Positions 1-64,000 of a stretch of 64,000 nucleotides of DNA are shown here, in pieces. Positions within the stretch are counted from its first letter, which is position 1. Each line of letters opens with the position of its first letter. A program made the position numbers and the translations under genes. The notes below the pieces were generated by a model. It ran no database searches. It saw nothing but the letters and a program-made list of their open reading frames with translations, and was not told the DNA's origin. This stretch comes from Saccharopolyspora thermophila (lineage in GTDB: Bacteria > Actinomycetota > Actinomycetes > Mycobacteriales > Pseudonocardiaceae). The stretch is taken from assembly GCF_014646075.1 (NCBI RefSeq), contig NZ_BMMT01000003.1, positions 1-64,000 of the forward strand, written 5' to 3'.

Positions 1-121
1 GAAAACCATCAAGTCACCGGTTTTCAACGCACGCAAGCGATATTAACTTCATCAAAGTGCTGTCATTTTTCGGGCTCGCCCACTCTACCACTCACCCGTG
101 GGAGCTTGGTTCGCGACCCCG

Positions 122-166
122 CCGTCAGCCCCGGCCCGGATTTCCCGGCCCGCGTCGCGCTGACGG
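122..166 (-). terminator. Possible terminator hairpin downstream of the HAD gene
   Basis: An 8-bp perfect inverted repeat (CCGTCAGC at 122-129, GCTGACGG at 159-166) encloses a long GC-rich loop. It lies about 50 bases past the stop of the leftward HAD gene. There is no clear T-run, so the terminator role is inferred from position. The remaining bases 1-121 hold no gene I can support; the first 75 are AT-richer than the rest of the window and may belong to a promoter of a gene outside it. Confidence 0.3.
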
Positions 167-212
167 GGAATAATCTACACACCCCCGAAACACCCCCTGA
201 AAGCACCCCCCT

Positions 213-638
213 TCAACGACAAAGCGCCAGGTCAGGGGGCAGTTCGAGGCCGAAGAGAACCGCCAGCTCGGTGACCGTCGAATCGACGTCCCGATGGTGC
301 ACGCCGACCATTCCCGCGTCCACCGCTCCGGCCACATTGTGGTGGAGGTCGTCCACGAAGACGCACTGCCGCGCGTGCAGCCCCAACCGGCGAGCGGCCA
401 GCACGTAGATCTCACGGTCCGGCTTGGCGACCCCCACCGCACCGGAGAGCACGACGGCGTCGAACACGTCCGCGACCGCCGGGTCGGGCAATCTGGCGGC
501 GTTGGACACCACCGCGATGCCGATCCCGCTCCGGCGGACGTGGCGGGCCACCTCGAGCAGCGGTGGCACGCCCGTCGACGCGTGGCCCGGATCGTCCAGC
601 ACTCCGGCGTAGTCGAGCAGCAGTCCCTTGAGCTCCAC
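213..638 (-). CDS. HAD-superfamily hydrolase (haloacid dehalogenase-like)
   Basis: Small 141-residue phosphatase-like protein of unknown substrate. Motif I is DYAGVLDD near residue 9, with the nucleophile Asp but not the second Asp of the classical DxD. This resembles the dehalogenase/YihX-type branch more than typical phosphatases. Motif II is the VVSN Ser region, motif III is the Lys in AKPD, and motif IV is FVDDLHHN with paired acids. It lacks a large cap domain, so it is a minimal HAD. The start is a GTG (VELKG) with only a weak ribosome site. It stands alone, divergent from the Rv3235-like gene. Probably cytoplasmic; the substrate cannot be deduced. Confidence 0.75.
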   Translation of the reverse strand: MELKGLLLDYAGVLDDPGHASTGVPPLLEVARHVRRSGIGIAVVSNAARLPDPAVADVFDAVVLSGAVGVAKPDREIYVLAARRLGLHARQCVFVDDLHHNVAGAVDAGMVGVHHRDVDSTVTELAVLFGLELPPDLALCR

Positions 639-737
639 CGCTGCACGGTCTCACACGATCCGGCGTTTCCGGGGCGGAACGTGACCGGAATCCGGCACCG
701 AGTTCCTCAGTACAGCTGGGAGAAATCCGGAGGTGCC

Positions 738-1094
738 ATGACCGCAGTCCTGTCCGTCGAAACACCCGTCGCCCACCGCCCCGAGGAGTGCAGCGCGGTA
801 GCCATCGCCACCGCGCTCGCCGAGGAGCTCTTCCCCGTTGTGGCCGGCCGCGCCCCGGTACACCGGGTGCGCGACCACGTCACCGCAGCGGTGGCCGGGA
901 AACTGCTGTCCGCACGGGCGTGGACAGCACAGGGCCCGGACTTCCGGCTGCGATCCGTGCACGCGTGTCCGGTCACCGACTACGCGGTGGAAGCCTGCGT
1001 GATCATCGGGACGCAGGACCGGGTCCGGGCCCTTGTGTTGCGGCTGGAGCAGGACTGCGGGCGCTGGATCTGCACCCGGCTGTCCCCGGTCTGA
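738..1094 (+). CDS. Rv3235-like conserved actinobacterial protein
   Basis: 118-residue protein resembling M. tuberculosis Rv3235 and relatives, a family of unknown function that sits beside secA in many mycolata. The C-terminal half is the conserved part: a beta-rich segment with RALVLRLEQD followed by WICTRLSPV at the end. The start was chosen at the ATG at 738, preceded by CGGAGG with 4-base spacing; longer upstream frames have no such site. It ends at 1094, directly abutting the stop of secA on the other strand (1095), so there is no room for an intergenic terminator. No membrane segment or catalytic motif is visible. Location next to secA suggests, but does not show, a link to export. Confidence 0.75.
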   Translation: MTAVLSVETPVAHRPEECSAVAIATALAEELFPVVAGRAPVHRVRDHVTAAVAGKLLSARAWTAQGPDFRLRSVHACPVTDYAVEACVIIGTQDRVRALVLRLEQDCGRWICTRLSPV

Positions 1095-3944
<2,850 letters not shown>

Positions 3945-4066
3945 CCGGTCGACCTCACTAGCTGATCGTGACGCGTCCGTCACGGACGCTTTGTGGCCAT
4001 GGTATTAGAGCTGGTCGGGACGACGCGTCCGCCGGGCCGGTCCGTCCGGGCGACCCCGCACACGAC

Positions 4067-4098
4067 TGTCCCCCGCGAACCACGGTACGCGGGGGACA
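4067..4098 (-). terminator. Strong hairpin terminator after hpf
   Basis: Perfect 11-bp inverted repeat, TGTCCCCCGCG at 4067-4077 and CGCGGGGGACA at 4088-4098, with a 10-base loop. It lies 50 bases beyond the hpf stop and about 120 bases before the secA start. There is no T-run, which is common for actinobacterial terminators. It probably separates hpf from secA transcription. Confidence 0.6.
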
Positions 4099-4148
4099 AC
4101 CGCTGAGGCTGGCTGTGGCGCAGACTCGCCCAGCCGGATTCATTCGTC

Positions 4149-4817
4149 CTACCGGGGCTCGGTCAACCTGATCACTCCGTAGTCGAATCCCTTCCTGCGG
4201 TAGACCACGCTCGGCTTACCTGTGTCGGCGTCGGCGAACAGGTAGAAGTCGTGCCCGACCAGTTCCATCTCGTAGAGGGCCTGGTCCACGGTCATCGGTT
4301 TGGCCGGGTGTTCCTTCTCGCGGACGATGCGGCCGGGCTCGTAGTAGCCGTTGTCCTCGGCCATCCGCTGTTCGGGCACCTCGGCGGCGTGCTCGTCAGC
4401 CGGTGCTTCCAGTAGCGCGGTCCGGGTCTCGCCGACGGCTCCACCCATCGCCACGGGGCGGCTGGCCATTGCTGCGGTCGCTTCCGCGACGGAAGTCGGG
4501 TTGTGCTGGCCGTAGTGCACCTTTCTACGGTCGTGCAGACGCCGGAGGCGGTTCTCCAGCTTGGTCGTGGCGGCATCGAGTGCGGCGTAGAAGTCGCCTG
4601 CGCATGCCTCTGCGCGGACCGGCGAGCCCTTGCCCACGAGGGTGATCTCAACTCGCTGGCAGTTCTTGGCCTGGCGCGGGTTCGGCTCGTGGAACAGCTC
4701 CACGTCGGCCCGGATGGCCTTCCTGTTGTACCGCTCGAGCCGGGTCAGCTTCGTGGTGACGTGGTTCCGGTAGTGTTCGGGAACCTCGACGTTGCGACCC
4801 TTGACGACGATGTCCAT
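4149..4817 (-). CDS. hpf: Ribosome hibernation promoting factor, long form
   Basis: 222-residue long-form HPF/RafS-type protein that binds the 30S decoding region and dimerises 70S ribosomes in stasis. The N-terminal RNA-binding domain (about 1-105) begins MDIVVKGRNVEVPEHYRNHV and contains the basic stretch LENRLRRLHDRRKVHYG. A low-complexity linker follows (about 110-165), then the C-terminal dimerisation domain (about 165-222) with the conserved KPMTVDQALYEMELVGHDFYLF and YRRKGFDYGVIRL. The gene is alone between two hairpin or spacer regions. The same neighbour order, hpf next to secA, is found in mycobacteria. Regulation is probably by stress sigma factors in the family; a possible promoter lies upstream. 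Confidence 0.95.
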   Translation of the reverse strand: MDIVVKGRNVEVPEHYRNHVTTKLTRLERYNRKAIRADVELFHEPNPRQAKNCQRVEITLVGKGSPVRAEACAGDFYAALDAATTKLENRLRRLHDRRKVHYGQHNPTSVAEATAAMASRPVAMGGAVGETRTALLEAPADEHAAEVPEQRMAEDNGYYEPGRIVREKEHPAKPMTVDQALYEMELVGHDFYLFADADTGKPSVVYRRKGFDYGVIRLTEPR

Positions 4818-5159
4818 TCACGACCTCCGTTCCTTGCGTGCTCCGTAGTAGAGGTGTGCACGGGATGCGCCGGGAACGGCGATCAGCTCGGTTCCGGCGC
4901 CAGGGACATGGGTTTCGCTCCTCCCTCCGGGCCGGGGTTGGCTGGATTGAGTGGCACGTTAGCTTGCTTTACCGAGTTGTGACACCCCCCGAGTCGGGCG
5001 AAGTCAAGCAGCCACTGAGAGTGATTGGTGCCACCGAAGGAAGCAGGCGACGTGTGCTGAACACCGCGTTCGCGTTGCCACCACCGATCGGTTTTTCACC
5101 CGTTCGGGCGTACGGGGCGGTCGCTGCGCGAGGTCGGCACGGCACCGGTTCCTGCCTGC
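4818..5159. promoter_or_regulatory. Intergenic region comF-hpf with a possible hpf promoter
   Basis: 342 bases without a convincing gene. On the minus strand GTGTCA (complement of 4980-4985) and TAACGT (complement of 4956-4961) are spaced by 18 bases and could form a weak -35/-10 pair for hpf, giving a leader of about 130 bases. Both boxes deviate from consensus. The short open frames on the plus strand lack ribosome sites and family resemblance. No tRNA or riboswitch fold was recognised. Confidence 0.25.
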
Positions 5160-5915
5160 TCACCCCCCGGGAACGTGTGGTGGCGGACACGAGTTCCCGC
5201 GCCCGTTCGGGGCGTCGGGGTCCACCCGTTCGTCGCAGTCGGCCGTCGCCGTCAGGCTGAGCACCGCCGCGGCGCCCGAACCCACTGCCGCCAGCACCGC
5301 CAGGCTGCTCGCGGCCGTCGCCGCGGTGGTGATGACGTCGTCGACGAGCACGATCTGCGCGCCGCGGGGCGGAAACCGACCGGTCCGGGCGAGCACCCGA
5401 CCAGACAGGTTGGCGACCCGTTCGACGGTGTCGAGCCCGGCCTGGTCGGCCGCGGTGGACGCGGTCACGAGGCAGTCCGCCACCGCGGTCGGCCAACCCG
5501 ACGCCGTGAGCGCGGCCGCCGCGCGGTGCGCGATGCGGGTCATGTGCGCGCCGCCGCGGCGCCGGGCGGCGATCGCGCGGGACGGCGCGGGCACCAGCCA
5601 CCACGAGCGGTCGAACCCGTGCAGGGCGGTGATCACGCGCAGCCCGGTCACCAGGTGCTCGGCGAGCGGGGCGGCGAGGTGCCGCTGGCCGGCTTCCTTG
5701 TAGGCCAGCACGGCGCGACGCGCGGCACCGCGGTACCGGCCCAGCGCGTAGACCGGCGGTTGCGGTCCCAGCAGTGGCCGTGCCACCCGGTGCAGGCCGC
5801 CCAGTTCGCGCGCGCAGTCCGCGCACCAGGCCGTGCCCGCGCGACGACAGCCCGCGCAGTGCAGCGGGAGCAGCAGGTCGACGAGTCCAGAGAGCCCTTC
5901 GGCAAGCCAGTGCAT
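5160..5915 (-). CDS. comF: ComF/GntX-family phosphoribosyltransferase-like protein
   Basis: 251-residue protein of the ComF family (Rv3242c-like). The N-terminus has a four-cysteine zinc knuckle, CAGCRRAGTAWCADC (about residues 20-34), followed by a type I phosphoribosyltransferase fold. The PRPP-binding loop is IVLVDDVITTAATAASS near residue 205, with the paired Asp-Asp. In competent bacteria ComF helps DNA uptake; in actinobacteria the role is unknown. The start at the ATG at 5915 (MHWLAEG) fits family length, although the ribosome site is poor; it lies 86 bases beyond the lpqB stop, in the same direction, so it may be co-transcribed with mtrA-mtrB-lpqB. Confidence 0.85.
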   Translation of the reverse strand: MHWLAEGLSGLVDLLLPLHCAGCRRAGTAWCADCARELGGLHRVARPLLGPQPPVYALGRYRGAARRAVLAYKEAGQRHLAAPLAEHLVTGLRVITALHGFDRSWWLVPAPSRAIAARRRGGAHMTRIAHRAAAALTASGWPTAVADCLVTASTAADQAGLDTVERVANLSGRVLARTGRFPPRGAQIVLVDDVITTAATAASSLAVLAAVGSGAAAVLSLTATADCDERVDPDAPNGRGNSCPPPHVPGG

Positions 5916-6001
5916 CGGTCCAGCATGGCCGGATTCACGTTGCGACTCACCGGAGCGTGTCGGGCCATCGTCCTCCTCGTCGGCGCGCGCCGCCGAACTC
6001 C

Positions 6002-7723
6002 CTAGCCAGGGAAGAACGGGAGGGAGTTGCCGCCGATGGGCACCTGGAGCAGGGCCCAGACGTCGTCGGTGTCGCGGGACTCCCACAGCCCGCTGTGGTC
6101 GGCGACGACCACCCGGCCGCCCGGGGCGACCGTGACGGCCCGCAGCGGCTGGCCGAGGTTCGCCGCCGTGTACTGCTTCCACCGGTAACCGTCGACGGAC
6201 AGCTCGTAGACCGGTGTGGCGTTGCTGTCGGTGATGGCCACCAGCGTGTCGTTGCGCAACCACTCGACACCGGTGATCCGCACGTCGTGTGGGCTGGGCA
6301 GGATGGTCGGATGCCGCACCGCGACCCGGCCGTCCTGGTCGGACACCGCGGCCACCACCACCTGGCCGCCGACGACGGCCGCGATCCGGGTGCCGTCCCG
6401 TGACAGCCGCAGGTCGGTGACGGGGCTGCCCGCGGTCAGCTCCCGGGCGTCGACCCGTTGGGCCGACCAGCTGTTGCCGCTGACCAGTGCCCGGTACACC
6501 TCGCGGCCGTCCACCGCGGTCCACACCTCGTCCCGGCCGCGCCAGGTCGGTTTGGTCATGTCGACGCCCACCACGGGCAGTTCCGCCAGCTGCCCACCGT
6601 AGCGGCCGACGCGCAGCACCACGCCGCCGGGGCGGCGGGTGACGGCCGCGATCTGGCTGCCGTCGGGCGACTGCCCGGCGCGGACCACGTCGTACTCACC
6701 GGACCCGGCCGGACCGGGGACCGGCAGCGCGTTGCGGTCGAGGCTCACCAGGCGCTCGTCGACGACGGCGAGCCCCGGCAGGTCGGCGCGGGGCGCGTTG
6801 TCGGTCTCGTAGCTTGCCAGGTCGGTGGGCCGCAGGTCCTGCGCCTCCGGCAGCAGCGGCATGCCCTCCTCCTTGAGCCGCACCCGGGCGGTGCTGACGC
6901 TCTGCAGGGAGAACACCACCTGGGCGGCGATCAGGCGGCGGGTCTCGCGGGAGACGTCGCCGAGCTCGGTGAGGTTGACCTCCAGCGCGCCGTCACCGGC
7001 GGCCTCGCTGGTGTTGGTCTTGGGGTGCACGCCGGCAGGGATGGCGGTGCGCATCGCCGAGCCCGAACCTTCCGAGGGACCGGCGGTGAGCAGGTCGATG
7101 ACCCGCCTGGGCAGGGTGCTCGCCGGTTGCGCCACCACGTAGCGCAGGTCGGGGACCACGCCGGTGGCGTCATGGTCCAGGAAGTAGATCGGGACCGCGC
7201 GGTACACGCGGTCGAAGGAGCCGCGGCTGACGACCAGTTCCGGCGGCGGGGTGGCGATACGCCACGCCCCGTCGGCCTGCCGCTCCACCCGCACCTGCGC
7301 CTGGTACTCGCCGCTCTCCGGCACGAAGGACGCGTCCGGCAGCAGCCGGCCCACCTTGTCGGCCTGCAGCGTCACCACCTGCACGCCGTCCGGCAGCGCC
7401 ACCTGCTGCGGGGCGGGGATGGTGTCGACGTTGTCGACGATGAGCATGCTCGGCGCCGGGGACCAGTCGCGGCCCACCGCCGGGGCCAGGTGCAGCCGCG
7501 CCGACTCGTGGTTGTTCTCGGGCGCGGCCGCCGAGTCGACGAAGCTGCGCACCAGGGCGAGCGGGTCGGTGCCGACGGGCGGCGGGCTGATCGGGGTGCT
7601 CGGGTTGATCTCTCCGACGTTCTTGACGGCCTTGGGGACCGAGCTCTCGGGGATCGACGCGCAGGCCGACACCACCAGCAGCGCAACCACCAGGGACGCC
7701 ACGAGCCGGGCGGGTCTGATCAC
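6002..7723 (-). CDS. lpqB: LpqB lipoprotein, accessory of the MtrAB system
   Basis: 573-residue lipoprotein anchored outside the membrane; in mycobacteria LpqB binds the extracellular part of MtrB and modulates its signalling. A signal peptide (VIRPARLVASLVVALLVV) leads to the lipobox VSAC, acylated at Cys about 20. A GerMN domain (about 60-310) precedes a C-terminal beta-propeller-like region with repeated GSQIAAVTRRPGG and GTRIAAVVGGQ blades. The start is a GTG at 7723 whose last three bases form part of the mtrB TGA (GTGA overlap), showing translational coupling. Length is close to the M. tuberculosis protein (583 residues). Confidence 0.95.
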   Translation of the reverse strand: MIRPARLVASLVVALLVVSACASIPESSVPKAVKNVGEINPSTPISPPPVGTDPLALVRSFVDSAAAPENNHESARLHLAPAVGRDWSPAPSMLIVDNVDTIPAPQQVALPDGVQVVTLQADKVGRLLPDASFVPESGEYQAQVRVERQADGAWRIATPPPELVVSRGSFDRVYRAVPIYFLDHDATGVVPDLRYVVAQPASTLPRRVIDLLTAGPSEGSGSAMRTAIPAGVHPKTNTSEAAGDGALEVNLTELGDVSRETRRLIAAQVVFSLQSVSTARVRLKEEGMPLLPEAQDLRPTDLASYETDNAPRADLPGLAVVDERLVSLDRNALPVPGPAGSGEYDVVRAGQSPDGSQIAAVTRRPGGVVLRVGRYGGQLAELPVVGVDMTKPTWRGRDEVWTAVDGREVYRALVSGNSWSAQRVDARELTAGSPVTDLRLSRDGTRIAAVVGGQVVVAAVSDQDGRVAVRHPTILPSPHDVRITGVEWLRNDTLVAITDSNATPVYELSVDGYRWKQYTAANLGQPLRAVTVAPGGRVVVADHSGLWESRDTDDVWALLQVPIGGNSLPFFPG

Positions 7724-9468
7724 GCGTCCTCCCAGGTCTGCTCGGACAGCCGGGCCGGTCCGCGGTCGCGGATCTCCGGTTCGGCCGGCTCGCCTTCCTG
7801 CGGCGGGTCGACGGGGGCGGCCAGCAGCGCTTCCGGCGCGGCGATGCGGCGGGTGCTCGCCAGCGGCAGCGGGCTGGTGTCGAATTCCCCACCGGGGTGC
7901 CGGGGCAGGGTGAGCCGGAAGCACGCGCCCTCCCCGGGTTCGCCCCAGGCGTCCAGGGTGCCGCCGTGCAGCCGGGCGTCCTCCAGGCTGATCGACAGGC
8001 CCAGCCCGGTGCCGCCGGTGCGCCGGTTTCGGGACGGGTCGGCGCGCCAGAAGCGGGTGAACACCAGCTCCGCCTCGCCGGCGCGCAGGCCGACGCCGTA
8101 GTCGCGGACGGTGACCGCGACGGCCTTGTCGTTGCCGCCGAACCGGATCTCCACCGGCCCGCCTTCGGCGTGGTCGATCGCGTTGGCCACCAGGTTGCGC
8201 ATGATCCGCTCGACGCGGCGCGCGTCGGCGACGATGTTCAGGTCGGTCTCCGCGCCGGGCAGGAGGGTCCGCAGTTCCACGCCGCTGCTGTCGGCGATGG
8301 CGCGCAGCGACTCGATGGTGCGCGCCACGATCTCGGTGAGGTCCAGCGGTTCGGCGGCCAGGTCGGCGACGCCGGCGTCAAGGCGGGAGATCTCCAGCAG
8401 GTCGGCCAGCAGCAGTTCGAAGCGGTCCAGTTCGTCGACCAGCAGTTCGGTGGAGCGGGACAGGCCGGGCGGGAACTGCTCGCGGGAGGCGTGCAGCACG
8501 TCGGCGGCCATCCGCACGGTGGTCAGCGGGGTGCGCAGTTCGTGCGAGACGTCCGAGGTGAACCGGCGCTGCAGCTGCCCGAACTCCTCCAGCTGCGTGA
8601 TCTGCTGCTTGAGGCTGTCGGCCATCTCGTTGAACGACTCGGCCAGGCGGGCCACGTCGTCCTCGCCGATGACGCGCATCCGCTTGTCCAGGTCGCCCTG
8701 GGCGAGCTGTTCGGCGATCTGCGCGGCCTGCCGCACCGGCCGGACGACCTGCCTGGTGACCAGGTTCGTGATGGCGCCCAGCAGCACCAGCAGGACGGCG
8801 CCGCCGAGCAGCAGGGTCTGCTGGACGACGGCGAGGGTGCGCTGTTCGGCGGTCAGCGGGAACAGCAGGTAGACCTGCAGCGGCCGGGTCGCGGTGCTCA
8901 CGGGGGTGCCGACGGCGAGCATGGTGACGCGGCCGTTCTCGTTCTGCACCGTGGTGATCTTGGTGGTGAGCAGGCCGCGTTCCACGGACTGCCGCAGGTC
9001 CTGCGGCACCTCCTCGATGGGGCCCGCCGCCGGTTGCAGCCGCCTGTCACCCGGGGCGTGACCATCGACCAGCACCGGTTCGAAGGCCCCGGCCACCGTT
9101 TCGGTGGTGGACTGGCCGGAGGAGGTGGTGGTGAGCCGGTTCAGCGCGGCCTGCAGCTGTTCGGAGACGTTGTCGGCGTTGGGGTCGACCGCGGTCAGCT
9201 CGCGCTCCAGGATCGGTTGGCTGTACTCGACCTGCGCGATCGCCGCGTTCTCCTTGGCGGCCAGCAGCTGGTCGGTGATCTGCCACTGCAGCACCATGCC
9301 CAGCGCGCACACCACGGCCGTCGACAGCGCGAGCGTGCTGACCACGACCCGCAGCTGCATCGAGCGCCGCCACAGCGTTTCGAAGCGGCGCCACCGGCTG
9401 CGCAGCTCCTCACGGACACGAGCGACCAGCAGCCGCACCGCGCGGCCGCGACGTGTCCACATGCTCAC
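7720..9468 (-). CDS. mtrB: Sensor histidine kinase MtrB
   Basis: Membrane kinase that phosphorylates MtrA and links cell division and wall metabolism. Two membrane segments (about residues 40-60 and 215-240) flank an extracellular sensor loop; then come HAMP (DLDKRMRVIGEDDVARLAESF), HisKA with SHELRTPLTTVR (phospho-accepting His309) and HATPase_c with N box NLVANAIDHAEGG and DYGVGL. The C-terminal 40 residues are a Pro/Glu-rich tail. The start was set at the GTG at 9468, eight bases after GGGGGA; an ATG two codons later is the alternative. It lies 153 bases from mtrA and overlaps lpqB by 4 bases, forming the operon mtrA-mtrB-lpqB. Confidence 0.96.
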   Translation of the reverse strand: MSMWTRRGRAVRLLVARVREELRSRWRRFETLWRRSMQLRVVVSTLALSTAVVCALGMVLQWQITDQLLAAKENAAIAQVEYSQPILERELTAVDPNADNVSEQLQAALNRLTTTSSGQSTTETVAGAFEPVLVDGHAPGDRRLQPAAGPIEEVPQDLRQSVERGLLTTKITTVQNENGRVTMLAVGTPVSTATRPLQVYLLFPLTAEQRTLAVVQQTLLLGGAVLLVLLGAITNLVTRQVVRPVRQAAQIAEQLAQGDLDKRMRVIGEDDVARLAESFNEMADSLKQQITQLEEFGQLQRRFTSDVSHELRTPLTTVRMAADVLHASREQFPPGLSRSTELLVDELDRFELLLADLLEISRLDAGVADLAAEPLDLTEIVARTIESLRAIADSSGVELRTLLPGAETDLNIVADARRVERIMRNLVANAIDHAEGGPVEIRFGGNDKAVAVTVRDYGVGLRAGEAELVFTRFWRADPSRNRRTGGTGLGLSISLEDARLHGGTLDAWGEPGEGACFRLTLPRHPGGEFDTSPLPLASTRRIAAPEALLAAPVDPPQEGEPAEPEIRDRGPARLSEQTWEDA

Positions 9469-9621
9469 GGCAACCGTCCCCCGGGGCCCCTCCACAACCA
9501 CGACCCGACCAGCAACTGTGTCAGAAGCGCGGATCCGGGCACGCACCGGTCCGCGCGCTCACCGGCCGGGGCTCATCGGGGGACGGCCCGCGGCCCACCG
9601 GCCGCACGGGTCGGTTCCGGA

Positions 9622-10308
9622 TCACGGCGGGCCCGCCTTGTAGCCGACGCCGCGGACGGTGAGCACCACCTCGGGGCGCTCCGGGTCGCGCTCGACCTTG
9701 GAGCGCAGCCGCTGCACGTGGACGTTGACCAGCCGGGTGTCGGCGGCATGCCGGTAGCCCCACACCTGCTCGAGCAGGACTTCGCGGGTGAACACCTGGC
9801 GCGGCTTGCGGGCCAGCGCCACCAGCAGGTCGAACTCCAGCGGGGTGAGCGCGATCGGCTGGCCGTCGCGGGTGACCTCGTGGCCGGGCACGTCGATGGT
9901 CACGTCGCCGATGGTGAGCACCTCGGCGGGTTCGGCGTCGGTGCGGCGCAGCCGGGCGCGCAGCCGGGCCACCAGCTCCTTCGGCTTGAACGGCTTGACC
10001 ACGTAGTCGTCGGCGCCGGACTCCAGGCCGAGCACCACGTCCACGGTGTCGCTCTTGGCGGTCAGCATCACGATCGGCACGACGGACTCGGTGCGGATCG
10101 CCTTGCAGACGTCGATGCCGTTCATCCCGGGCAGCATCAGGTCGAGCAGGACGAGGTCGGGTTTGAGTTCCCGCAGGGCAGGCAGCGCCTTGGTGCCGTC
10201 GCTGACGACAGCGGTCTCGAATCCCTCTCCTCTGAGCACGATGGTCAGCATCTCGGCCAGGGCCGGGTCATCGTCCACCACGAGCACGCGTGCCTTCATG
10301 ACCACCAT
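9622..10308 (-). CDS. mtrA: Response regulator MtrA
   Basis: OmpR-type regulator essential in mycobacteria, controlling genes for division and peptidoglycan remodelling. The receiver domain (1-120) has acidic residues VVDDD, phospho-acceptor Asp56 in LVLLDLMLPG, Thr in MLTAK and Lys in VKPFKPKEL. The winged-helix DNA-binding domain (about 130-228) ends with VVLTVRGVGYKAGPP, almost identical to the M. tuberculosis protein. I chose the ATG at 10308 (MVVMKARV), giving 228 residues with Asp56 in the same position as in M. tuberculosis; an ATG three codons later is possible. First gene of the mtrA-mtrB-lpqB operon. In M. tuberculosis sahH lies two genes upstream, but it is absent here. Confidence 0.97.
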   Translation of the reverse strand: MVVMKARVLVVDDDPALAEMLTIVLRGEGFETAVVSDGTKALPALRELKPDLVLLDLMLPGMNGIDVCKAIRTESVVPIVMLTAKSDTVDVVLGLESGADDYVVKPFKPKELVARLRARLRRTDAEPAEVLTIGDVTIDVPGHEVTRDGQPIALTPLEFDLLVALARKPRQVFTREVLLEQVWGYRHAADTRLVNVHVQRLRSKVERDPERPEVVLTVRGVGYKAGPP

Positions 10309-10500
10309 GGTTGCACTTGTCACTCCGCTGCCGTGCATCCACCCGCTGATCGTCGCCGCAGGTCGCGCCGCAAAGACCGGTTCGGCACACCCGGTACCGC
10401 CGAATGGAGCAGCGATGTGCATTCCTGCTCGCGCCGAACCGCGGCAGCGGACACATCGGACTGTTTCGGCGCGTGTCCGCGCGGTCGCAGTCGGGAACGG

Positions 10501-11145
10501 CTAGCGCAGTACGTGGTCGTCCACGAGCGCCGCGAAGTCGACCTGGCCGACACCGTCCACCACGATCCACGGCGACCACCAGCCCAGGTCGGCCAGCTGC
10601 GCGTACACCTCGGCGCAGCGCTGCTGCAGCGGGACGTCCGACTCGAAGTTGTCGCGCTGCCGGTCCACTTCGGTCCGTTCCCGGTGCGCGGCGCGACTGG
10701 CCGCCACCTCGGTCGGCACCCGCAGCAGGATCTGCAGGTCCGGCCGCGGCAGCGCGAAGCGCGTCACCTCCAGGTCGTGGATCCAGGTGACGAAGTCGCC
10801 GCGGGCGTCCTGGTGGAGCCGGGCGGCGCCGTAGGCGGCGTTGGAGGCGACGTAGCGGTCGAGGAGCACCACGTCGTGCCCGGCCAGGTCGGCGCGCAGC
10901 GTGTCCGCCGCGCCGCGGCGGTCGAGCGCGTAGAGCACGGCCATGCCGTGCACCGAGGCGCCGAGGTCGCCGTGCCGACCGCGCAGCGCCTCGGCGACGA
11001 GTTCGGCGTGGATGTCCTCGGCGTAGCGCGGGAAGGCCGCGCGGGCCACGGAGCAGCCGCGGGTGGCGAGCTCGGCGGCGAGCCCGTCGGCGAGCGTCCG
11101 CTTGCCGGCGCCGTCCAGTCCTTCGATGACGATGAGCCGTCCCAC
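10501..11145 (-). CDS. tmk: Thymidylate kinase
   Basis: Phosphorylates dTMP to dTDP. The P-loop is EGLDGAGKRTLA at the N-terminus, with the Arg after Lys that is also found in mycobacterial TMPK. The DR motif is LLDRYVASNAAYGAARLH and the region LPRPDLQILLRV binds nucleotide. The 214-residue length equals that of M. tuberculosis Tmk. The start is a GTG at 11145 (VGRLIVIEGLDG); upstream in-frame codons lack family similarity. It is 192 bases upstream of mtrA, in the same order as Rv3247c-Rv3246c, though likely with separate promoters. Confidence 0.94.
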   Translation of the reverse strand: MGRLIVIEGLDGAGKRTLADGLAAELATRGCSVARAAFPRYAEDIHAELVAEALRGRHGDLGASVHGMAVLYALDRRGAADTLRADLAGHDVVLLDRYVASNAAYGAARLHQDARGDFVTWIHDLEVTRFALPRPDLQILLRVPTEVAASRAAHRERTEVDRQRDNFESDVPLQQRCAEVYAQLADLGWWSPWIVVDGVGQVDFAALVDDHVLR

Positions 11146-11310
11146 GCCGACGACGTTAGCCGAGCAGCTCCGGGGGCCGGCTGAGGAGGCTCCCCACTCG
11201 GCTTCCGGGGCATTCGAGCCCGACTGCCCGCCAACGTTTCGCACCGAACCCATGACGCGGCGTAGCGCGGGCGATCACAATCGGACCGGTAGCGCTCGCC
11301 AGATGTCGAT

Positions 11311-11336
11311 CGCCGGTGGAGAATCGACCACCGGCG
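11311..11336. promoter_or_regulatory. Perfect inverted repeat in the divergent tmk / membrane-protein region
   Basis: CGCCGGTGG (11311-11319) and CCACCGGCG (11328-11336) form a perfect 9-bp inverted repeat with an 8-base spacer. It lies 32 bases before the GTG of the large membrane protein at 11369 and within the 223-base divergent spacer with tmk (11146-11368). It could be a protein-binding operator or a leader hairpin; nothing identifies the binder. Confidence 0.35.
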
Positions 11337-11368
11337 TCGATGATCAATGACCCACCCAGGAGGCTCCA

Positions 11369-13978
11369 GTGCAGGTACCCGGGCCCGACACCCGCGTGGT
11401 CGAGCTGCGGGTGCACGGCATCCTCGGCACCACCGGCGACGAACTGACGGACGCGGTGGCCTCGGTGGACGTCGCCGGGGACGGCGTCGGGCGCATCGTG
11501 CGACCGGCCGACCGGCTACGCAGACCGGTGCCCGGGCCGATGTTGTCGGCCGGGGACCGCTCGGTGCCGCGGATCGTGGAGGGCTACGTCTGGGGCAACA
11601 TGACCTCGGGTGGGCCGGCGAAGGCAACCTGGGCGCTGCTGTTCCCGTTCGCGCTGGCCAACATGGCGCACTGGATGCTGCCACCGGCGAGCATGAGCAA
11701 CCCGGTCAGCCGCGCCCTGTCCGCGGTCCTGCGCGGGCTGCTGCGGCTTGCCGCGCTGCTGCTGACGATGCTGTTCGTCGCGCAGCTGACCGTGGTGAGC
11801 CTCGACCTGGTCGCCGCGCAGTGCCTGCAGCCCGGCACGCCGTGCATGGACTTCGTCCCCGAGGCGCTGCGCGGTCTCGACCTGGTGCGGGCGACGATCG
11901 CGCTGCTGCCGATCGCGCTGGTCGTGCTGCTGATGCACCGGCTGTCCACTGTGTCCTGGCAGGTGTCGGCGCCGAAGACCGACGAACCGCGGCACTCGGC
12001 GCGCGCCCCGATGCTGCCCGGCGCGAACGTGGTGTCCGATCCGGACACCCCGGCGCTGCGCGCGCTGCACGTCACCGCGGCACTGTCCACTGCGGCCATC
12101 CTGGTGCTCGGCGGTCCGTTCGCCGTCTCGCTCGACCCGCGGTGGCTGGTGGCCGCCGGGCTGCTCGCCATTGCGCTGGCCGGCACCGTGGCACTCGACG
12201 ACCCGGCCGGGATGCGGCTCGACGGCCGGGAACGAATGCTGCGCACCATGCTCGGCCGCGCGCCCCGGCGCGTGCTGATGACCGCGGCGTCCGTGCTGCT
12301 GGCGTCCGTGGCGCTGCTGCCCGGACCGCTGGCCGGTCCGCTGCCCGGCTCCGGCAGCACGATCGACGCGATCACCGGCGCGATGGTGATCACCTGCGTG
12401 GCGGTGGCCGTGCTGCTCGTGCCCGCCGCGCTGCTCGCCAGGCCGGGCTGGAAGTCGTGCCCGCGCCCGCTGCGCCCCTGGGCCGGTGGCTGGATGAGCG
12501 CACCGGTGCTGATGCTGGCGTGCATGCTCGGCAGCGGGTTCGGCGCGGGTCTCGCGCTGAGCGTGCGCGAGGCGCTCAACACCCCGGTCGAGCTGCGGCT
12601 GCCCACCGCCTACGACGACGTGACGGTCTTCTGGGGCGCCACCGCGGTGCTCATGGTCATCGCCGCGGCGGTCGCCGTCCCGTGGGTGCTGGTGCGGCGC
12701 TGGCGCGACGAGCGCCACGACAACGACGACATCCCCGACGAGGTCGCCCTGCTGCACGCCGGGCGCAAGCAGGACCAGCACGCCGCGGCCAACGCCTGGA
12801 AGTGGGCGGACCTGCAGCGCCGCTACGCGCATTACGTGCTGCTGGTGATCGCCGGGGTGCTGACGGTCAGCACCGCGATCACGCTGGTCGCGCGGGTGGC
12901 CGGGATGCCCGCCTGGACGGGGGCGCCCTGGCTGGTCGGCGTCGGCGTCGCCGCGCTGGCGACGCTGGCCGTCGGGTTGCTGCGGATGGTGCACCTGGCG
13001 GCCACCCGGCGCGACAACGCGCGCTACCTCGGCGTCCTGTGCGACCTCGCGCTGTTCTGGCCGCGCGAGGCGCACCCGGTGGTGCCGCCGTGCTACGCGC
13101 TCAAGGTCATTCCGGAGCTGGCCGACCGGGCCGCCGAGCACCTCACCGACCCGAACACCCGGGTCGTGCTGGTCGGGCACAGCCAGGGCAGCCTGCTCGC
13201 CGCCGTCGCCACCGCCCGCCTGCTGGAGTCGCTGCCGGAAGCCGATCGCGAGCGGGTCGGCCTGGTGACCGCGGGCTCGCAGCTGCAGTGGGCCTACCCG
13301 CGGGCGTTCCCCGGCGTGGTGCCGCACGCCGCGCTGCGCGATCTCGCCGGGGCGCTGGGCGGCCGCTGGCGCTCGCTGTGCCGGGGCACCGATCCGCTCG
13401 GCGGCGCGGTGTCGACGTGGAACCGGCAGGTTTACGGCGGGATGCTGATCGGCGTCGGCTTCCGCGCGGACGGCACCGAGGGACCGCTGCCCGCCGCCAC
13501 CCGCGGCCCCACCGGGGCCCTCGTGCTCGGCAGCGACCACTGGCTGCCCGACCCGCAGCGCGGGCCGTTCTCCTGCCGCCGCTGGGTTCCGGGCGTGCTC
13601 GCGCACACCGACTACAGCGGCGACCCGGAGTGGGACCGCGCGGTGGCCATGGCCGCGGGCCTGGAGACGCCGGTGCGCGGCGCCGGGCTCCCGTCGACCG
13701 CCCACCGGGTGCCGAGCGCGCCGCCCACCCCGCACCTGCACGCGCAGGGCGGGGACGGCGGTTCGCTGACCGAGAGCATCGAGGAGCTGGCCCAGCAGCC
13801 GGCGGAGCCGGAACCGGAACCGGCGCGGGCCAAGCCCGCGGAGCGGGAGCGCAGCGCACCGCGTCAGCAGGGCGCGAAGCCCCGCTCGGAGCCGTCGGTG
13901 TTGCCGGAGATCACCGAACCCCGCGGGCGGACGGCACCGTGGGAGCGCGCCATGGCGCTGCGCGCCTCCGAGCACTGA
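11369..13978 (+). CDS. Large integral membrane protein with lipase-type GHSQG motif
   Basis: 869-residue protein of an uncharacterised actinobacterial family. The N-terminus (VVELRVHGILGTTGDEL) resembles the first strand of an alpha/beta hydrolase. Next come GYVWGNMTSGGPAKATWALL and several hydrophobic segments (about 85-150, 175-195, 230-275, 300-350, 375-450, 490-570), interrupted by a cytosolic loop rich in charged residues near 450-485. The C-terminal part has VVLVGHSQGSLLA, a GxSxG nucleophile elbow at Ser605, so a membrane-embedded esterase or lipase is plausible; I could not assign the His and Asp partners. The last 100 residues are disordered and Pro/Glu-rich. The start is a GTG preceded by AGGAGG with 5-base spacing, an ideal site. 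Substrate and role unknown. Confidence 0.8.
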   Translation: MQVPGPDTRVVELRVHGILGTTGDELTDAVASVDVAGDGVGRIVRPADRLRRPVPGPMLSAGDRSVPRIVEGYVWGNMTSGGPAKATWALLFPFALANMAHWMLPPASMSNPVSRALSAVLRGLLRLAALLLTMLFVAQLTVVSLDLVAAQCLQPGTPCMDFVPEALRGLDLVRATIALLPIALVVLLMHRLSTVSWQVSAPKTDEPRHSARAPMLPGANVVSDPDTPALRALHVTAALSTAAILVLGGPFAVSLDPRWLVAAGLLAIALAGTVALDDPAGMRLDGRERMLRTMLGRAPRRVLMTAASVLLASVALLPGPLAGPLPGSGSTIDAITGAMVITCVAVAVLLVPAALLARPGWKSCPRPLRPWAGGWMSAPVLMLACMLGSGFGAGLALSVREALNTPVELRLPTAYDDVTVFWGATAVLMVIAAAVAVPWVLVRRWRDERHDNDDIPDEVALLHAGRKQDQHAAANAWKWADLQRRYAHYVLLVIAGVLTVSTAITLVARVAGMPAWTGAPWLVGVGVAALATLAVGLLRMVHLAATRRDNARYLGVLCDLALFWPREAHPVVPPCYALKVIPELADRAAEHLTDPNTRVVLVGHSQGSLLAAVATARLLESLPEADRERVGLVTAGSQLQWAYPRAFPGVVPHAALRDLAGALGGRWRSLCRGTDPLGGAVSTWNRQVYGGMLIGVGFRADGTEGPLPAATRGPTGALVLGSDHWLPDPQRGPFSCRRWVPGVLAHTDYSGDPEWDRAVAMAAGLETPVRGAGLPSTAHRVPSAPPTPHLHAQGGDGGSLTESIEELAQQPAEPEPEPARAKPAERERSAPRQQGAKPRSEPSVLPEITEPRGRTAPWERAMALRASEH

Positions 13979-14127
13979 CCCCCGACACGCGGCGGGCGGG
14001 GTTGCCTCACCCACCCTCGCGGACACGAAGAGGCAAGCGAAGAATTTTTACCGGCAATACAGGGAACGGAAAAATCTTGACCGAACGCACGGGTTGACGC
14101 CTGGGGCTTCCCAGGTTCGCCTGAGAT

Positions 14128-14157
14128 TGGGGGCTCACCCGGGCCTGGGGGCTCACC
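14128..14157. repeat. 12-bp direct repeat, two copies
   Basis: TGGGGGCTCACC occurs at 14128-14139 and again at 14146-14157, an 18-base period. It lies in the 257-base convergent spacer 13979-14235, which is AT-richer near 14035-14090 (runs of A and T) than its flanks. No function can be assigned. Confidence 0.5.
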
Positions 14158-14176
14158 TTCCGGCATATTTCGGCGG

Positions 14177-14213
14177 GAAAAACGGACGGCGTCGCCCCGA
14201 TTGGGACGACGCC
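14177..14213 (-). terminator. Rho-independent terminator of the APC permease
   Basis: On the minus strand a GGCGTCG / CGACGCC stem (14207-14213 with 14188-14194), extended by three inner G-C pairs around a 4-base loop, is followed after a short spacer by TTTTT (complement of 14178-14182). It lies 22 bases past the permease stop. This is one of the few hairpins in the window with a true T-run. Confidence 0.75.
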
Positions 14214-14235
14214 GCCTGGTGAACGTCATCAGCGA

Positions 14236-15765
14236 TCAGTCGGCGCCGCGGGGCACCTCGCCACCCGACTCGACCTCCGCCGCCTGCGCCTGGCCCAGGC
14301 GCGAGTGCCGGCGGCCGTACAGGAAGTAGATGACCACGCCCGCAACCATCCAGACCACGAACCGCACCCAGGTCAGCGCGGTCAGGTTCAGCATCAGCCA
14401 CAGGCAGGCCAGAAGCGCCAGAATCGGCACCACCGGCACCAGCGGCGCGCGGAAGCCGCGCGGCAGGTCGGGCCGGGTCCTGCGGAGCACGATCACGCCG
14501 AGCGACACGAGCACGAACGCGAACAGCGTGCCGACGTTGACCATCTCCTCCAGCTTGTCCGCCGGGAAGAAGCCCGCCGCCACGACCACGACCGCGCCGA
14601 CCAGCACCGTCGCCCGCACCGGGGTGCCGTGCTTCGGATCGGTCCTGGCGAGGCCGCGCGGCACCAGGCCGTCGCGGGACATCGCGAACAGCACGCGGGT
14701 CTGGCCCAGCAGCAGCACCATGACGACCGTGGTGAGACCGGCGAGCGCGCCCACCGCGATGATCGCCGCCGCCCACGTGACGCCGTGCTGCGCGAACGCG
14801 GTGGCCAGCGTCGAGCGGGTGCCGTCCTCCTGGGTGGCCAGGTCGGTGTAGGGCACCATGCCGGTGACCACCAGCGCGACCGCGACGTAGAGCACCGTGA
14901 CGATCGCCAGGCTGCCCAGGATGCCGCGCGGGGCGTCCCGCTGTGGGTTGCGGGTCTCCTCCGCGGTGGTGGCGACGATGTCGAAGCCGATGAACGCGAA
15001 GAACACCAGCGACGCCGCGGCCAGCAGACCGAACACGCCGTAGGTGCTGGTCTCACCGCCGAGGATCAGCGACAGCAGCGACTGCTCGATCTTCGGGCTG
15101 TCCTCGGTGGCCGGCTGCGCCGGCGGGATGAACGGCGAGTAGTTCGAGGCGTTGACGTAGGCCAGGCCCACCACGATGACCAGCAGCACCACGGCCACCT
15201 TGATCAGCGTGATCACCAGGCTGACCCGCGCGGACAGCTTCGTGCCCAGCGCCAGCAGCGTGCTCAGCACCACCACCAGCAGCACCGCTCCCCAGTCGAA
15301 CTGCAACGGGCCCAGTGGCAGCACCGTCTTCACCTGCACGCCGATCAGCTCGAGCACCTGCTCCAGGTACACCGACCAGCCCTTGCCGACGGCGGCCGCG
15401 GCGACGGCGAACTCCAGGATCAGGTCCCAGCCGATGATCCAGGCGATGAACTCGCCGAACGTCGCGTACGAGTAGGTGTACGCGCTGCCCGCGACGGGCA
15501 CGGTGGAGGCAAACTCGGCGTAGCACAACGCGGCCAGGCCGCACGCGATCGCGGCGAGCACGAACGCCAGCGACACCGACGGGCCCGAGACGTCACCCGC
15601 GGTGCGTGCGGCGAGCGTGAAGATGCCGGCACCGATCACCACCGACACCCCGAAGACGATCAGGTCCCAGGTGCCGAGATTCTTTCGTAGTTTGGTATCC
15701 GGCTCGTCGGTATCCAAGATGGATTGCTCGACCGACTTGGTTCGCCACAGCCCAGAGCCTGGCAC
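14236..15765 (-). CDS. APC-superfamily cationic amino-acid permease
   Basis: 509-residue secondary transporter with about 12 to 14 membrane segments, of the CAT-like branch. Family hallmarks are the first helix VVIGAGIFTLAARTAG, which carries the substrate-carboxylate-binding GAGIF motif, and SLVFFAFIGFDIVATTAEE in the sixth helix. In M. tuberculosis Rv3253c occupies the corresponding place. I chose the GTG at 15765 (VPGSGLWRTKSV) because GGGAGG lies 6 bases upstream; two ATG codons further upstream have no such site. It is followed by a strong terminator and not linked to a neighbour operon. Exact amino acid specificity is unknown. Confidence 0.88.
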   Translation of the reverse strand: MPGSGLWRTKSVEQSILDTDEPDTKLRKNLGTWDLIVFGVSVVIGAGIFTLAARTAGDVSGPSVSLAFVLAAIACGLAALCYAEFASTVPVAGSAYTYSYATFGEFIAWIIGWDLILEFAVAAAAVGKGWSVYLEQVLELIGVQVKTVLPLGPLQFDWGAVLLVVVLSTLLALGTKLSARVSLVITLIKVAVVLLVIVVGLAYVNASNYSPFIPPAQPATEDSPKIEQSLLSLILGGETSTYGVFGLLAAASLVFFAFIGFDIVATTAEETRNPQRDAPRGILGSLAIVTVLYVAVALVVTGMVPYTDLATQEDGTRSTLATAFAQHGVTWAAAIIAVGALAGLTTVVMVLLLGQTRVLFAMSRDGLVPRGLARTDPKHGTPVRATVLVGAVVVVAAGFFPADKLEEMVNVGTLFAFVLVSLGVIVLRRTRPDLPRGFRAPLVPVVPILALLACLWLMLNLTALTWVRFVVWMVAGVVIYFLYGRRHSRLGQAQAAEVESGGEVPRGAD

Positions 15766-16002
15766 TGTCGCCTCCCTCATTGATCCCAAATGGTGGGTCA
15801 CACCCTAGGAGAGTGCGCGGAATGGCTTGCGTAGCGTGCGGGTAGCCCGCGAACGCTGACTGTCCGCGTCGCGAACGACACCGATCGTCAGCGCCTCCAC
15901 CTCCACTCCGCGCGGACTCTAGCGCGGCAATGCCTCGTCCGGAACTCGCGGACTTGAGTTCGCCACACAATTCGTTAACGCCTCGTGATGCGAACCGGTG
16001 GC

Positions 16003-16929
16003 TCAGGAGGCCGCCGCGCGGCTGCGGTCCAGGTCCGGTTCCAGGTAGATCAGCCGCGCCGCGGGCACCTTGTCCCTGATCCGTGCCTCGGCGGCGTCGA
16101 TCTCGGCGGCCACCTCCGGTACCGACAGCGACGACACGAGACCGATCTTGGCGGCCACCAGCAGCTCGTCCGGCCCCAGGTACTGGGTGCGGATGTGGAT
16201 GACCTTCTCCACCCGCTCCGACGCCCCCAGCTCGGCGATGATCTCGTCGAGCACCTCGCGGTTCGCGCCCTCGCCGATCAGCAGGCTCTTGGTCTCCACG
16301 ATCAGCACCACGGCGATCGCGCCGAGCAGCAGGCCGATGCAGACGGTGCCGATCCCGTCGAACACGGGGTTGCCGGTCAGCACCGTGAGCCCGACACCGC
16401 CGAGCGCCAGCACCAGGCCGATCAGGGCCCCCAGGTCCTCCAGCAGCACCACGGGCAGCTCGGGTGTCTTGGCCTGCCGGATGAACTGCCACCACGTCAG
16501 CGGGCCCTTGAGCGTCCGGGACTCCCTGATCGCGGTGACGAAGCTGAACGTCTCCAGCCCGGTGGCGATCAGCAGGATCACCACCGCCACCCACGCCGAC
16601 TCCAGCGGCTCGGCGTGCTGGATCTTGTGCACGCCCTCGTACACCGCGAACACCGAACCGAGGGTGAACAGCAGCAACGCCACCACGAACGAGTAGAAGT
16701 AGCGGTCTCTGCCGTAGCCGAACGGGTGCTCCTCGGTGGGCTTGCGCTGCGAGGTCTTCTTGCCGAGCAGCAGCAGCCCCTGGTTGGAGGTGTCGGCCAC
16801 CGAGTGCACCGCCTCGGCGAGCATCGACGAGGACCCGGTGAACAGAAACCCCCCGAACTTCGCCACGGCGATGCCCGCGTTGGCGGCCAGTGCGGCAAGG
16901 ATCGCCTTGGTCCCGCCTCCTGCTGACAC
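16003..16929 (-). CDS. Cation diffusion facilitator (SLC30A9-like)
   Basis: 308-residue metal/proton antiporter-type membrane protein. The second helix carries HSVAD (His42, Asp46), the canonical CDF metal site. The fifth-helix region reads VVLLEDLGALIGLVLA, the Glu/Asp pattern of the SLC30A9-like branch rather than the HxxxD of zinc exporters, so specificity and even transport activity may differ. The charged loop RKPTEEHPFGYGRDRYFYS is diagnostic for the family. The C-terminal cytosolic domain (about 215-300) has the ferredoxin-like fold segment VIHIRTQYLGPDELLVAAKI. The GTG start at 16929 follows GGGAGA. It has no evident operon partner. Confidence 0.88.
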   Translation of the reverse strand: MSAGGGTKAILAALAANAGIAVAKFGGFLFTGSSSMLAEAVHSVADTSNQGLLLLGKKTSQRKPTEEHPFGYGRDRYFYSFVVALLLFTLGSVFAVYEGVHKIQHAEPLESAWVAVVILLIATGLETFSFVTAIRESRTLKGPLTWWQFIRQAKTPELPVVLLEDLGALIGLVLALGGVGLTVLTGNPVFDGIGTVCIGLLLGAIAVVLIVETKSLLIGEGANREVLDEIIAELGASERVEKVIHIRTQYLGPDELLVAAKIGLVSSLSVPEVAAEIDAAEARIRDKVPAARLIYLEPDLDRSRAAAS

Positions 16930-17108
16930 GATGTCTCTCCCGATTGCGTGTGGGGTCCGGGCGGTGCCCGGCTCGACGTCGCCGAGGAATCTACCCGCTG
17001 CGCGACGCCAGCGTGGCCCGAAGGGCGGAACGGAGTACTCGCGTCGGAAGGCAGCGGTGCGGGACGGCCCGCCCGCCGCGCGGCCGCCGACCTCGTGTCA
17101 TCACCGGG

Positions 17109-18359
17109 TCAGAACACACCCGCGGCGGCCCGGAACACCTGGGCGGTGCCGTCCTCGAGTTCCACCGGCTGCACCGACACGGCCGGGTCGGAGGCGGCCA
17201 GCCACACCGACTGGCCGCGCGGCAGCAGCAGTTCGCGGGGCAGTGAGCCGTTGCCCTGGTGGCGGCTGACCAACCGGACGCTTCCCTTGGTGCACAACAG
17301 GATCTGTGGCCCGGGCGAGTCGAGGTGGACGGTGCCGGACTCGGCCGGCGTCCAGTCCAATCTGGACAGTTCGAACTCGTCGGCCGGGGTGCGGTAGGCG
17401 GTCAGGTTCGCGTCCAGCGACTCCCCTTTGAGCACCCGCATGTCCCCGCAGGCGAAGTCCAGCACCCGCAGCAGCTCGGGCACGTCCACGTGCTTCGGGG
17501 TCAATCCGCAGCGCAGGATGTTGTCGGAGTTCGCCAGGATCTCGATGCCGGTGCCGTGCAGGTAGGCGTGCAGGTTCCCGGCCGGCAGGAAGATCGCCTC
17601 GCCGGGCTGGAGCACCAGCCGGTTCAGCAGCAGGCTGGCCAGCACCCCCGCGTCGTGCGGATAGGTCTCGCCGAGCTCCAGCACCGTCCGGCACTCCAGG
17701 GAGAACTCGCCGTGCCCGCGCACGTGCTCGACGCACGCCTCCAGCAGTTCCGGCAGGATCTCGCGCAGGTAGTGCTCGGGCAACGTGATCCACGTCGTGA
17801 ACAGCGCGCGCAACCCGGCGGCGTCCGGTTGCGCGGCCAGCAGTTCACGGTGCGCGCGCAGACTGGGCACCGCCAGCTCGTCCAACAGGCGCACGGTGCG
17901 CTGCGCCTCGCGGAAACCGGCCAGCGCGTGGAACTCGGTCAGCGCGCAGATCAGCTCCGGTTTCGCCGTCGGGTCCGGGTAGTTGCGGTTCGGGGCGTTG
18001 CGGGCGATGCCCGCCGCCTCCTCCCGCGCGAAGCCCTCCGCGGCCTGCTCCGCCGACGGGTGCGCCTGCAGGCTCAGCGGCTCGTCGGCGGCGAGCACCT
18101 TCATCAGGAACGGCAACCGGCTGCCCCAGCGGCGAACACACGCATCGCCCAGGTGGTGCGCGGGATCGGCGTCGAGCAACGACAGCAGCGACACCTCCTC
18201 GCCGTCCGACCGCACTACCCGGGACGGGTCCCCGGGATGCGCGCCCATCCACAGCTCTGCCTCGGGGTGCGGGGTGGGGACGGGGCGGCCGAGCAGATCA
18301 GCGATAGCGGTACGCGAGCCCCACGCGTAGGGGCGCACCGCGTTCCGCAGTAGCTCCAC
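17109..18359 (-). CDS. manA: Mannose-6-phosphate isomerase
   Basis: Type I phosphomannose isomerase, interconverting fructose-6-phosphate and mannose-6-phosphate, the entry to GDP-mannose for PIM, LAM and O-mannosylation. The zinc-ligand regions are seen: QAHPS (His within LSLQAHPSAEQA), KPE in TAKPELICAL, and GNLHAYLHGTGIEIL, with FLPAGN and LTPKHVDV completing the cupin. The length of 416 fits. The start at the GTG at 18359 (VELLRNAVRPYAWGSR) matches the family N-terminus; the longer frame is not conserved. It is the last gene of the leftward block manB, trm112-like, SIS, manA, in the same order as Rv3257c-Rv3255c. Confidence 0.94.
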   Translation of the reverse strand: MELLRNAVRPYAWGSRTAIADLLGRPVPTPHPEAELWMGAHPGDPSRVVRSDGEEVSLLSLLDADPAHHLGDACVRRWGSRLPFLMKVLAADEPLSLQAHPSAEQAAEGFAREEAAGIARNAPNRNYPDPTAKPELICALTEFHALAGFREAQRTVRLLDELAVPSLRAHRELLAAQPDAAGLRALFTTWITLPEHYLREILPELLEACVEHVRGHGEFSLECRTVLELGETYPHDAGVLASLLLNRLVLQPGEAIFLPAGNLHAYLHGTGIEILANSDNILRCGLTPKHVDVPELLRVLDFACGDMRVLKGESLDANLTAYRTPADEFELSRLDWTPAESGTVHLDSPGPQILLCTKGSVRLVSRHQGNGSLPRELLLPRGQSVWLAASDPAVSVQPVELEDGTAQVFRAAAGVF

Positions 18360-18462
18360 AGTCGTTCTCGCTTCCTCGTGTTGCGCCTGCTCGTCCGACG
18401 CCCAGCACAGCACAGCGCACCTGCCCCGTGGGCGGCATCGGGAGTATTCCCGGAACTTTCCC

Positions 18463-19542
18463 TCAGTGCACCGCCAGCGCGGGCCAGCCGGGGCCGTTCA
18501 CCGTCCCGGTGGCCAACCCCAGGTAGACGGCGGCCAGGTCGAACCGGGTGGCCAGTGCCGCGGAGCGCAACACCGCGTCGGCGCGCACCGAGTCGCCGGG
18601 CGCGACGATGTCTGCTCCGGGCAGATCGCGCGCCGCGGCCCGTTCGTGGAGCTCGCCCCGTTCGTCGTGCCGGGTGGTGACCAGGAACACGCGCATCGGC
18701 GCCCCGGGGGTGTCCTCGGGGTCGGCGAAGATGTCCGACTCCGTACCCACCGCCGCGGCGGCCCGGTGCAGCGCCCACTCGGTGACCGCCTGCGAGTAGT
18801 CGGCGACGTCGCAGGCCACCCCGGCGTGGCAGCCGAGGGCGAACGCGCCGTGCAGCGCCACCGCCGTGGACACCGGGTCGATGCCCCACAACAGCGGGGC
18901 GCGGTCAGCCAACCGCAGCGCCAGCGACTTCGCGGGGTTGGTCAGCGACTCGTGCCCCGGGTGGGCGCGTTCGGCTTCCTTGTCCATCTCGTCGGCGAGC
19001 TGGTCGGCGTCGAAGTCCAGCAGGCCGAGGGCCTTGAGCGTGCACAGTCCGACCGTCAGGGCGTGCGCGAACGACAGCGCCGGCGGCACCGGGATGCGCG
19101 GCGGCAGCACCCTGGCGCGCCCCGCGCCGGCCGCCGCGACCGGCCCGTCCGCCGGGACCGCGAGCACGACCGTCGCGCCGCGGCGGCAGGCCACCGACAC
19201 CGACTCGGCCAGCACCGCGTCACCGACGTCGTCGGTGTGCGCGAACACCACGTCCAGCGCACCGATCCACGCGGGCACGACGTCGGAGATCACCACCGGG
19301 ACCGGGCAGCGCGGCCCGGCCAGCGCGGCCAACAGTCGACACACGGCCGGGCCCACACCCGGGCGGGCCAGCAGCACCAGCGCGCGCGGCCGGCCGTCGG
19401 CGAGGTCAGCCAGCCCCACCTCGGCCGCGGTCTCCACCGCGGCGCGGACCTGCGCCCCGGCCAGCGCGGCGGCGCGCAACAGCCCGCCGGTGTCCACGTC
19501 GGCCAACCGGGCCGGGTCGTCGAACAGGCTGTCGTCCAGCAC
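18463..19542 (-). CDS. TobH-like SIS-fold protein (phosphosugar isomerase-like)
   Basis: 359-residue protein equivalent in position and character to M. tuberculosis Rv3256c, related to bifunctional phosphoglucose/phosphomannose isomerases. The N-terminal part (MLDDSLFDDPARLADVD) is typical of TobH proteins; two SIS-like halves follow. The second half has IPVPPALSFAHALTVGLCTL and WGIDPVSTAVALHGAFALG. The sugar-phosphate-binding Ser/Thr loops are poorly conserved, so catalytic activity is doubtful. The GTG at 19542 is preceded by GGTGAGG. It lies 6 bases after the Trm112-like gene and precedes manA, so it is almost certainly co-transcribed with mannose activation genes. Confidence 0.8.
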   Translation of the reverse strand: MLDDSLFDDPARLADVDTGGLLRAAALAGAQVRAAVETAAEVGLADLADGRPRALVLLARPGVGPAVCRLLAALAGPRCPVPVVISDVVPAWIGALDVVFAHTDDVGDAVLAESVSVACRRGATVVLAVPADGPVAAAGAGRARVLPPRIPVPPALSFAHALTVGLCTLKALGLLDFDADQLADEMDKEAERAHPGHESLTNPAKSLALRLADRAPLLWGIDPVSTAVALHGAFALGCHAGVACDVADYSQAVTEWALHRAAAAVGTESDIFADPEDTPGAPMRVFLVTTRHDERGELHERAAARDLPGADIVAPGDSVRADAVLRSAALATRFDLAAVYLGLATGTVNGPGWPALAVH

Positions 19543-19548
19543 GGTGCC

Positions 19549-19764
19549 TCACCCCTCCCCGGCCGTGCCGGGGTCCGGTCCCCCCACGGCCTCGTCCAGC
19601 AGCAGCACCGGAATTCCGTCCCGCACCGGGAAGGCGCGGCCGCAGGAGGTGCAGGTCAGGTAGTCGGCCTGCGCGTCGTCGCCCAGCCCCGGGCGCAGCG
19701 GCGCGTGCTGCGGGCACGGGCAAGCCAGGATCTCCAGCAACTCGGATTGCAGGTCAACGGCCAC
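19549..19764 (-). CDS. Trm112-family (UPF0434) small zinc protein
   Basis: 71-residue protein with ILACPCPQHAP, YLTCTSCGRAFPVRDGIPVLL, the Trm112/UPF0434 pattern of paired cysteines followed by a conserved strand that ends in PVLL. Trm112 proteins activate methyltransferases; the bacterial role is unknown. The gene is too short to stand out but has a strong GGGAGG ribosome site 4 bases before the GTG at 19764. It lies between manB and the SIS gene, 67 bases after manB, and ends 6 bases before the SIS start, so it belongs to the operon. Confidence 0.8.
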   Translation of the reverse strand: MAVDLQSELLEILACPCPQHAPLRPGLGDDAQADYLTCTSCGRAFPVRDGIPVLLLDEAVGGPDPGTAGEG

Positions 19765-19831
19765 TTTTCCTCCCAAACTCGCGCACCGACCCGGCGGATA
19801 CGCACTCGGCCGTCGCGGCGGCGCCGGCACT

Positions 19832-21181
19832 TCACCCGCGGACGACCGCGAGCACCTCGTCCCGCAGCGCGGCCATGGCCTCAGTGTCCCTCGCCTCCAC
19901 GTTGAGCCGGAGCAGCGGTTCGGTGTTGGACGGGCGCAGGTTGAACCAGGAACCGTCCCCCAGCTCCACGGTAAGCCCGTCGAGCTCGTCGACACGAGCG
20001 CCGTTGCGGTGGCCGAAAGCCTCGGCGACGGCCCGCATCCGCTCCCGCTGGTCGTCGACGGTCGAGTTGATCTCGCCGGAGGCGACGTAGCGCGAGTAGT
20101 CGGCCATCAGGTGCGACAGGGGCCTGTCCTGCCCGCCGAGCGCGGCCAGCACGTGCAGCGCGGCCAGCATGCCGGAGTCGGCACGCCAGAAGTCACGGAA
20201 GTAGTAGTGCGCCGAGTGCTCGCCGCCGAAGATCGCCCCGGTCTCGGCCATCGTCTGCTTGATGAACGAGTGGCCGACGCGGGTGCGCACCGGCTTGCCG
20301 CCGTGCTCGGCGACGATCTCGGGCACCGCTCTGGAGGTGATGAGGTTGTGGATGATCGTCGCACCGGGCTCCTTGGCCAGCTCGCGCACGGCGACCAGCG
20401 CGGTGATCGCGCTCGGCGAGACCGGTTCGGCCCGCTCGTCGACCACGAAGCAGCGGTCGGCGTCGCCGTCGAACGCGAGCCCGGCGTCCGCGCCCATCTC
20501 GCGGACCTTGGCCTGCAGGTCCACCAGGTTCGCCGGGTCCAGCGGGTTCGCCTCGTGGTTGGGGAACGTGCCGTCCAGCTCGAAGTACATCGGGACCAGC
20601 TCGATCGGCAGGTCCGCGAACACGGTGGGCACGGTGTGCCCGCCCATCCCGTTGCCCGCGTCGACGACGACCTTCAGCGGACGGATGCCGCGCAGGTCGA
20701 CGAGTTCACGCAGGAAGGCGGAGTACTCGGCGACCATCTCCCGCTGGGTGGCGGTGCCCTTCGCGCCCAGGAACTCCGGCACCCCGTGCGCGACCAGCTC
20801 CTGGATCTCCGACAGGCCGCTGTCCTGGCCGACGGGCGCCGCTCCGGCGCGGCAGAGCTTGATGCCGTTGTAGCGGGCCGGGTTGTGGCTGGCGGTGAAC
20901 ATCGCGCCGGGCAGGTCGAGCCGCCCGGACGCGAAGTACAGCATGTCCGTGCTGGCCAGCCCGATGTTGATCACATCGACGCCCTGGCCGGTGACGCCTT
21001 CGGCGAACGCGGCGGCCAACCCGGGCGAGGACTCCCGCATGTCGTGCCCGACAACCACGGCCGGACCCCCGACCAACCGGGTGAACGCGGCGCCGATCTC
21101 CCGCGCCACGTCGACGTCGAGCCCTTCCCCGACCACCCCGCGGATGTCGTACGCCTTGACGATCCCCGACAGGTCCCGCAC
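19832..21181 (-). CDS. manB: Phosphomannomutase / phosphoglucomutase
   Basis: 449-residue alpha-D-phosphohexomutase converting mannose-6-phosphate to mannose-1-phosphate (ManB/PmmA, Rv3257c). The phosphoserine loop is GAMFTASHNPARYNGIK (active-site Ser in TASHNP); the metal loop is FDGDADRCFVVD (DGDADR); the sugar loop is GGEHSAHYYFRD (GEHSAH) and the phosphate-binding loop is LRPSNTEPLLRLNVEA. All four catalytic loops are intact. The start at the second of two close GTG codons (21181) fits a GGGAGG 6 bases upstream; the first GTG would be too near. First gene of manB, trm112-like, SIS, manA. Confidence 0.95.
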   Translation of the reverse strand: MRDLSGIVKAYDIRGVVGEGLDVDVAREIGAAFTRLVGGPAVVVGHDMRESSPGLAAAFAEGVTGQGVDVINIGLASTDMLYFASGRLDLPGAMFTASHNPARYNGIKLCRAGAAPVGQDSGLSEIQELVAHGVPEFLGAKGTATQREMVAEYSAFLRELVDLRGIRPLKVVVDAGNGMGGHTVPTVFADLPIELVPMYFELDGTFPNHEANPLDPANLVDLQAKVREMGADAGLAFDGDADRCFVVDERAEPVSPSAITALVAVRELAKEPGATIIHNLITSRAVPEIVAEHGGKPVRTRVGHSFIKQTMAETGAIFGGEHSAHYYFRDFWRADSGMLAALHVLAALGGQDRPLSHLMADYSRYVASGEINSTVDDQRERMRAVAEAFGHRNGARVDELDGLTVELGDGSWFNLRPSNTEPLLRLNVEARDTEAMAALRDEVLAVVRG

Positions 21182-21288
21182 GTGCACCCTCCCAAATCGC
21201 GTCCCCACGACGTGGTCAGAAGCCTACCGGCGATCGACGTCGTGGTGGCGTCCGCTGGGACGCGGAGGAGCTGTTCGTCACGATGTGT

Positions 21289-21657
21289 TCAATCGTCGAT
21301 CGGATCGGGCAACGCCCGCAGGTGCCCGCGGCGGCTGCCGCCCGGTCCGAAGTTCGGCGGCTCGACCGGCCGGTCCGGTCGACCGGCCTCCCGGACCGCC
21401 TCGGCGAGCGCCGTCAGGTCGTCGTCGGACGGTCGCGGCGGCGTGAACTCACCTTCGTGGCGCACGACCTCCCAGCCCTTGGGCACGGTCAGCCGCAGCG
21501 CGTGCGCCTCACACAGGTCGTAGCTGTGTGGTTCGGCGTACGTGGCCAGGGGACCGACCACCGCGGTGGAGTCCGCGTAGGCATAAGTGAGCGTGGCGAC
21601 TGCCGGGTTGGTACACCCGGTCCGCGAGCACCGCCTCACGCTCCGCACGAACAGCAC
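21289..21657 (-). CDS. DUF3499 protein
   Basis: 122-residue protein of the actinobacterial DUF3499 family (Rv3258c-like). The N-terminus RSVRRCSRTGCTNPAVATLTY has a CxxxxC pair, and DLCEAHALRLTVPKGWEVVRH provides another Cys and His, so a small metal-binding fold is likely. The C-terminus is Pro- and Asp-rich. The GTG at 21657 is preceded by GGGGGC. It lies 107 bases upstream of manB, in the same direction as in mycobacteria, and divergent from the zincin-like gene. Function unknown. Confidence 0.8.
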   Translation of the reverse strand: MLFVRSVRRCSRTGCTNPAVATLTYAYADSTAVVGPLATYAEPHSYDLCEAHALRLTVPKGWEVVRHEGEFTPPRPSDDDLTALAEAVREAGRPDRPVEPPNFGPGGSRRGHLRALPDPIDD

Positions 21658-21835
21658 GATAGCGCCCCCGATCCGGCGCGCGCCGCAGGCACGCGGAAAC
21701 CGGTGCCCGGGGACCCCGGAACCCCTGGTTCCGGCCGTTCTGCTGATCGCGAACCCACCGGTGCGGCGAGCCACCGTGAAATCCCCCCGACGCTTGTCCC
21801 GGCGGGGGGTGCTGAGGGCGTACCCTCGGCCCGTG

Positions 21836-22306
21836 GTGACCGCACGTGGATCTCGGCGTCGAAGCCGCTTCCGGCGGGACCGGCGCGGCCGCGGCCTGCG
21901 TGGACCGCTGTACCCATCCTCCGTGCCGGTGTCGCGTAGCCGCTCGCAGCGGTTCGACGCCCTGGTTCTGGAGGCTCTCGAACCGATCGAGCAGCGCTGG
22001 CACGCGGAGCTGACGCAGCTGGATGTGGCGGTCGACGAGGTGCCGGAGATCAGCAGCACCACACCGGACAAGCTGGTGTGGGACGACGACGTTGTGGTCG
22101 ACGCCAACGTGCCACTCGCGCGGCTGGTCCCGGCCGGCGTCGACCGGCGCGGCCTGCCCACGCGCGCCCGCATCGTGCTGTATCGGCGGCCGCTGGAGGC
22201 GCGCGCCCGCGACGGCACGGACATGGCGGACCTGCTGCACGACGTGCTGGTCGAGCAGGTCGCCGCCTACCTGGGCCTGGACCCGGACGTCATCGAGGGG
22301 CAGTGA
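21836..22306 (+). CDS. Zincin-like metallopeptidase family protein (active site degenerate)
   Basis: 156-residue protein equivalent to Rv3259. The basic N-terminus (RGSRRRSRFRRDRRGRGLRGPL) is followed by the conserved RSQRFDALVLEALEPIEQRWHAEL. The family normally carries HExxH for zinc; here the helix reads LLHDVLVEQVAAYLGLDP, keeping only the first His, with Asp in place of the catalytic Glu and no second His. I infer no peptidase activity. Start uncertain: GTG-GTG at 21833 and 21836, no ribosome site, possibly leaderless. It lies divergent from DUF3499 and convergent with the membrane protein at 22416. Confidence 0.75.
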   Translation: MTARGSRRRSRFRRDRRGRGLRGPLYPSSVPVSRSRSQRFDALVLEALEPIEQRWHAELTQLDVAVDEVPEISSTTPDKLVWDDDVVVDANVPLARLVPAGVDRRGLPTRARIVLYRRPLEARARDGTDMADLLHDVLVEQVAAYLGLDPDVIEGQ

Positions 22307-22328
22307 GCGCCCGCACCAGCGCGTCCAG

Positions 22329-22386
22329 CGCCGCCGGGTGGGAGCGTTCGGGCGGCGGCCACCCGACGGGGGCACCCGGGCGGCGG
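22329..22386. terminator. Possible bidirectional terminator hairpin
   Basis: CGCCGCCGGGTG (22329-22340) pairs with CACCCGGGCGGCGG (22373-22386) with one bulged base. It lies in the 109-base spacer between the converging zincin gene (ends 22306) and the membrane protein (ends 22416). The intervening bases can form alternative pairings. No T-run. Confidence 0.4.
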
Positions 22387-22415
22387 TGACGTGCGGCGCA
22401 GGCCCCGGCGACCGC

Positions 22416-24392
22416 TCACGCCGGCGCGGCGCGGCGGCGCCCCGGAAGCGCGGCGACCAGTGTGAAGAGCACCGCACCGGCCTGCACGGCGAGCAACGCC
22501 GTGCGCGGCACCTCCGTGTAGCCGACCCGCACCTCGGCGGCATGCTCCGGCAGCGGGATCGCCACCTGGTGGCCCCAGGCGGTGGCCAGCGGGACCGTAC
22601 GGCCGTCGATCCGCGCGTACCAGCCGGGTTCGTTCTCCGCGCCCAGCACCAGCGCCCGCCCGGCACCGCCTTCGGACACCCGGACGGTGACCTGCGGCAG
22701 GTCGGCCGCCACCACGAGCGGCCGGGCCTGCGGGGTCGGTGCCGGTTCGGTGCGGGCCTGCCGCGCGAGGTCGGGGCCGAGCAGCTCGACCGGGCTGGTC
22801 GGCAGCAGCACCCGCAGGACGCGCCGCCCGTCGGGCAGCCTGCCGTGCTCGGCGACGAGGTCACCGGCGAGTTCGGGCAGCCGCGACGCGTCGGGGACGG
22901 CGAGGAACGCCACTCCCCGAGCGGCAGCCGCCGCCAGCGCCCCGCGCGCCCGTGCCGGATCGGCGGCCTGCAGGTCGTCGTCCACGCGGCGCAGCCAGGG
23001 CACGGCCGTGCCGACCGGGGCGAGGTCGTCGTCGCCGAACCGCGGACCGGTGCGGTCGACGAGCCGCGCGGGCTGCGGGCCGGGATCCAGCACCAGCAGC
23101 GGGCCCGGCAGGTCCGTGGCGACGTCCCGGCCGGTGCGCAGCGGGCCGCTGATCATCGCGACCGCGCTCGCCGCGGCCAGCACGACCACCCCCACCGACA
23201 CGAGGGAGCGGGGCAGCCTGGCCTGGTGCGTCTCCACCGCGATCCACGCGCACCCCGCGGCGACGAGCACCAGGGGCCCGCCCGTCCAGCCGGTGGTGCG
23301 CACCCCGCCGCTGATGGGTTCCGCCGCGACCACGTCCACCAGAACCGCCAGCACCAGGCCGGCCACCGCGACGACCGCTCCGGGCACCATCCGGCGGGTG
23401 CGGCCCAGCACGACCGCGAGCACCGCGGCGACGACGAACAGCGCACCGGCCAGGCTCGCCGGCGACCCGTCCGGACTCAGCGCCAGCACCCACGCCCCCG
23501 CCGGTTCCTCCACGGCCCGGGCGCCCGGGCCGTGGAGCAGGATCTCGGGGTGCTGCAACCACACCACCGGCCACGGCAGGAGGCACGCCACGGACAGCAG
23601 CACCACCGCGGCCAGCCCGGCCACCCGGCGGAGACCGCGCGCCTCCCGATCGGGCAGCACCACGAAGGCGACCAGCGCCAACGCGATCAGCGCGAGGTGC
23701 GCCAGCGGCGCGAAAGCCCCGAGCACCGCCAGGCCGAGCGCCGTCAGGCACGCCGTGGGCAACCACTGCCCCACCGGCCGCGCGACGACGGCCCCGATCC
23801 CGGCGATCAGCGGCGGCACCAGGATGTGCGCGGCCACCACGTCGAGCCGCCCCTGCCCGGCGGACACCGAAGCCGCGGGCAGCAGCGCGTACGCCCCGGC
23901 CGCCACGGCGCGGCGTACCCGGGAAACGGGCAGCGAGCGTGTCGCGGCGTACGCGCTGACACCGGCCAACGGGGCGCCGAACAGCACCAGCCCGGCAGCC
24001 ACCGCGGACGGTCCACCCAGGACAGCACCCAGCACCGCGAGCACCAGCAACGACGGCGAGGCGGGCGAACCCGTGCCGCCGCCGACCGGGTGCCACGCGG
24101 CCAGGTAGTCGTGCCACGTCGTTTCCAGGTCCGCCACCGGCAGCAGCCGCCCGCCGTGCAGGCCCGCCCCGAACCGCCCCGCGATGAGGCCGTTGACCAG
24201 TGCGAACAAGATCAGGACGGCGGTGAGCACCACCGGTGGGGCCGACAGCACCCGCAGCACCCGGCGCCGCGGTGCGAATCCGGCTGCGGAGGTCGTCGCC
24301 TGCCCCACTCCCAGTCGCGCCAGCACTTTCGGCAACCACGCCGCGGCGCCCCGACGCACCACCACCGCCAGCACCGGCGCGGTCGCGACCAC
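22416..24392 (-). CDS. Membrane protein, GT2-membrane glycosyltransferase lacking its GT2 domain
   Basis: 658-residue protein with about 12 to 13 membrane segments. Relatives next to whiB2 in actinomycetes are, as I recall, about 1000 to 1150 residues: an N-terminal GT2 domain followed by a membrane region. Here the first 30 residues (VATAPVLAVVVRRGAAAWLP) look like the first strand and helix of that GT2, then the chain jumps directly to RRRVLRVLSAPPVVLTAVL and HGGRLLPVADLETTWHDYLA of the membrane part. The nucleotide-binding DxD and acceptor regions are absent, in frame. The C-terminal 200 residues form an extracellular domain before a final helix. The start at the GTG at 24392 follows GGGGGAGG by 5 bases; an earlier GTG at 24422 is weaker. 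Probably not a glycosyltransferase any more. Confidence 0.75.
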   Translation of the reverse strand: MVATAPVLAVVVRRGAAAWLPKVLARLGVGQATTSAAGFAPRRRVLRVLSAPPVVLTAVLILFALVNGLIAGRFGAGLHGGRLLPVADLETTWHDYLAAWHPVGGGTGSPASPSLLVLAVLGAVLGGPSAVAAGLVLFGAPLAGVSAYAATRSLPVSRVRRAVAAGAYALLPAASVSAGQGRLDVVAAHILVPPLIAGIGAVVARPVGQWLPTACLTALGLAVLGAFAPLAHLALIALALVAFVVLPDREARGLRRVAGLAAVVLLSVACLLPWPVVWLQHPEILLHGPGARAVEEPAGAWVLALSPDGSPASLAGALFVVAAVLAVVLGRTRRMVPGAVVAVAGLVLAVLVDVVAAEPISGGVRTTGWTGGPLVLVAAGCAWIAVETHQARLPRSLVSVGVVVLAAASAVAMISGPLRTGRDVATDLPGPLLVLDPGPQPARLVDRTGPRFGDDDLAPVGTAVPWLRRVDDDLQAADPARARGALAAAAARGVAFLAVPDASRLPELAGDLVAEHGRLPDGRRVLRVLLPTSPVELLGPDLARQARTEPAPTPQARPLVVAADLPQVTVRVSEGGAGRALVLGAENEPGWYARIDGRTVPLATAWGHQVAIPLPEHAAEVRVGYTEVPRTALLAVQAGAVLFTLVAALPGRRRAAPA

Positions 24393-24556
24393 ACTGCCCT
24401 CCCCCGGACCTGATCCACTCACCGCTGCACGCTAGTGCACCAGAAGGGGAAGGATGCTCGCCTGAATCGGGCGTGACCGCAGTGAAAAACTTGCCGGATG
24501 CGCGGTCGACGGCCGTTCGGCCCAGCGGCATGACGTCCAATGGACGCGAAGGTGCG

Positions 24557-24871
24557 TCACACGGCGCGGCGCTTGAGCTTGCGACGCTCCCGTTCGGACA
24601 GTCCACCCCAGATGCCGAAGCGTTCGTCGTGCTGCAGCGCATACTCCAGGCATTCCGAGCGCACCTCGCAGCCGGCGCAGATCCGCTTCGCCTCCCGCGT
24701 CGAGCCGCCCTTCTCCGGGAAGAACGCCTCCGGGTCGGTCTGCGCGCACAGCGCGCGCTCCTGCCACTCCTGCTCGTCGTCGCCCAGCTCGAACAGCTCG
24801 GCCAGCACGTCGAGTTCCGCCACGGAAGCGTCCCCACGCTCCGCGAGACGGCTGTCCCCTGGTTCCCACAT
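24557..24871 (-). CDS. whiB2: WhiB2-type iron-sulfur regulator
   Basis: 104-residue transcription factor of the Wbl family, WhiB/WhiB2 branch, which with WhiA controls septation and sporulation or division genes and works through the principal sigma factor. The four cysteines that hold the [4Fe-4S] cluster are Cys42, Cys65, Cys68 and Cys74 (ALCAQTD and RICAGCEVRSECLEYAL). The turn GIWGGLSERERRKLKRR (86-102) binds DNA. The ATG at 24871 has GGGGGA 8 bases upstream; upstream frame extensions are Pro/Gly-rich and not conserved. Its 5' region is unusually rich in inverted repeats (see 24872-25333). The same neighbours as Rv3260c. Confidence 0.93.
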   Translation of the reverse strand: MWEPGDSRLAERGDASVAELDVLAELFELGDDEQEWQERALCAQTDPEAFFPEKGGSTREAKRICAGCEVRSECLEYALQHDERFGIWGGLSERERRKLKRRAV

Positions 24872-25333
24872 CGTTTGTTTCCCCCGATTTCTCCCGTTCC
24901 CGCCGGCCCTCCCCAGGGCCGGAACAGGACGCACTCCTGCTCGCAGGTCGGCCGGTCCCGGTCCGGGACCTCGCACTCCGACGGCGGCGCCGCCGTCGCC
25001 GACCACCAGCGCCGCCCCCTCTCACCGCCGGCGGCACGGCGATCGACCGGTGCCCGACCGGGTCTCCCGCTCCCGGTCGGTCGCTGCGCGACCGTCAACG
25101 CCAGACGATCGTTTCAGCGACGAATGACACTGCTGTGATTACACCCGTGTAGCTCCTCGCGGTCAAGCGGAGACCATCCGTAGGGGGACATCCCCACCCT
25201 GGGCCGCGAGTGCCACCGGGTGGGCGCTTTCGGCGCAGCACCGGTAGTCCGTCCGACCGCACCGGCGTCCCAAGATCATGGATACCACCCCTTGGTCAAC
25301 ACCGCCGGTCTCGCGTTCGTGGACACTGGTGCC
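24872..25333. promoter_or_regulatory. Divergent whiB2 / M50-protease control region with several inverted repeats
   Basis: 462 bases without a gene. Three perfect GC-rich inverted repeats lie on the whiB2 side: CCGGCCCT-4-AGGGCCGG (24903-24922), GGTCCCGG-1-CCGGGACC (24954-24970), and the uninterrupted 16-base palindrome 24981-24996. A further TACAC-2-GTGTA lies at 25140-25151, in the AT-richer patch 25120-25151 that may hold promoters. whiB genes are commonly controlled by developmental regulators, but I recognise no specific box. No small gene or RNA is evident. Confidence 0.5.
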
Positions 25334-26092
25334 GTGCAGAACACCACGGCGCGCGTGAGCCCCCTGTTCCTCGGCCTGGTCGCCCTGACCGTGCTGGGTG
25401 GCGTGCTGTCCACCTTCGACGGCGACGGTCTCCGGGTCACCGGCATCGTGCTGCTCGTGCTCGGCGGCTGGGCGACCTCGCTGTGCCTGCACGAGTTCGG
25501 CCACGCCGTGACGGCCTACCGCGGCGGCGACCTCGCGGTCCGCGCGAAGGGCTACCTGACGCTGGACCCCCGCCGCTACACCGACCCGGTGCTCAGCATC
25601 GTGCTGCCGCTGATCTTCGTGGCGCTGGGCGGCATCCCGCTGCCGGGTGGCGCGGTGTGGATCAACCACCACGCGCTGCGCACCCGGCGTATCGAGTCGA
25701 TGGTGTCGCTGGCCGGCCCCCTGACGAACCTGGTGCTGGGCATGCTGATCGCCGCGGCGGTGCAGCTGGTGCCGATGCCGCTGGGGCTGTCGTCCGGGCT
25801 GTCCTACCTGGCGTTCCTGCAGGTGATCGCGTTCGTACTGAACATCCTGCCGATCCCGGGTTTGGACGGGTACGGGGCGATCGAGCCGTGGCTGTCCGGC
25901 CCGGCGCGCCGGTTCGGCGAGCAGGCCCGCCCGTGGGCGCCGCTGGCGCTGTTCGTGCTGCTGATCGGGGTGCCGCTGGTCGGGCGGGTGTTCTTCGAGC
26001 TCGCCTACGTCGTCTTCGGCCTCGTCGGCGGCGACACGGTGCTGACCTACCTGGGCCAGAGCGCGTTCCGCAGCATCTTCGGTTTCCTGTGA
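25334..26092 (+). CDS. Site-2 protease family membrane metallopeptidase (M50)
   Basis: 252-residue intramembrane protease-like protein. The zinc motif HEFGH is at residues 53-57 in the second membrane segment, and the second motif LNILPIPGLDGYGAIEP, the NxxPxxxxDG type, provides the third ligand Asp. About five to six membrane segments are present. There is no PDZ domain, so it belongs to the compact group of actinobacterial S2P-like proteins with unknown substrates. The GTG start at 25334 (VQNTTARVSPLF) is chosen by family fit; no strong ribosome site is seen. It lies 66 bases before fbiA, in the same direction. Confidence 0.85.
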   Translation: MQNTTARVSPLFLGLVALTVLGGVLSTFDGDGLRVTGIVLLVLGGWATSLCLHEFGHAVTAYRGGDLAVRAKGYLTLDPRRYTDPVLSIVLPLIFVALGGIPLPGGAVWINHHALRTRRIESMVSLAGPLTNLVLGMLIAAAVQLVPMPLGLSSGLSYLAFLQVIAFVLNILPIPGLDGYGAIEPWLSGPARRFGEQARPWAPLALFVLLIGVPLVGRVFFELAYVVFGLVGGDTVLTYLGQSAFRSIFGFL

Positions 26093-26158
26093 CGAAGGCC
26101 CCAGGTCCTCGGCCGGGTGAGCGCCGTGGCCGTCGGGCCGCGTGCGAGGATCGGGGCC

Positions 26159-27151
26159 GTGAAGGTCGTAGTTCTGGTCGGCGGGGTCGGCGGCGCCCGC
26201 TTTCTGCTCGGGGTCAAGGCCGCATTGGGCCTGCCCGCGGTCGGCGAGCCGGCGGAGCCGTCCGAGCACGAGATCACCGCGGTGGTCAACGTCGGTGACG
26301 ACGTGTGGATGCACGGCCTGCGGGTGTGCCCGGACCTGGACACCTGCATGTACACACTGGGCGGCGGGGTCGACTCGGCGAAGGGCTGGGGGCGGGTCGA
26401 CGAGACCTGGTCGGTCAAGGAGGAACTGGCCGCCTACGGCGTGGAGCCGAGCTGGTTCGGGCTCGGCGACCGGGACATCGCCACCCACCTGGTGCGTTCC
26501 CGGATGCTGCGCGCGGGCTACTCGCTGACGGCGGTGACCGAGGCGCTGTGCGACCGCTGGAAGCCGGGGGTGCGGCTGCTGCCGGTCACCGACGAGCGGC
26601 TGGAGACGCACGTCGCCATCGACGACCCGGACAGCGGTGATCCGCGCGCGGTGCACTTCCAGGAGTGGTGGGTGCGACACCGGGCGGAGCCGACCGCGCA
26701 CGCGTTCGTGCCGGTGGGGGCGTCCGAGGCGAAGCCGACCCCGGCGGTGCTGGACGCGCTCGAGCAGGCCGACGTGGTGCTCGTGGCGCCGTCGAACCCG
26801 GTGGTCAGCATCGGCACGCTGCTGGCGGTGCCCGGTTTCCGCGACGCGCTGCGGGCGACGTCGGCGCCGGTCGTGGGGCTGTCCCCGATCGTCGGCGGCA
26901 GGCCGCTGCGCGGCATGGCCGACGCCTGCCTGGCCGGCATCGGGGTGGACAGCACCGCGGAGGCGGTCGGTCGGCACTACGGCTCCCGCCGGGATTCCGA
27001 TGGCATCCTGGACGGCTGGCTGGTGCACACCGGCGACCGCGCGGAGGTGCCCGGGGTGCGGGTACGCGCGGTCCCGCTGCTGATGTCCGATGTGGACGCC
27101 ACCGCGGCGATGGCCCGGGCGGCGTTCGACCTGGCCCGGGAGGGGCGATGA
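26159..27151 (+). CDS. fbiA: F420 biosynthesis phosphotransferase FbiA (CofD)
   Basis: 330-residue 2-phospho-L-lactate or phosphoenolpyruvyl transferase that joins the side chain to Fo, giving (dehydro-)F420-0. The N-terminal phosphate-binding loop is [17 protein letters not shown]; the family region INVGDD-like [21 protein letters not shown] and [11 protein letters not shown] (here [11 protein letters not shown]) with LSPIVGG are present. Length matches M. tuberculosis FbiA (331). The start is a GTG at 26159 (VKVVVLVGG). It overlaps fbiB by 4 bases (ATGA), a tightly coupled pair as in Rv3261-Rv3262. Confidence 0.96.
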
Positions 27152-28491
27152 GGGATCACGCGGCCACCGGGGGACTGCGGCTGTTCGCGGTGACCGGGTT
27201 GCCGGAGTTCGGCCCCGGCGACGACCTGGCCGCCTCGATCGCCGCGCACGCGCCGTGGCTCAGCGACGGCGACATCGTGGTGGTCACCAGCAAGGTGGTC
27301 TCCAAGGTCGAGGGCCGGATGGTCGCCGCGCCGCGTGACCCGGAGCTACGCGACCGGCTGCGCCGGGAACTGGTGCTGGCCGAGGCCGACCACGTGGTGG
27401 CCCGGCGCGGGCAGTTCCTGATCACCCAGAACCGGCTCGGCATCGTGCAGGCGGCCTCCGGCGTGGACGCCTCGAACGTGCCGCTGGACCGGATCGCGCT
27501 GCTGCCGGAGGACCCGGACGCGTCGGCCCGCCGCCTGCGGGCGGGGCTGGCCGAGCGACTCGGCGTCCAGGTCGGGGTGGTGATCACCGACACGATGGGC
27601 CGCGCCTGGCGGGTCGGGCAGACCGACGTGGCGATCGGCGCCGCCGGGATCAGCGTCCTGCACCGCTACGGGGGCAGCATTGACTCGCAGGGCAACGAGC
27701 TGGCGGTGACCGAGGTCGCGGTGGCCGACGAGATCGCCGCGGCGGCGGATCTGGTCAAGGGCAAGCTGGGCGCGGTTCCGGTGGCCGTGGTGCGGGGGCT
27801 GGCGACCGAGGACGACGGGTCGCGGGCCCGCGACCTGGTGCGGCCGGTGGCGGACGACCTGTTCTCCATGGGCACCGCGGAGGCCCTGGCGCAGGGCCGA
27901 CGCGAGGCGGTGCTGATGCGCCGCTCGGTGCGCACCTTCGCCGACACACCGGTGGACACCGACGCCGTGCGCCGCGCGGTCGGCGCTGCGCTGACCGCGC
28001 CCGCGCCGCACCACACGCACCCGGTGCGCTTCGTGTGGCTGCGCGACCGTCCACTGCGGACGAAGCTGCTGGATGCGATGCGCACCGCGTGGCTGGACGA
28101 CCTGCGCGCCGACGGGTTGTCGGAGCAGGCCGCGCAGCGCCGCGTCGCACGGGGCACCCTGCTCTACAGCGCGCCCGAGGTCGTGCTGCCGTTCCTGGTG
28201 CGCGAGGGCGCGCACGACTACCCCGACGAGCGGCGCAGCGACGCGGAGCGGCAGATGTTCACCGTCGCGGGCGGGGCCGCGGTGCAGGCCCTGCTGGTGG
28301 CGCTGGCGGCCGAGGAGCTCGGGTCCTGCTGGGTGTCGTCGACGTTGTTCTGCCCGGACGTGGTGCGCTCCGCCCTGGACCTGCCGGAGAACTGGGAGCC
28401 GCTGGGCGCGGTGGCGGTGGGCCATCCCGCCGAGCCCTTTGACGGCCCGCGCGAGCCCCGCGGATTCGACGACGGATTGGTGGAGCTGTGA
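27148..28491 (+). CDS. fbiB: Bifunctional FbiB: F420-0 gamma-glutamyl ligase and dehydro-F420 reductase
   Basis: 447-residue two-domain enzyme. Residues 1-245 are the CofE-type GTP-dependent ligase ([51 protein letters not shown]) that adds glutamates to F420-0. Residues about 255-447 are a nitroreductase-like FMN domain ([40 protein letters not shown]) that reduces dehydro-F420-0 in mycobacteria. Length equals M. tuberculosis FbiB (448). The ATG at 27148 overlaps the fbiA TGA and follows GGAGG. The next gene, NUDIX, overlaps by GTGA. F420 is widely used in actinomycetes for redox and secondary metabolism. Confidence 0.96.
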
Positions 28492-29027
28492 GCGGACTGC
28501 ACACCGACACCCGGCGCGTACTCGGCGACTGGCGTCCCGACGACCCGCAGCAGGAGGCGCTGCGGCACGCGTTCCTGACGCTGCTGGACACTCGTGCGGA
28601 CGCGTGCCTGCGGGCGTGTGAGCCGGGCCACGTGACGGCGTCGGCGGTGCTGGTGGACGCCGCGGGCGAGAACGTGCTGCTCACCCTGCACCCGCGGGTG
28701 GGTGCGTGGTTGCAGCTCGGCGGCCACTGCGAACCGGAGGACACCTCGCTGGCCGGGGCGGCGCTGCGCGAGGCGACGGAGGAGTCCGGGGTGGACGGTC
28801 TGGTGGTGGACCCGGAGCCGGTGCACCTCGACGTGCACCCGATCACCTGCTCGCTGGGGCGCCCGACCCGCCACTTCGACGTCCGCTTCGTCGTCCGCGC
28901 CCCGGCGGGCGCGCAACCACAGCGCAGCGACGAGTCCCTGGACCTGCGCTGGTGGCCGCTGGACTCCCTGCCGGAGCAGTCCGACCTCGGCCCCCTGATC
29001 GCCGCGGCCCGAACCCGCCTGAGCTGA
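28488..29027 (+). CDS. NUDIX hydrolase
   Basis: 179-residue pyrophosphohydrolase. The Nudix box [25 protein letters not shown] (positions about 77-101) holds the REATEESG core with metal-binding glutamates. The N-terminal 45 residues are helical and specific to the subfamily. The GTG start lies within the fbiB stop (GTGA), so it is translated with the F420 genes; whether it acts on an F420-related or other nucleotide is unknown. It ends 6 bases before the stop of the convergent glycosylase. Confidence 0.88.
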
Positions 29028-29033
29028 TGGCCG

Positions 29034-29945
29034 TCAGATCGTGCGGTAGTCGCGGACGGGCATCCGGGGGGCGTGGCGGGGGCGGTTGGCCCCGGCCGCT
29101 GCCAGGTAGCGGACCGCCCGGTGGCGGTGGCCCTCGTAGGGGGCCAGCACCTCCAGCATCCCTTCGTCGTCGAGGGGGTGTCCGACCAGGGCCGTGCCCA
29201 CGATCGCCGGCAGGTGGAAGTCGCCGACGCTGATCGCGTCCGGGTCGCCCCACGCGCGCTGCGCCACCTCCGCCGCCGTCCACGGCCCGATGCCGGGCAC
29301 CTTCTGCAGGAACTCGCGGCCCTCGGCGCCGCCCAGCTGCACCGCGCGCTCCAGGCTGGTCGCCACCGAGGCGGCGGCCCGCAGGGTGCGGCGGCGGGCC
29401 CCGTCGACACCCGCGCGGTGCCACTCCCAGTCGCGGATGCGGCGGATCTGCTCCGGATCCGGCGCCACCCACAGCTTTCGCACCGGTCCCGGCGCGCGGG
29501 TGCCGAACCGCCAGCACAGTTCCCGCCAGGAGCGCCACGCCTCCCGGTTGGCGACCTTCTGCTCCAGCACCGCGGCGACCAACACGTCCCACACCCGCCC
29601 CGAGGCGCACAGCCGCACGCCGCGGGAGGCGCGCATCCCCCGCGCCACGGCCTCGTGCACCGCGACGAAACCCGTGTCGTCGTCGGCCGCGCCGAGCAGG
29701 GTCGGGACGGTGTCCAGCACGAGGTGCGCGCCCGGTCCCCAGGCCGTCGCCAGCACCTCTCCGGCGGGCCCCCGGCGCAGCCGCAACGTGGCGGGACCGG
29801 CCGCGGTCGTGGTGCCCCACCACACGTCGCCCGACGGGTCGACCCGCGTGGTGGGGTCGCCGGTGCCGCGGCGCAGCGGGGCCAGCACCCGCGGCAGGTC
29901 CAGCGGGTACGGCGGTCGCCACGTCCGGGTCAGGGCCTCGGTCAT
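29034..29945 (-). CDS. AlkA-like DNA-3-methyladenine glycosylase
   Basis: 303-residue base-excision repair enzyme of the HhH-GPD superfamily. The helix-hairpin-helix reads LQKVPGIGPWTAAEVAQRAW, followed by SVGDFHLP with the catalytic Asp. The N-terminal domain has the AlkA-like pattern of PPYPLDLPRVLAPLRRG. It lacks the iron-sulfur cysteines of MutY/Nth. The start was set at the ATG at 29945, only 4 bases after the manC stop, so it is probably co-transcribed with manC; a longer frame would overlap manC by about 100 bases. In M. tuberculosis a DNA methylase (Rv3263) lies at the equivalent place. Confidence 0.87.
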   Translation of the reverse strand: MTEALTRTWRPPYPLDLPRVLAPLRRGTGDPTTRVDPSGDVWWGTTTAAGPATLRLRRGPAGEVLATAWGPGAHLVLDTVPTLLGAADDDTGFVAVHEAVARGMRASRGVRLCASGRVWDVLVAAVLEQKVANREAWRSWRELCWRFGTRAPGPVRKLWVAPDPEQIRRIRDWEWHRAGVDGARRRTLRAAASVATSLERAVQLGGAEGREFLQKVPGIGPWTAAEVAQRAWGDPDAISVGDFHLPAIVGTALVGHPLDDEGMLEVLAPYEGHRHRAVRYLAAAGANRPRHAPRMPVRDYRTI

Positions 29946-29949
29946 CGCA

Positions 29950-31041
29950 TCAGTCCGCGGAAAACCGCACGCTGTAGGGCGGCAGCTCGACGCCCGGCCA
30001 CACCCGGACGCCGTGCAGGAGTTCACAGTCGGCGCCGATCCGCGCGCCGTCACCGATGACGGCGTCGCGCAGCACAGCGCCCTCCCCGATTATCGCGCCG
30101 GCCCCGATCACGCACCGCTCGACCACCGCGCCGCGGGCCACCCGGACGCCGTCGAACAGCACCGACTCCACCACGCTGGCGCCGGCTTCGACGACGCAGT
30201 CCGCGCCGACGGTGCTGCCCCCGCGCACCTCCGCGTCGGCGGCCACCCACGCGCCGGCGAGCACCAACGCCTCGCCGGGTTCACCGGGCAACGCGTTCGA
30301 GGGCGCGGTGCCGAGCACCAGGTCCGCCGACCCGCGCACGAACGCCGCCGGGGTGCCCATGTCCAGCCAGTAGGAGTTGTCGACGTAGCCCTGCACCCGC
30401 GCCCCGGAGGCGAGCAGCTGCGGGAATGTCTCGCGCTCCACCGACACCGGGCGCCCGGCCGGGATGGTGTTGATCACGTCGCGGCGGAACACGTAGCATC
30501 CGGCGTTGATCTGGTCCACCGGCGGGTTCTCGGTCTTCTCCAGAAACGCCGTGACCCGCCCGTCGGCGTCGGTGGGCACGCAGCCGAACCAGCGCGGGTC
30601 GGCCACCTTCACCAGGTGCAGCGTCACATCGGCCGCCGTGCCGCGGTGGGTCGCCAGCAGGTCGTTCAAATCCACCCCGGAGAGGATGTCGCCGTTGAAC
30701 ACCAGCACGTCGTCGGCGCTCAGCCGGTCCGCCACGTTGCGGATCGCGCCCGCGGTGTCCAGCGGCTCCTGCTCCACGACGTACTCCAGCTGCAGCCCGA
30801 GTTCGGAGCCGTCGCCGAAGTGCTCGGCGAACACCTCGGCCTTGTAGGAGGTGCCGAGCACCACGTGCTCGATGCCCGCGGCCCGGATGCGCGACAGCAG
30901 GTGGCTCAGGAAAGGGACCCCGGCGGTAGGCAGCATCGGCTTCGGTGCCGACAGCGTCAGCGGGCGCAGCCGGACGCCCTGGCCGCCCACCAGCACCACG
31001 GCTTCCGCCGCCGGCGGCGGGTCCTGCACATCGGCGGACAT
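29950..31041 (-). CDS. manC: Mannose-1-phosphate guanylyltransferase (GDP-mannose pyrophosphorylase)
   Basis: 363-residue enzyme making GDP-mannose from mannose-1-phosphate and GTP, equivalent to Rv3264c (named manB in M. tuberculosis). The N-terminal transferase domain starts AVVLVGGQGVRLRPLTLSAPKPMLP, with the signature GGxGxRLxPLT and KPM, and has VFNGDIL (metal Asp). The C-terminal part (about 260-355) is a left-handed beta-helix of hexapeptide repeats (VGADCVVEAGASV, IGAGAIIGEGAV). The ATG at 31041 is preceded by GAGG. It shares a leader region with the divergent 121-residue gene. It supplies GDP-mannose together with manA and manB upstream. Confidence 0.93.
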   Translation of the reverse strand: MSADVQDPPPAAEAVVLVGGQGVRLRPLTLSAPKPMLPTAGVPFLSHLLSRIRAAGIEHVVLGTSYKAEVFAEHFGDGSELGLQLEYVVEQEPLDTAGAIRNVADRLSADDVLVFNGDILSGVDLNDLLATHRGTAADVTLHLVKVADPRWFGCVPTDADGRVTAFLEKTENPPVDQINAGCYVFRRDVINTIPAGRPVSVERETFPQLLASGARVQGYVDNSYWLDMGTPAAFVRGSADLVLGTAPSNALPGEPGEALVLAGAWVAADAEVRGGSTVGADCVVEAGASVVESVLFDGVRVARGAVVERCVIGAGAIIGEGAVLRDAVIGDGARIGADCELLHGVRVWPGVELPPYSVRFSAD

Positions 31042-31094
31042 CGACCTCGGTCCTCCTCTTCCTGATGGACTTCGATGACGAAAACCCATTGGGG

Positions 31095-31124
31095 GGAATA
31101 CTCTGGCAGGGACGGCGGCATAAT
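31095..31124 (+). promoter_or_regulatory. Possible promoter of the 121-residue gene
   Basis: GGAATA (31095-31100) and CATAAT (31119-31124) are separated by 18 bases in the divergent spacer between manC and the gene at 31196. The -10-like box is one mismatch from TATAAT; the -35 resembles boxes of ECF-type promoters. It would give a leader of about 65 bases. Inferred only. Confidence 0.3.
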
Positions 31125-31195
31125 GGGCACCGGGCCCGCCGCAGCGGTCCCCGCTCGACGCCCACCGAACTGCGAAGTATTGAGAGGGCAGCCCT

Positions 31196-31561
31196 ATGGA
31201 CCCGCGCCTCCGAGCCGACGAAGCACTTGCTCGCGCGCGGGCACGCGGCGCATTCGTCGTCACCCCCGACAACGCCACCTCTCCGATGGACGCCGCGAGC
31301 ACCGTCCGCATCCCGCGCGAGGTCGTCAACCAGGCCGACTCCTCCCCGGACACCACGCAGGTCCTGCCGTCGTCCGGGCAGCAGCGGCCGCTTGAACAGC
31401 GGTCGCTCGAGCAGCGGCTCAACCCGGAACCGCGGCACGGCGGCTGGCCCGCCGAGGACTACGGACAGGAGCAGCTGCCGCCCAACCCGTACCAGGCCAA
31501 GCGTGGCCCGAACGAGTTCGGGCCCCTCGGTTCCCAGGCGCAGAACTACCACCAGTACTAG
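31196..31561 (+). CDS. Conserved hypothetical protein, polar and Gln/Pro-rich
   Basis: 121-residue hydrophilic protein beginning MDPRLRADEALARARARGAF. The N-terminal 40 residues look ordered and are typical of a small family restricted to Pseudonocardiaceae-type actinomycetes, as I recall; the rest is rich in Gln, Pro, Glu and Arg and ends in Tyr-rich GSQAQNYHQY. There is no membrane segment or known motif. The ATG at 31196 follows AGAGGG. It ends in the same CTAG tetranucleotide (31558-31561) as wbbL on the other strand. Function unknown; position between manC and wbbL suggests an envelope link. Confidence 0.7.
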   Translation: MDPRLRADEALARARARGAFVVTPDNATSPMDAASTVRIPREVVNQADSSPDTTQVLPSSGQQRPLEQRSLEQRLNPEPRHGGWPAEDYGQEQLPPNPYQAKRGPNEFGPLGSQAQNYHQY

Positions 31562-32430
31562 CTGCCCGCCGAACGGGTTTCGATGCGCGCCCGGAGCTCC
31601 AGACCGGCGCGCAGGGCGGCGCGCAGCGGGGCCCACACCGGTCCAGGGTGGCGGTCAGCTAGGTAGCGGTAGGCGCTGCGGTGGTGTTCGCGCAGCATCC
31701 GGGCCGAGGCGCCGGAGGTGGAGTGGCCGCCGATGTGCATGATCTCGGCGCTGGGCACATAGACGTTCAGCCAGCCGGCGCGGCCCAGCCGGTCGCCGAG
31801 GTCGACGTCCTCGAAGTACATGAAGTAGCGCGGGTCGAAGCCGTCGACCGAGTCGAACGCGGTGCGGCGCAGCAGCAGGCACGACCCGGACAGCCAGCCC
31901 GCGGTGCGTTCCTCGATGGCCGCCTCGGACTGCCGGTAGGCACGGGACCACGGGTTGTCCGGCCAGATCTTGCCGAGCACGGCGTGCCCGGCGCCTCGGC
32001 CGAGGGAGGGCAGCAGCCGCGCCGAGGGGTAGACGGCCCCGTTCGGCTCCCTGATCAGCGGGCCGAAGGCGCCGCCGCGCGGCCAGCGCCCGGCCGCGGC
32101 CAGCAGTTCGTCGAGGGAACCCGGTCCCCACTCGAGGTCGGGGTTGGCGACGACCACCCAGCCGTACTCGTCGCCGAGTTCGGCCACGCCGCGGTTGGCC
32201 GCGCTGCCGTAGCCGAGGTTGCCGCCGGTGGGCACGAAGTGGACGTGCTCGCGGTCGGCGGCAGCGCGCTGCGGCGCGCCGTCGGTGGAGCCGTTGTCGG
32301 CGAGGATTACCCGCACCGAGCGCTCCGTGGCCTTGTCCAGGGTGTCGAGGAACCGCTCCAGGGTTTCCCCGGGCGAGTAGGTCACGACGACGACGGCTAC
32401 TTCGTCGCCGTAGGTGCGCGCGTCGGTCAC
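31558..32430 (-). CDS. wbbL: WbbL-type rhamnosyltransferase
   Basis: 290-residue GT2 enzyme transferring L-rhamnose from dTDP-rhamnose to decaprenyl-PP-GlcNAc, the linker of arabinogalactan to peptidoglycan. It closely resembles M. tuberculosis WbbL1 (Rv3265c): VAVVVVTYSPGETLERFLDTL, VILADNGSTDGAPQ, PTGGNLGYGSAANRG, ANPDLEWGPGS with the DxD-like acids, PLIREPNGAVYPSARLLPSL, GWLSGSCLLLRR, and MYFEDVDLGDRLGRAGWLNVYVPSAE. The start is the GTG at 32430 (VTDARTYGDEVAVV). Five further glycosyltransferases separate it from rmlD, with which it is contiguous in M. tuberculosis. Confidence 0.93.
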   Translation of the reverse strand: MTDARTYGDEVAVVVVTYSPGETLERFLDTLDKATERSVRVILADNGSTDGAPQRAAADREHVHFVPTGGNLGYGSAANRGVAELGDEYGWVVVANPDLEWGPGSLDELLAAAGRWPRGGAFGPLIREPNGAVYPSARLLPSLGRGAGHAVLGKIWPDNPWSRAYRQSEAAIEERTAGWLSGSCLLLRRTAFDSVDGFDPRYFMYFEDVDLGDRLGRAGWLNVYVPSAEIMHIGGHSTSGASARMLREHHRSAYRYLADRHPGPVWAPLRAALRAGLELRARIETRSAGS

Positions 32431-32484
32431 GCCGTCACATTCTGCCGAACCGGGCATCATCGGCGGCAGCAGACCCGCTGGGAG

Positions 32485-33636
32485 TCATCGGGACCGGGTG
32501 TGCGCGTGGTGGGCGCGGTCGTAGGCCGCGCGGTGTTGGGCGGCGCAGGCCGCCCAGGTGAACTCCTTGGCGCGTCGCTGGGCCGCCGCGGCGAGGGCCG
32601 CGCGGCGCGCCGGGTCGTCGAGCAGTTCCGCCAGGCCGGCGGCGATGTCTCCCGCGCCGACACCGCAGTAGGCGACGGCGTCGCCGCCCACCTCCGGCAG
32701 GCTCAGCCGCCGTGTGGTCAGAACCGCCGCGCCGCAGGCCATCGCCTCCAGCACGGGTAAGCCGAAGCCCTCGCCGACGCTCGGGTAGGCCACCACCTGG
32801 GCGCCGCCGAGGAACCCGGCCAGCTGCCGGAACGGCAGGTAGCCGGCGCGGATGACGCGGATGCGGTGCGGCACCGCCTCCAGGGCGCGTTCGACGCGGG
32901 TGTCCCAGCCGGGCTGCCCGGCCAGCACCAGCGCGGGCGAGTCGGACCGGCCCTGGCAGGCGAGCATGAAGCCGCGGATGAGCGCCGGAACGTTCTTGCG
33001 GGGTTCCAGAGCGCCGAGGAAGGCCACGTACGGCTGGTCGTAGAGGCTCAGCCGGTCGCGGACCTCCTGGACCTCCTCGGGCGTCGGCGGGTGGAACCGG
33101 TCCGGGTCGACGCCGTGGTACATCACCTGCATCGCGGCGGGGTCGGCGCCGACCGAGCGGGACAGCTCGGCCGCGGTCGCCCGGCTCGGCACGATGCACA
33201 GGGTGGCGCGGCGCAGCGCGGTGCGTGTCCAGGCGCGGAAGAACCTGGCCTTCACCGGGGAGTGCACGGCGGGGTTGGTGAAGAACGTCGCGTCGTGCAG
33301 GGTGACCACCGAGGCGGCGGGGTTGGCCAGCGGCGTGGTGTAGTGCGGCGAGTGCAGCACGTCGACGCCGAGGCGGCGCACGAGCAGCGGCAGGGTGGTC
33401 TGCTCCCAGGTCAGGCGGGCGGTTCGGGTGGCGACGGCTTCGGTGGCGGGCACCACGTCGGTGTGCGGTGCGAGGCCCGCGTAGAGCTCGGCGTCGCGGG
33501 GCTGGCAGGCGACGGTGAGCCGGGCGCCATCGGCGTCCAGAGCCGCGAGCAGCGAGTCGACGTACCGGCCGACGCCGCCTCGGTCCGCGGGTACCGCAGT
33601 TGCGTCGATGAGAATGTGCGGCTCGCCTCTGTGCAC
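32485..33636 (-). CDS. Glycosyltransferase family 4 (I)
   Basis: 383-residue GT-B retaining transferase. N-terminal acceptor-side region ILIDATAVPADRGGVGRYVDSLL, with GGVGRY glycine loop; central YVAFLGALEPRKNVPALIRGF, the start of the donor domain; C-terminal PSVGEGFGLPVLEAMACGAAVLT, the EGFGLPxLEA motif that binds the nucleotide sugar. The start at the GTG at 33636 is set by the family N-terminus; no strong ribosome site. It is one of three GT4 enzymes in this island. The nucleotide sugar is unknown; mannose or rhamnose are candidates given the context. Confidence 0.88.
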   Translation of the reverse strand: MHRGEPHILIDATAVPADRGGVGRYVDSLLAALDADGARLTVACQPRDAELYAGLAPHTDVVPATEAVATRTARLTWEQTTLPLLVRRLGVDVLHSPHYTTPLANPAASVVTLHDATFFTNPAVHSPVKARFFRAWTRTALRRATLCIVPSRATAAELSRSVGADPAAMQVMYHGVDPDRFHPPTPEEVQEVRDRLSLYDQPYVAFLGALEPRKNVPALIRGFMLACQGRSDSPALVLAGQPGWDTRVERALEAVPHRIRVIRAGYLPFRQLAGFLGGAQVVAYPSVGEGFGLPVLEAMACGAAVLTTRRLSLPEVGGDAVAYCGVGAGDIAAGLAELLDDPARRAALAAAAQRRAKEFTWAACAAQHRAAYDRAHHAHTRSR

Positions 33637-33697
33637 CAGAGCAGCGTAAGGCGCGAACCACGTCACCCGTGCGGGGTCTGTGAAAATGTGTCCTGTT

Positions 33698-34777
33698 TCA
33701 GCGGGCGGCGCGGTCCAGGTGCACCTGCCACACCGCGCGGGCCGCGCGGGTCCAGGTGAAGTGCGCCGCGCGGCGGACACCCGCGGCGACGAGCCGGGCG
33801 TGGTGCGCGGGGTCGTCGACGACGGCGCGCAGGGCGGCGGCGAGCGCGGCCGGGTCAGCGCGCGGCACCACCACCCCGGCGCCACCGGCGACCTCGACGA
33901 GCGCGGGGGCGTCGGAGTGCACCACCGGTGTGCCGAGCGCCATCGCTTCGACCAGCGGCAGGCCGAAGCCCTCGGCGAGGCTCGGTGCGGCGAGCACGGT
34001 GGCGCGGCGGAGCAGGACGGAGAGTTCGTCGTCGGTCACCGATTCCAGCACGCGCACCCGGTCGCCGAGGTCGACATCACCCCAGCCGCGGCGGCCGGCG
34101 ATCAGCAGCGGCACGTCCGGCGCACCTGGTTCGGCCATCGCCCGCACCAGGTGCTGGTAGCCCTTGCGCGGCTCGATCGTGCCGACGGCCAGCACGTACC
34201 GGTCGGGCAGCGCAAGCCGTTCGACGACCGCCGGGTCCGGTTCGGACAGCAGCGCCGGGGTGACGCCCTCGCCGATGACGTGCAGGTCGGCGGTGACGCG
34301 GACGTGGTGTGCGAGGTCGGTGGCGACCGCGGCGGTGGGCACGACGATCGCGTCGGCGCGGCGGGCGGCGCGGCCGATCGCGCGCCGGTGCCACGTGACG
34401 CCCCGCGGCGTCAGCGTCTCCGGGTGCGTCCAGGGCACCGTGTCATGGACGGTCACGACCAGTCCGCGCCCGCGCCGGGCCGGTGGGGCCAGCGGGGTCA
34501 TGGCGTGCACGGCGTCACCGCCCGGCCAGAGCGGAACACCGCGTTCCCAGGCGGCGATCAGCGCGCGGCGCGGTAGCGGCAGTACCCGCGGCCCCCGCAC
34601 GCCGGGCACCCGGGCCACGGCCGGATCGCCACTGCGACTGACCACGCTGGACAGTTCCCAGCCGTCCGGCGCGGTGGCCGCCATCGCGCGCAGCAGTTCC
34701 CGCGTGTAGCGACCGGTGCCGCCGGGCACCGGGGCGAGCAGCTGCTCAGCGATCACGACGAGCTCGGGCACCCGCAC
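33698..34777 (-). CDS. Glycosyltransferase family 4 (II)
   Basis: 359-residue GT4 with ELVVIAEQLLAPVPGGTGRYTREL, VVTVHDTVPWTHPE, VLAVGTIEPRKGYQHLVRAM and APSLAEGFGLPLVEAMALGTPVV. All donor-site elements are present. The start lies at one of two close GTG codons (34777 or 34771). It precedes the GT4 at 32485 by 61 bases in the same direction and is divergent from the GT2 at 34920 across a 142-base spacer that must carry both promoters. Sugar and acceptor unknown. Confidence 0.88.
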   Translation of the reverse strand: MRVPELVVIAEQLLAPVPGGTGRYTRELLRAMAATAPDGWELSSVVSRSGDPAVARVPGVRGPRVLPLPRRALIAAWERGVPLWPGGDAVHAMTPLAPPARRGRGLVVTVHDTVPWTHPETLTPRGVTWHRRAIGRAARRADAIVVPTAAVATDLAHHVRVTADLHVIGEGVTPALLSEPDPAVVERLALPDRYVLAVGTIEPRKGYQHLVRAMAEPGAPDVPLLIAGRRGWGDVDLGDRVRVLESVTDDELSVLLRRATVLAAPSLAEGFGLPLVEAMALGTPVVHSDAPALVEVAGGAGVVVPRADPAALAAALRAVVDDPAHHARLVAAGVRRAAHFTWTRAARAVWQVHLDRAAR

Positions 34778-34919
34778 AGCTTCCCACGAGCCGTCGCCGG
34801 GCCGTCGTTGGCGTTTGCCCAGGGGTGTGCCGGCCCCGGAAGCGGGGTTTGCGCAGCTCAACAGGGCCCTGCCAGCTGATCGAGTGACCTGCTGCCGGGT
34901 GGCGGTAACGTCATCGGGC

Positions 34920-35849
34920 GTGACGTCGGATCAGGTGCGCAGCACGGTGGTCGTGGTGACCTGGCGGGGCCGGGACCACCTGGGTGCCTGCCTGGACGCA
35001 CTGGCCGCTCAGGACCGCCCGCATCGGGTGCTCGTCGTCGACAACGCCTCCGACGACGGCTCCGCCGACGTCCTCGCGTCGCATCCGAGCGCTCCGGAGG
35101 TGCTGCGCCTGCCGCGCAACACCGGCTACGCCGGGGGCGTCGCCGCTGCGCTGTCGCGCGTTGGCACTCCGTTCGTCGCGTGGCTCAACGACGACGCCGC
35201 GCCGGCCGCCGACTGGCTTTCCGCGCTCGAGGCCGCGCTCGACGCCGACCCGGGCGCCGCTGCGGCGTCGTCCGTGCTCCGCACGCCCGACGGCCGGGTG
35301 CAGTCGGCGGGCGTGCGTCTCACCGCGGACGGCCACGGCGCTGACGTGCCTGACGCCGCCGGCGACGTGTTCGGTTTCTGTGGGGGTGCTGCGCTGCTGC
35401 GCACCGCCCACCTTCGTTCCGTCGGCGGGGTGCCTGCGCATTTCTTCTGCTACTACGAGGACACCGACACCTCGTGGCGGCTTCGCCTGGCCGGGCACCG
35501 CATCGTCGCAGTGCCGAACGCGTGCGCTTGGCACCTGCACGGTGCCACGACGGATCTGGGGTCGGCGTTGTTCCACCGCTGGAACGAGCGGAACCGGTTG
35601 TTCATGCTGCTGCGCTGTGCTCCCGCGCTGGTGGCGCTGCGCGAGCTCGCTCGCTTCGCCGCGATCACGTTCGTTCTCCCGCTGCGTAGGCACTCCGCGC
35701 CGCCGCCGAACTTCCGCGTCGCCCTGCGGCTCCGTGTGCTGGCGGAGGTCGTCGCGGGTCTCCCGGCGGCGCTGCGCGCCCGGGCCCGCATCAGTCACTT
35801 CGCGTCCGTCTCCCGCCGCACCGTGTGGCGCGCATGGTCCGGTGTCTGA
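34920..35849 (+). CDS. Glycosyltransferase family 2
   Basis: 309-residue inverting GT-A enzyme. STVVVVTWRGRDHLGACLDAL, VLVVDNASDDGSADVL, LPRNTGYAGGVAAAL, VAWLNDDAAPAADWL (DDA metal site) and FCYYEDTDTSWRLRLAGH (ED base motif) follow the rhamnosyl/galactofuranosyl-type GT2 pattern. The C-terminal 80 residues are basic and probably amphipathic, membrane-associated. The GTG start at 34920 (VTSDQVRST) matches the family. It is followed 87 bases later by the two-domain enzyme in the same direction. Confidence 0.87.
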   Translation: MTSDQVRSTVVVVTWRGRDHLGACLDALAAQDRPHRVLVVDNASDDGSADVLASHPSAPEVLRLPRNTGYAGGVAAALSRVGTPFVAWLNDDAAPAADWLSALEAALDADPGAAAASSVLRTPDGRVQSAGVRLTADGHGADVPDAAGDVFGFCGGAALLRTAHLRSVGGVPAHFFCYYEDTDTSWRLRLAGHRIVAVPNACAWHLHGATTDLGSALFHRWNERNRLFMLLRCAPALVALRELARFAAITFVLPLRRHSAPPPNFRVALRLRVLAEVVAGLPAALRARARISHFASVSRRTVWRAWSGV

Positions 35850-35936
35850 ACCCGTGCCGACTCGGTCCCCGGGTGGTGCCGGCCTCCCCGGATTCGCCGA
35901 CACCCCGCACACCCGGGTGGGGGATGGTGCAGTCTT

Positions 35937-38453
35937 GTGGGCGTGGCTGACTTGTCCGATCGCAGCGTCCTGCCCCTGGTGTCGGTGATCGTGGTCAACT
36001 ACCGCGGCGCGGACGACACCATCACGTGCCTGCGCGCGCTACGCGACGAGCTGGACTACCCGGCCGACCGACTGGAGGTGCTCTGCGTCGACAACGCCTC
36101 GGGTGACGACAGCGTCGAGCGGATCCGCGCCGCCGCCCCGGACGTGCGGGTGATCGAGTCGGACCGCAACCTCGGGTTCGCCGGGGGCTGCAACCTCGCC
36201 GCCCGCAACGCATCCGGTGAGGTGTTGGCGTTTCTCAACAACGACGCCCGCCCGGACCGCGCCTGGGTGCGGGCCGCGGTGGCGGTGCTGCGCGCGGAGC
36301 CGACCGTGGGCGCGGTGGCCAGCAAGGTCCTGGACTGGGAGGGGCGGCACGTCGACTTCGTCGACGGCGGGCTGACCTGGTTCGGCATGGGATACAAGCG
36401 ACACGCGGGCGAGGTGGACGACGGCTCGCACGACGCGGCCCGGGACGTGCTGTTCGGCACCGGCTCGGCGTTGTTCGTGCGCGCCGAGCTGTTCGCCGCG
36501 GTCGGCGGGTTCGACGAGCGGTTCTTCATGTTCTACGAGGACGTGGACCTGGGCTGGCGGCTGAACCTGCGCGGCTGGCGGGTCCGCTACGAGCCGCGTT
36601 CGCTGACCTTCCACCGCCACCACGCGTCGATGGCCGAGGTGTCGTCCGCGCGCGAGCACTACCTGCTGGAGCGCAACGCGCTCGCGGCCCTGTACAAGAA
36701 CCTTTCGGACGAGACCCTGGCCCGGGCGCTGCCCGCGGCGATGGCGCTGGCCGTGCGGCGGGCCACCGCGCGCGGCGAGATCGACCCGACCCAGCTGGAG
36801 ATCACCAGGCGGGGCGAGCGCGAGGACGACAGCCCGGTGCCGATCGACCGTTCCGCGCTGGCCGGAATGCTGGCCATCGACCAGTTCGTGGAGATGCTGC
36901 CGTCGCTCAGGCGGTCCCGCGAGGAGGAGCAACAGGCCCGGGTGCGCACCGACGCGGACCTGGTTCCACTGATGCGCAAGGCGATGGAGCCCGCCTACCC
37001 GCTGCCGCGCTACCTCGCCGCGCACGACGCGCTGGTCGAGGTGTTCGGCCTGGACGAGGTGTTCGGGCGCCCGCGCAGGATCGCGGTGATCACCGGGGAC
37101 ACGGTCAGCGAGCGGATGGCGGGTCCGGCGATCCGCGCCTGGCACATGGCCGAGGTGCTCTCCGCCGAGCACGAGGTCCGGTTGGTCAGCGTCAACGCGC
37201 TGGTCAACCCGCCCGAAGCGGGTTTCGCCGTGGTGGCCGCCCAGCCGCGGGAGCTGGGGGCGCACGTGGACTGGGCGGACATCGTCGTGCTGCAGGGGCA
37301 CGTGCTGGAGATGGTGCCCGCGCTGAAGAAGGCCGAGTCGAGAAAGATCGTGGTCTGCGACGTCTACGACCCGATGCACCTGGAGTTGCTGGAGCAGGGC
37401 CGCGACACCGACGACGAGCGGCGCGCCAAGGACCTCATCGGCGTGACGAACGTCCTCAACGCCCAGCTGCGGCGCGGTGACTTCTTCCTCTGCGCCTCCG
37501 AGCGGCAGCGGCACTTCTGGTTGGGGCACCTGGCGTCGTTGGGGCGGTTGACGCCGGGACTCTACGACAACGACCCGACGGTCCGCTCGCTGCTGTCCGT
37601 GGTGCCGTTCGGGTTGCCATCGGTGCCGCCGCGGCGGACCGGCCCGGCGATCAAGGGCGTCCGGCCGGGCATCTCCGCCGACGACAAGGTGGTGCTGTGG
37701 GCGGGCGGCGTCTACAGCTGGTTCGACCCGTTGACGCTGCTGCACGCGGTGCACCGGCTTGCCGAGCGGCGCGCCGACGTCCGGTTGTTCTTCCTCGGCA
37801 TGAAGCACCCGAACCCGGACGTACCGGAGATGGGCATGGCCGAGCAGACGCGAGCGCTGGCCCGGCGGCTCGGCCTGACCGACAAGTTCGTGTTCTTCAA
37901 CGAGAGCTGGGTGCCGTACGGGGAGCGGCAGAACTACCTGCTGGACGCGGACTGCGGGGTGACGACGCACTTCGAGCACGTGGAGACGACGTTCGCGTTC
38001 CGCACCCGGGTGCTGGACTACCTGTGGTCGGGGCTGCCGGTGGTGACCACCGACGGTGACTCGTTCGCGGACCTGGTGCGCGACGAGCGGATCGGCGTCG
38101 TGGTGCCGCCGGAGGACCCCGACGCGCTGGCCGCGGCGTTGGAACAGGTGCTCTACGACGAGGAGTTCGCCGCGGAGTGCCGGCGCCGCATCGATCCGGT
38201 GCGGGAGCGGTTCACCTGGGAGTCGGTGCTCGCGCCGCTGACCGAGTTCTGCCGCGATCCGCGCCCGGCCGCCGACCGGCTACCGGCGTCGGCGCCGCTG
38301 GTGCGCACCCCGCGGCCCGGCCGCGTGGCGGCGATGCGGCGGGATCTGGCTCTGCTGCGGGAGTATTTCGACGCGGGCGGGCCGGTGGAGGTCGCCAGGC
38401 GGGCGACCGGGCGGCTGCGGAGGCTGGCCGGTGAGCGGCTCCGCGGGCGCTGA
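35937..38453 (+). CDS. Two-domain GT2-GT4 glycosyltransferase fusion
   Basis: 838-residue protein. Residues about 14-290 are a GT2 domain (VSVIVVNYRGADDTITCLRAL, VLCVDNASGDDSVERI, FLNNDARPDRAW, FMFYEDVDLGWRLNLRG). A helical linker (about 290-375) leads to a GT4-like domain (about 380-790): RIAVITGDTVSERMAGPAIRAW, VLQGHVLEMVPAL, DKVVLWAGGVYSWFDPLTLL and DYLWSGLPVVTTDGDSFADLV. The GT4 part keeps the donor-site glycine-rich segment but has SGLPVV in place of the usual EGFGLP stretch. The start is a GTG at 35937 or 35943. It overlaps the next gene by 23 bases. Such fusions probably add two sugars in sequence. Confidence 0.85.
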   Translation: MGVADLSDRSVLPLVSVIVVNYRGADDTITCLRALRDELDYPADRLEVLCVDNASGDDSVERIRAAAPDVRVIESDRNLGFAGGCNLAARNASGEVLAFLNNDARPDRAWVRAAVAVLRAEPTVGAVASKVLDWEGRHVDFVDGGLTWFGMGYKRHAGEVDDGSHDAARDVLFGTGSALFVRAELFAAVGGFDERFFMFYEDVDLGWRLNLRGWRVRYEPRSLTFHRHHASMAEVSSAREHYLLERNALAALYKNLSDETLARALPAAMALAVRRATARGEIDPTQLEITRRGEREDDSPVPIDRSALAGMLAIDQFVEMLPSLRRSREEEQQARVRTDADLVPLMRKAMEPAYPLPRYLAAHDALVEVFGLDEVFGRPRRIAVITGDTVSERMAGPAIRAWHMAEVLSAEHEVRLVSVNALVNPPEAGFAVVAAQPRELGAHVDWADIVVLQGHVLEMVPALKKAESRKIVVCDVYDPMHLELLEQGRDTDDERRAKDLIGVTNVLNAQLRRGDFFLCASERQRHFWLGHLASLGRLTPGLYDNDPTVRSLLSVVPFGLPSVPPRRTGPAIKGVRPGISADDKVVLWAGGVYSWFDPLTLLHAVHRLAERRADVRLFFLGMKHPNPDVPEMGMAEQTRALARRLGLTDKFVFFNESWVPYGERQNYLLDADCGVTTHFEHVETTFAFRTRVLDYLWSGLPVVTTDGDSFADLVRDERIGVVVPPEDPDALAAALEQVLYDEEFAAECRRRIDPVRERFTWESVLAPLTEFCRDPRPAADRLPASAPLVRTPRPGRVAAMRRDLALLREYFDAGGPVEVARRATGRLRRLAGERLRGR

Positions 38454-39492
38454 ACCGCGGGTGCTGCTCGACGGCACTCCGCTGCTGGGCAGGCGCACCG
38501 GCATCGGCCGCTACACGGCGTCGCTCGTCGCCGAACTGGCGTCCTTTGTGGACGTTCGGCTGGTGGGTTTCACCACCCGGGGATGGCGGGAGCTGCGTTC
38601 GGTGGTACCGGCCGGGACCCGCGCGGTGGGTCTGCCGGTCCCGGCGCGCGCGGTACGGATGTTGTGGCGGCGCAGTGCTTTTCCGCCGATCGAGCTACTC
38701 GCCGGGCGGGCCGCGGTGGTGCACGGCACCAATTTCGTGCTTCCGCCGTCCGTGCGCGCGGGCGGCGTGGTCACCGTGCACGACCTGGCCTTTCTCGATG
38801 ATCCGGCGCTGGCCGATCGAGATCTTGCTGTGCTGGTGCGCAGATCCGCGCATCGAGCGGCTGTCGTCTGCACCCCGACGGCGGCGGTTGCGGACGTCGT
38901 CAGTGCTCGCCTGGACGTGCCGCCTGAGAAGATCGTGGTGACGCCGCTGGGTGTGGATCCGGAGTGGTTCGACGCGACTCCGCTGGACGCCGCCACGAGA
39001 GTCCACTATGGAGTACCCGCGGAATATCTGCTGTTCGTCGGCGCCGAGGGCCCCCGCAAGGGCCTGGACGTGCTGCTGGCCGCGCACGGCCCGGACCTGC
39101 CTCCGCTGGTCATCGCGGGGCCTTCCGGCGCGGCTTGCGGCAACGGCGTGATCCGCACCGGCTACCTCCCGGACAACCACCTACGCGGCCTGGTCGCCGG
39201 TGCCGCGGCGCTGGTTCTGCCGTCCCGCGACGAGGGTTTCGGCCTGCCCGCTCTGGAGGCGCTCGCCTGCGGAACCCCGGTGGTGTGCACGGACATCCCG
39301 GCCCTCCGCGAGGTGACGGCAGGCCACGCCTACCGCGTTCCGCGGGGCGACGCTGCGGCCCTGAACGAAGCCCTGCACCACGCCCTCACCGCCCCGCCCG
39401 GCCGGGAGGAGGGCCGAGCCAGGGCGAGAACCTTCACCTGGCGCACCTGCGCGGAAAAAACCCTGGAAGCCTACCGCCAGGCAGCAACCTGA
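38431..39492 (+). CDS. Glycosyltransferase family 4 (III)
   Basis: 353-residue GT4 with RVLLDGTPLLGRRTGIGRYTASL, GVVTVHDLAFLDDPALADRD, LLFVGAEGPRKGLDVLLAA and LPSRDEGFGLPALEALACGTPVVC. It is a complete donor site. The GTG start at 38431 lies inside the end of the preceding gene (23-base overlap), with GGAGG about 9 bases upstream, so the two are coupled. It is the last rightward gene of the glycan island before the convergent rmlD. Sugar unknown. Confidence 0.88.
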   Translation: MSGSAGAEPRVLLDGTPLLGRRTGIGRYTASLVAELASFVDVRLVGFTTRGWRELRSVVPAGTRAVGLPVPARAVRMLWRRSAFPPIELLAGRAAVVHGTNFVLPPSVRAGGVVTVHDLAFLDDPALADRDLAVLVRRSAHRAAVVCTPTAAVADVVSARLDVPPEKIVVTPLGVDPEWFDATPLDAATRVHYGVPAEYLLFVGAEGPRKGLDVLLAAHGPDLPPLVIAGPSGAACGNGVIRTGYLPDNHLRGLVAGAAALVLPSRDEGFGLPALEALACGTPVVCTDIPALREVTAGHAYRVPRGDAAALNEALHHALTAPPGREEGRARARTFTWRTCAEKTLEAYRQAAT

Positions 39493-39589
39493 CCCCGCAG
39501 TCCCAAGCCTCCCGGCCCCGGCCTTCCGTCCCGCCCCCACAGGAGCGCGCGACGCCGAAAGACACCCAAACTTACCTGGAATTGGGAAT

Positions 39590-40510
39590 TTACGGGGTGC
39601 GGAGGGCTTCTCCGTCCTGGGCGAAGGCCGCCGCGAGGGCTTCTCGCCAGGGACGCAGGGGCGTCAGGCCCGCTGCTCGCCAGGCCGCGTCCGACAGGAC
39701 CGAGTAGGCGGGGCGAGGGGCCGGGCGCGGGAAGTCCGCCGTGGTGCAGGGGTGGACCCGGGACGGGTCCAGGCCCAGCTCCTCGAAGATCGCGCGGGCG
39801 AACTCCCACCAGCTCGCCTGGCCGGAATTCGTGCAGTGCAACACCTTCTGCTCCGGCCCGCGCCGATCAGCCACGCGCTCGGCTAGTTCCACCAGGCCCC
39901 GTGCCAGATCCGCCGCCCACGTGGGGCATCCGAGCTGATCGTCCACAACGGACAGAGTTTCCCGCTGCGCGGACAGCCTCGCGATGGTCCTCACGAAGTT
40001 CCCGCCCCGCGCGCCGTACACCCAGGCGGTGCGCACGATCCAGGCGCGCGCGCCGGACTCCAGCACCGCACGCTCCCCGGCCAGCTTCGTGCGGCCGTAG
40101 ACGGTGCGCGGTCCCGTTTCGTCGGTCGGTTCGTACGGCCGGTCCGCATCGCCCGGGAAGACGTAGTCGGTCGAGATGTGCAGCAGCGGCAGGCCGCTCT
40201 CCCGGCACGCCACGGCCAGGGCCGCGGGACCGTCGGTGTTGACCCGGGCAGCGCGGTCCGGCTCCGACTCCGCCGCGTCCACGGCGGTGTAGGCCGCCGC
40301 GTTCACCACCACCGGCCGCAGTTCGGCGTCCCGGGCTGTCTCGGCGAAGGAGTCGACCGCGTCGTCGACCTGCTCGGGGTCGGTGATGTCCAGTTCTCCG
40401 GAACCCGGTGCGTGTACCAGGGCGCCGGGCCGCGCGGACAGCAGCCGGCGCAGTTCGGAGCCGACCTGGCCGTGACCGCCGGGCACCAGCAGGGCCAGTC
40501 CGCGGGTCAC
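39590..40510 (-). CDS. rmlD: dTDP-4-dehydrorhamnose reductase
   Basis: 306-residue last enzyme of dTDP-L-rhamnose synthesis. The NAD(P) loop is LLVPGGHGQVGSELRRLL; STDYVFPGDADRPYEPTDE and YGRTKLAGERAVL hold the YxxxK catalytic pair; ARAWIVRTAWVYG is typical. Rv3266c is the M. tuberculosis equivalent. The GTG at 40510 overlaps the rmlB stop (GTGA), so rmlB-rmlD is one transcription unit. The stop codon is TAA, rare in this window. The 97-base convergent spacer to the GT4 gene holds an AT-rich stretch but no clear terminator. Confidence 0.95.
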   Translation of the reverse strand: MTRGLALLVPGGHGQVGSELRRLLSARPGALVHAPGSGELDITDPEQVDDAVDSFAETARDAELRPVVVNAAAYTAVDAAESEPDRAARVNTDGPAALAVACRESGLPLLHISTDYVFPGDADRPYEPTDETGPRTVYGRTKLAGERAVLESGARAWIVRTAWVYGARGGNFVRTIARLSAQRETLSVVDDQLGCPTWAADLARGLVELAERVADRRGPEQKVLHCTNSGQASWWEFARAIFEELGLDPSRVHPCTTADFPRPAPRPAYSVLSDAAWRAAGLTPLRPWREALAAAFAQDGEALRTP

Positions 40511-41496
40511 CGGGCCACCGCCGCGCGCGCCTTCAGCGGCTCCCACCAGTCGCGGTTCTCCCGGTACCAGCGGACGGTTTCGCGCAGCCCGGTCGTGAAG
40601 TCCACGCTGGGCGCGTAGCCCAGCTCGCGGACGATCTTGCTGTGGTCCACCGAGTAGCGCCGGTCGTGACCCTTGCGGTCTTCCACCGGCCGTACCATCG
40701 ACCAGTCCATGCCCATCTCGGCCAGCACCAGCTCGGTGAGCTCCTTGTTGGTCAGCTCGGTGCCGCCGCCGATGTTGTAGATCTCGCCCGGCCGCCCGGA
40801 CTGCGCGACCAGCTGGATGCCCTGGCAGTGGTCGGTCACGTGCAGCCAGTCGCGCACGTTGAGCCCGTCGCCGTAGAGCGGCACCTGCTGCCCGTCCATC
40901 AGGTTGGTGATGAACAGCGGCAGCACCTTCTCCGGGAACTGGTACGGGCCGTAGTTGTTGGAGCAGCGGGTGATGCACACCGGCAGCCCGTGGGTGCGGT
41001 GGTAGGCGCGCGCCAGCAGGTCCGAGCCGGCCTTGGCCGCCGAGTACGGCGAGTTCGGCTCGAGGGCGTGGTCCTCCGGCCACGAACCGGACTCGATCGA
41101 GCCGTACACCTCGTCGGTGGAGACGTGCACGAACTTGCCGACCTCGGCCTCCAGCGCGGTCTGCAGCAGCGTGGTGGTGCCGACCACGTTGGTGACCACG
41201 AAGGCGTCCGCGCCGGTGATGGAGCGGTCCACGTGGGTCTCCGCGGCGAAGTGCACGACGAGGTCGACGCCGCGCATCAGCTCGGCGACCAGGTCGCGGT
41301 CGCAGATGTCGCCGCGGACGAACCGCAGCCGCGGGTCGTCGGCGACCGGGGCCAGGTTCGCCTCGTTACCCGCGTAGGTGAGCTTGTCGAGCACGATCAC
41401 CTCGGCGGCGTCCACCGCCGGGTAGGCGCCGCCGAGCAGCTGCCGAACGTAGTGGGAGCCGATGAAACCGGCCCCACCGGTAACCAGGATTCGCAT
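40507..41496 (-). CDS. rmlB: dTDP-glucose 4,6-dehydratase
   Basis: 329-residue short-chain dehydrogenase converting dTDP-glucose to dTDP-4-keto-6-deoxyglucose. RILVTGGAGFIGSHYVRQLL is the NAD loop, ETHVDRSI and STDEVYG carry catalytic acids, and YSAAKAGSDLLARAYHRTHGLPV supplies YxxxK. The ATG at 41496 follows AGGAAGGG. rmlA and rmlC are not in the window. In M. tuberculosis rmlB lies elsewhere (Rv3464), so its pairing with rmlD here is a difference from that genome. Confidence 0.95.
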   Translation of the reverse strand: MRILVTGGAGFIGSHYVRQLLGGAYPAVDAAEVIVLDKLTYAGNEANLAPVADDPRLRFVRGDICDRDLVAELMRGVDLVVHFAAETHVDRSITGADAFVVTNVVGTTTLLQTALEAEVGKFVHVSTDEVYGSIESGSWPEDHALEPNSPYSAAKAGSDLLARAYHRTHGLPVCITRCSNNYGPYQFPEKVLPLFITNLMDGQQVPLYGDGLNVRDWLHVTDHCQGIQLVAQSGRPGEIYNIGGGTELTNKELTELVLAEMGMDWSMVRPVEDRKGHDRRYSVDHSKIVRELGYAPSVDFTTGLRETVRWYRENRDWWEPLKARAAVAR

Positions 41497-41731
41497 CGGG
41501 CCCTTCCTCACCTCCGGTCGTCCTGCGCAGTCTGGCATGCCACGGGGAGCGACCGAAGGCCCTCCCTCGCTACGGGTAGTCACGAACAGTGCTCACCCGT
41601 ATGAGGGATGTCACCCCTTATCCCGGGACCTACACACGCACCGCAGGATCACCGTTAGCCTTCATCCGGAACACGAGCAAAATCACTCCGCCAAGGTGTA
41701 ACGCTCGCGGTGAGGCCAAGGAGGAAGCGGC

Positions 41732-43465
41732 GTGGAGGACCGGCCGAGGTGGCCAGGCGGCCCACAGGGGCAACCGGGCAGACCCGTTCCGCCCCGTGGC
41801 CCCGGCGGTCAGGGCCGGGCCGGCGGCGTGGGCGGCAACCCGCCGGGCGGTCGGCGCAGCGGCCGCGCGGGCAGCGCCCCACCTCCCGGTGGCCCCGGCC
41901 GCAAAGCAGCGCAGGGTGACGCCCGCCGCAGACCGGCCACCCGTAAGGGGCAAGAAGAGCTTCCCCCGGAAGACGACATCTGGGAGCGGCGCCCGAAGCG
42001 CCGCGGCGCCCGCTACGCCGGCCGCACGCTGTTCGCCCTGCTGTCCGTGCTGGTGCTGAGCACCACCGGGTTCGGCTGGGCGATGTTCCGGCCCGGCGCG
42101 GGCAGCACCTCCACCGCCGACGTCATCCGCCGCGGCCTCAGCGCACCGGACGGCGCCACCGACATCCTGCTGATCGGCAACGACAGCCGCACCGACGCCT
42201 TCGGCAACCCGCTGCCCGACGAGGTGCTGCGGGAGCTGCGCACCAGCTACGACGGCGGCGACCTCACCGACGCGATCATCCTGATGCGTATCCCCAACGG
42301 CGGGCAGAGCGCCAGCGCGATGTCCTTCCCCCGCGACACGCTCGTCGACATCGGGCTCGGGGAGGGCAAGACCAAGCTCACCGAGACGCTGAACCGCGGC
42401 AAGCAGGCCGAGATCGCCAAGCTCCGCAGGCAGGGCATCACCGACGAGAAGGAACTCGCCCAGAAGGGCGGGCAGGCCGGACGAGCCCTGCTGCGCCAGA
42501 CCATCGAGAACCTCACGGGCGTCACCATCGACCACTATGCCGAGGTCAACCTGCTCGGCTTCTACGAGATCACCAAGGCCGTCGGCGGCGTCGAGGTGTG
42601 TCTGAAGAAGGACACCAAGGACAGCTACTCCGGCGCCAACTTCCGCAAGGGCGTGCAGACCATCCAGGGCGGCGACGCGCTGGCCTTCGTACGGCAGCGG
42701 CACGGCCTGATCAACGAGCTGGACCGCGGCAAGCGCCAGCAGGCGTTCCTGTCGGCGCTGGCGCGCAAGATCCTGTCCACCGGCACCCTGGCCAACCCGG
42801 CCAAGCTGACCGCGCTGGTCAACGCCATCCAGAAGTCCATCACGCTGGACCCCGCGCTGGCCAACGACATTCTCGGCTTCGCGCAGCAGATGCAGGGCAT
42901 CGCCGGCGGGAACGTGCAGTTCTACACCGCCCCGGTGCACCTGGTCGGCAAATCCGGCGAGGAGGACGTCACCATCAACATCGCCGAGACCCGGCAGTTC
43001 ACCGCGGACCTGCTGCTGTCCCCGCAGGAGCGGCAGCGGAAGATCGCCGCGCGGCAGGCCCGGGCGTCGATCACGGTGAGCGTGTTCAACGCCTCCGGCG
43101 TCCGCGGACTGGCCGCACGGGTGCTCGACGAGGTGTCCGCGCAGGGTTTCAAGGCCGGCGGCGGTTCCAACGCCGAGGCCAGGAACGGCTCCGTGATCTA
43201 CTTCGCGCCCGGTGAGGACGCCATCGCCGCTCAACTCGCGGACCTGCTCGGCGGGCTGCCCACCGAGGCGCGCAGCAGCGTGCACCCCGGCAGCGTGCAG
43301 GTCTACCTGGGCAAGGACTACAAGGGACCGGGGGCGCAGAACTTCGCCGGGCCGCGGACCGTCCGGCTCGACGGCCCGCGGCAGGCGGCCGCGCCGCTGC
43401 ACACCCAGCAGGAGGACGCCGCGGAGCAGCCCATCACCGCCGGCGGCATCGTCTGCGTGAACTGA
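41732..43465 (+). CDS. LytR-CpsA-Psr glycopolymer ligase with LytR_C domain
   Basis: 577-residue LCP protein that attaches arabinogalactan-type polymers to peptidoglycan outside the membrane. A 95-residue Pro/Gly/Arg-rich cytosolic leader precedes one membrane anchor (about 97-118, LFALLSVLVLSTTGFGWAMF). The LCP domain (about 135-380) has LLIGNDSRTD, AIILMRIP, MSFPRDT, LTGVTIDHYAEVNLLGFYEI and ALAFVRQRHGL with the conserved Asp and Arg residues. A LytR_C domain follows (about 445-515, ITVSVFNASGVRGLAARVL). It ends QPITAGGIVCVN. The GTG start follows GGAGGAAG. It corresponds to Rv3267 and is followed by a second LCP gene. Confidence 0.93.
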   Translation: MEDRPRWPGGPQGQPGRPVPPRGPGGQGRAGGVGGNPPGGRRSGRAGSAPPPGGPGRKAAQGDARRRPATRKGQEELPPEDDIWERRPKRRGARYAGRTLFALLSVLVLSTTGFGWAMFRPGAGSTSTADVIRRGLSAPDGATDILLIGNDSRTDAFGNPLPDEVLRELRTSYDGGDLTDAIILMRIPNGGQSASAMSFPRDTLVDIGLGEGKTKLTETLNRGKQAEIAKLRRQGITDEKELAQKGGQAGRALLRQTIENLTGVTIDHYAEVNLLGFYEITKAVGGVEVCLKKDTKDSYSGANFRKGVQTIQGGDALAFVRQRHGLINELDRGKRQQAFLSALARKILSTGTLANPAKLTALVNAIQKSITLDPALANDILGFAQQMQGIAGGNVQFYTAPVHLVGKSGEEDVTINIAETRQFTADLLLSPQERQRKIAARQARASITVSVFNASGVRGLAARVLDEVSAQGFKAGGGSNAEARNGSVIYFAPGEDAIAAQLADLLGGLPTEARSSVHPGSVQVYLGKDYKGPGAQNFAGPRTVRLDGPRQAAAPLHTQQEDAAEQPITAGGIVCVN

Positions 43466-43580
43466 ACCGGGCGGCGTTTCCCTCCCCACGCGGTGACCAT
43501 TACTCCTCACTGAGGTGCCGCGCGCGCCCCGGTGCCGGTTAACCTGGGTCGGCAGCGGAGGCGCTCGGGGGAGGGGGAAG

Positions 43581-44771
43581 GTGAGCGAACCGGAACAGCA
43601 AACCCCGGAACAGCAGGGTGTGGAACGGGCGGGCCCACGCGGGTCCGGGTTCCGCATCGCCGGTCGCAGCGCGATGGCGCTGGTCTCGGCCGTCGTGCTG
43701 GCGCTCACCGCGATCGGCTGGGTGGTGGTGGACCGGCTCAGCGACGTCAGCTCCGCGAGGGTGCTCGCCGACGTGCCGCAGACCCCGCCCGCCGACGACG
43801 GGGCGATGGACGTGCTGCTGGTCGGCAGTGACAGCCGCACCGACGCGCAGGGCAACCCGCTGCCGGAGAGTGTGCTCAAGCAGCTGCGCACCGAGGCGAT
43901 CGGCGGGCTCAACACCGACAGCCTCGTGGTGATGCGGATTCCGCACAACGCGGCGCAACCCACCGCGGTGTCCATCCCGCGCGACACCTACGCCAGGATG
44001 CCCGGCGGGCGGTCCGAGAAGATCAACGCGGTCTACGGGCTGACCAAGAGCGCCACCGCGGACCGGTTGCGCGCCGCCGGCACGCCGGAGGCCGAGGTGG
44101 AGCACGCGGCCCGGCTGGCCGGACAGCGCGCGCTGGTGCAGACCGTGCAGAACCTCACCGGGGTGCGCATCGACCACTACGCCGAGATCAACCTGCTCGG
44201 CTTCTACGAGCTCACCGAGGCCGTCGGCGGCGTCGAGGTGTGCCTGCGCAACGCGACCAGCGACAAGGATTCCGGAGCCGACTTCACGGCCGGGCGGCAC
44301 ACCGTCTCGGGCGGTGACGCGCTGGCGTTCGTGCGGCAGCGCCACGGGCTGCCGCGCGGTGATCTGGACCGGATCGTCCGGCAACAGGTCTTCATGGCGG
44401 CGCTGGCGAACAAGGTGCTGTCCACCGGCACGCTCACCGATCCGGCGATGGTGAACGACCTGGTGCAGGCCGCCCGCCGGACCGTGGTGCTGGACGAGGA
44501 CTGGGACCCGATGGGCTTCGTGCAGCAGATGCAGCAGTTGGCGTCCGGCCGGGTCGCGTTCGTCACGATGCCGGTCCTTGACGCCGGTGCTCGCGACGAC
44601 CGCGGGCAGAGCATCGTGACCGTCGATCCGTCCGCCGTGCAGCGGTTCTTCAGCGGTCTGACGGCGGCCGAGCCACCCCGCCTGGGCCCGACCGCCCGGC
44701 TGGCGCTGGACGGCACGGCCCACCGGCAGCAGCCGATCACCTCCGATGGCGGAATCCCCTGCGTCAACTGA
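43581..44771 (+). CDS. LytR-CpsA-Psr glycopolymer ligase, short form
   Basis: 396-residue LCP protein, paralogue of its upstream neighbour. A short cytosolic N-terminus, one anchor (about residues 28-50, SAMALVSAVVLALTAIGWVVV) and a complete LCP domain (LLVGSDSRTDAQGNPL, SLVVMRIP, VSIPRDTY, LTGVRIDHYAEINLLGFYEL, ALAFVRQRHGLPRGDL). It lacks LytR_C, but both proteins end with the same signature, here PITSDGGIPCVN. The GTG at 43581 follows a long purine-rich site (GGGGGAAG). The gap of 115 bases to the first LCP gene suggests either an operon or a second promoter. Confidence 0.92.
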   Translation: MSEPEQQTPEQQGVERAGPRGSGFRIAGRSAMALVSAVVLALTAIGWVVVDRLSDVSSARVLADVPQTPPADDGAMDVLLVGSDSRTDAQGNPLPESVLKQLRTEAIGGLNTDSLVVMRIPHNAAQPTAVSIPRDTYARMPGGRSEKINAVYGLTKSATADRLRAAGTPEAEVEHAARLAGQRALVQTVQNLTGVRIDHYAEINLLGFYELTEAVGGVEVCLRNATSDKDSGADFTAGRHTVSGGDALAFVRQRHGLPRGDLDRIVRQQVFMAALANKVLSTGTLTDPAMVNDLVQAARRTVVLDEDWDPMGFVQQMQQLASGRVAFVTMPVLDAGARDDRGQSIVTVDPSAVQRFFSGLTAAEPPRLGPTARLALDGTAHRQQPITSDGGIPCVN

Positions 44772-44829
44772 AAGACCGGTCCGGGGCGCGTGCGGGGGCG
44801 GCGGTTCGGGGCCCGGTTAGGCTCGGGGC

Positions 44830-45537
44830 ATGAGCGTTACCCAGGCACTGCTCGGTCCGCTGCTGGCCAGTGGCGCCCCCAAGCCGCTGATCACGCACTA
44901 CGACGACACCACCGGGGCGCGCATCGAGCTGTCCCGCGCGACCGCCGCGAACTGGGCTGCGAAGACGGCGAACTGGCTGGTCGACGAGATGGATCTACAG
45001 GCCGGGGCGCCGGTCGCGGTGGCGCTCCCGGCGCACTGGCAGACCGTCGGTGTGCTGCTGGGCGCGTGGTGGTGCGGGGCACACATCACCAACGACCCGA
45101 AGGGCGCAGAACTCGCCTTCGTGCCCGCGTCCGACCTGGACCGGGGCACGGGCGCGGCGACCGTGGCCGCGGTGGGCCTCGACCCGCTGGGCGCACCGGT
45201 GCGGGGTCTGCCGGGTGGCGTGGTCGACTACGTGTCGGACATCCGCGTGCACGGCGACGACTTCAGCCCGCTGGTGCCGGTCACGGGTGACGAGCCCGCG
45301 CTGCTGGGGATGTCCGTGGACGACGTCGTCGCCGCGGCTCGGCAGCGAGCCGCTGTCCTGGGCATCGGCCGCGACGACCGCGTGCTGTCCACACTGGAGT
45401 GGAGTTTGCCGGACGGCGTGGTGGACGGCCTGCTGACCGTGCTGGCCGCGCAGGCCGCCCTGGTGCACTGCACCAACCTCGACCCGAACCGGCTGGAGCG
45501 ACGCCGGGCCGACGAGCGCATCACCGTGGAACTGTGA
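44830..45537 (+). CDS. TIGR03089 family protein
   Basis: 235-residue actinobacterial protein equivalent to Rv3268. It looks like the N-terminal part of an AMP-binding enzyme (LLGPLLASGAPKPLITHYDDTTGARIELS; VAVALPAHWQTVGVLLGAWWCGA) but lacks the adenylate-forming motifs, so it is unlikely to activate acids. The ATG at 44830 is 58 bases after the LCP gene. It converges with DoxX, with only 13 bases between stops. Role unknown. Confidence 0.85.
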   Translation: MSVTQALLGPLLASGAPKPLITHYDDTTGARIELSRATAANWAAKTANWLVDEMDLQAGAPVAVALPAHWQTVGVLLGAWWCGAHITNDPKGAELAFVPASDLDRGTGAATVAAVGLDPLGAPVRGLPGGVVDYVSDIRVHGDDFSPLVPVTGDEPALLGMSVDDVVAAARQRAAVLGIGRDDRVLSTLEWSLPDGVVDGLLTVLAAQAALVHCTNLDPNRLERRRADERITVEL

Positions 45538-45550
45538 CTTTCGCGGCCGC

Positions 45551-45958
45551 TCAGGGGGTCGCGGTGCGGCGTTTGAACATCGCCTGGAGCGTGTAGCGCG
45601 GGCAGCTGAAGCCGAGCGCCAGGCTGGCCGCGGCGAGCACCAGCACGTATTCGAAACCGCCGTCCGAGGCGAAGAATCCGCCGCCGAGGTGGGCGGTGAA
45701 CAGCGCGCCGACCATAACCGCGGCGAGCAGGACCCCAGCGACGGGTAGCAGCACGCCCAGCACCAGGGCGAGGCCGCCGAGCAGCTCGACGAAAGCGGTG
45801 AACCACGCCGCGGGCGCGGGCAGGCCCATCCCGGCGAACGACGCGATGACTTTGTCGATGCCGTAGAGCACGAACTTCTGGTAGGCGTGCGCGAGGAACG
45901 TCCCGCCCACGACGAGGCGGGCGATCAGCACCATCACGTCGCGGAGGCTGTGCTGCAT
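45551..45958 (-). CDS. DoxX family membrane protein
   Basis: 135-residue protein with four membrane helices (VLIARLVVGGTFLAHAYQKF, AWFTAFVELLGGLALVLGVL, VAGVLLAAVMVGALFTAH, EYVLVLAAASLALGF). DoxX relatives in mycobacteria take part in a membrane oxidoreductase with superoxide dismutase and a thiosulfate-utilising partner, but no partner is here. The ATG at 45958 follows GGAAGGG; the upstream frame extension is not conserved. It is divergent from the thioesterase. Confidence 0.85.
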   Translation of the reverse strand: MQHSLRDVMVLIARLVVGGTFLAHAYQKFVLYGIDKVIASFAGMGLPAPAAWFTAFVELLGGLALVLGVLLPVAGVLLAAVMVGALFTAHLGGGFFASDGGFEYVLVLAAASLALGFSCPRYTLQAMFKRRTATP

Positions 45959-46141
45959 GGGGGAACCCTTCCGGGGTCGGCTGCGGTACCGCCGCAGCTT
46001 ATACATGAAGCTTCAAGCAAATGCCGGACTGAGTACAGGGTCACACGTGCCCGGCGATACCCGGCGCGACCAGGACAAAGTCGCCAGTTAACCGGGAACG
46101 GCCGCCTACCCGACCTTACTACTCATCGGTAACATCGAGGG

Positions 46142-46924
46142 ATGTTCGACACCGAGGCACTGTTCACCACCGACGGCGACCTGTTCGTCCCCACCGCGGC
46201 CGCGGGCAACCCGTGGGGCGAGTTGACCGGCGGCGGCCCGGTCGCCGGACTGCTGGCCCGCGCCGTCGAGCGCGCCGCCGACGACCCGGACCTGTTCGTC
46301 GCCCGGCTCACCGTGGACCTGATGCGCCCGGTGCCGCGCACTCCGCTCGCGGTCTCGGTCCGTCCACTGCGGACAGGAAAGCGCCTGCACGTCCTGACTG
46401 CGACCCTCACCGCAGGCGACACCGTGGTGTCGCACGCCACCGCCCAGCTGCTCCGCTGTTCCACTGTGGATGGCGCGGAACCCGTTGCCGGCACGCCGTT
46501 TCCCGGACCGGACGGCATCCCGGACGGCCACCTGCTGCCGCCGGAACTCGGGCTGCGCCCGGGCGTGCACGACGTCGTGCGGGTCCGCTGGCTGGCCGAT
46601 CAGCGCGCCACCGGCACCGGCCGGGCGTGGATGCGGATGCCCCTGCCGCTGCTGCCCGACGAGCCGCTGAGCCCGCTCTCCCACGTCGCGGTCCTCGTCG
46701 ACTGCATCAGCGCCGCCAGCCCGATCGGGCCGATCTTCGGGCCGTGGATCAACACCGACATCACGCTCTACCTGCACCGCCCGTTCCAGGGCGAGTGGCT
46801 CGGCATGGAGATCGAGCGCGACGTGCACACCACGGGCATCGGCGTGGCCAACGCCCGCCTCTACGACGAACGCGGCCCACTCGGGGCCGCGCACGAAGCA
46901 GTGATGGTCAACCAGCTCGGCTGA
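46142..46924 (+). CDS. Acyl-CoA thioesterase-like double hot-dog protein
   Basis: 260-residue protein with two hot-dog domains, TesB-like. NPWGELTGGGPVAGLLARAVER is the first helix with the substrate tunnel; the second half has DISL-like WINTDITLYLHRPFQGEWLGMEIERDVHTTGIGVANARLYDERG. The substrate is unknown. It starts at the ATG at 46142 after a GAGGG. Two near-palindromes of the type TCCACTGYGGA lie inside the gene. It converges with purE across 19 bases. Confidence 0.82.
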   Translation: MFDTEALFTTDGDLFVPTAAAGNPWGELTGGGPVAGLLARAVERAADDPDLFVARLTVDLMRPVPRTPLAVSVRPLRTGKRLHVLTATLTAGDTVVSHATAQLLRCSTVDGAEPVAGTPFPGPDGIPDGHLLPPELGLRPGVHDVVRVRWLADQRATGTGRAWMRMPLPLLPDEPLSPLSHVAVLVDCISAASPIGPIFGPWINTDITLYLHRPFQGEWLGMEIERDVHTTGIGVANARLYDERGPLGAAHEAVMVNQLG

Positions 46925-46943
46925 TGCCGCGTCCGGTGGGCGC

Positions 46944-47462
46944 TCAGCCCTCCAGCTTCTGTTGGAGGGCGGTGTGCTTGTCCAGGACCATGTTCTCCAG
47001 CCTTGACTGGAAGGCCGCCATGGCCGCCCGCAGCCTCGCGCCCAGCTCGCCGGAGTCGGCCGCCAGCGTGCGGACCGCGAGCAGACCCGCGTTGCGCGCG
47101 CCGCCGACCGAGACCGTCGCCACCGGCACCCCGGCGGGCATCTGCACGATCGACAGCAGCGAGTCCATGCCGTCCAGGTGCTTCAGCGGCACCGGCACGC
47201 CGATCACCGGCAGCACCGTGGCCGAGGCGACCATCCCCGGCAGGTGCGCGGCGCCGCCCGCACCCGCGATGATCACCCGGATGCCGCGATCCGCTGCGGT
47301 GCGCGCGTAGTCCAGCATCCGCTGCGGCGTGCGGTGCGCGGAGTAGACGCCGACCTCGTAGGGCACGTCGAACTCGGTGAGCGCGTCCGCGGCGGCCTGC
47401 ATCACCGGCCAGTCGGAGTCGCTGCCCATGATCACGCCGACCAGGGGGTTCTCGGCTGCCAC
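46944..47462 (-). CDS. purE: N5-carboxyaminoimidazole ribonucleotide mutase
   Basis: 172-residue purine enzyme (class I PurE). [17 protein letters not shown] is the nucleotide loop and [11 protein letters not shown] contains the catalytic His region; [16 protein letters not shown] follows. The GTG at 47462 has AGAGG 7 bases upstream. It is 40 bases downstream of purK and co-transcribed with it, as Rv3275c-Rv3276c. Confidence 0.95.
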
Positions 47463-47502
47463 GTGGAACCTCTCGCTTTCTCGGGCGGACCTGCCGCGGG
47501 AT

Positions 47503-48687
47503 TCAGTGGATCTGGTGGCCGTCGAGCCACTCGCCGCGCGAGAGCCAGTGCGCGGCCAGCCGCGCCTGCTCCCGCACCTGCGCCAGGTCGTCGCCGAGCA
47601 GCGTGATGTGCCCGAGCTTGCGGCCCGGCCGCTCGCTCTTGCCGTACAGGTGCACCTTCGCGTGGGGGTAGCGGGCGAACAGGTGGTGCAGCCGCTCGTC
47701 CACGCCCATCTTCGGCTCGGTCGGCGAGCCGAGCAGGTTGGCCATCACCACCGCGGGTGCGGTCAGCTCCGTGCTGCCCAGCGGGTAGTCCAGCACCGCG
47801 CGCAGGTGCTGCTCGAACTGCGAGGTGCGGGAGCCCTCGATCGTCCAGTGCCCGGAGTTGTGCGGGCGCATCGCCAGCTCGTTGACCACCAGCCCGTGGT
47901 CGGTCTCGAACAGCTCCACCGCGAGCACACCGGTGACGCCGAGGGACTCGGCGACCCGCAGCGCCAGGGTCTGGGCCTGCTCGACCAGTTCCGCCGAGGC
48001 GTTCGGGGCGGGCGCGAGCACCTGCACGCAGATGCCGTCCTGCTGCACCGTCTCGACCAGCGGCCACACCGCGCCCTGCCCGAACGGGGAGCGCGCGACC
48101 AGCGCGGCGAGTTCCCGGCGCAGCGCCACCTTCTGCTCCACCAGCAGCGGCGCACCGCTGTCCAGTAGCTCGCGCACGGTGCGCCTGGCCCCGTCCGGGG
48201 TGTCGAGTACCCAGACGCCGCGGCCGTCGTAGCCGCCGCGGGCGGTCTTGAGCACGCACGGCCAGCCGTGCTCCGCGCCGAACCGCAGCACGTCGGCAAC
48301 CTCGGTGACCTCGGCGAAGGGCGGCACCGGCAGCCCGAGCTCGGCCAGCGCGCGGCGCATCACCAGCTTGTCCTGGGCGTGCCGCAACGCATCCGGCCCA
48401 GGTTGCACGGAAACCCCGGACGCCTCCAGCTCGCGCAGGTGCTCGTTCGGCACGTGCTCGTGGTCGAAGGTGACCACGTCGCAGCCCTGGGCGAAGTTCT
48501 TCAGCGCCTCCAGATCGGTGTGGTGGCCGATCTCCACGTTCGGCGCGATGAGCGCGGCGGAGTCGTCCGGCGAGGTGGCCAACACCTTCAGCGACTGCCC
48601 CAGCGAGATCGCGGCCTGGTGGGTCATTCGGGCGAGCTGGCCCCCACCGACCATGCCGACAACAGGAGTTCCGGTGCGCTGGTCCAC
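47503..48687 (-). CDS. purK: N5-carboxyaminoimidazole ribonucleotide synthase
   Basis: 394-residue ATP-grasp enzyme that carboxylates AIR with bicarbonate. [22 protein letters not shown] is the N-terminal nucleotide fold, [16 protein letters not shown] the ATP loop, and [31 protein letters not shown] the conserved end of the grasp. The GTG start at 48687 is close to the spacer with the ECF gene. purK-purE forms a leftward unit. Confidence 0.95.
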
Positions 48688-49002
48688 GCGTTCAGCCTAG
48701 AGCCGTGCAACGCCCGCACCAGCGGCGGGACCGGCGAACGCGACCCACCTCACAGGCAGGCCGGCAGGGCGCGGGCCACCGCGTGGTCGACACCGGGAGC
48801 GCCTCATGCTCACCGCGGCTCCTGCGCACCACTCCCTGTCATCAGGACGGAGCAAGGTGTCGCCCAGGACGGTGCACTCGATGGCGTTCGCAACAGAAGG
48901 TAGATCACAATAAACGTCACCTCCGGCGCGTCATGGTCGCCGCTGACCGTGACTCCCTACGACGACGGACACGACAACGCCCCGCGGGGAGGAAGGTGCG
49001 GC
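48688..49002. promoter_or_regulatory. Divergent purK / ECF sigma control region
   Basis: 315 bases without a gene. An AT-richer patch at 48890-48917 (AGAAGGTAGATCACAATAAA) is the likely promoter area for the sigma factor gene. Downstream, GTCATGGTC (48930-48938) and GACCGTGAC (48945-48953) form an imperfect 9-bp inverted repeat with one wobble pair around 6 bases. It could be an operator or a leader hairpin. Nothing resembling a PurR-type box was recognised. No small gene. Confidence 0.35.
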
Positions 49003-51024
49003 GTGGCCACGGTCCCGGCTGATGTGCACGGTCCGAGCGACGGGGAGCTGCTCGACGAGGTCCGGAGCGGCTCGTCGGCGGCCTACGCCCAGCTCTACGA
49101 ACGGCACGTCGGCGCGGCGTACAACATGGCCCGGCAGCTCGCCAGATCCCCCGCCGAGGCGGACGACCTGGTGTCCGAGGCGTTCGCGAAGGTCCTCGAC
49201 ACGCTCCGCGCCGGACGCGGGCCGACCAGCGCGTTCCGCGCCTACCTGCTCACCGCGCTCCGGCACACCGCCTACGACCGGACCCGGCGGGAGCGCAAGG
49301 TGCAGCTCGCCGACGACCTGGCGGAGGTCTCCGGTGCCGACCTCAGTGTCCCGTTCACCGACACCACGGTCGACGGGCTCGAACGCACCCTCGCCGCGCA
49401 TGCCTTCGCCCGCCTGCCCGAGCGGTGGCAGACGGTGCTGTGGCACATCGAGATCGAGGGCCAGACCCCGGCGCAGGTCGCACCGCTGCTCGGGCTGTCA
49501 CCCAACGGTGTGTCCGCGCTGGCCTACCGCGCCCGGGAAGGGCTGCGCCAGGCGTACCTGCAGGTGCACCTCGGGCAGTTGGCTGACGAGTCCGGTGCGC
49601 AGCGGTGCCGCGCCACCGTGGACCGGCTCGGTGCGTGGACCCGCGGCGGGCTGTCCAAGCGGGAGACGGCGCAGGTGGAGGCCCACCTCGACGGCTGCGA
49701 CCGGTGTCGCGCGCTGGCCGCCGAACTCGCCGACGTCAACGGCACGCTGCGGGTCGTCATCGCGCCGCTGGTGCTCGGTGCCACCGCCACCAGCTATTTG
49801 GCGGTGTCCTCGTCCGGCGCGGCGGCCTGCGGCGCTTCCGGGGCGGCGGGAGCGGCGACCGCGGTGCCGCGGCAGACGGCCGTCGCCGGGTTGTCGGCGG
49901 CCGCGCTCGTCGCGGCGGTCGCGTTCGGCCTGACCGCGGGCGAGCAGCAGTCCGCCCCGATCGCCGCAGCCCCGCCGCCCCCGGCGCGGGTCCAGCCGCC
50001 CGCGCCGCTGCCTCCGGCTCCCCAGCGGCCTCCCGCACGCCCGGCTCCGCGCCCACTCACACCGCAGCCGCCGCAGGCACCCCCGCCGCCCGGCGTGACG
50101 GCGACGCTGGACGCCACCGGCCCCGGCGGGCCGCTCCAGCTGGTGCCCGATGGTGACCCGGTGCCGCTGCCGATCACGGTGCACAACATCGGGACCGGCC
50201 CCTCCGCGCCGGTCAGCACCACTGTGTCGCTGCCGCCCGGCGTGACGGCACGGATCCCGAGCGCGGTGCCGTCCGGCCCGGCCTCGACCGCACCGCAGAA
50301 CGCAGGCCCGGCGGTCTCCCGCACGCAGGGGCCGTCGGTGCGCTGCGCCACCGCGTCCCGCTCGGTCACCTGCACCACCGACCGCGGTCTGCAACCCGGC
50401 GAGTCCTTCGTGTTCGACTTCCAGGTGCGGGCCGACGACACCGCGTCCGGCGGCGAGATCGCCACGCACATCAACGCGGGCAGCACCACCGCGCTGCGGC
50501 TGCCGGCGATTCCCGTGGTGATCCGGCCCCCGGTGGACGGCGTCGAGGTGACGATCACCGCCTGGTACCACGCCCCGTGGCTGGGCAGCCGGATCACGCT
50601 CGACGTGCGCAACACCGGGGCCAGCGTGGGGCGGGTCGAGATCGTCGCCGACCTGCCCGACGGCGTCCTGACCCTCGGGTTGCCGCCGCGGTGCGAGGCG
50701 CAGCCGGTCGACCGGCGGATCCGGTGTGCCGCGCCGCTGGAGCCCGGGCAGTCGTTCACCGCTGCCGTGTGGGTGACCCCCCTGCCGGACCACCCGTGGC
50801 CGGTCCCCGCGGAGCGGGACCACGACGGGATCGTGCGCACGGTGCGGATCCCGGTGACCGCCGCGCTCGGCTCGGCCGGGGACCACGACTCGGTAGAGGT
50901 CGGGCTGTGGTTCCCGTCCACATCGGGCACACCGCCGTCGAGCGCACCACGACCGAGCACCCCGAGTAGCACCCAGTCGCCGGGTCCGACGACGCGGCCG
51001 ACACCATCGGTGATCCTCCGTTGA
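49003..51024 (+). CDS. ECF sigma factor fused to zinc-finger anti-sigma and extracellular domain
   Basis: 673-residue single-chain regulator. Sigma region 2 (about 13-80, AAYAQLYERHVGAAYNMARQ, ADDLVSEAFAKVL) and region 4 (about 130-180, LPERWQTVLWHIEIEG, LLGLSPNGVSALAYRAREGL) are complete. A zf-HC2-type motif HLDGCDRC (His228, Cys232, Cys235) marks the anti-sigma part. One membrane helix lies near 293-312, then a Pro-rich stalk (about 325-365) and a beta-rich extracellular part (365-673, DUF11-like repeats such as PITVHNIGTGPSAPVSTTVSLPPG split in my reading). Fused ECF proteins with membrane extensions are known in actinobacteria. The start is the GTG at 49003 after GGAGGAAGG. Target promoters are unknown. 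Confidence 0.85.
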   Translation: MATVPADVHGPSDGELLDEVRSGSSAAYAQLYERHVGAAYNMARQLARSPAEADDLVSEAFAKVLDTLRAGRGPTSAFRAYLLTALRHTAYDRTRRERKVQLADDLAEVSGADLSVPFTDTTVDGLERTLAAHAFARLPERWQTVLWHIEIEGQTPAQVAPLLGLSPNGVSALAYRAREGLRQAYLQVHLGQLADESGAQRCRATVDRLGAWTRGGLSKRETAQVEAHLDGCDRCRALAAELADVNGTLRVVIAPLVLGATATSYLAVSSSGAAACGASGAAGAATAVPRQTAVAGLSAAALVAAVAFGLTAGEQQSAPIAAAPPPPARVQPPAPLPPAPQRPPARPAPRPLTPQPPQAPPPPGVTATLDATGPGGPLQLVPDGDPVPLPITVHNIGTGPSAPVSTTVSLPPGVTARIPSAVPSGPASTAPQNAGPAVSRTQGPSVRCATASRSVTCTTDRGLQPGESFVFDFQVRADDTASGGEIATHINAGSTTALRLPAIPVVIRPPVDGVEVTITAWYHAPWLGSRITLDVRNTGASVGRVEIVADLPDGVLTLGLPPRCEAQPVDRRIRCAAPLEPGQSFTAAVWVTPLPDHPWPVPAERDHDGIVRTVRIPVTAALGSAGDHDSVEVGLWFPSTSGTPPSSAPRPSTPSSTQSPGPTTRPTPSVILR

Positions 51025-51066
51025 CGCCACATCCCCCGGATGGCCCAGTTCCGTAGACTCGGGGGC

Positions 51067-51600
51067 GTGTCCGGTGTCGACTCCGTGCTCGCGCGCATCC
51101 CGAAGCCGTACCGATCCCTGGCGATCCGGTACCGCGAGCTACTCAAGTTCGGAATCGTCGGCGCAATCACGTTTCTCATCGACACCGGCATCTTCTACGT
51201 GCTGAAACTGACCATCCTGTCACCGAAACCGGTGACGTCGAAGGTCATCGCGGTGCTGGTCGCGACGATCGTGTCGTACGTGCTGAACCGGGAGTGGTCG
51301 TTCCGCACCCGCGGCGGGCGTCGGCGGCACCACGAGGCCACGCTGTACTTTCTGATCAGCGGTATCGCCGTGGGGGTGTACTCGGCGCCGCTGTGGATCT
51401 CCCGCTACGTCCTGCACCTGCAGGAGCCGTACACCAGCCGCCTGGTGGAGGAGATCGCCGACTTCACCTCGGGACAGATCATCGGGGTGCTGCTCGGCAT
51501 GGCGTTCCGCTGGTGGGCGTTCCGCAAATGGGTCTTCCCGACCGAACAGGTCGACAGCCACCCCCGACCGGCCCGACGCCACCACTCCCTCACCCGCTGA
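51067..51600 (+). CDS. GtrA-family membrane protein
   Basis: 177-residue protein with four helices (LLKFGIVGAITFLIDTGIFYVL, KVIAVLVATIVSYVLNREWSF, LYFLISGIAVGVYSAPLWI, IIGVLLGMAFRWWAFRKWVF), equivalent to Rv3277. GtrA proteins are thought to help polyprenyl-linked sugars cross the membrane, in line with the envelope-glycan genes. The GTG at 51067 (VSGVDSVLARIPKPYR) fits the family and follows CGGGGGC; an upstream ATG at 51040 is possible. It ends in a hairpin-rich convergent spacer. Confidence 0.88.
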   Translation: MSGVDSVLARIPKPYRSLAIRYRELLKFGIVGAITFLIDTGIFYVLKLTILSPKPVTSKVIAVLVATIVSYVLNREWSFRTRGGRRRHHEATLYFLISGIAVGVYSAPLWISRYVLHLQEPYTSRLVEEIADFTSGQIIGVLLGMAFRWWAFRKWVFPTEQVDSHPRPARRHHSLTR

Positions 51601-51605
51601 CCGGG

Positions 51606-51623
51606 GAACCGTCGCGGCGGTTC
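51606..51623 (+). terminator. Small hairpin just after gtrA
   Basis: GAACCG (51606-51611) and CGGTTC (51618-51623) form a 6-bp stem with a 6-base loop, 6 bases past the gtrA stop. It may be part of a terminator together with the stronger hairpin at 51651. Confidence 0.35.
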
Positions 51624-51650
51624 TCGGGGAAGCGCGGTTGTCCACAAGCA

Positions 51651-51678
51651 TCGGTGTGTCGTGCGTACGACACACCGA
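51651..51678. terminator. Perfect 12-bp hairpin between gtrA and the histidine kinase
   Basis: TCGGTGTGTCGT (51651-51662) and ACGACACACCGA (51667-51678) form a perfect 12-bp stem with a GCGT loop. It lies in the convergent spacer and most likely ends transcription from one or both sides; there is no T-run. Confidence 0.6.
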
Positions 51679-51712
51679 GGGCCTCCAAATTTGGCCGAAA
51701 GTTGGGCGGACC

Positions 51713-51744
51713 CGGTTCCCACATTCAGGCAAAACTGGGAACCC
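51713..51744. terminator. Second hairpin in the gtrA / kinase spacer
   Basis: GGTTCCCA (51714-51721) and TGGGAACC (51736-51743) pair perfectly, extended outward by G-C pairs after a bulge, with a 14-base loop rich in A and C. Together with the hairpin at 51651 it forms a likely bidirectional terminator of gtrA and the kinase gene. Confidence 0.55.
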
Positions 51745-51792
51745 GGGGCTTCGTTCGCGCGGGGCCGGGGTTTGGTTCCCGGGTGGGGTGGC

Positions 51793-51858
51793 GCGGGTTC
51801 CGACGTGGGTCAATGCGGGTTCCCACGTGGGTCAGTGCGGGTTCCCAGGTGGGTCAGC
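51793..51858. repeat. Three tandem copies of a 22-bp repeat
   Basis: Units at 51793-51814, 51815-51836 and 51837-51858, each beginning GCGGGTTCC and containing GTGGGTCA. Units 2 and 3 differ at two positions, unit 1 differs from unit 2 at two. The third unit overlaps the end of the kinase gene (stop at 51854-51856), so repeat growth has reached the coding end. No function is known. Confidence 0.8.
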
Positions 51859-53128
51859 GGGGGGTGGACTCGATCTTCCAGGGGACGCCGAGGATGTCGT
51901 CGGCGCGGGCGATCGGCAGGAACACCTCGAACATCGCCGGTCGGGCCTGGCTCAGCTCCAGCCGCCCACCGTCGGCCTCGACCAGCGCCCGCGCCAACGC
52001 CAGCCCCACCCCCGTGGAGCCATGCCCGGAGAAACCGCGCTCGAAGACATACGGCACCAGCGCGTCCGGCACCCCCGACCCCGAGTCGCTGACCTCGACG
52101 ACGACGGTGCCGCTGCCCTGCCGCGCGGCCAGCGTGACGGTGCCCTCCCCGTGCCGCAGCGCGTTGTCCAGCAGCACCCCGATCGTCTCCCGCAGGCGGG
52201 TGGGCGTGGCGCGCGCCAGCAGCCCGTCCGAAACCTTCAGGCGCAGCGTCCGCCCCTCGGCCTTCAGCGGGTCGCGCCACTCGGCGGCGACGTCGGACAG
52301 CAGACTGGAGACGTCCAGCGGCTCGGCGTCCCGCGCCCGCGCCGCGGTCGCCGCGGCAAGCAGGTCGTCGAGCACCCCGGCCAGCCGTTCCGCCTGTTCC
52401 AGGGCCGCGCTCGCCTCCTCCCGCACCTCCGGATCCTCGGCCGCGGCGAGCGCCTCCAACCGCAGGTGCAGCGCGGTCAGCCTGCTGCGCAGCTGGTGCG
52501 AGACGTCGCCGACGAGGTCGCGTTCCCGCTGCACCAGCTGGGACAGCGCCGCCCCGGAGGCGTCGAGCGCGTCGGCGACCCGGTCCAGCTCCGGGACCTC
52601 GTGCCGCTTGGGGTCGGGCCGGAAGTCCCCGGCACCGAGCCGGGCGGCACGGGCCGCGACGTGCCGGAGCGGGTCGGCCAACCGGCGCGCGGTCAGGATC
52701 GCCACGATCATCCCGGTGCCGGCCGACAGCACCACCAGCATCAGCACCAGCGCCGCGACCTGAAGCTGCTGCGTGCGCACCGGCGCGCTCGGCGCGGCGA
52801 TGGTCACCGTGCCGCTCTGCACCATGGGCACGCTCTCCACCAGCGGGTCCTCGCCGGGATCGGGCCCGTAGACGTAGTCGTGCGCCTGCGTGCGCACGAT
52901 CAGCCGGGCGCCGTCCGGCACGGCCAGCCGCACCGCGTTGAGGTCGATGGCGCGGCGCGAGGCGATCTGCTCGTCGAGCAGCGTCGCGATCTGCTGGGCG
53001 CGGGTCGACAGGTCACCGGCGGTGATGTCCTGCACCAGCTTGAGCGCGCTGAACCCCAGCGGCAGCCCCAGCACGACCGCGGTGACCGCCACCGCGAGGA
53101 GCGTGGCCTGCAGGATCCGGCGGCGCAT
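51854..53128 (-). CDS. Two-component sensor histidine kinase
   Basis: 424-residue membrane kinase: helix near 8-28, an extracellular sensor segment (about 30-120), second helix (about 122-145), HAMP (RRLADPLRHVAARAARLGAGDF), HisKA with DVSHQLRSRLTALHLRLEAL (His211; Gln and Arg replace the common Glu and Pro, as in many actinobacterial kinases) and HATPase_c with GVLLDNALRHGEG, DSGSGVP, STGVGLALARALVEADGG. Its ATG is 3 bases from the end of the response regulator gene, so both form an operon. Its 3' end runs into the tandem repeat. Signal unknown. Confidence 0.9.
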   Translation of the reverse strand: MRRRILQATLLAVAVTAVVLGLPLGFSALKLVQDITAGDLSTRAQQIATLLDEQIASRRAIDLNAVRLAVPDGARLIVRTQAHDYVYGPDPGEDPLVESVPMVQSGTVTIAAPSAPVRTQQLQVAALVLMLVVLSAGTGMIVAILTARRLADPLRHVAARAARLGAGDFRPDPKRHEVPELDRVADALDASGAALSQLVQRERDLVGDVSHQLRSRLTALHLRLEALAAAEDPEVREEASAALEQAERLAGVLDDLLAAATAARARDAEPLDVSSLLSDVAAEWRDPLKAEGRTLRLKVSDGLLARATPTRLRETIGVLLDNALRHGEGTVTLAARQGSGTVVVEVSDSGSGVPDALVPYVFERGFSGHGSTGVGLALARALVEADGGRLELSQARPAMFEVFLPIARADDILGVPWKIESTPR

Positions 53129-53131
53129 CGG

Positions 53132-53806
53132 TCAGTCCGCGTTGAAGCGGAACCCGACGCCGCGCACCGTGGCGATCCGGGTCTCGTCGAGCCGGCCGTT
53201 GTTGTCGCTGAGCTTGCGACGCAGCCAGGAGATGTGCATGTCCAGCGTCTTGCTGCCCTTGCGGTCGGACTCCGGCCAGACCTCCTCCAGGATCTCCTCC
53301 CGGGTCACCACCTGGCCAGCGTGCTGCATCAGCACCCGCAGCAGCTCGTACTCCTTGTTCGCCAGCTGCACCTCGTGCTCGTTGACCAGCACGCGACGCG
53401 CGGTGAGGTCGAGCCGGACCCCGGACGCCTCCAGGGTCTCGGGGGCGCCGCGGCGCAGCAGGGCGCGGATGCGGGCCATCAGCTCGGCCAGCCGGAACGG
53501 CTTGGCAACGTAGTCGTCGGCGCCCGCGTCGAGTCCGACGACGAAGTCCACCTCGTCGGTGCGGGCGGTGAGCATCAGCACGGGCAGGCCGCGCCCCTGC
53601 GCCCGCAACCGCCGGCACACCTCCAGGCCGTCCATCTCCGGCAGCCCTAGGTCCAGCACCAGCAGGTCGACCCCGCCGGAGGCGGCGGTGCGCAGCGTCG
53701 AAGGGCCGTCCTCGATCACCCGCACCGTGTAGCCCTCACGCTCCAGCGCCCTGGACAGCGGCACAGCGATGGCCGGGTCGTCTTCTGCCAGCAGCACCAC
53801 GCTCAC
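53132..53806 (-). CDS. OmpR-family response regulator
   Basis: 224-residue regulator. Receiver: LLAEDDPAIAVPLSRAL, Asp52 in LLVLDLGLPEMDG, MLTARTDEVDFVVGLDAGADDY, AKPFRLAELMARI. Winged-helix DNA-binding domain from about 130: VLVNEHEVQLANKEYELLRVLM, REEILEEVWPESDRKGSKTLDMHISWLRRKL, IATVRGVGFRFN. The GTG at 53806 follows GGAAG. It precedes its kinase by 3 bases and is divergent from hisN over 116 bases. M. tuberculosis has no pair at this place in its own Rv3277 region. Confidence 0.9.
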   Translation of the reverse strand: MSVVLLAEDDPAIAVPLSRALEREGYTVRVIEDGPSTLRTAASGGVDLLVLDLGLPEMDGLEVCRRLRAQGRGLPVLMLTARTDEVDFVVGLDAGADDYVAKPFRLAELMARIRALLRRGAPETLEASGVRLDLTARRVLVNEHEVQLANKEYELLRVLMQHAGQVVTREEILEEVWPESDRKGSKTLDMHISWLRRKLSDNNGRLDETRIATVRGVGFRFNAD

Positions 53807-53922
53807 GTCTTCCAGACTAGAGGGCACTGATGATCACGTCCGCCGTATGGGCGTTTCGCCGGACCCGCCTGGTTGCGGGGCGGGCTCCGCCGCGCGGCGC
53901 GCGCTGCACTAGGGTTCCCGCC

Positions 53923-54696
53923 GTGACCAGCGATCTCGATCTCGCACTACACCTGGCCGACGTCGCCGACCGGATCACCGCGGACCGGTTCCGGGCGCGG
54001 GATCTGAGCGTGGACCGCAAGCCCGACCGCACCCCGGTGACCGACGCCGACCTGGCCGTGGAGGACGCGGTGCGCGAGGTGCTCGGCAAGCACCGCCCGG
54101 ACGACGTGGTCGCCGGTGAGGAGCGCGGCGGCACGGCGGGCGAGGGCCGGGCCTGGGTGCTGGACCCGATCGACGGGACGAAGAACTTCCTGCGCGGCAT
54201 CCCGGTGTGGGCGACGCTGATCGCCCTGGTCGACGGGGGGCGCCCGGTGGTGGGCGTGGTGAGCGCCCCGGCGCTGGGCAAGCGCTGGTGGGCCGCAGCC
54301 GGGGAGGGCGCCTGGTGCCGCACCGGTGACGCCGAGCCGGAGCGGATGTCGGTGTCGGGCGTGCGGGACCTCGGCGACGCCTACGTGTCCACCACGCACC
54401 TGGGCACCTGGGTGGAGCACCGGTCGCGGGAGTCGTACCTGCGGTTGGTCGACGCGTGCTGGGAGAACCGCGCGTTCGGCGATTTCTGGCAGCACTGCCT
54501 GGTCGCCGAGGGCGTGATCGACATTGCGGCGGAGCCGATCGTCAACCCGTGGGACGTGGCGGCGGCGCAGGTTCTGGTGGAGGAGGCGGGCGGCCGGTTC
54601 ACCGACCTGGCGGGCGAGGCCCGCTACGACGGGGGCACCGCGCTGTCCACCAACGGTCACCTGCACACCGACGCGTTGCGGCTCCTCCAGCTCTGA
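53923..54696 (+). CDS. hisN: Histidinol-phosphatase (inositol monophosphatase family)
   Basis: 257-residue Mg-dependent phosphatase like M. tuberculosis HisN (Rv3137), dephosphorylating L-histidinol phosphate. The motifs are VAGEERGG (Glu metal ligand), WVLDPIDGTKNFLRGIPVWATL (DPIDGTKNF) and NPWDVAAAQVLVEEAGGRFTD (WD). SLAPALGKRWWAA-like segment GVVSAPALGKRWWAAAGEG is close to the HisN subfamily rather than to inositol phosphatases. The start is a GTG at 53923. It converges with DUF2339, with 3 bases between stops. Not part of a his operon. Confidence 0.87.
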   Translation: MTSDLDLALHLADVADRITADRFRARDLSVDRKPDRTPVTDADLAVEDAVREVLGKHRPDDVVAGEERGGTAGEGRAWVLDPIDGTKNFLRGIPVWATLIALVDGGRPVVGVVSAPALGKRWWAAAGEGAWCRTGDAEPERMSVSGVRDLGDAYVSTTHLGTWVEHRSRESYLRLVDACWENRAFGDFWQHCLVAEGVIDIAAEPIVNPWDVAAAQVLVEEAGGRFTDLAGEARYDGGTALSTNGHLHTDALRLLQL

Positions 54697-54699
54697 CGG

Positions 54700-56427
54700 T
54701 CAGGCGCGGCCGAGCAGGCGGGCGTAGCCCGCTCCGGCCGCGAGCAGGATCAGGCCCGCGCAGAGGAAGGCGACGACGCGGCCGAAGCCGTCGAGGGTCG
54801 CCAGGTCGAACAGCACGAGCTTGGCCAGCGACACCGCGATCAGCACCATGCCCGCGATGCGCAGGTGGATCACCTGCACGCCGCGCAGCAGCAGGGCGAT
54901 CGCCGCCACCACCCACAGCAACGTGATCAGGATGTGGCCGGTGCGGAACCCGGCGCGCGCGTCGTGCACCAGCAGGCAGGCCGCCATCGTCGCGCTCGCC
55001 GTGCCGTACAGCAGCGCCAGCCCCGCGAGCGACCACAGCGGCAGCAGCCCGGGCAACCTGCCGATCCGCACCGCGGCCGTCGGCAACGCCACCGCGACGA
55101 CCGCGATCAGCAGCCCGGTCAGCAGGCCGGGGACCCCGGTGCCGTCGTCGTACCACAGCAGCGCCGTGAGCGGGACCTCGTTGACCAACGCCAGCAGGAA
55201 TCCCGCTGCCGCGTAGCAGGTGGCGCCGATCAGCACACCGGCGCTGCGCAGCAGGTATCCGCCGACGCCCAGCAACAGGGCCTCCACGAGCAACGCCGTC
55301 CCCCAGGACGGGGAGTCCACAATGGTCAGAGTGGTGTGCACGACGGCGACCGCGCCCATGCCGCCCGCAGCGCCGACGAACCTGGCCGGGAGCCGCACCG
55401 CGGGCACGAAGCGGCCGAGCGCCCACGCCGCAAGCAGCAGCACCGCCAGTGTGCCGCCGATCGTCCCGGCGGCCGGGCGTTCCAGCACCAGCGGCCCGGC
55501 CAGGAACGCCGGTGTCGGGGCCGCGACCAGCAGACCGATCGCGGTGACATCCGCCCCGGCCCGGGCGGTCACCGCCGCGATCAGCACGCCGAGGACCGCG
55601 GCCACCATGATCGCCGCGACGAGTCCCGGGTCGGACATCCGCCACGCCCACAAGCTCGCCGCCAGCGCGGCCAGCACGACCGGAATCCCGGCCGCCGGCA
55701 CCAGTCCGCGCCAGCTGCGCCGGATCTGCACCGGTGTCGCTGCGACCTGCAGCGACACCAGGAAACCCAGCAGCAACGCGGCTGGCTGGCGGGTGATCAG
55801 GGGCGAGCACAGCGCGGCGGCCAGCACAACACCGATGGCCAGGGGCTGCGCCCGCCACCAGTCCGCGAGGGCGAGCCCGGCGACCGCCACGAGCAGTCCA
55901 ACCACCAGACCCGCGGTCACCGACAGGTAGCCGTACCGCGCGGTCGCGGCGACCACGTCAAGGAACAGCGCGCCGAAACCCGTCGTGGCGAGGGCAAAAG
56001 CGGCGATCCGCCCGGCCGAGCGGCGGCGCAGCCACCAACCCGCCGCGACCAGCAGCGTCGCCAGCACCGCGCCTCCGGCGACCCGGGCGGCCGGGCCGAG
56101 CCAGTCCTGCTGCGCGGCGAGGATGAGCAGGAACACCACTCCGAGGAGCGTCACCCCGGCCCCGACCCAGGCCAGCACACGGCTCGGCTCCAGGCCCGGA
56201 TTGGGCTGCGCCGCCGGAACGTCCGGCACCGGTGGTACGTGCATCGGCGGCTGTTCGGGCTGCTGCGGCGCCGGTTGTGGCGGCACCAGCTGCTGCGCGG
56301 GGTGCGGTCGCTGGGATTCCTGCGCCACCGCCTGCACCATGCTGCCCAGGTAGGTCAACCGCTGGCCGATGGCGGACAGCTCACCAGCGATCCACTGGAG
56401 CGTTTCACCGGGCTGTGGTTGGGACAT
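54700..56427 (-). CDS. DUF2339 multi-pass membrane protein
   Basis: 575-residue protein: an N-terminal helix (MSQPQPGETLQWIAGELSAI), a Pro/Gln-rich linker (about 40-80), then about 16 to 18 closely packed membrane helices, the DUF2339 pattern. The first conserved helix is RVLAWVGAGVTLLGVVFLLIL. The C-terminus has VIHLRIAGMVLIAVSLAKLVLFDLATLDGFGRV, the typical DUF2339 end. Function unknown. It starts at the ATG at 56427 and stands alone. Related proteins are linked to sugar or envelope loci in other bacteria. Confidence 0.85.
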   Translation of the reverse strand: MSQPQPGETLQWIAGELSAIGQRLTYLGSMVQAVAQESQRPHPAQQLVPPQPAPQQPEQPPMHVPPVPDVPAAQPNPGLEPSRVLAWVGAGVTLLGVVFLLILAAQQDWLGPAARVAGGAVLATLLVAAGWWLRRRSAGRIAAFALATTGFGALFLDVVAATARYGYLSVTAGLVVGLLVAVAGLALADWWRAQPLAIGVVLAAALCSPLITRQPAALLLGFLVSLQVAATPVQIRRSWRGLVPAAGIPVVLAALAASLWAWRMSDPGLVAAIMVAAVLGVLIAAVTARAGADVTAIGLLVAAPTPAFLAGPLVLERPAAGTIGGTLAVLLLAAWALGRFVPAVRLPARFVGAAGGMGAVAVVHTTLTIVDSPSWGTALLVEALLLGVGGYLLRSAGVLIGATCYAAAGFLLALVNEVPLTALLWYDDGTGVPGLLTGLLIAVVAVALPTAAVRIGRLPGLLPLWSLAGLALLYGTASATMAACLLVHDARAGFRTGHILITLLWVVAAIALLLRGVQVIHLRIAGMVLIAVSLAKLVLFDLATLDGFGRVVAFLCAGLILLAAGAGYARLLGRA

Positions 56428-56543
56428 GCCCCGGAAGTCTGGGCGTAGGACACCGCGTCCAGCATCGGTAGCACTACTCAGATCCGATCACGGATCGGTA
56501 CGAGTGCGCGCGGCTGCCACGCCGGGTCCTCGCCCGGACGCGC

Positions 56544-56993
56544 TCAGTGCTGCTCGCGGGTGCCGAACATGCCGACGAACGTGAAGCGCATCACCCGTTC
56601 GGAGCCGCGGTCGGCGGTGCCGGTGATCTCCACCAGGCCGAGGTTCGGTCGGCCACGCGACAGCCTACGGCTGTTGACCTCCATCTTCATGTGCAGCACG
56701 TCGCCCGGGAACACCGGGGCCAGCCAGGAGAGCTCGTTGCCGCCGGGCGACCCCTGCGAGGTCGAGTCCGCCAGCACGTGGTCCACGTAGGCGCGCATCC
56801 ACAACGAGGCGGTGAACCAGCCCGACGCGCACAGGCCGCCCAGCACCGAGTTTCGGCCCGCTGCCTCGTCGAGATGGAAGGGCTGCGGGTCGAAGCGCTC
56901 GGCGAACGCCAGCATCTCGGCACGGTCAACCTCGACCTTGCCCAGGTCGAACACCTTCCCCGGTTCGAGGTCCTCGTACGCGATCGTGGCCAT
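56544..56993 (-). CDS. MaoC-like dehydratase
   Basis: 149-residue hot-dog enoyl-CoA hydratase. FDPQPFHLDEAAGRNSVLGG carries the catalytic Asp and His of the hydratase-2 motif and LCASGWFTASLWMRAY the following helix. The substrate is not deducible. The ATG at 56993 is preceded by GGGGGT. It is divergent from the secretion-linked cassette across 250 bases (56994-57243), which hold the promoter of that cassette; no specific operator is apparent. Confidence 0.85.
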   Translation of the reverse strand: MATIAYEDLEPGKVFDLGKVEVDRAEMLAFAERFDPQPFHLDEAAGRNSVLGGLCASGWFTASLWMRAYVDHVLADSTSQGSPGGNELSWLAPVFPGDVLHMKMEVNSRRLSRGRPNLGLVEITGTADRGSERVMRFTFVGMFGTREQH

Positions 56994-57243
56994 ACCCCCA
57001 TCGTCGCAGCCGGGACCGTGACCGGCGCTGAGACGGTACTCACACACCGTGACCGGCAAATCGGGCGATCCGCTGCCGATGGCCGACCGCGCGTCGGAAT
57101 CCGCGGTGCGCATGGAACCATCTGTCCGGCGGATGCGTCCAATGCGTGGCGCGCCGTCTGCGGTGTGCCGCGGACGACCGCCTGCCGTTGCCGACCGACC
57201 ACCGCGCATGGTGGTTGCCGCGAGCCAACAGGAGGGAGCGGCT

Positions 57244-57705
57244 GTGCCCACCGATCACCGCGCCCAGGTCGAGGAGCTGATGGCGGATTACCGGCGCAGC
57301 CGGGAACGCCTCGCCGAGACCCGCCGCGACCTGTCCTCGATCGCCGAGTCGGCGAGCAGCAGGGACGGCAGCGTGCGGGTGGTGGTCGGTCCGCAGGGCG
57401 TGCTGCGCGACGTCGTGCTCGCCGACAACGTCTACGACCGGCATCACCCGGATCGGCTGGCGGAGATCATCGTGGAACTGGCCGAGCAGGCCGCGCAGGC
57501 CGCCGCGCGGCGGGCCGCCGACGTGCTCGCCGAGGTCCTGCCGACCGGAACCGATCCAGAGCTGCTGCTGGGCGGACGCGCCGACGGCGAGTCGGTTCCG
57601 GTGCTGCGCAACGAACCGCGAGGCATGGACGACAATGTCGGCGACAGCGCCGACGATTTCTGCGATGGCAGCTGGTTGCAGCAAAGCCCGGCGAAACGGA
57701 CGTGA
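57244..57705 (+). CDS. YbaB/EbfC-family nucleoid-associated protein
   Basis: 153-residue protein. After a helical N-terminus (QVEELMADYRRSRERLAETRRDL) comes the YbaB-type strand-helix part SVRVVVGPQGVLRDVVLADNVYDRHHPDRLAEIIVELAEQAAQAAA, where members bind DNA or act as small chaperones. The C-terminal 50 residues are polar and acidic. In actinomycetes YbaB-like genes often stand first in gene sets with WXG100 proteins and type VII substrates. GGAGGGAG precedes the GTG at 57244. It overlaps the next gene by GTGA, so the two are coupled. Confidence 0.78.
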   Translation: MPTDHRAQVEELMADYRRSRERLAETRRDLSSIAESASSRDGSVRVVVGPQGVLRDVVLADNVYDRHHPDRLAEIIVELAEQAAQAAARRAADVLAEVLPTGTDPELLLGGRADGESVPVLRNEPRGMDDNVGDSADDFCDGSWLQQSPAKRT

Positions 57706-58028
57706 CCATGGGTGGTTTCCGCACTGATCTCGGGCGGCTGGGCAGCAGCGTCGGCGAGTTCGAGGACCTCGCCGGGCGGGCGCAGCGGATCGCCGACGAG
57801 CTGCGCCAGGCCGTGGCGGCGGCCGGTGCCTGCTGGGGCGGCGACGACATCGGCGCCAGCTTCGCCCGCACCCACCGCGCCCGCGCCGACCGGGCCCTCG
57901 ACGACCTCGGCGCGATCGCGGTGCGGTTGCGCGAGATGGGCGCGAAGTTCGCCGAAACGGCCGCGACGACGCGGCAGGTGGATGCCGGCGGCGCCGACGA
58001 GCTCGGCCGGACCACCGGACGGGGGTGA
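57702..58028 (+). CDS. WXG100-like type VII secretion small protein
   Basis: 108-residue all-helical protein with a WGG turn (Trp45-Gly46-Gly47 in GACWGGDDIGASFARTH), the WXG hairpin of ESAT-6-like proteins. The first helix (TDLGRLGSSVGEFEDLAGRAQRIADELRQ) and second helix (RADRALDDLGAIAVRLREMG) are clear. There is no typical C-terminal YxxxD/E, but the C-terminus is short and polar. The start at the GTG at 57702 overlaps the stop of YbaB; an ATG two codons later is the alternative. It ends 4 bases before the TNT-type gene. It probably acts as a secretion partner or chaperone for that protein. No ESX core genes are in the window. Confidence 0.75.
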   Translation: MTMGGFRTDLGRLGSSVGEFEDLAGRAQRIADELRQAVAAAGACWGGDDIGASFARTHRARADRALDDLGAIAVRLREMGAKFAETAATTRQVDAGGADELGRTTGRG

Positions 58029-58032
58029 GTCG

Positions 58033-60411
58033 ATGGGCATCGAACTTCCCGCGGAACTGCGGGATGTCGCGGCGCGTGCGGGGGCTCGCTGGCCGGAGGC
58101 CGACGAGGACGCGATGCGCGCGGCGGCGTCCGCGTGGCGGGCCGCGGCCAGGTCGATCGACGCGCTCGCCGGATCGGCCGACAGCGCGGCCCAGAGCGCG
58201 CTCGCCGCGTTCGACGGCGACGCGGCGCAGGCGGCGCGCCGGGAGTGGAACGGGCTGGTGGCCGACGACGGGATGCTGCCGTCCTCGGCTCGGCAGTGCC
58301 GGGCCGCGGCGGACCGCCTGGAGCACGCCGCGGAGCAGATCGGCGCGGCGAAGGTGCAGCTCGTGCGGGAGCTGGTGAACCTGGCCAAGCAGACCGACGC
58401 GGCCGAGCAGGCGGCAGCGGCCGGACACCCGCAGGCGCTGGCGGCGCTGGACTCGGCGCTGCACGGCGTGGCGGCAAACGTGGCGAAGGTCCACGAAACC
58501 CTGGCGAAGGCGGTGGACTTGGACAGCGGAGTGCTGGTGGAGCCGACCAGCATCCGCCTGCCGTCCGGCGCCACCAGCCTCGCTTCCTCCACAGTGGACA
58601 GTGTGGGTGCTGTGGCCGGACACCTCGGCGGTGGTGTCGGATCGGCGGCGAAGGACGTCGCCGGTGACGTGGGAGCCGCTGCCGACGAACTCACCTCCGG
58701 TGCCGGTTCTGTCGCGGACGGCGACGGCCAGGCGTCGGGTGTCGCCGACGACGTCGGCAGCGCAGCTGAGCACGTCGGCACGTCAGCCGGGGAGGCCATC
58801 TCCCGCGGCGCGGCGGGTGCGTGGCAGGGCGATGCCGAGCACACCGGACCGGTGCGGGTCGATGCGAGAGGCTGGGCTCCTGGCCTCGCCGACGCGGGCA
58901 CCGGCCCCATCCCCACGGTCGGCGACCACCCCGCCCGCCCCGGCTGGATGCCCGCCGGGACCGACCCGGCGTCGAGCACCGCGCCGCACCAGGTGCGCTC
59001 CGCCTGGGCTGCTGCCCCGCAGCCGCCACCGCCGCCTGCGGCTCCCGGCTTCGCCGCACCGCCTCCGGCGGTACCGGGCGGCCACTTCGCGGCGCCGCCC
59101 GCGCACCAGCCGCCCACCACGGCACCTCCGGTATCCGCCGCGCGGCCTCCGATGCCGCCGGCCGCGGCTCGCGGCCCAATCTCGTTCGGCTCCCAGCCGG
59201 TGCCGCAGGTGCGGCAGGTGCCGCGCGCTCCGCTGCGCCCGCTCCCGGCTCCGGTGGCACCACCGCCCCCGCCGCAGCCGGAACCGTCGCAGCGGCCGCT
59301 GCGGCAGGCCGGGCGCAATCCGGATGTGGTTGCGTTCGTGCTGCACCAGTTCCCGATCGGCTACCTGCCGGTGGCAGCGAGCCACGCGAGCAGGCAACTG
59401 CCGGTGCCGGAGTCGCCCGACGCGCGGCGGCCCGGCCTGCGGTTCCCGCCGCAGGACCATCCGCAGTCGCACCTGGTGGACGACAGCGCCGCGCTGGAGC
59501 GGGCGCGCTCGACCGAGGTCTACGCAGCCGCGCGGCGCGACCGGGAGGAGCGCGAGGAACCAGAGCGGCTGCCCGCAGAGCTGGTGGCGGACCACGAGCC
59601 GTTCGGCGAGCTCAGCGAATGGGAGTGGGAGCACCGGTTCGTGGTACGCGACGGCGAGCGCAGCGAGTACGCGTGGCCTCCGGCGGCGGAGTTCCCGGAG
59701 GGCGGCGTGGAACCGGCGGAGCCGGTGGTGCTGGCGCCGGATGCGGTGATCGACTGCCTGGGCGGCGGGGACGGCCGCGTGGCGTTCGCGGCGGGGACGG
59801 CGTTCGCGCAGCGGTCGCTGCCGCCGGAGGACCGCGACCGCGCCTACCGGCGCTACCGGGTCATGCGCCCGCTGCCCGTGTGGCAGTCGGTGGCGGCGCC
59901 GTGGTTCGCCCAGCCGGGCGGCGGGATCCGCTACCGCACCACGTATTCCCTGGTGGACCTGGTTGCCCTGGGTTACCTGGTGGAACTCACCAGGGCCCGC
60001 GCGAACGCGGAGGCCACGACCCTGCGCCTCGACCGTTCCGCGGCGAATCCCCGGCAGCAGGACGGTGTCTGCGCACCGCTGCGGGCGGTTGCCCCGCAAG
60101 GAATCGCTTCCGAAGGCGACGAGTCGGATGCTGCGGCACGCGACGACTCTGCCCCAGAAGTCCCGCAGGCGACCGACGGTGAACCGACCGCGCGCGACAG
60201 CGACGCGGCTGAGTCCGGTCGACGTGCGGGCGAGGACTCCACCACCGTGCGCACCACGCACGTGACCGAGGGCGGAGGCGCGTCGGCGCGCGGGAAGCCT
60301 GGTGGTGCCGCGGTGGAGACGGTGCGGATCACGCAGGGTGACAGGGAGGCCGGAACCGCGGACGCGGCGGGAGCGGCGGACGACGAGGCGACGCAGGAGG
60401 CCGGGAATTGA
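58033..60411 (+). CDS. CpnT-like type VII protein with a degenerate TNT domain
   Basis: 792-residue protein. Residues 1-165 are helical and WXG100-like (WNG at 72-74), like the N-terminal domain of CpnT. A Gly/Ala/Ser-rich stretch (about 165-280) and a Pro-rich linker (about 320-425) follow, then a conserved segment RNPDVVAFVLHQFPIGYLP (about 428-450). Residues about 540-652 match the TNT NAD+ glycohydrolase domain (YAWPP, AQRSLPP, APWFAQPGGGIRYRT, DLVALGYL). However, the residues aligned with CpnT Arg757, Tyr765, His792 and Gln822 are Cys575, Val583, Arg606 and Arg633; only Arg780 (Arg594) is kept. A 140-residue acidic tail follows. I infer no or altered NADase activity. The ATG at 58033 follows GGGGGTGAG. 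Confidence 0.78.
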   Translation: MGIELPAELRDVAARAGARWPEADEDAMRAAASAWRAAARSIDALAGSADSAAQSALAAFDGDAAQAARREWNGLVADDGMLPSSARQCRAAADRLEHAAEQIGAAKVQLVRELVNLAKQTDAAEQAAAAGHPQALAALDSALHGVAANVAKVHETLAKAVDLDSGVLVEPTSIRLPSGATSLASSTVDSVGAVAGHLGGGVGSAAKDVAGDVGAAADELTSGAGSVADGDGQASGVADDVGSAAEHVGTSAGEAISRGAAGAWQGDAEHTGPVRVDARGWAPGLADAGTGPIPTVGDHPARPGWMPAGTDPASSTAPHQVRSAWAAAPQPPPPPAAPGFAAPPPAVPGGHFAAPPAHQPPTTAPPVSAARPPMPPAAARGPISFGSQPVPQVRQVPRAPLRPLPAPVAPPPPPQPEPSQRPLRQAGRNPDVVAFVLHQFPIGYLPVAASHASRQLPVPESPDARRPGLRFPPQDHPQSHLVDDSAALERARSTEVYAAARRDREEREEPERLPAELVADHEPFGELSEWEWEHRFVVRDGERSEYAWPPAAEFPEGGVEPAEPVVLAPDAVIDCLGGGDGRVAFAAGTAFAQRSLPPEDRDRAYRRYRVMRPLPVWQSVAAPWFAQPGGGIRYRTTYSLVDLVALGYLVELTRARANAEATTLRLDRSAANPRQQDGVCAPLRAVAPQGIASEGDESDAAARDDSAPEVPQATDGEPTARDSDAAESGRRAGEDSTTVRTTHVTEGGGASARGKPGGAAVETVRITQGDREAGTADAAGAADDEATQEAGN

Positions 60412-60713
60412 ACAGCGAATCCGTGGTCGGCTGGTTGTCGGCGATGGGTGTCCCGGAGGAACTGGTGTCGGTCGGGGCGGAAGCCGACGACGCGTGGTGT
60501 CTGGTGCGCGACGAGACCGACGGCAACCCGGCCTGGGAGGTTTTCTGGCGGGAGCAGGGAAACCGTTACGACTGGGCGCGTTTCAGCAGCGAGCAGGTGG
60601 CCTGCTTCTACCTGTTCGGCAGGCTGACCTGGACCCAGGCCCTCCGCGGCGTGGTGGGCCCGGTGGACGTCGCGGACACCCCGGCCAAGGGGACCCCGGC
60701 CCAACGCCTCTGA
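60408..60713 (+). CDS. Small protein coupled to the TNT-type gene (candidate partner or immunity protein)
   Basis: 101-residue, mostly acidic, soluble protein (VVGWLSAMGVPEELVSVGAE, AWEVFWREQGNRYDWARF, SSEQVACFYLFGRLTWTQAL). I do not recognise a family, though the YDWARF and YLFGRLTW stretches look like conserved parts of immunity-type proteins found next to TNT genes. The start is an unusual TTG at 60408: it overlaps the preceding TGA as TTGA and has AGGAGG 8 bases upstream; the next in-frame GTG (60423) has no such support. As the toxin-type domain is degenerate, the product may be a partner rather than an antidote. Confidence 0.68.
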   Translation: MNSESVVGWLSAMGVPEELVSVGAEADDAWCLVRDETDGNPAWEVFWREQGNRYDWARFSSEQVACFYLFGRLTWTQALRGVVGPVDVADTPAKGTPAQRL

Positions 60714-60849
60714 CCCCCACATCACCGCCGCCCACACACACTGCGGCTACCCCCGACCGCCCCAAGCGTTCACCCCGTCCCAGGCCGCCCAGCTGACCAC
60801 AACCGGGAGCACTCCACACAACCCAGCCAGCTGTGGCTGAGGGTGCGGG

Positions 60850-61488
60850 TCAGCCGTGGCGGGGGTGCTCGACGCGCAGACCTGCCGTGACCGCCGCGTG
60901 CACCGCCCGGGCCAGCGGCGCGCCGATGCGGGAGCGCGGGCCGCCGTACGGCTCGGCTTCGCCGTCGGCCGGGCAGAGCACCACCGTCGCGTCGGTGACC
61001 GTGCCGGTCCCCGCCACGCCCGCCTCCAGCAGTGCCTGCGCCTTGGCTTCCGCCACCGTCGCGACCGCGTTGACCAGCGCCGCCTCGCTGAGCCGCACCG
61101 GCGACCAGCACACCGCGTTGATCGTCCCCGGCGCCCACAGCTGCTGCGCCGATTCCGGTTCCGCCGCCCAGATCGGGTGTTGCGCGCCGGTCGTCACGCT
61201 GACCTGCACGCCGCCGTCGAACGCGCTCACCTCGTGCCGCACGTCCACGGCGGTCAGCAGGCCCACCCCGTCGCCGGACAGGCCGACCGCACCGGCCATC
61301 TCGTCGATGTGCGCAGGTGGGTCGGGGTGGTCGTAATCGGTTTCGACGGTCGCGTTGAGCACCCAGGAGCGCAGGCCGATGCCGCCGCCGCGGGGCGCCG
61401 AGGAGACCGCCAGCCACGGCCGCGCGCAGCGCCAGACCAGAAGCGGGCGGTCCGCCACCTCGCGCAGCGCCGGTTTCGGCGCGCTCAC
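60850..61488 (-). CDS. cbiZ: Adenosylcobinamide amidohydrolase CbiZ
   Basis: 212-residue enzyme that cleaves the aminopropanol side chain of adenosylcobinamide, allowing salvage of incomplete corrinoids to adenosylcobyric acid. WVLNATVETDYDHPDP, GVGLLTAVDVRHEV, GTINAVCWSPVRLSEAALVNAVATVAEAKAQALLEAG and GTVTDATVVLCP follow the CbiZ family. The GTG at 61488 overlaps the stop of the lyase gene (GTGA). No other cobalamin gene is near. A weak hairpin (60824-60839) may end the unit. CbiZ is scattered among actinobacteria. Confidence 0.87.
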   Translation of the reverse strand: MSAPKPALREVADRPLLVWRCARPWLAVSSAPRGGGIGLRSWVLNATVETDYDHPDPPAHIDEMAGAVGLSGDGVGLLTAVDVRHEVSAFDGGVQVSVTTGAQHPIWAAEPESAQQLWAPGTINAVCWSPVRLSEAALVNAVATVAEAKAQALLEAGVAGTGTVTDATVVLCPADGEAEPYGGPRSRIGAPLARAVHAAVTAGLRVEHPRHG

Positions 61489-62435
61489 GAAGCGAGGGCC
61501 CTGACCACCCGGGACGGGCTCGGCCGACCGAGCCGCTCCGCCATCCACACGCTGGTCTCGACGAGCTTGGTCAGGTCGACGCCGTGCTTGACGCCCAGCC
61601 CGTCGAGCATCCACACGAGGTCCTCGGTGGCCAGGTTGCCGGTGGCCGACTTGGCGTAGGGGCAGCCGCCCAGCCCGCCCGCCGAAGAGTCCACAGTGCT
61701 CACGCCGTGCCGCAGCGCGGCGTAGGTGTTGGCCAGGGCCTGCCCGTAGGTGTCGTGGAAGTGCACGCCCAACCGGTCCACCGCCACCCCGGCGGTGCCG
61801 AACGCGCGCAGCAGCGTCTCGACGTGACCGGGCGTCGCCACGCCGATGGTGTCCCCCAGGGACAGCTGGTCGCAGCCCATCTCCAGCAGCCGCCGCCCCA
61901 CCGAGACGACCTGCTCGACCGGCACCGGCCCCTCCCACGGGTCGCCGAAGCACATCGAGATGTAGCCGCGCACCGTCAGGCCCTCCTCCACGGCGCGCCG
62001 CACCACCGGCTCGAACATCGCGAACTGCTCGTCCAGGCCGCGGTTGAGGTTGCGGCGGGTGAAGGTCTCGGTGGCCGAGGCGAAGATCGCGATGTCCCGC
62101 ACGTCCGACTCCAGCGCCCGGTCGAGGCCGCGCGAGTTCGGCACCAGCACCGGGTAGCGCACGCCCGGTGCCCGCTGCAGGCCGGCCAGCAGCTCCGCCG
62201 CGTCGGCGAGCTGCGGCACCCACTCCGGGCGCACGAAGCTGGTGGCCTCCAGCACCCCGAGTCCGGCGTCGGCCAGGCGGTGCAGGAACTCCAGCTTGAC
62301 GTCGAGTGGGACGATCTCCTTCTCGTTCTGCAGACCGTCGCGCGGCCCGACCTCCCAGATCGTCACGGCTGCGGGCAGCTCCCCCGGCTCCGGCGAGGCC
62401 ACCTGCATGGGCAGGCCCAGTTCACGCGACGTCAT
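61485..62435 (-). CDS. Hydroxymethylglutaryl-CoA lyase family protein
   Basis: 316-residue DRE-TIM metallolyase. VGPRDGLQNEKEIVPLD provides the metal Asp and Arg, CFGDPWEGPVP and LSLGDTIGVATP the barrel motifs, HFHDTYGQALAN the metal histidines, and GGLGGCPYAKSATGN the flexible loop with the catalytic Cys. It splits HMG-CoA to acetoacetate and acetyl-CoA in leucine breakdown; close relatives with other acyl-CoA substrates exist. The ATG at 62435 follows GGAGGAA with 5-7 base spacing. It is coupled to cbiZ. Confidence 0.9.
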   Translation of the reverse strand: MTSRELGLPMQVASPEPGELPAAVTIWEVGPRDGLQNEKEIVPLDVKLEFLHRLADAGLGVLEATSFVRPEWVPQLADAAELLAGLQRAPGVRYPVLVPNSRGLDRALESDVRDIAIFASATETFTRRNLNRGLDEQFAMFEPVVRRAVEEGLTVRGYISMCFGDPWEGPVPVEQVVSVGRRLLEMGCDQLSLGDTIGVATPGHVETLLRAFGTAGVAVDRLGVHFHDTYGQALANTYAALRHGVSTVDSSAGGLGGCPYAKSATGNLATEDLVWMLDGLGVKHGVDLTKLVETSVWMAERLGRPSPSRVVRALAS

Positions 62436-62488
62436 CGGCGTTCCTCCGTCTCTCCTACGACGCCCGCACCTGGTCGGACCCGGCGCGG

Positions 62489-62983
62489 TCACTCGTCCAG
62501 AGCATCGTCGGTGACCTCCCGGTAGAGCAAGGTGTGCACCTTCTCCACCTGCGGGATGTCGTCGAACTCCAGCGGCTCGTCCGAAGCCGACTCGACGATC
62601 AGCGTGCCGCAGCCCAGCAACCGGTCCAGCAGCCCGTGCCGGAAGCGCACCGAGTTGATCCGCGACATCGGGATGTCCACTCCGGTCCGGGTGAACACGC
62701 CCTCGCGGACCATCAGCCGGTGCGTGGTGACCACGAAGTGGGTGGTGCGCCAGCGCACCAGCGGGGCGAGGGTGCACCAGATGATCAGGATCGCGCCGAC
62801 CGCACCGAGGGCGATCCACACCGGCACCCGCCAGCTGGTCGTCGCGGCCAGCGCCGCGAGGTAGGAACCGCCGCCGACCACCACGAACAGGACCAGCACC
62901 GGGACGACGAGCATCTTCCAGTGCGGGTGCTTGTGCACGACGACGTACTCGTCCGCCGCCAGCAGGCCATCCGGGTAGGCCAC
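62489..62983 (-). CDS. PH-domain membrane protein
   Basis: 164-residue protein equivalent to Rv3278c. Two membrane helices near the N-terminus (MLVVPVLVLFVVVGGGSYLAAL, VPVWIALGAVGAILIIW) precede a bacterial PH-like (bPH2) domain RTTHFVVTTHRLMVREGVFTRTGVDIPMSRINSVRFRHGLLDRLLG. Function unknown. The start is the GTG at 62983 (VAYPDGLLAADEY) with GAGGAGG upstream. It is downstream of birA, in the same direction, with 46 bases between. Confidence 0.87.
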   Translation of the reverse strand: MAYPDGLLAADEYVVVHKHPHWKMLVVPVLVLFVVVGGGSYLAALAATTSWRVPVWIALGAVGAILIIWCTLAPLVRWRTTHFVVTTHRLMVREGVFTRTGVDIPMSRINSVRFRHGLLDRLLGCGTLIVESASDEPLEFDDIPQVEKVHTLLYREVTDDALDE

Positions 62984-63029
62984 GCCGATCCTCCTCACCC
63001 TCGTCGCCGGTCACCGATCACGTTACCGA

Positions 63030-63863
63030 TCAGGACCGGCGCAGGTGGACCACGTCGCCGGCGGACACCGCCGTGCTGGTGCCGTCGGCCGCGCGCACCA
63101 CGAGCCGCCCGGCCGCGTCAATGTCGGTGGCGACGCCGCGCACCTGCTCATCCGGCCCCAGTTCGACGCGCACCTGCTGACCGAGGGTGCTGCACAGGGC
63201 CCGGTACCGGTCCAGCAGGCCGGTCGCGACCACGTCCCCGCCGGTGCCCCGCCAGACGTCCTCGAGCTCGGCGAACGCCGTGAGCAACGCCACCGCGAAC
63301 GCCTCGCGGTCCACGTCCGCGCCCTGCGCCACCAACGACGTCGCGGGCAGGCCACCGGCGCCGCGCGGCAGGTCCTCGGGCCGCTGGTGGACGTTGACGC
63401 CCATGCCCAGCACCACCGCCATGCCGTCGGGTCCGGCGACGGCATCGGCCAGGATGCCCGCGCCCTTCAGCCACTCGTCGCCGTCGCCGAGCAGGAGGTC
63501 GTTCGGCCACTTCAACGCGGCCGGCACGCCGGTCTCGCGCCGCACGGTCTCGGCCAGGGCGACCCCGGCGACCAGCGGCAACCAGGCCAGGGCGGTCGGC
63601 GGCACGTCCGGCCGCAGCAGCACGCTCACGAACAGCCCGCAACCGCGCGGCGACGCCCACTGCCGCTGCAATCGGCCGCGCCCGGCCTGCTGCTCCTCGG
63701 CGATCAGCACGGTGCGGTCCGCCGCGCCGCGGCCCGCGGCGGCCACCAGGTCGGTGTTCGTCGACCCGGTGACGGTCACCACGTCCAGCGCGCGGTAGGG
63801 CCCGCGGTCGACCAGCCGCGCGCGCAGCCGGGCGCCGTCCAACAACACGGGAGTCGTCACCAC
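63030..63863 (-). CDS. birA: Biotin-[acetyl-CoA-carboxylase] ligase
   Basis: 277-residue class I biotin protein ligase; no N-terminal helix-turn-helix, so not a repressor. GSTNTDLVAAAG, EEQQAGRGRLQRQWASP (the GRGRxxR biotinyl-AMP loop), KWPNDLLLGDGDEWLKGAGIL and MGVNVHQ are all present, and a C-terminal SH3-like domain follows. It activates the carboxyl carrier of acyl-CoA carboxylases, which usually lie next to it (accD5 in mycobacteria). The GTG at 63863 or 63860 starts it. Rv3279c equivalent. Confidence 0.93.
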   Translation of the reverse strand: MVTTPVLLDGARLRARLVDRGPYRALDVVTVTGSTNTDLVAAAGRGAADRTVLIAEEQQAGRGRLQRQWASPRGCGLFVSVLLRPDVPPTALAWLPLVAGVALAETVRRETGVPAALKWPNDLLLGDGDEWLKGAGILADAVAGPDGMAVVLGMGVNVHQRPEDLPRGAGGLPATSLVAQGADVDREAFAVALLTAFAELEDVWRGTGGDVVATGLLDRYRALCSTLGQQVRVELGPDEQVRGVATDIDAAGRLVVRAADGTSTAVSAGDVVHLRRS

Positions 63864-63934
63864 CCCAGCCTATGTCGCGGACCGCGCGGCGGCCGGTCCC
63901 CGCGAAACCGGCTCGACCGGGACCGGTGAACGAC

Positions 63935-63972
63935 CGCGGCCCGCGGCGGTTGCTCCACCGCCGCGGGCCGCG
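63935..63972 (-). terminator. Very strong hairpin at the right edge
   Basis: A perfect 16-bp inverted repeat (63935-63950 with 63957-63972, 6-base loop TGCTCC), nearly all G and C. On the minus strand it follows two possible stop codons (63982-63984 in a frame reading RLVTG, or 63974-63976), so it is probably the terminator of a leftward gene whose end enters the window at 64000. The remaining bases between birA and here hold no gene I can support. Confidence 0.6.
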
Positions 63973-64000
63973 ATCACCGGGTCAGCCGGTCACCAGGCGG

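What the first reader, a model, noticed from the sequence alone, without database searches (positions are those of the whole stretch)
59650..59990. TNT-fold domain with nearly all known active-site residues replaced
The region reads as a TNT domain (AQRSLPP, AYRRYRV, APWFAQPGGGIRYRT, DLVALGYL). Compared with M. tuberculosis CpnT from memory, the positions of Arg757, Tyr765, His792 and Gln822 are Cys575, Val583, Arg606 and Arg633 here, while Arg780 is kept as Arg594. The fold core is preserved but not the chemistry, which points to a pseudoenzyme or a new substrate. I know of no described TNT pseudoenzyme family.
Basis: partly seen in the sequence, partly recalled or inferred. Interest (0 to 1): 0.85.

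Follow-up and report, generated by a model that had tools for sequence, protein, structure and literature searches.

The report
Disarmed toxin domain with conserved partner
A soil bacterium carries a copy of a known NAD-destroying toxin domain whose cutting machinery has been replaced, yet the domain and a small antidote-like partner gene beside it have been kept together across most of a bacterial family, which suggests that a weapon was turned into something else.

Summary
The window gene 58033-60411 (792 aa; WXG100-like N-terminus, C-terminal TNT domain PF14021, 98 bits) has Cys575, Val583, Arg606 and Arg633 where catalytically typical TNT NADases have Arg, Phe/Tyr, His and Gln; Arg594, Asp574 and an aromatic (Trp548) are kept. 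All three residues of the AfNADase R-F-Q motif are replaced. The gene is not decaying: orthologue-strength matches occur in 77 of 89 same-family (Pseudonocardiaceae) genomes, mostly with the same neighbours, under purifying selection. They form one clade ("R-type") with Arg for Gln in 80 of 81 sequences. The essential Arg757 is kept in 64 of 64 outside the window's group and lost only in Saccharopolyspora/Halosaccharopolyspora (16 of 17): the window is the end of a two-step change. New here: a co-translated 101-aa partner, present in 77 of 77, more conserved than the TNT domain, of the family found in antidote position behind some catalytically typical TNTs and fused inside 45 of 52 proteins of a second non-Gln TNT lineage. 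Best explanation: a domesticated, non-hydrolysing TNT-partner pair. Loss of activity is inferred, not measured. New variant of a known kind.

The parts
57250..57705 (+). YbaB/EbfC-family protein gene, first of the presumed operon (start codon not fixed; the open frame begins further upstream)
   Evidence: PF02575 36.5 bits against cut-off 25.5; found upstream in 67 of 80 related loci
57708..58028 (+). small WXG100-like protein gene (106 aa)
   Evidence: PF06013 weak, 15.8 bits, under the cut-off 27.3; tblastn match in 64 of 80 loci
58033..60411 (+). CpnT-like gene, 792 aa: WXG100_2 N-terminus, Pro-rich linker, C-terminal TNT domain, polar tail
   Evidence: Pfam; intact frame
58081..58434 (+). 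WXG100_2 domain (PF25547), residues 17-134
   Evidence: 51 bits, cut-off 27
59731..59985 (+). TNT domain core (PF14021), residues 567-651
   Evidence: 98.3 bits; fold search
59674..59676 (+). Trp548, aromatic before Pro-Pro at the place of AfNADase Tyr100 / TNT Phe727 (kept as aromatic)
   Evidence: alignment; W in 73 of 81, the other 8 are gaps
59755..59757 (+). Cys575 at the place of the essential Arg (Arg757 / Arg129)
   Evidence: column R65 C8 L5 H2 A1 in 81
59776..59781 (+). Arg582 (Arg in 81 of 81) and Val583 at the place of Tyr765 / Phe137
   Evidence: (conservation line)
59812..59814 (+). Arg594 at the place of Arg780 / Arg148 (kept, 81 of 81)
59848..59850 (+). Arg606 at the place of His792
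   Evidence: R66 H13 Q2
59929..59937 (+). Arg633-Tyr634-Arg635: Arg633 at the place of the catalytic Gln (Gln822 / Gln194); Arg635 in 81 of 81
   Evidence: Arg633 column R in 80 of 81, one Cys
60408..60713 (+). partner gene, 101 aa, start overlaps the TNT stop by 4 nt; relative of antidote-position genes of Q-type TNTs
   Evidence: 80 of 80 loci, same overlap in 77 of 80; relation to genes behind Q-type TNTs

Best explanation
The gene is a CpnT-like (WXG100 N-terminus, TNT C-terminus) protein whose TNT domain keeps the NADase fold but most likely no longer hydrolyses NAD(P)+. It belongs to one lineage of Pseudonocardiaceae in which the catalytic Gln became Arg and the Tyr/Phe became Val or, less often, another residue. 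In the window's own group the phosphate/nicotinamide-binding Arg was then lost as well. The domain and the small protein translated directly after it most likely form a fixed complex that descends from a toxin and its antidote and now has a non-toxic role, carried by a T7SS-type N-terminal region. Shown by computation: the residues, the fold, the single clade, selection, the pairing, the shared neighbours, the partner's relation to antidote-position genes. Inferred: loss of NAD hydrolysis, physical complex, T7SS export. Not known: the role itself. My first guess is that the complex acts by binding, with an arginine-rich pocket that is either capped by the partner or holds an anionic ligand.
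For: R129, F137 and Q194 of AfNADase are called vital (passages), and R757A of TNT had no detectable activity while staying folded; all three places are changed here. The lineage is one side of a branch (SH-aLRT 97) with the motif columns masked. Gln-to-Arg in 80 of 81. dN/dS median 0.27 for TNT, 0.15 for the partner, 13 hand-picked Saccharopolyspora sequences. Partner in 80 of 80 loci, 4-nt overlap in 77 of 80; 77 of 77 genomes with an orthologue-strength TNT match have an orthologue-strength partner, one more (G060) has the partner near a contig start, 11 of 89 have neither at that strength (hand comparison). BirA, PH and HMG-CoA-lyase-like neighbours in 69, 69 and 66 of 80 loci. The partner profile hits the genes directly behind the Q-type TNTs L144 (E 3e-20) and L148 (E 2.1e-13); iterated, also those behind L115, L120 and L132 (E 4e-13 to 4e-14) and a stretch ahead of TNT in the same open frame in 45 of 52 non-Gln 'A-type' proteins, both of the own genome's included. 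A built-in antidote is hard to square with a releasable toxin (inference).
Confidence: 0.65

Rival explanations
1. Same fold, new substrate or reaction: the arginines fixed in this lineage (582, 633, 635) bind a different phosphorylated substrate, and the domain is still an enzyme, perhaps still a toxin with its antidote.
For: Arg582 and Arg635 in 81 of 81 and Arg633 in 80 of 81, plus lineage-specific Glu556 (98% of 93) and Trp617 (91%); the partner is kept as an antidote would be.
Against: No candidate nucleophile or general base is shown; Arg757, kept in 64 of 64 elsewhere, drifts to C, L, H, A in one group without loss of the gene; shared neighbours and slow partner evolution are unlike an arms-race toxin.
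Confidence: 0.17
2. Still a (weak) NAD(P)+ glycohydrolase that uses other residues.
For: Asp574, Arg594 and an aromatic at Phe727 are kept; Tyr765 and Gln822 were 'not essential' in TNT.
Against: Arg757, which is essential in TNT, is Cys here; Phe137 and Gln194 are vital in AfNADase. Of 28 distinct Q-type domains 28 have Phe/Tyr at 765 and 27 have Arg at 757.
Confidence: 0.08
3. Antidote store: the partner is the selected part, protecting against catalytically typical TNT toxins of neighbours, and the inactive TNT domain only stabilises or carries it.
For: The partner is the most conserved part (dN/dS 0.15) and belongs to the family of genes behind some Q-type TNTs; three family genomes carry a partner-like gene and no TNT at all.
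Against: At orthologue strength the partner was found without the R-type TNT only once, near a contig start (G060); the profile alignment to the Q-type genes is only 28% identical, which makes cross-protection doubtful.
Confidence: 0.1

Closest known systems
TNT family PF14021: AfNADase, Neurospora and Fusarium NADases (6YGE/F/G, 8R17, 8R15)
   Different: Arg129, Phe137 and Gln194 places are Cys, Val, Arg; the fungal C-terminal extension was not looked for
CpnT (TNT plus IFT), 4QLP
   Different: Replaced pocket residues; partner not matched to IFT by sequence or fold
Q-type TNT genes of the same bacterial family (L144 in G077, L148 in G065)
   Same: TNT at the C-terminus; T7SS-type N-terminus in L148, matches below Pfam's cut-offs; overlapping downstream gene of the partner's family
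   Different: They keep Asp-Arg-Gly, Phe, Arg, His and Gln at the motif columns; this lineage does not
A-type TNT paralogues (own genome C3:174600 and C3:314710)
   Same: Gln and Tyr/Phe replaced; a domain of the partner's family
   Different: Ala, Gly or Val in place of Gln; Arg757 kept in 46 of 46 distinct domains; the partner domain lies in the same open frame, ahead of TNT, in 45 of 52

Membership tests
TNT domain family (PF14021) | Profile match over the curated cut-off | tested here: met
   98.3 bits, cut-off 27
TNT domain family (PF14021) | TNT NADase fold | tested here: met
TNT-type NAD(P)+ glycohydrolase | R-F/Y-Q active-site motif (R129, F137, Q194 of AfNADase) | tested here: not met
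   Cys575, Val583, Arg633
TNT-type NAD(P)+ glycohydrolase | DRXG and QRXL motifs (Asp756-Arg757, Arg780) | tested here: not met
   Asp574 and Arg594 kept, Arg757 place is Cys575
TNT-type NAD(P)+ glycohydrolase | Measured NAD(P)+ hydrolysis | not testable with these tools
   needs a bench assay
Pseudoenzyme lineage | Catalytic residues lost in a conserved clade under purifying selection | tested here: met
   but Arg757 is lost only in 16 of 17 of the window's group and kept in 64 of 64 others
Pseudoenzyme lineage | Absence of catalytic activity | not testable with these tools
   needs a bench assay
CpnT-like T7SS toxin | WXG100-type N-terminal domain | tested here: met
   PF25547 51 bits, cut-off 27
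CpnT-like T7SS toxin | Companion WXG100 gene upstream | tested here: inconclusive
   106-aa gene, PF06013 15.8 bits under the cut-off 27.3; present in 64 of 80 loci
CpnT-like T7SS toxin | Export by a T7SS | not testable with these tools
   four EccB genes in the genome, none in this window
IFT antidote family | Sequence or fold match of the partner to IFT | tested here: inconclusive
   no convincing PDB sequence match for the profile (best E 0.57); IFT not among the 50 fold rows
Toxin-antidote pair | Antidote-family gene directly downstream, together with the toxin gene | tested here: met
   80 of 80 loci; 77 of 77 genomes
Toxin-antidote pair | Toxicity of one gene, neutralised by the other | not testable with these tools
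   needs a bench assay

The most novel reading that the evidence does not exclude
A family-wide domesticated toxin-antidote pair: a TNT domain stripped of NADase residues and rebuilt with invariant arginines, held in a permanent complex with its former antidote, acts as a non-catalytic binder or sensor of an anionic ligand (in species that keep Arg757 possibly NAD(P) itself) as a core chromosomal function of Pseudonocardiaceae.
Probability: 0.3. Interest if true: 0.75.

Novelty: new variant of a known kind. Interest (0 to 1): 0.55.

Why it matters
PF14021 hits are easily read as NAD-hydrolysing toxins. This shows a lineage for which that reading is probably wrong, and a second one (A-type) beside it with an antidote-family domain built in. 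A toxin-antidote pair kept beside the same neighbours across most of a bacterial family is a testable case of a weapon turned to another use. The stepwise loss (Gln and Tyr/Phe first, Arg757 only in one group) offers natural intermediates to ask whether binding outlives catalysis.

Tried and rejected
Random decay or pseudogene: rejected, since the frame is intact and dN/dS is well under 1. Misalignment of the active site: rejected, since the motifs align without gaps to fungal NADases. Mobile or recently acquired toxin: not supported, because of shared neighbours in 66-69 of 80 loci. Partner as an IFT: not shown. In some searches the WXG100-like gene was translated in the wrong frame (57709); corrected, whose results are used (NCBIfam was not repeated for it). 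The fifth protein was an arbitrary stretch and says nothing. Literature searches without any paper; with few papers, none on TNT pseudoenzymes by its listing. The classes Q, R and A are defined by the Gln822 column, so their letters there are by definition; other columns are independent. The 80 named loci are the best 80 of 140 relatives, so distant members are under-sampled. For most of the 77 genomes only the match strength was seen, not the residues. The 15-sequence fused-domain set and the 5-sequence antidote set were chosen by hand; one search repeats the test without hand choice (iterated profile, E 1e-3). In its first round only 3 of 52 A-type frames are hit; the 45 come from the later rounds. 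The counts 77 of 89 and 77 of 77 were made by hand from the tables.

Full report
What is there. The window comes from a Saccharopolyspora-like genome (nearest named row S. spinosa, 83% identical over 374 columns of the concatenated alignment). The gene 58033-60411 encodes 792 residues: a WXG100_2 domain (PF25547, residues 17-134, 51 bits), a Pro-rich linker, and a TNT domain (PF14021, residues 567-651, 98.3 bits, cut-off 27) followed by a polar tail. Upstream lie a YbaB-family gene and a 106-residue WXG100-like gene (weak Pfam match). Downstream, overlapping the stop by 4 nt, lies a 101-residue gene without a Pfam or NCBIfam family of its own (across 56 relatives only scattered weak Pfam hits, at most 2 members each).

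Numbered from 58033 they are Cys575, Val583, Arg594, Arg606 and Arg633. The PDB alignment to fungal TNT NADases places them, without gaps in the motifs, at R129, F137, R148, the His of YHVY, and Q194 of AfNADase. R129, F137 and Q194 are called vital for activity there (PMC7955114, passages). In TNT, R757A had no detectable activity and stayed folded; R780A also had none but was unfolded; Tyr765 and Gln822 are 'important but not essential' (PMC6398120, passages). Kept in the window are Asp574, Arg594 and an aromatic (Trp548) at the Phe727/Tyr100 place.

A lineage, not an oddity. Among 150 relatives, 90 have a match. By hand count 77 of 89 same-family genomes have a match of orthologue strength (E 2.1e-24 or better). 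A scan of named genomes gave 140 relatives, of which the best 80 were kept; 79 of the 80 are Pseudonocardiaceae by NCBI name and one is an unplaced metagenome bin. In 81 domains (window plus 80) the Gln822 column is Arg in 80 (one Cys); Arg635, Arg582, Arg594 and Asp574 are invariant; the Tyr765 column is V66 L7 I4 F2 M1 W1; the His792 column R66 H13 Q2; the Arg757 column R65 C8 L5 H2 A1.

Two steps. On a tree of the 81 rows, with these columns masked, all 64 rows outside Saccharopolyspora/Halosaccharopolyspora keep Arg757. Inside that group of 17 (window included) 16 have lost it (C8, L5, H2, A1); only S. rectivirgula keeps it. Gln-to-Arg and the loss of the aromatic are therefore family-wide; loss of the essential Arg is local. 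Keeping Arg757 without the catalytic Gln suggests that the pocket still had a use, perhaps ligand binding; this is inference.

Three TNT classes. A census found 194 TNT matches in 186 loci (two loci of family f8 and two copies of the window were left out). Without identical rows and L142 these are 167, which fall by the Gln822 column into Q-type (28), R-type (93, Cys rows included) and A-type (46; Ala, Gly or Val). The classes are defined by that column, but other columns follow: Phe/Tyr at 765 in 28 of 28 Q-type, 4 of 93 R-type (all Phe) and 0 of 46 A-type; Arg757 in 27 of 28, 72 of 93 and 46 of 46; Arg582 in all R-type, Asn in all A-type, mixed in Q-type. With the motif columns masked, R-type (SH-aLRT 97), Q-type (89) and A-type (84) each form one side of a branch (92 rows, 102 columns, quick method, so inner forks are weak). 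The window's own genome holds three TNT domains, one R-type and two A-type.

Place in the genome. Biotin ligase, PH-domain and HMG-CoA-lyase-like genes lie near the gene in 69, 69 and 66 of 80 loci, YbaB in 67; several of the others are short contigs. This looks like a vertically inherited chromosomal operon rather than a mobile polymorphic toxin.

How it most likely works. The TNT domain no longer hydrolyses NAD(P)+ (inferred from residues) and forms a fixed complex with its co-translated partner (inferred from pairing, overlap, and the fused arrangement in A-type proteins). The N-terminal region is of the type that T7SS export uses (inferred; four EccB genes in the genome). The conserved arginines argue for a kept function of the domain rather than decay. 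A new enzymatic reaction remains the main rival.

What is known. I found no paper that describes a TNT pseudoenzyme or these lineages, in searches of open-licence PMC papers only. [quoted passage not shown] the lineages here are exceptions to both if the inference is right. The papers cited were seen as passages only.

Noticed in passing
window 54700-63863: The block from the MaoC-like gene to the partner gene is inverted relative to both flanks compared with relatives: the DUF2339 and biotin-ligase sides have swapped sides and strand.
   Followed up: partly
own genome G000:C3:174600-174854 and C3:314710-314967 (L001, L003): Two further TNT domains with Ala in place of the catalytic Gln and Val or Thr in place of Tyr; a domain of the partner's family lies ahead of the TNT domain in the same frame.
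   Followed up: partly
L142 (G238): A TNT domain from another family of the class has Arg at the Gln822 place but keeps Arg757, Tyr765 and His792; on the tree it lies outside the R-type clade, so possibly an independent change (long branch).
   Followed up: no
G077:C1:7625533-7626342: Three partner-like matches in a row behind a catalytically typical TNT gene, like an antidote array.
   Followed up: no
G057:C722:25583-25795, G062:C1:3213664-3213900, G087:C18:893-1129: Partner-like matches (39, 43, 32% identity) in genomes without any PF14021 match: possible orphan antidotes or partners of another toxin.
   Followed up: no
L174 and L186, opposite strand: Frames of the partner's family on the strand opposite to a Q-type TNT.
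   Followed up: no
window 59323-59478 (residues 431-482): A conserved block between the Pro-rich linker and the TNT thumb, of unknown role and low model confidence.
   Followed up: no

What the first reader, a model, noticed from the sequence alone, without database searches (positions are those of the whole stretch)
59650..59990. TNT-fold domain with nearly all known active-site residues replaced
The region reads as a TNT domain (AQRSLPP, AYRRYRV, APWFAQPGGGIRYRT, DLVALGYL). Compared with M. tuberculosis CpnT from memory, the positions of Arg757, Tyr765, His792 and Gln822 are Cys575, Val583, Arg606 and Arg633 here, while Arg780 is kept as Arg594. The fold core is preserved but not the chemistry, which points to a pseudoenzyme or a new substrate. 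I know of no described TNT pseudoenzyme family.
Basis: partly seen in the sequence, partly recalled or inferred. Interest (0 to 1): 0.85.

Follow-up and report, generated by a model that had tools for sequence, protein, structure and literature searches.

The report
Dead toxin domain with conserved partner
A soil actinomycete carries a protein that looks like a cell-killing NAD-destroying toxin but has lost the parts needed for the reaction; the same disarmed version, with its likely former antidote beside it, is kept in most of that bacterial family, which suggests a weapon turned into an ordinary cell component.

Summary
The R/F/Q residues each needed for activity in a solved fungal TNT-type NADase are Cys575, Val583 and Arg633. 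Fold residues Trp548, Asp574 and Arg594 are kept. His792 is a poor marker; loss of Arg757 is mostly a genus trait.

This is not one decayed gene. In 73 distinct sequences the catalytic Gln is never kept (72 Arg, 1 Cys; 1 Gln of 120 in another set), Trp/Asp/Arg780 are invariant, and dN/dS is 0.08-0.30. The gene lies at a fixed locus in most genomes of its family (97 of 120), behind YbaB and WXG100-like genes. An unnamed gene overlaps its stop codon (60408-60713). It is more conserved than the TNT domain, and relatives lie behind some TNT genes that keep the Gln, or are fused in front of other TNT domains. Two genera keep it at this locus without a TNT.

Best explanation: a domesticated toxin-immunity pair, now a T7SS-type pseudo-TNT and a conserved partner. 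Loss of activity, binding and export are inferred, not measured. My literature searches found no TNT pseudoenzyme family.

The parts
57049..57705 (+). YbaB/EbfC-family ORF, first gene of the presumed operon (true start uncertain)
   Evidence: PF02575 E 1.1e-8; found in all 32 loci L031-L062 and in L072 (33 hits of 70 loci; the shorter loci L005-L030 mostly do not reach it)
57708..58028 (+). WXG100-like small protein
   Evidence: TIGR03930 E 7.4e-4, below its cut-off; found in 43 of 70 loci (many loci are too short to contain it)
58033..60411 (+). 792-aa protein: WXG100_2 helical domain, Pro-rich linker, conserved pre-TNT segment, pseudo-TNT, C-terminal tail
   Evidence: ATG at 58033, TGA at 60409-60411; Pfam
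58081..58434 (+). WXG100_2 domain (residues 17-134), type VII secretion type
   Evidence: PF25547 E 2.1e-13
59305..59670 (+). conserved pre-TNT segment (FPxG ... Q ... HP motif)
   Evidence: alignment A2, 30 sequences
59731..59985 (+). pseudo-TNT domain (residues 567-651)
59674..59676 (+). Trp548, position of the stacking Phe727 (kept aromatic)
   Evidence: Trp in 73 of 73 distinct sequences
59755..59757 (+). Cys575, position of essential Arg757/R129
   Evidence: R 51, C 15, L 5, H 2 of 73
59779..59781 (+). Val583, position of Tyr765/F137
   Evidence: aromatic in 6 of 73
59812..59814 (+). Arg594, structural Arg780/R148 (kept)
   Evidence: Arg in 73 of 73
59929..59931 (+). Arg633, position of catalytic Gln822/Q194
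   Evidence: Arg in 72 of 73, Cys in 1; four different Arg codons in 32 sequences
60408..60713 (+). 101-aa partner protein, no Pfam family; TTG start overlaps the TGA of the TNT gene (TTGA)
   Evidence: directly 3' of TNT in the 58 of 70 loci that have either
61485..63863 (-). conserved flank: HMGL-like (61485-62447), bacterial PH (62489-62998), biotin protein ligase (63030-63863)
   Evidence: Pfam; synteny
53830..54696 (+). conserved flank on the other side: inositol monophosphatase family
   Evidence: PF00459 E 2.2e-49; synteny

Best explanation
The locus is a domesticated toxin-immunity pair. The ancestor was a CpnT-like secreted TNT toxin (WXG100-type secretion domain, linker, TNT) with an immunity gene behind it. 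In this family the toxin lost its catalytic Gln (to Arg) and usually its ribose-contacting aromatic, while its fold, its stacking Trp and its D-R salt bridge stayed. The immunity protein stayed as a tightly conserved partner. Shown here: the residue replacements, family-wide conservation, purifying selection, fixed synteny, gene overlap, kinship of the partner to genes and domains tied to other TNTs (some of which keep the Gln), and retention of the partner without the TNT at this locus in two genera. Inferred: that the domain does not hydrolyse NAD(P)+, that the partner family began as TNT immunity, that the two proteins bind each other (partner loop in the Arg-lined old active site), that the protein is handled by a type VII secretion system, and that the pair has a housekeeping or signalling role rather than a killing role.
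For: Catalytic positions; mutation of R129, F137 or Q194 inactivated AfNADase and the R148-D128 pair is thought structural (PMC7955114 section 9); R757A gave no detectable activity in TNT, and Tyr765 and Gln822 are important but not essential there (PMC6398120 abstract and passages). Selection: dN/dS of the TNT part 0.08-0.30 in 11 of 11 pairs, partner 0-0.17; four Arg codons at the Gln position. Distribution: type-A protein in 97 of 120 family genomes, 38 of 46 genera; partner in 177 of 200 genomes, 43 of 46 genera. Adjacency in 58 of 58 loci that have either gene (70 loci scanned), and 13 of 13 further type-A loci. Partner conservation outside the genus: median identity 67% against 51% for TNT and 53% for the biotin ligase (25 loci). 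Partner kin to the stretch in front of TNT in the own-genome type B paralogue: hhalign 93.6%, E 2.2e-7, 70 columns; direct search E 0.007. With a profile of the window-type partner alone, a partner-family ORF lies directly 3' on the same strand of the TNT in 3 of 11 distinct fetched loci that keep the Gln: L118/L155 E 2e-15, L133 3e-14, L098/L090 1e-6. L155 (G176) has R, F, R, H and Q all in place, and its partner was found with profile A1 at E 9.5e-15. TNT absent but partner kept at the same locus in genus g64 (between PH and IMPase genes) and g62 (pre-TNT motif fused straight to the partner). YukD-family T7SS genes at 4 places in this genome.
Against: No activity, binding or export was measured. 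In TNT itself Tyr765 and Gln822 mutants keep some activity, so sequence alone does not prove zero activity. Conserved Trp548 and, outside the Saccharopolyspora-type rows, Arg757 could mean that a nucleotide is still bound. One of 120 homologues (P0038) has Gln at the position. Of 11 Gln-bearing TNT loci, 6 had no partner that I could detect; two more (L093, L097) matched the mixed profile but are not significant with the window-type profile (E 5 and 0.01). That same profile sees the type B and most type C cis stretches only weakly. The type-A protein and the partner are missing in some genera (8 of 46 and 3 of 46), so the pair is not essential to the family. No relation of the partner to IFT was detected. 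The tree node joining type A is weak (96/73) and includes the Gln-bearing row L090. My model of the window protein is of moderate confidence (pLDDT 64.5; blocks of the TNT part 53-91, the Arg633 block 60).
Confidence: 0.63

Rival explanations
1. An active enzyme with new chemistry or a new substrate: the Arg-lined cleft (Arg594, Arg606, Arg633, Arg635, and Arg at the 757 position in most of the family) binds and processes another phosphate-rich ligand.
For: Arg633 and Arg635 are conserved in 72 of 73 and 73 of 73, and Trp548, Asp574, Arg594 are invariant, so the cleft is under selection as a site.
Against: No invariant Glu, Gln or His appears as a replacement: in alignment A2 the only invariant acid is column D150 (the structural D756 position), the one invariant His lies in the pre-TNT segment, and the invariant Gln of the TNT part (Q203) is the loop Gln also seen in most survey TNTs.
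Confidence: 0.15
2. A working NADase toxin that tolerates these replacements, with the 101-aa protein as its real immunity factor.
For: Operon order and secretion-type domain match a toxin-immunity pair; Y765 and Q822 mutants of TNT keep some activity; the partner family also sits behind some TNTs with the catalytic Gln.
Against: All three AfNADase-essential positions are replaced at once; immunity genes usually diversify fast (general knowledge), but this one is conserved like core genes; fixed locus; partner persists without the TNT in some genera.
Confidence: 0.1
3. The pair is a resident defence: the partner gives immunity against foreign TNT toxins and the pseudo-TNT only stabilises or titrates it.
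For: Partner kept without TNT in genera g64 and g62; the type B paralogue in the same genome combines an EsaG-like immunity fold, a partner-like stretch and a pseudo-TNT in one chain.
Against: The type A protein keeps a secretion-type N-domain and WXG100-like neighbour, odd for a cytosolic stabiliser; no neutralisation was tested.
Confidence: 0.25
4. A decaying toxin pseudogene.
For: Catalytic residues lost.
Against: Open 792-aa frame; dN/dS 0.08-0.30; replacement fixed to one residue across the family.
Confidence: 0.02

Closest known systems
[quoted passage not shown] tuberculosis)
   Different: Catalytic residues replaced; partner shows no detectable sequence relation to IFT; a YbaB-like gene stands first; CpnT sequence itself was not fetched
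Fungal surface NADases (AfNADase 6yge/6ygg, 8r15, 8r17)
   Same: Closest solved TNT-domain structures by sequence and by fold
   Different: R129/F137/Q194 all replaced here; different N-terminal part (WXG100_2 and linker)
T6SS NADase effectors Tse6 (Tne1), Tne2 and Rhs1-CT (Tne3)
   Different: Active enzymes and another secretion system (PMC10539506 passages); their immunity proteins did not match the partner profile
EsaG/YezG-like immunity proteins
   Different: Not found in the window protein

Membership tests
TNT domain family (PF14021) | profile match over the curated cut-off | tested here: met
   98.3 bits against 27, positions 2-87 of 88
TNT domain family (PF14021) | TNT/ART-like palm fold | tested here: met
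TNT-type NADase | catalytic motif Arg - Tyr/Phe - Gln | tested here: not met
   Cys575, Val583, Arg633
TNT-type NADase | structural Asp-Arg salt-bridge pair | tested here: met
   Asp574, Arg594; both residues invariant in 73 of 73; the bridge itself was not inspected
TNT-type NADase | NAD(P)+ glycohydrolase activity | not testable with these tools
   needs an assay
CpnT-like T7SS toxin operon | secretion-type helical N-domain and WXG100 neighbours | tested here: met
   PF25547 E 2.1e-13; the WXG100 neighbour is weak, E 7.4e-4, below cut-off
CpnT-like T7SS toxin operon | IFT-type immunity protein | tested here: inconclusive
   profile A1 finds no IFT chain in the PDB up to E 10; the fold of the partner alone was not predicted
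CpnT-like T7SS toxin operon | export by a T7SS | not testable with these tools
   four YukD-family matches in the genome show only that T7SS genes exist
Polymorphic toxin-immunity system | variable, fast-diverging toxin/immunity cassette | tested here: not met
   fixed locus, partner median identity 67% outside the genus, partner in 177 of 200 genomes

The most novel reading that the evidence does not exclude
A whole bacterial family has turned an NAD-destroying toxin and its antidote into a core cellular module: the disarmed TNT domain keeps its nucleotide cleft (invariant Trp, D-R pair, extra Args) as a sensor of NAD(P), ADP-ribose or another phosphate ligand, and passes the signal to the highly conserved former immunity protein, possibly at the cell surface through type VII secretion. 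A further line (types B and C: Ala at the Gln position, partner-like stretch fused in cis) did the same separately.
Probability: 0.22. Interest if true: 0.85.

Novelty: new variant of a known kind. Interest (0 to 1): 0.62.

Why it matters
Toxin-immunity pairs are known as fast-changing weapons. This looks like a case where such a pair was disarmed and fixed as a core locus over 38 sampled genera, with the former antidote more conserved than the former toxin and in places outliving it. It gives a testable example of how conflict systems feed ordinary cell biology, shows that a 'TNT domain' or 'glycohydrolase toxin TNT-related' label need not imply NADase activity, and points to an unnamed TNT-associated protein family.

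Full report
WHAT IS THERE. The finding lies in a 792-aa protein at 58033-60411 + (ATG at 58033, TGA at 60409-60411). Pfam gives WXG100_2 at residues 17-134 (E 2.1e-13) and TNT at 567-651 (E 3.6e-28, profile 2-87 of 88). Upstream in the same direction are a YbaB/EbfC-family ORF (E 1.1e-8) and a WXG100-like small protein (TIGR03930 E 7.4e-4, below cut-off). Downstream, a 101-aa gene starts with a TTG that overlaps the stop codon of the TNT gene (60408-60713). It has no Pfam family.

ACTIVE SITE. The phmmer alignment to fungal NADases of known structure fixes the mapping: AfNADase R129, F137 and Q194 correspond to Cys575, Val583 and Arg633; the structural pair D128/R148 is kept as Asp574/Arg594. 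Mutation of R129, F137 or Q194 inactivated AfNADase, and R148 pairs with D128, probably for stability (PMC7955114, section 9 read). In TNT, Phe727, Arg757 and Arg780 are essential, and Tyr765 and Gln822 important but not essential (PMC6398120, abstract and passages). PMC10539506 (passages) equates the two residue sets. The Phe727 position is Trp548 here (placed by the WPP motif and alignment). His792 is His in only 3 of 10 survey TNT domains as aligned, although 9 of the 10 keep the Gln, so its loss means little. The 10 come from 16 matches in 10 of 296 phylum genomes: I left out the window itself, the two own-genome paralogues (shown through their types B and C), the duplicate L102 and the partial L104 and L105; L090 stands for L098.

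FAMILY-WIDE. Among the 120 listed of 175 homologues, the Gln822 position is Arg in 117, Lys in 2, Gln in 1. In 96 loci plus the window, reduced to 73 distinct TNT sequences, it is Arg in 72 and Cys in 1; Trp548, Asp574, Arg594 and Arg635 are invariant; the Arg757 position is Arg 51, Cys 15, Leu 5, His 2; the Tyr765 position is aromatic in 6. These loci were chosen by similarity to the window protein (type A). dN/dS of the TNT part is 0.08-0.30 in 11 of 11 pairs, and of the partner 0-0.17; the Arg at the Gln position uses four codons (21 CGC, 6 CGG, 4 CGT, 1 AGG) in 32 sequences. This is purifying selection on a changed site.

LOCUS. In one search, 58 of 70 loci (L005-L074) encode the TNT domain, and the same 58 the partner, always adjacent in the same direction; the other 12 match the N-terminal domain only, except that L071 also shows a WXG match and L072 the WXG, YbaB and flanking genes. 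Some genomes occur twice (genome search and genome contigs). Among L031-L062 the flanks are biotin ligase, PH-domain protein and HMGL-like on one side (30, 32 and 31 of 32) and inositol monophosphatase on the other in most loci that reach that far (names by Pfam). Outside the genus (25 loci, L038-L062) median identities are partner 67, N-domain 61, TNT 51, biotin ligase 53, PH 61, HMGL 74, IMPase 70 percent. The partner is found in 177 of 200 family genomes and 43 of 46 genera, and at E 1e-5 in 2 of 246 class-level genomes, one being this one. The type-A protein is found in 97 of 120 family genomes at E 1e-40, 38 of 46 genera. None of the 20 listed partner-less genomes is among those 97; 17 of these 20 have no TNT match and 3 have a TNT-only match. 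The sampled genomes of genera g3 and g5 lack both genes, so the pair is not universal.

TOXIN LOST, PARTNER KEPT. In genus g64 (L148, L149) the partner lies between the PH and IMPase genes without TNT, WXG or YbaB. In g62 (L153) the pre-TNT motif runs straight into the partner in one ORF, with no TNT domain. In g59 and g56 (L150-L152) a divergent partner stands elsewhere. I saw no type-A genome without a listed partner.

TREE. With the catalytic columns left out (73 rows, 135 columns), types B and C form one side of a branch (100/99). Type A plus L090 join weakly (96/73), with long branches noted. The Gln position needs 4 changes. Separate losses in A and in B/C are likely, not proven.

READING. 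I take this as a disarmed toxin-immunity pair fixed as a core module. Shown: replacements, conservation, selection, synteny, partner kinship, retention without the TNT. Inferred: the ancestral immunity role, absence of NADase activity, complex formation, T7SS export (the genome has four YukD-family genes), and any signalling role. The operon resembles esxF-esxE-cpnT-ift (PMC8593097, passages; PMC7810871, search listing), but the partner shows no detectable sequence relation to IFT (section 8 of PMC3976054 read for its fold). Novelty in print rests only.

Noticed in passing
own genome C3:308000-322000 (L080), outside the window: A third TNT protein (type B, Ala at the Gln position) with an EsaG-like immunity fold lies beside a 1285-aa ADP-ribosylglycohydrolase (PF03747); an ADP-ribosylglycohydrolase also precedes the Gln-bearing TNT in L155.
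   Followed up: partly
own genome C3:168000-182000 (L079:4633-6888): A second TNT protein (type C) with Ala at the Gln position and a weak partner-like stretch far upstream of its TNT (E 3e-4).
   Followed up: partly
   Followed up: no
L153 (G117, genus g62): TNT domain absent; pre-TNT motif and partner in one ORF.
   Followed up: partly
60850-61482 -: CbiZ adenosylcobinamide amidohydrolase (PF01955 E 4.2e-50) beside the locus, present in 19 of the 70 loci scanned (there labelled SIMPL).
   Followed up: no
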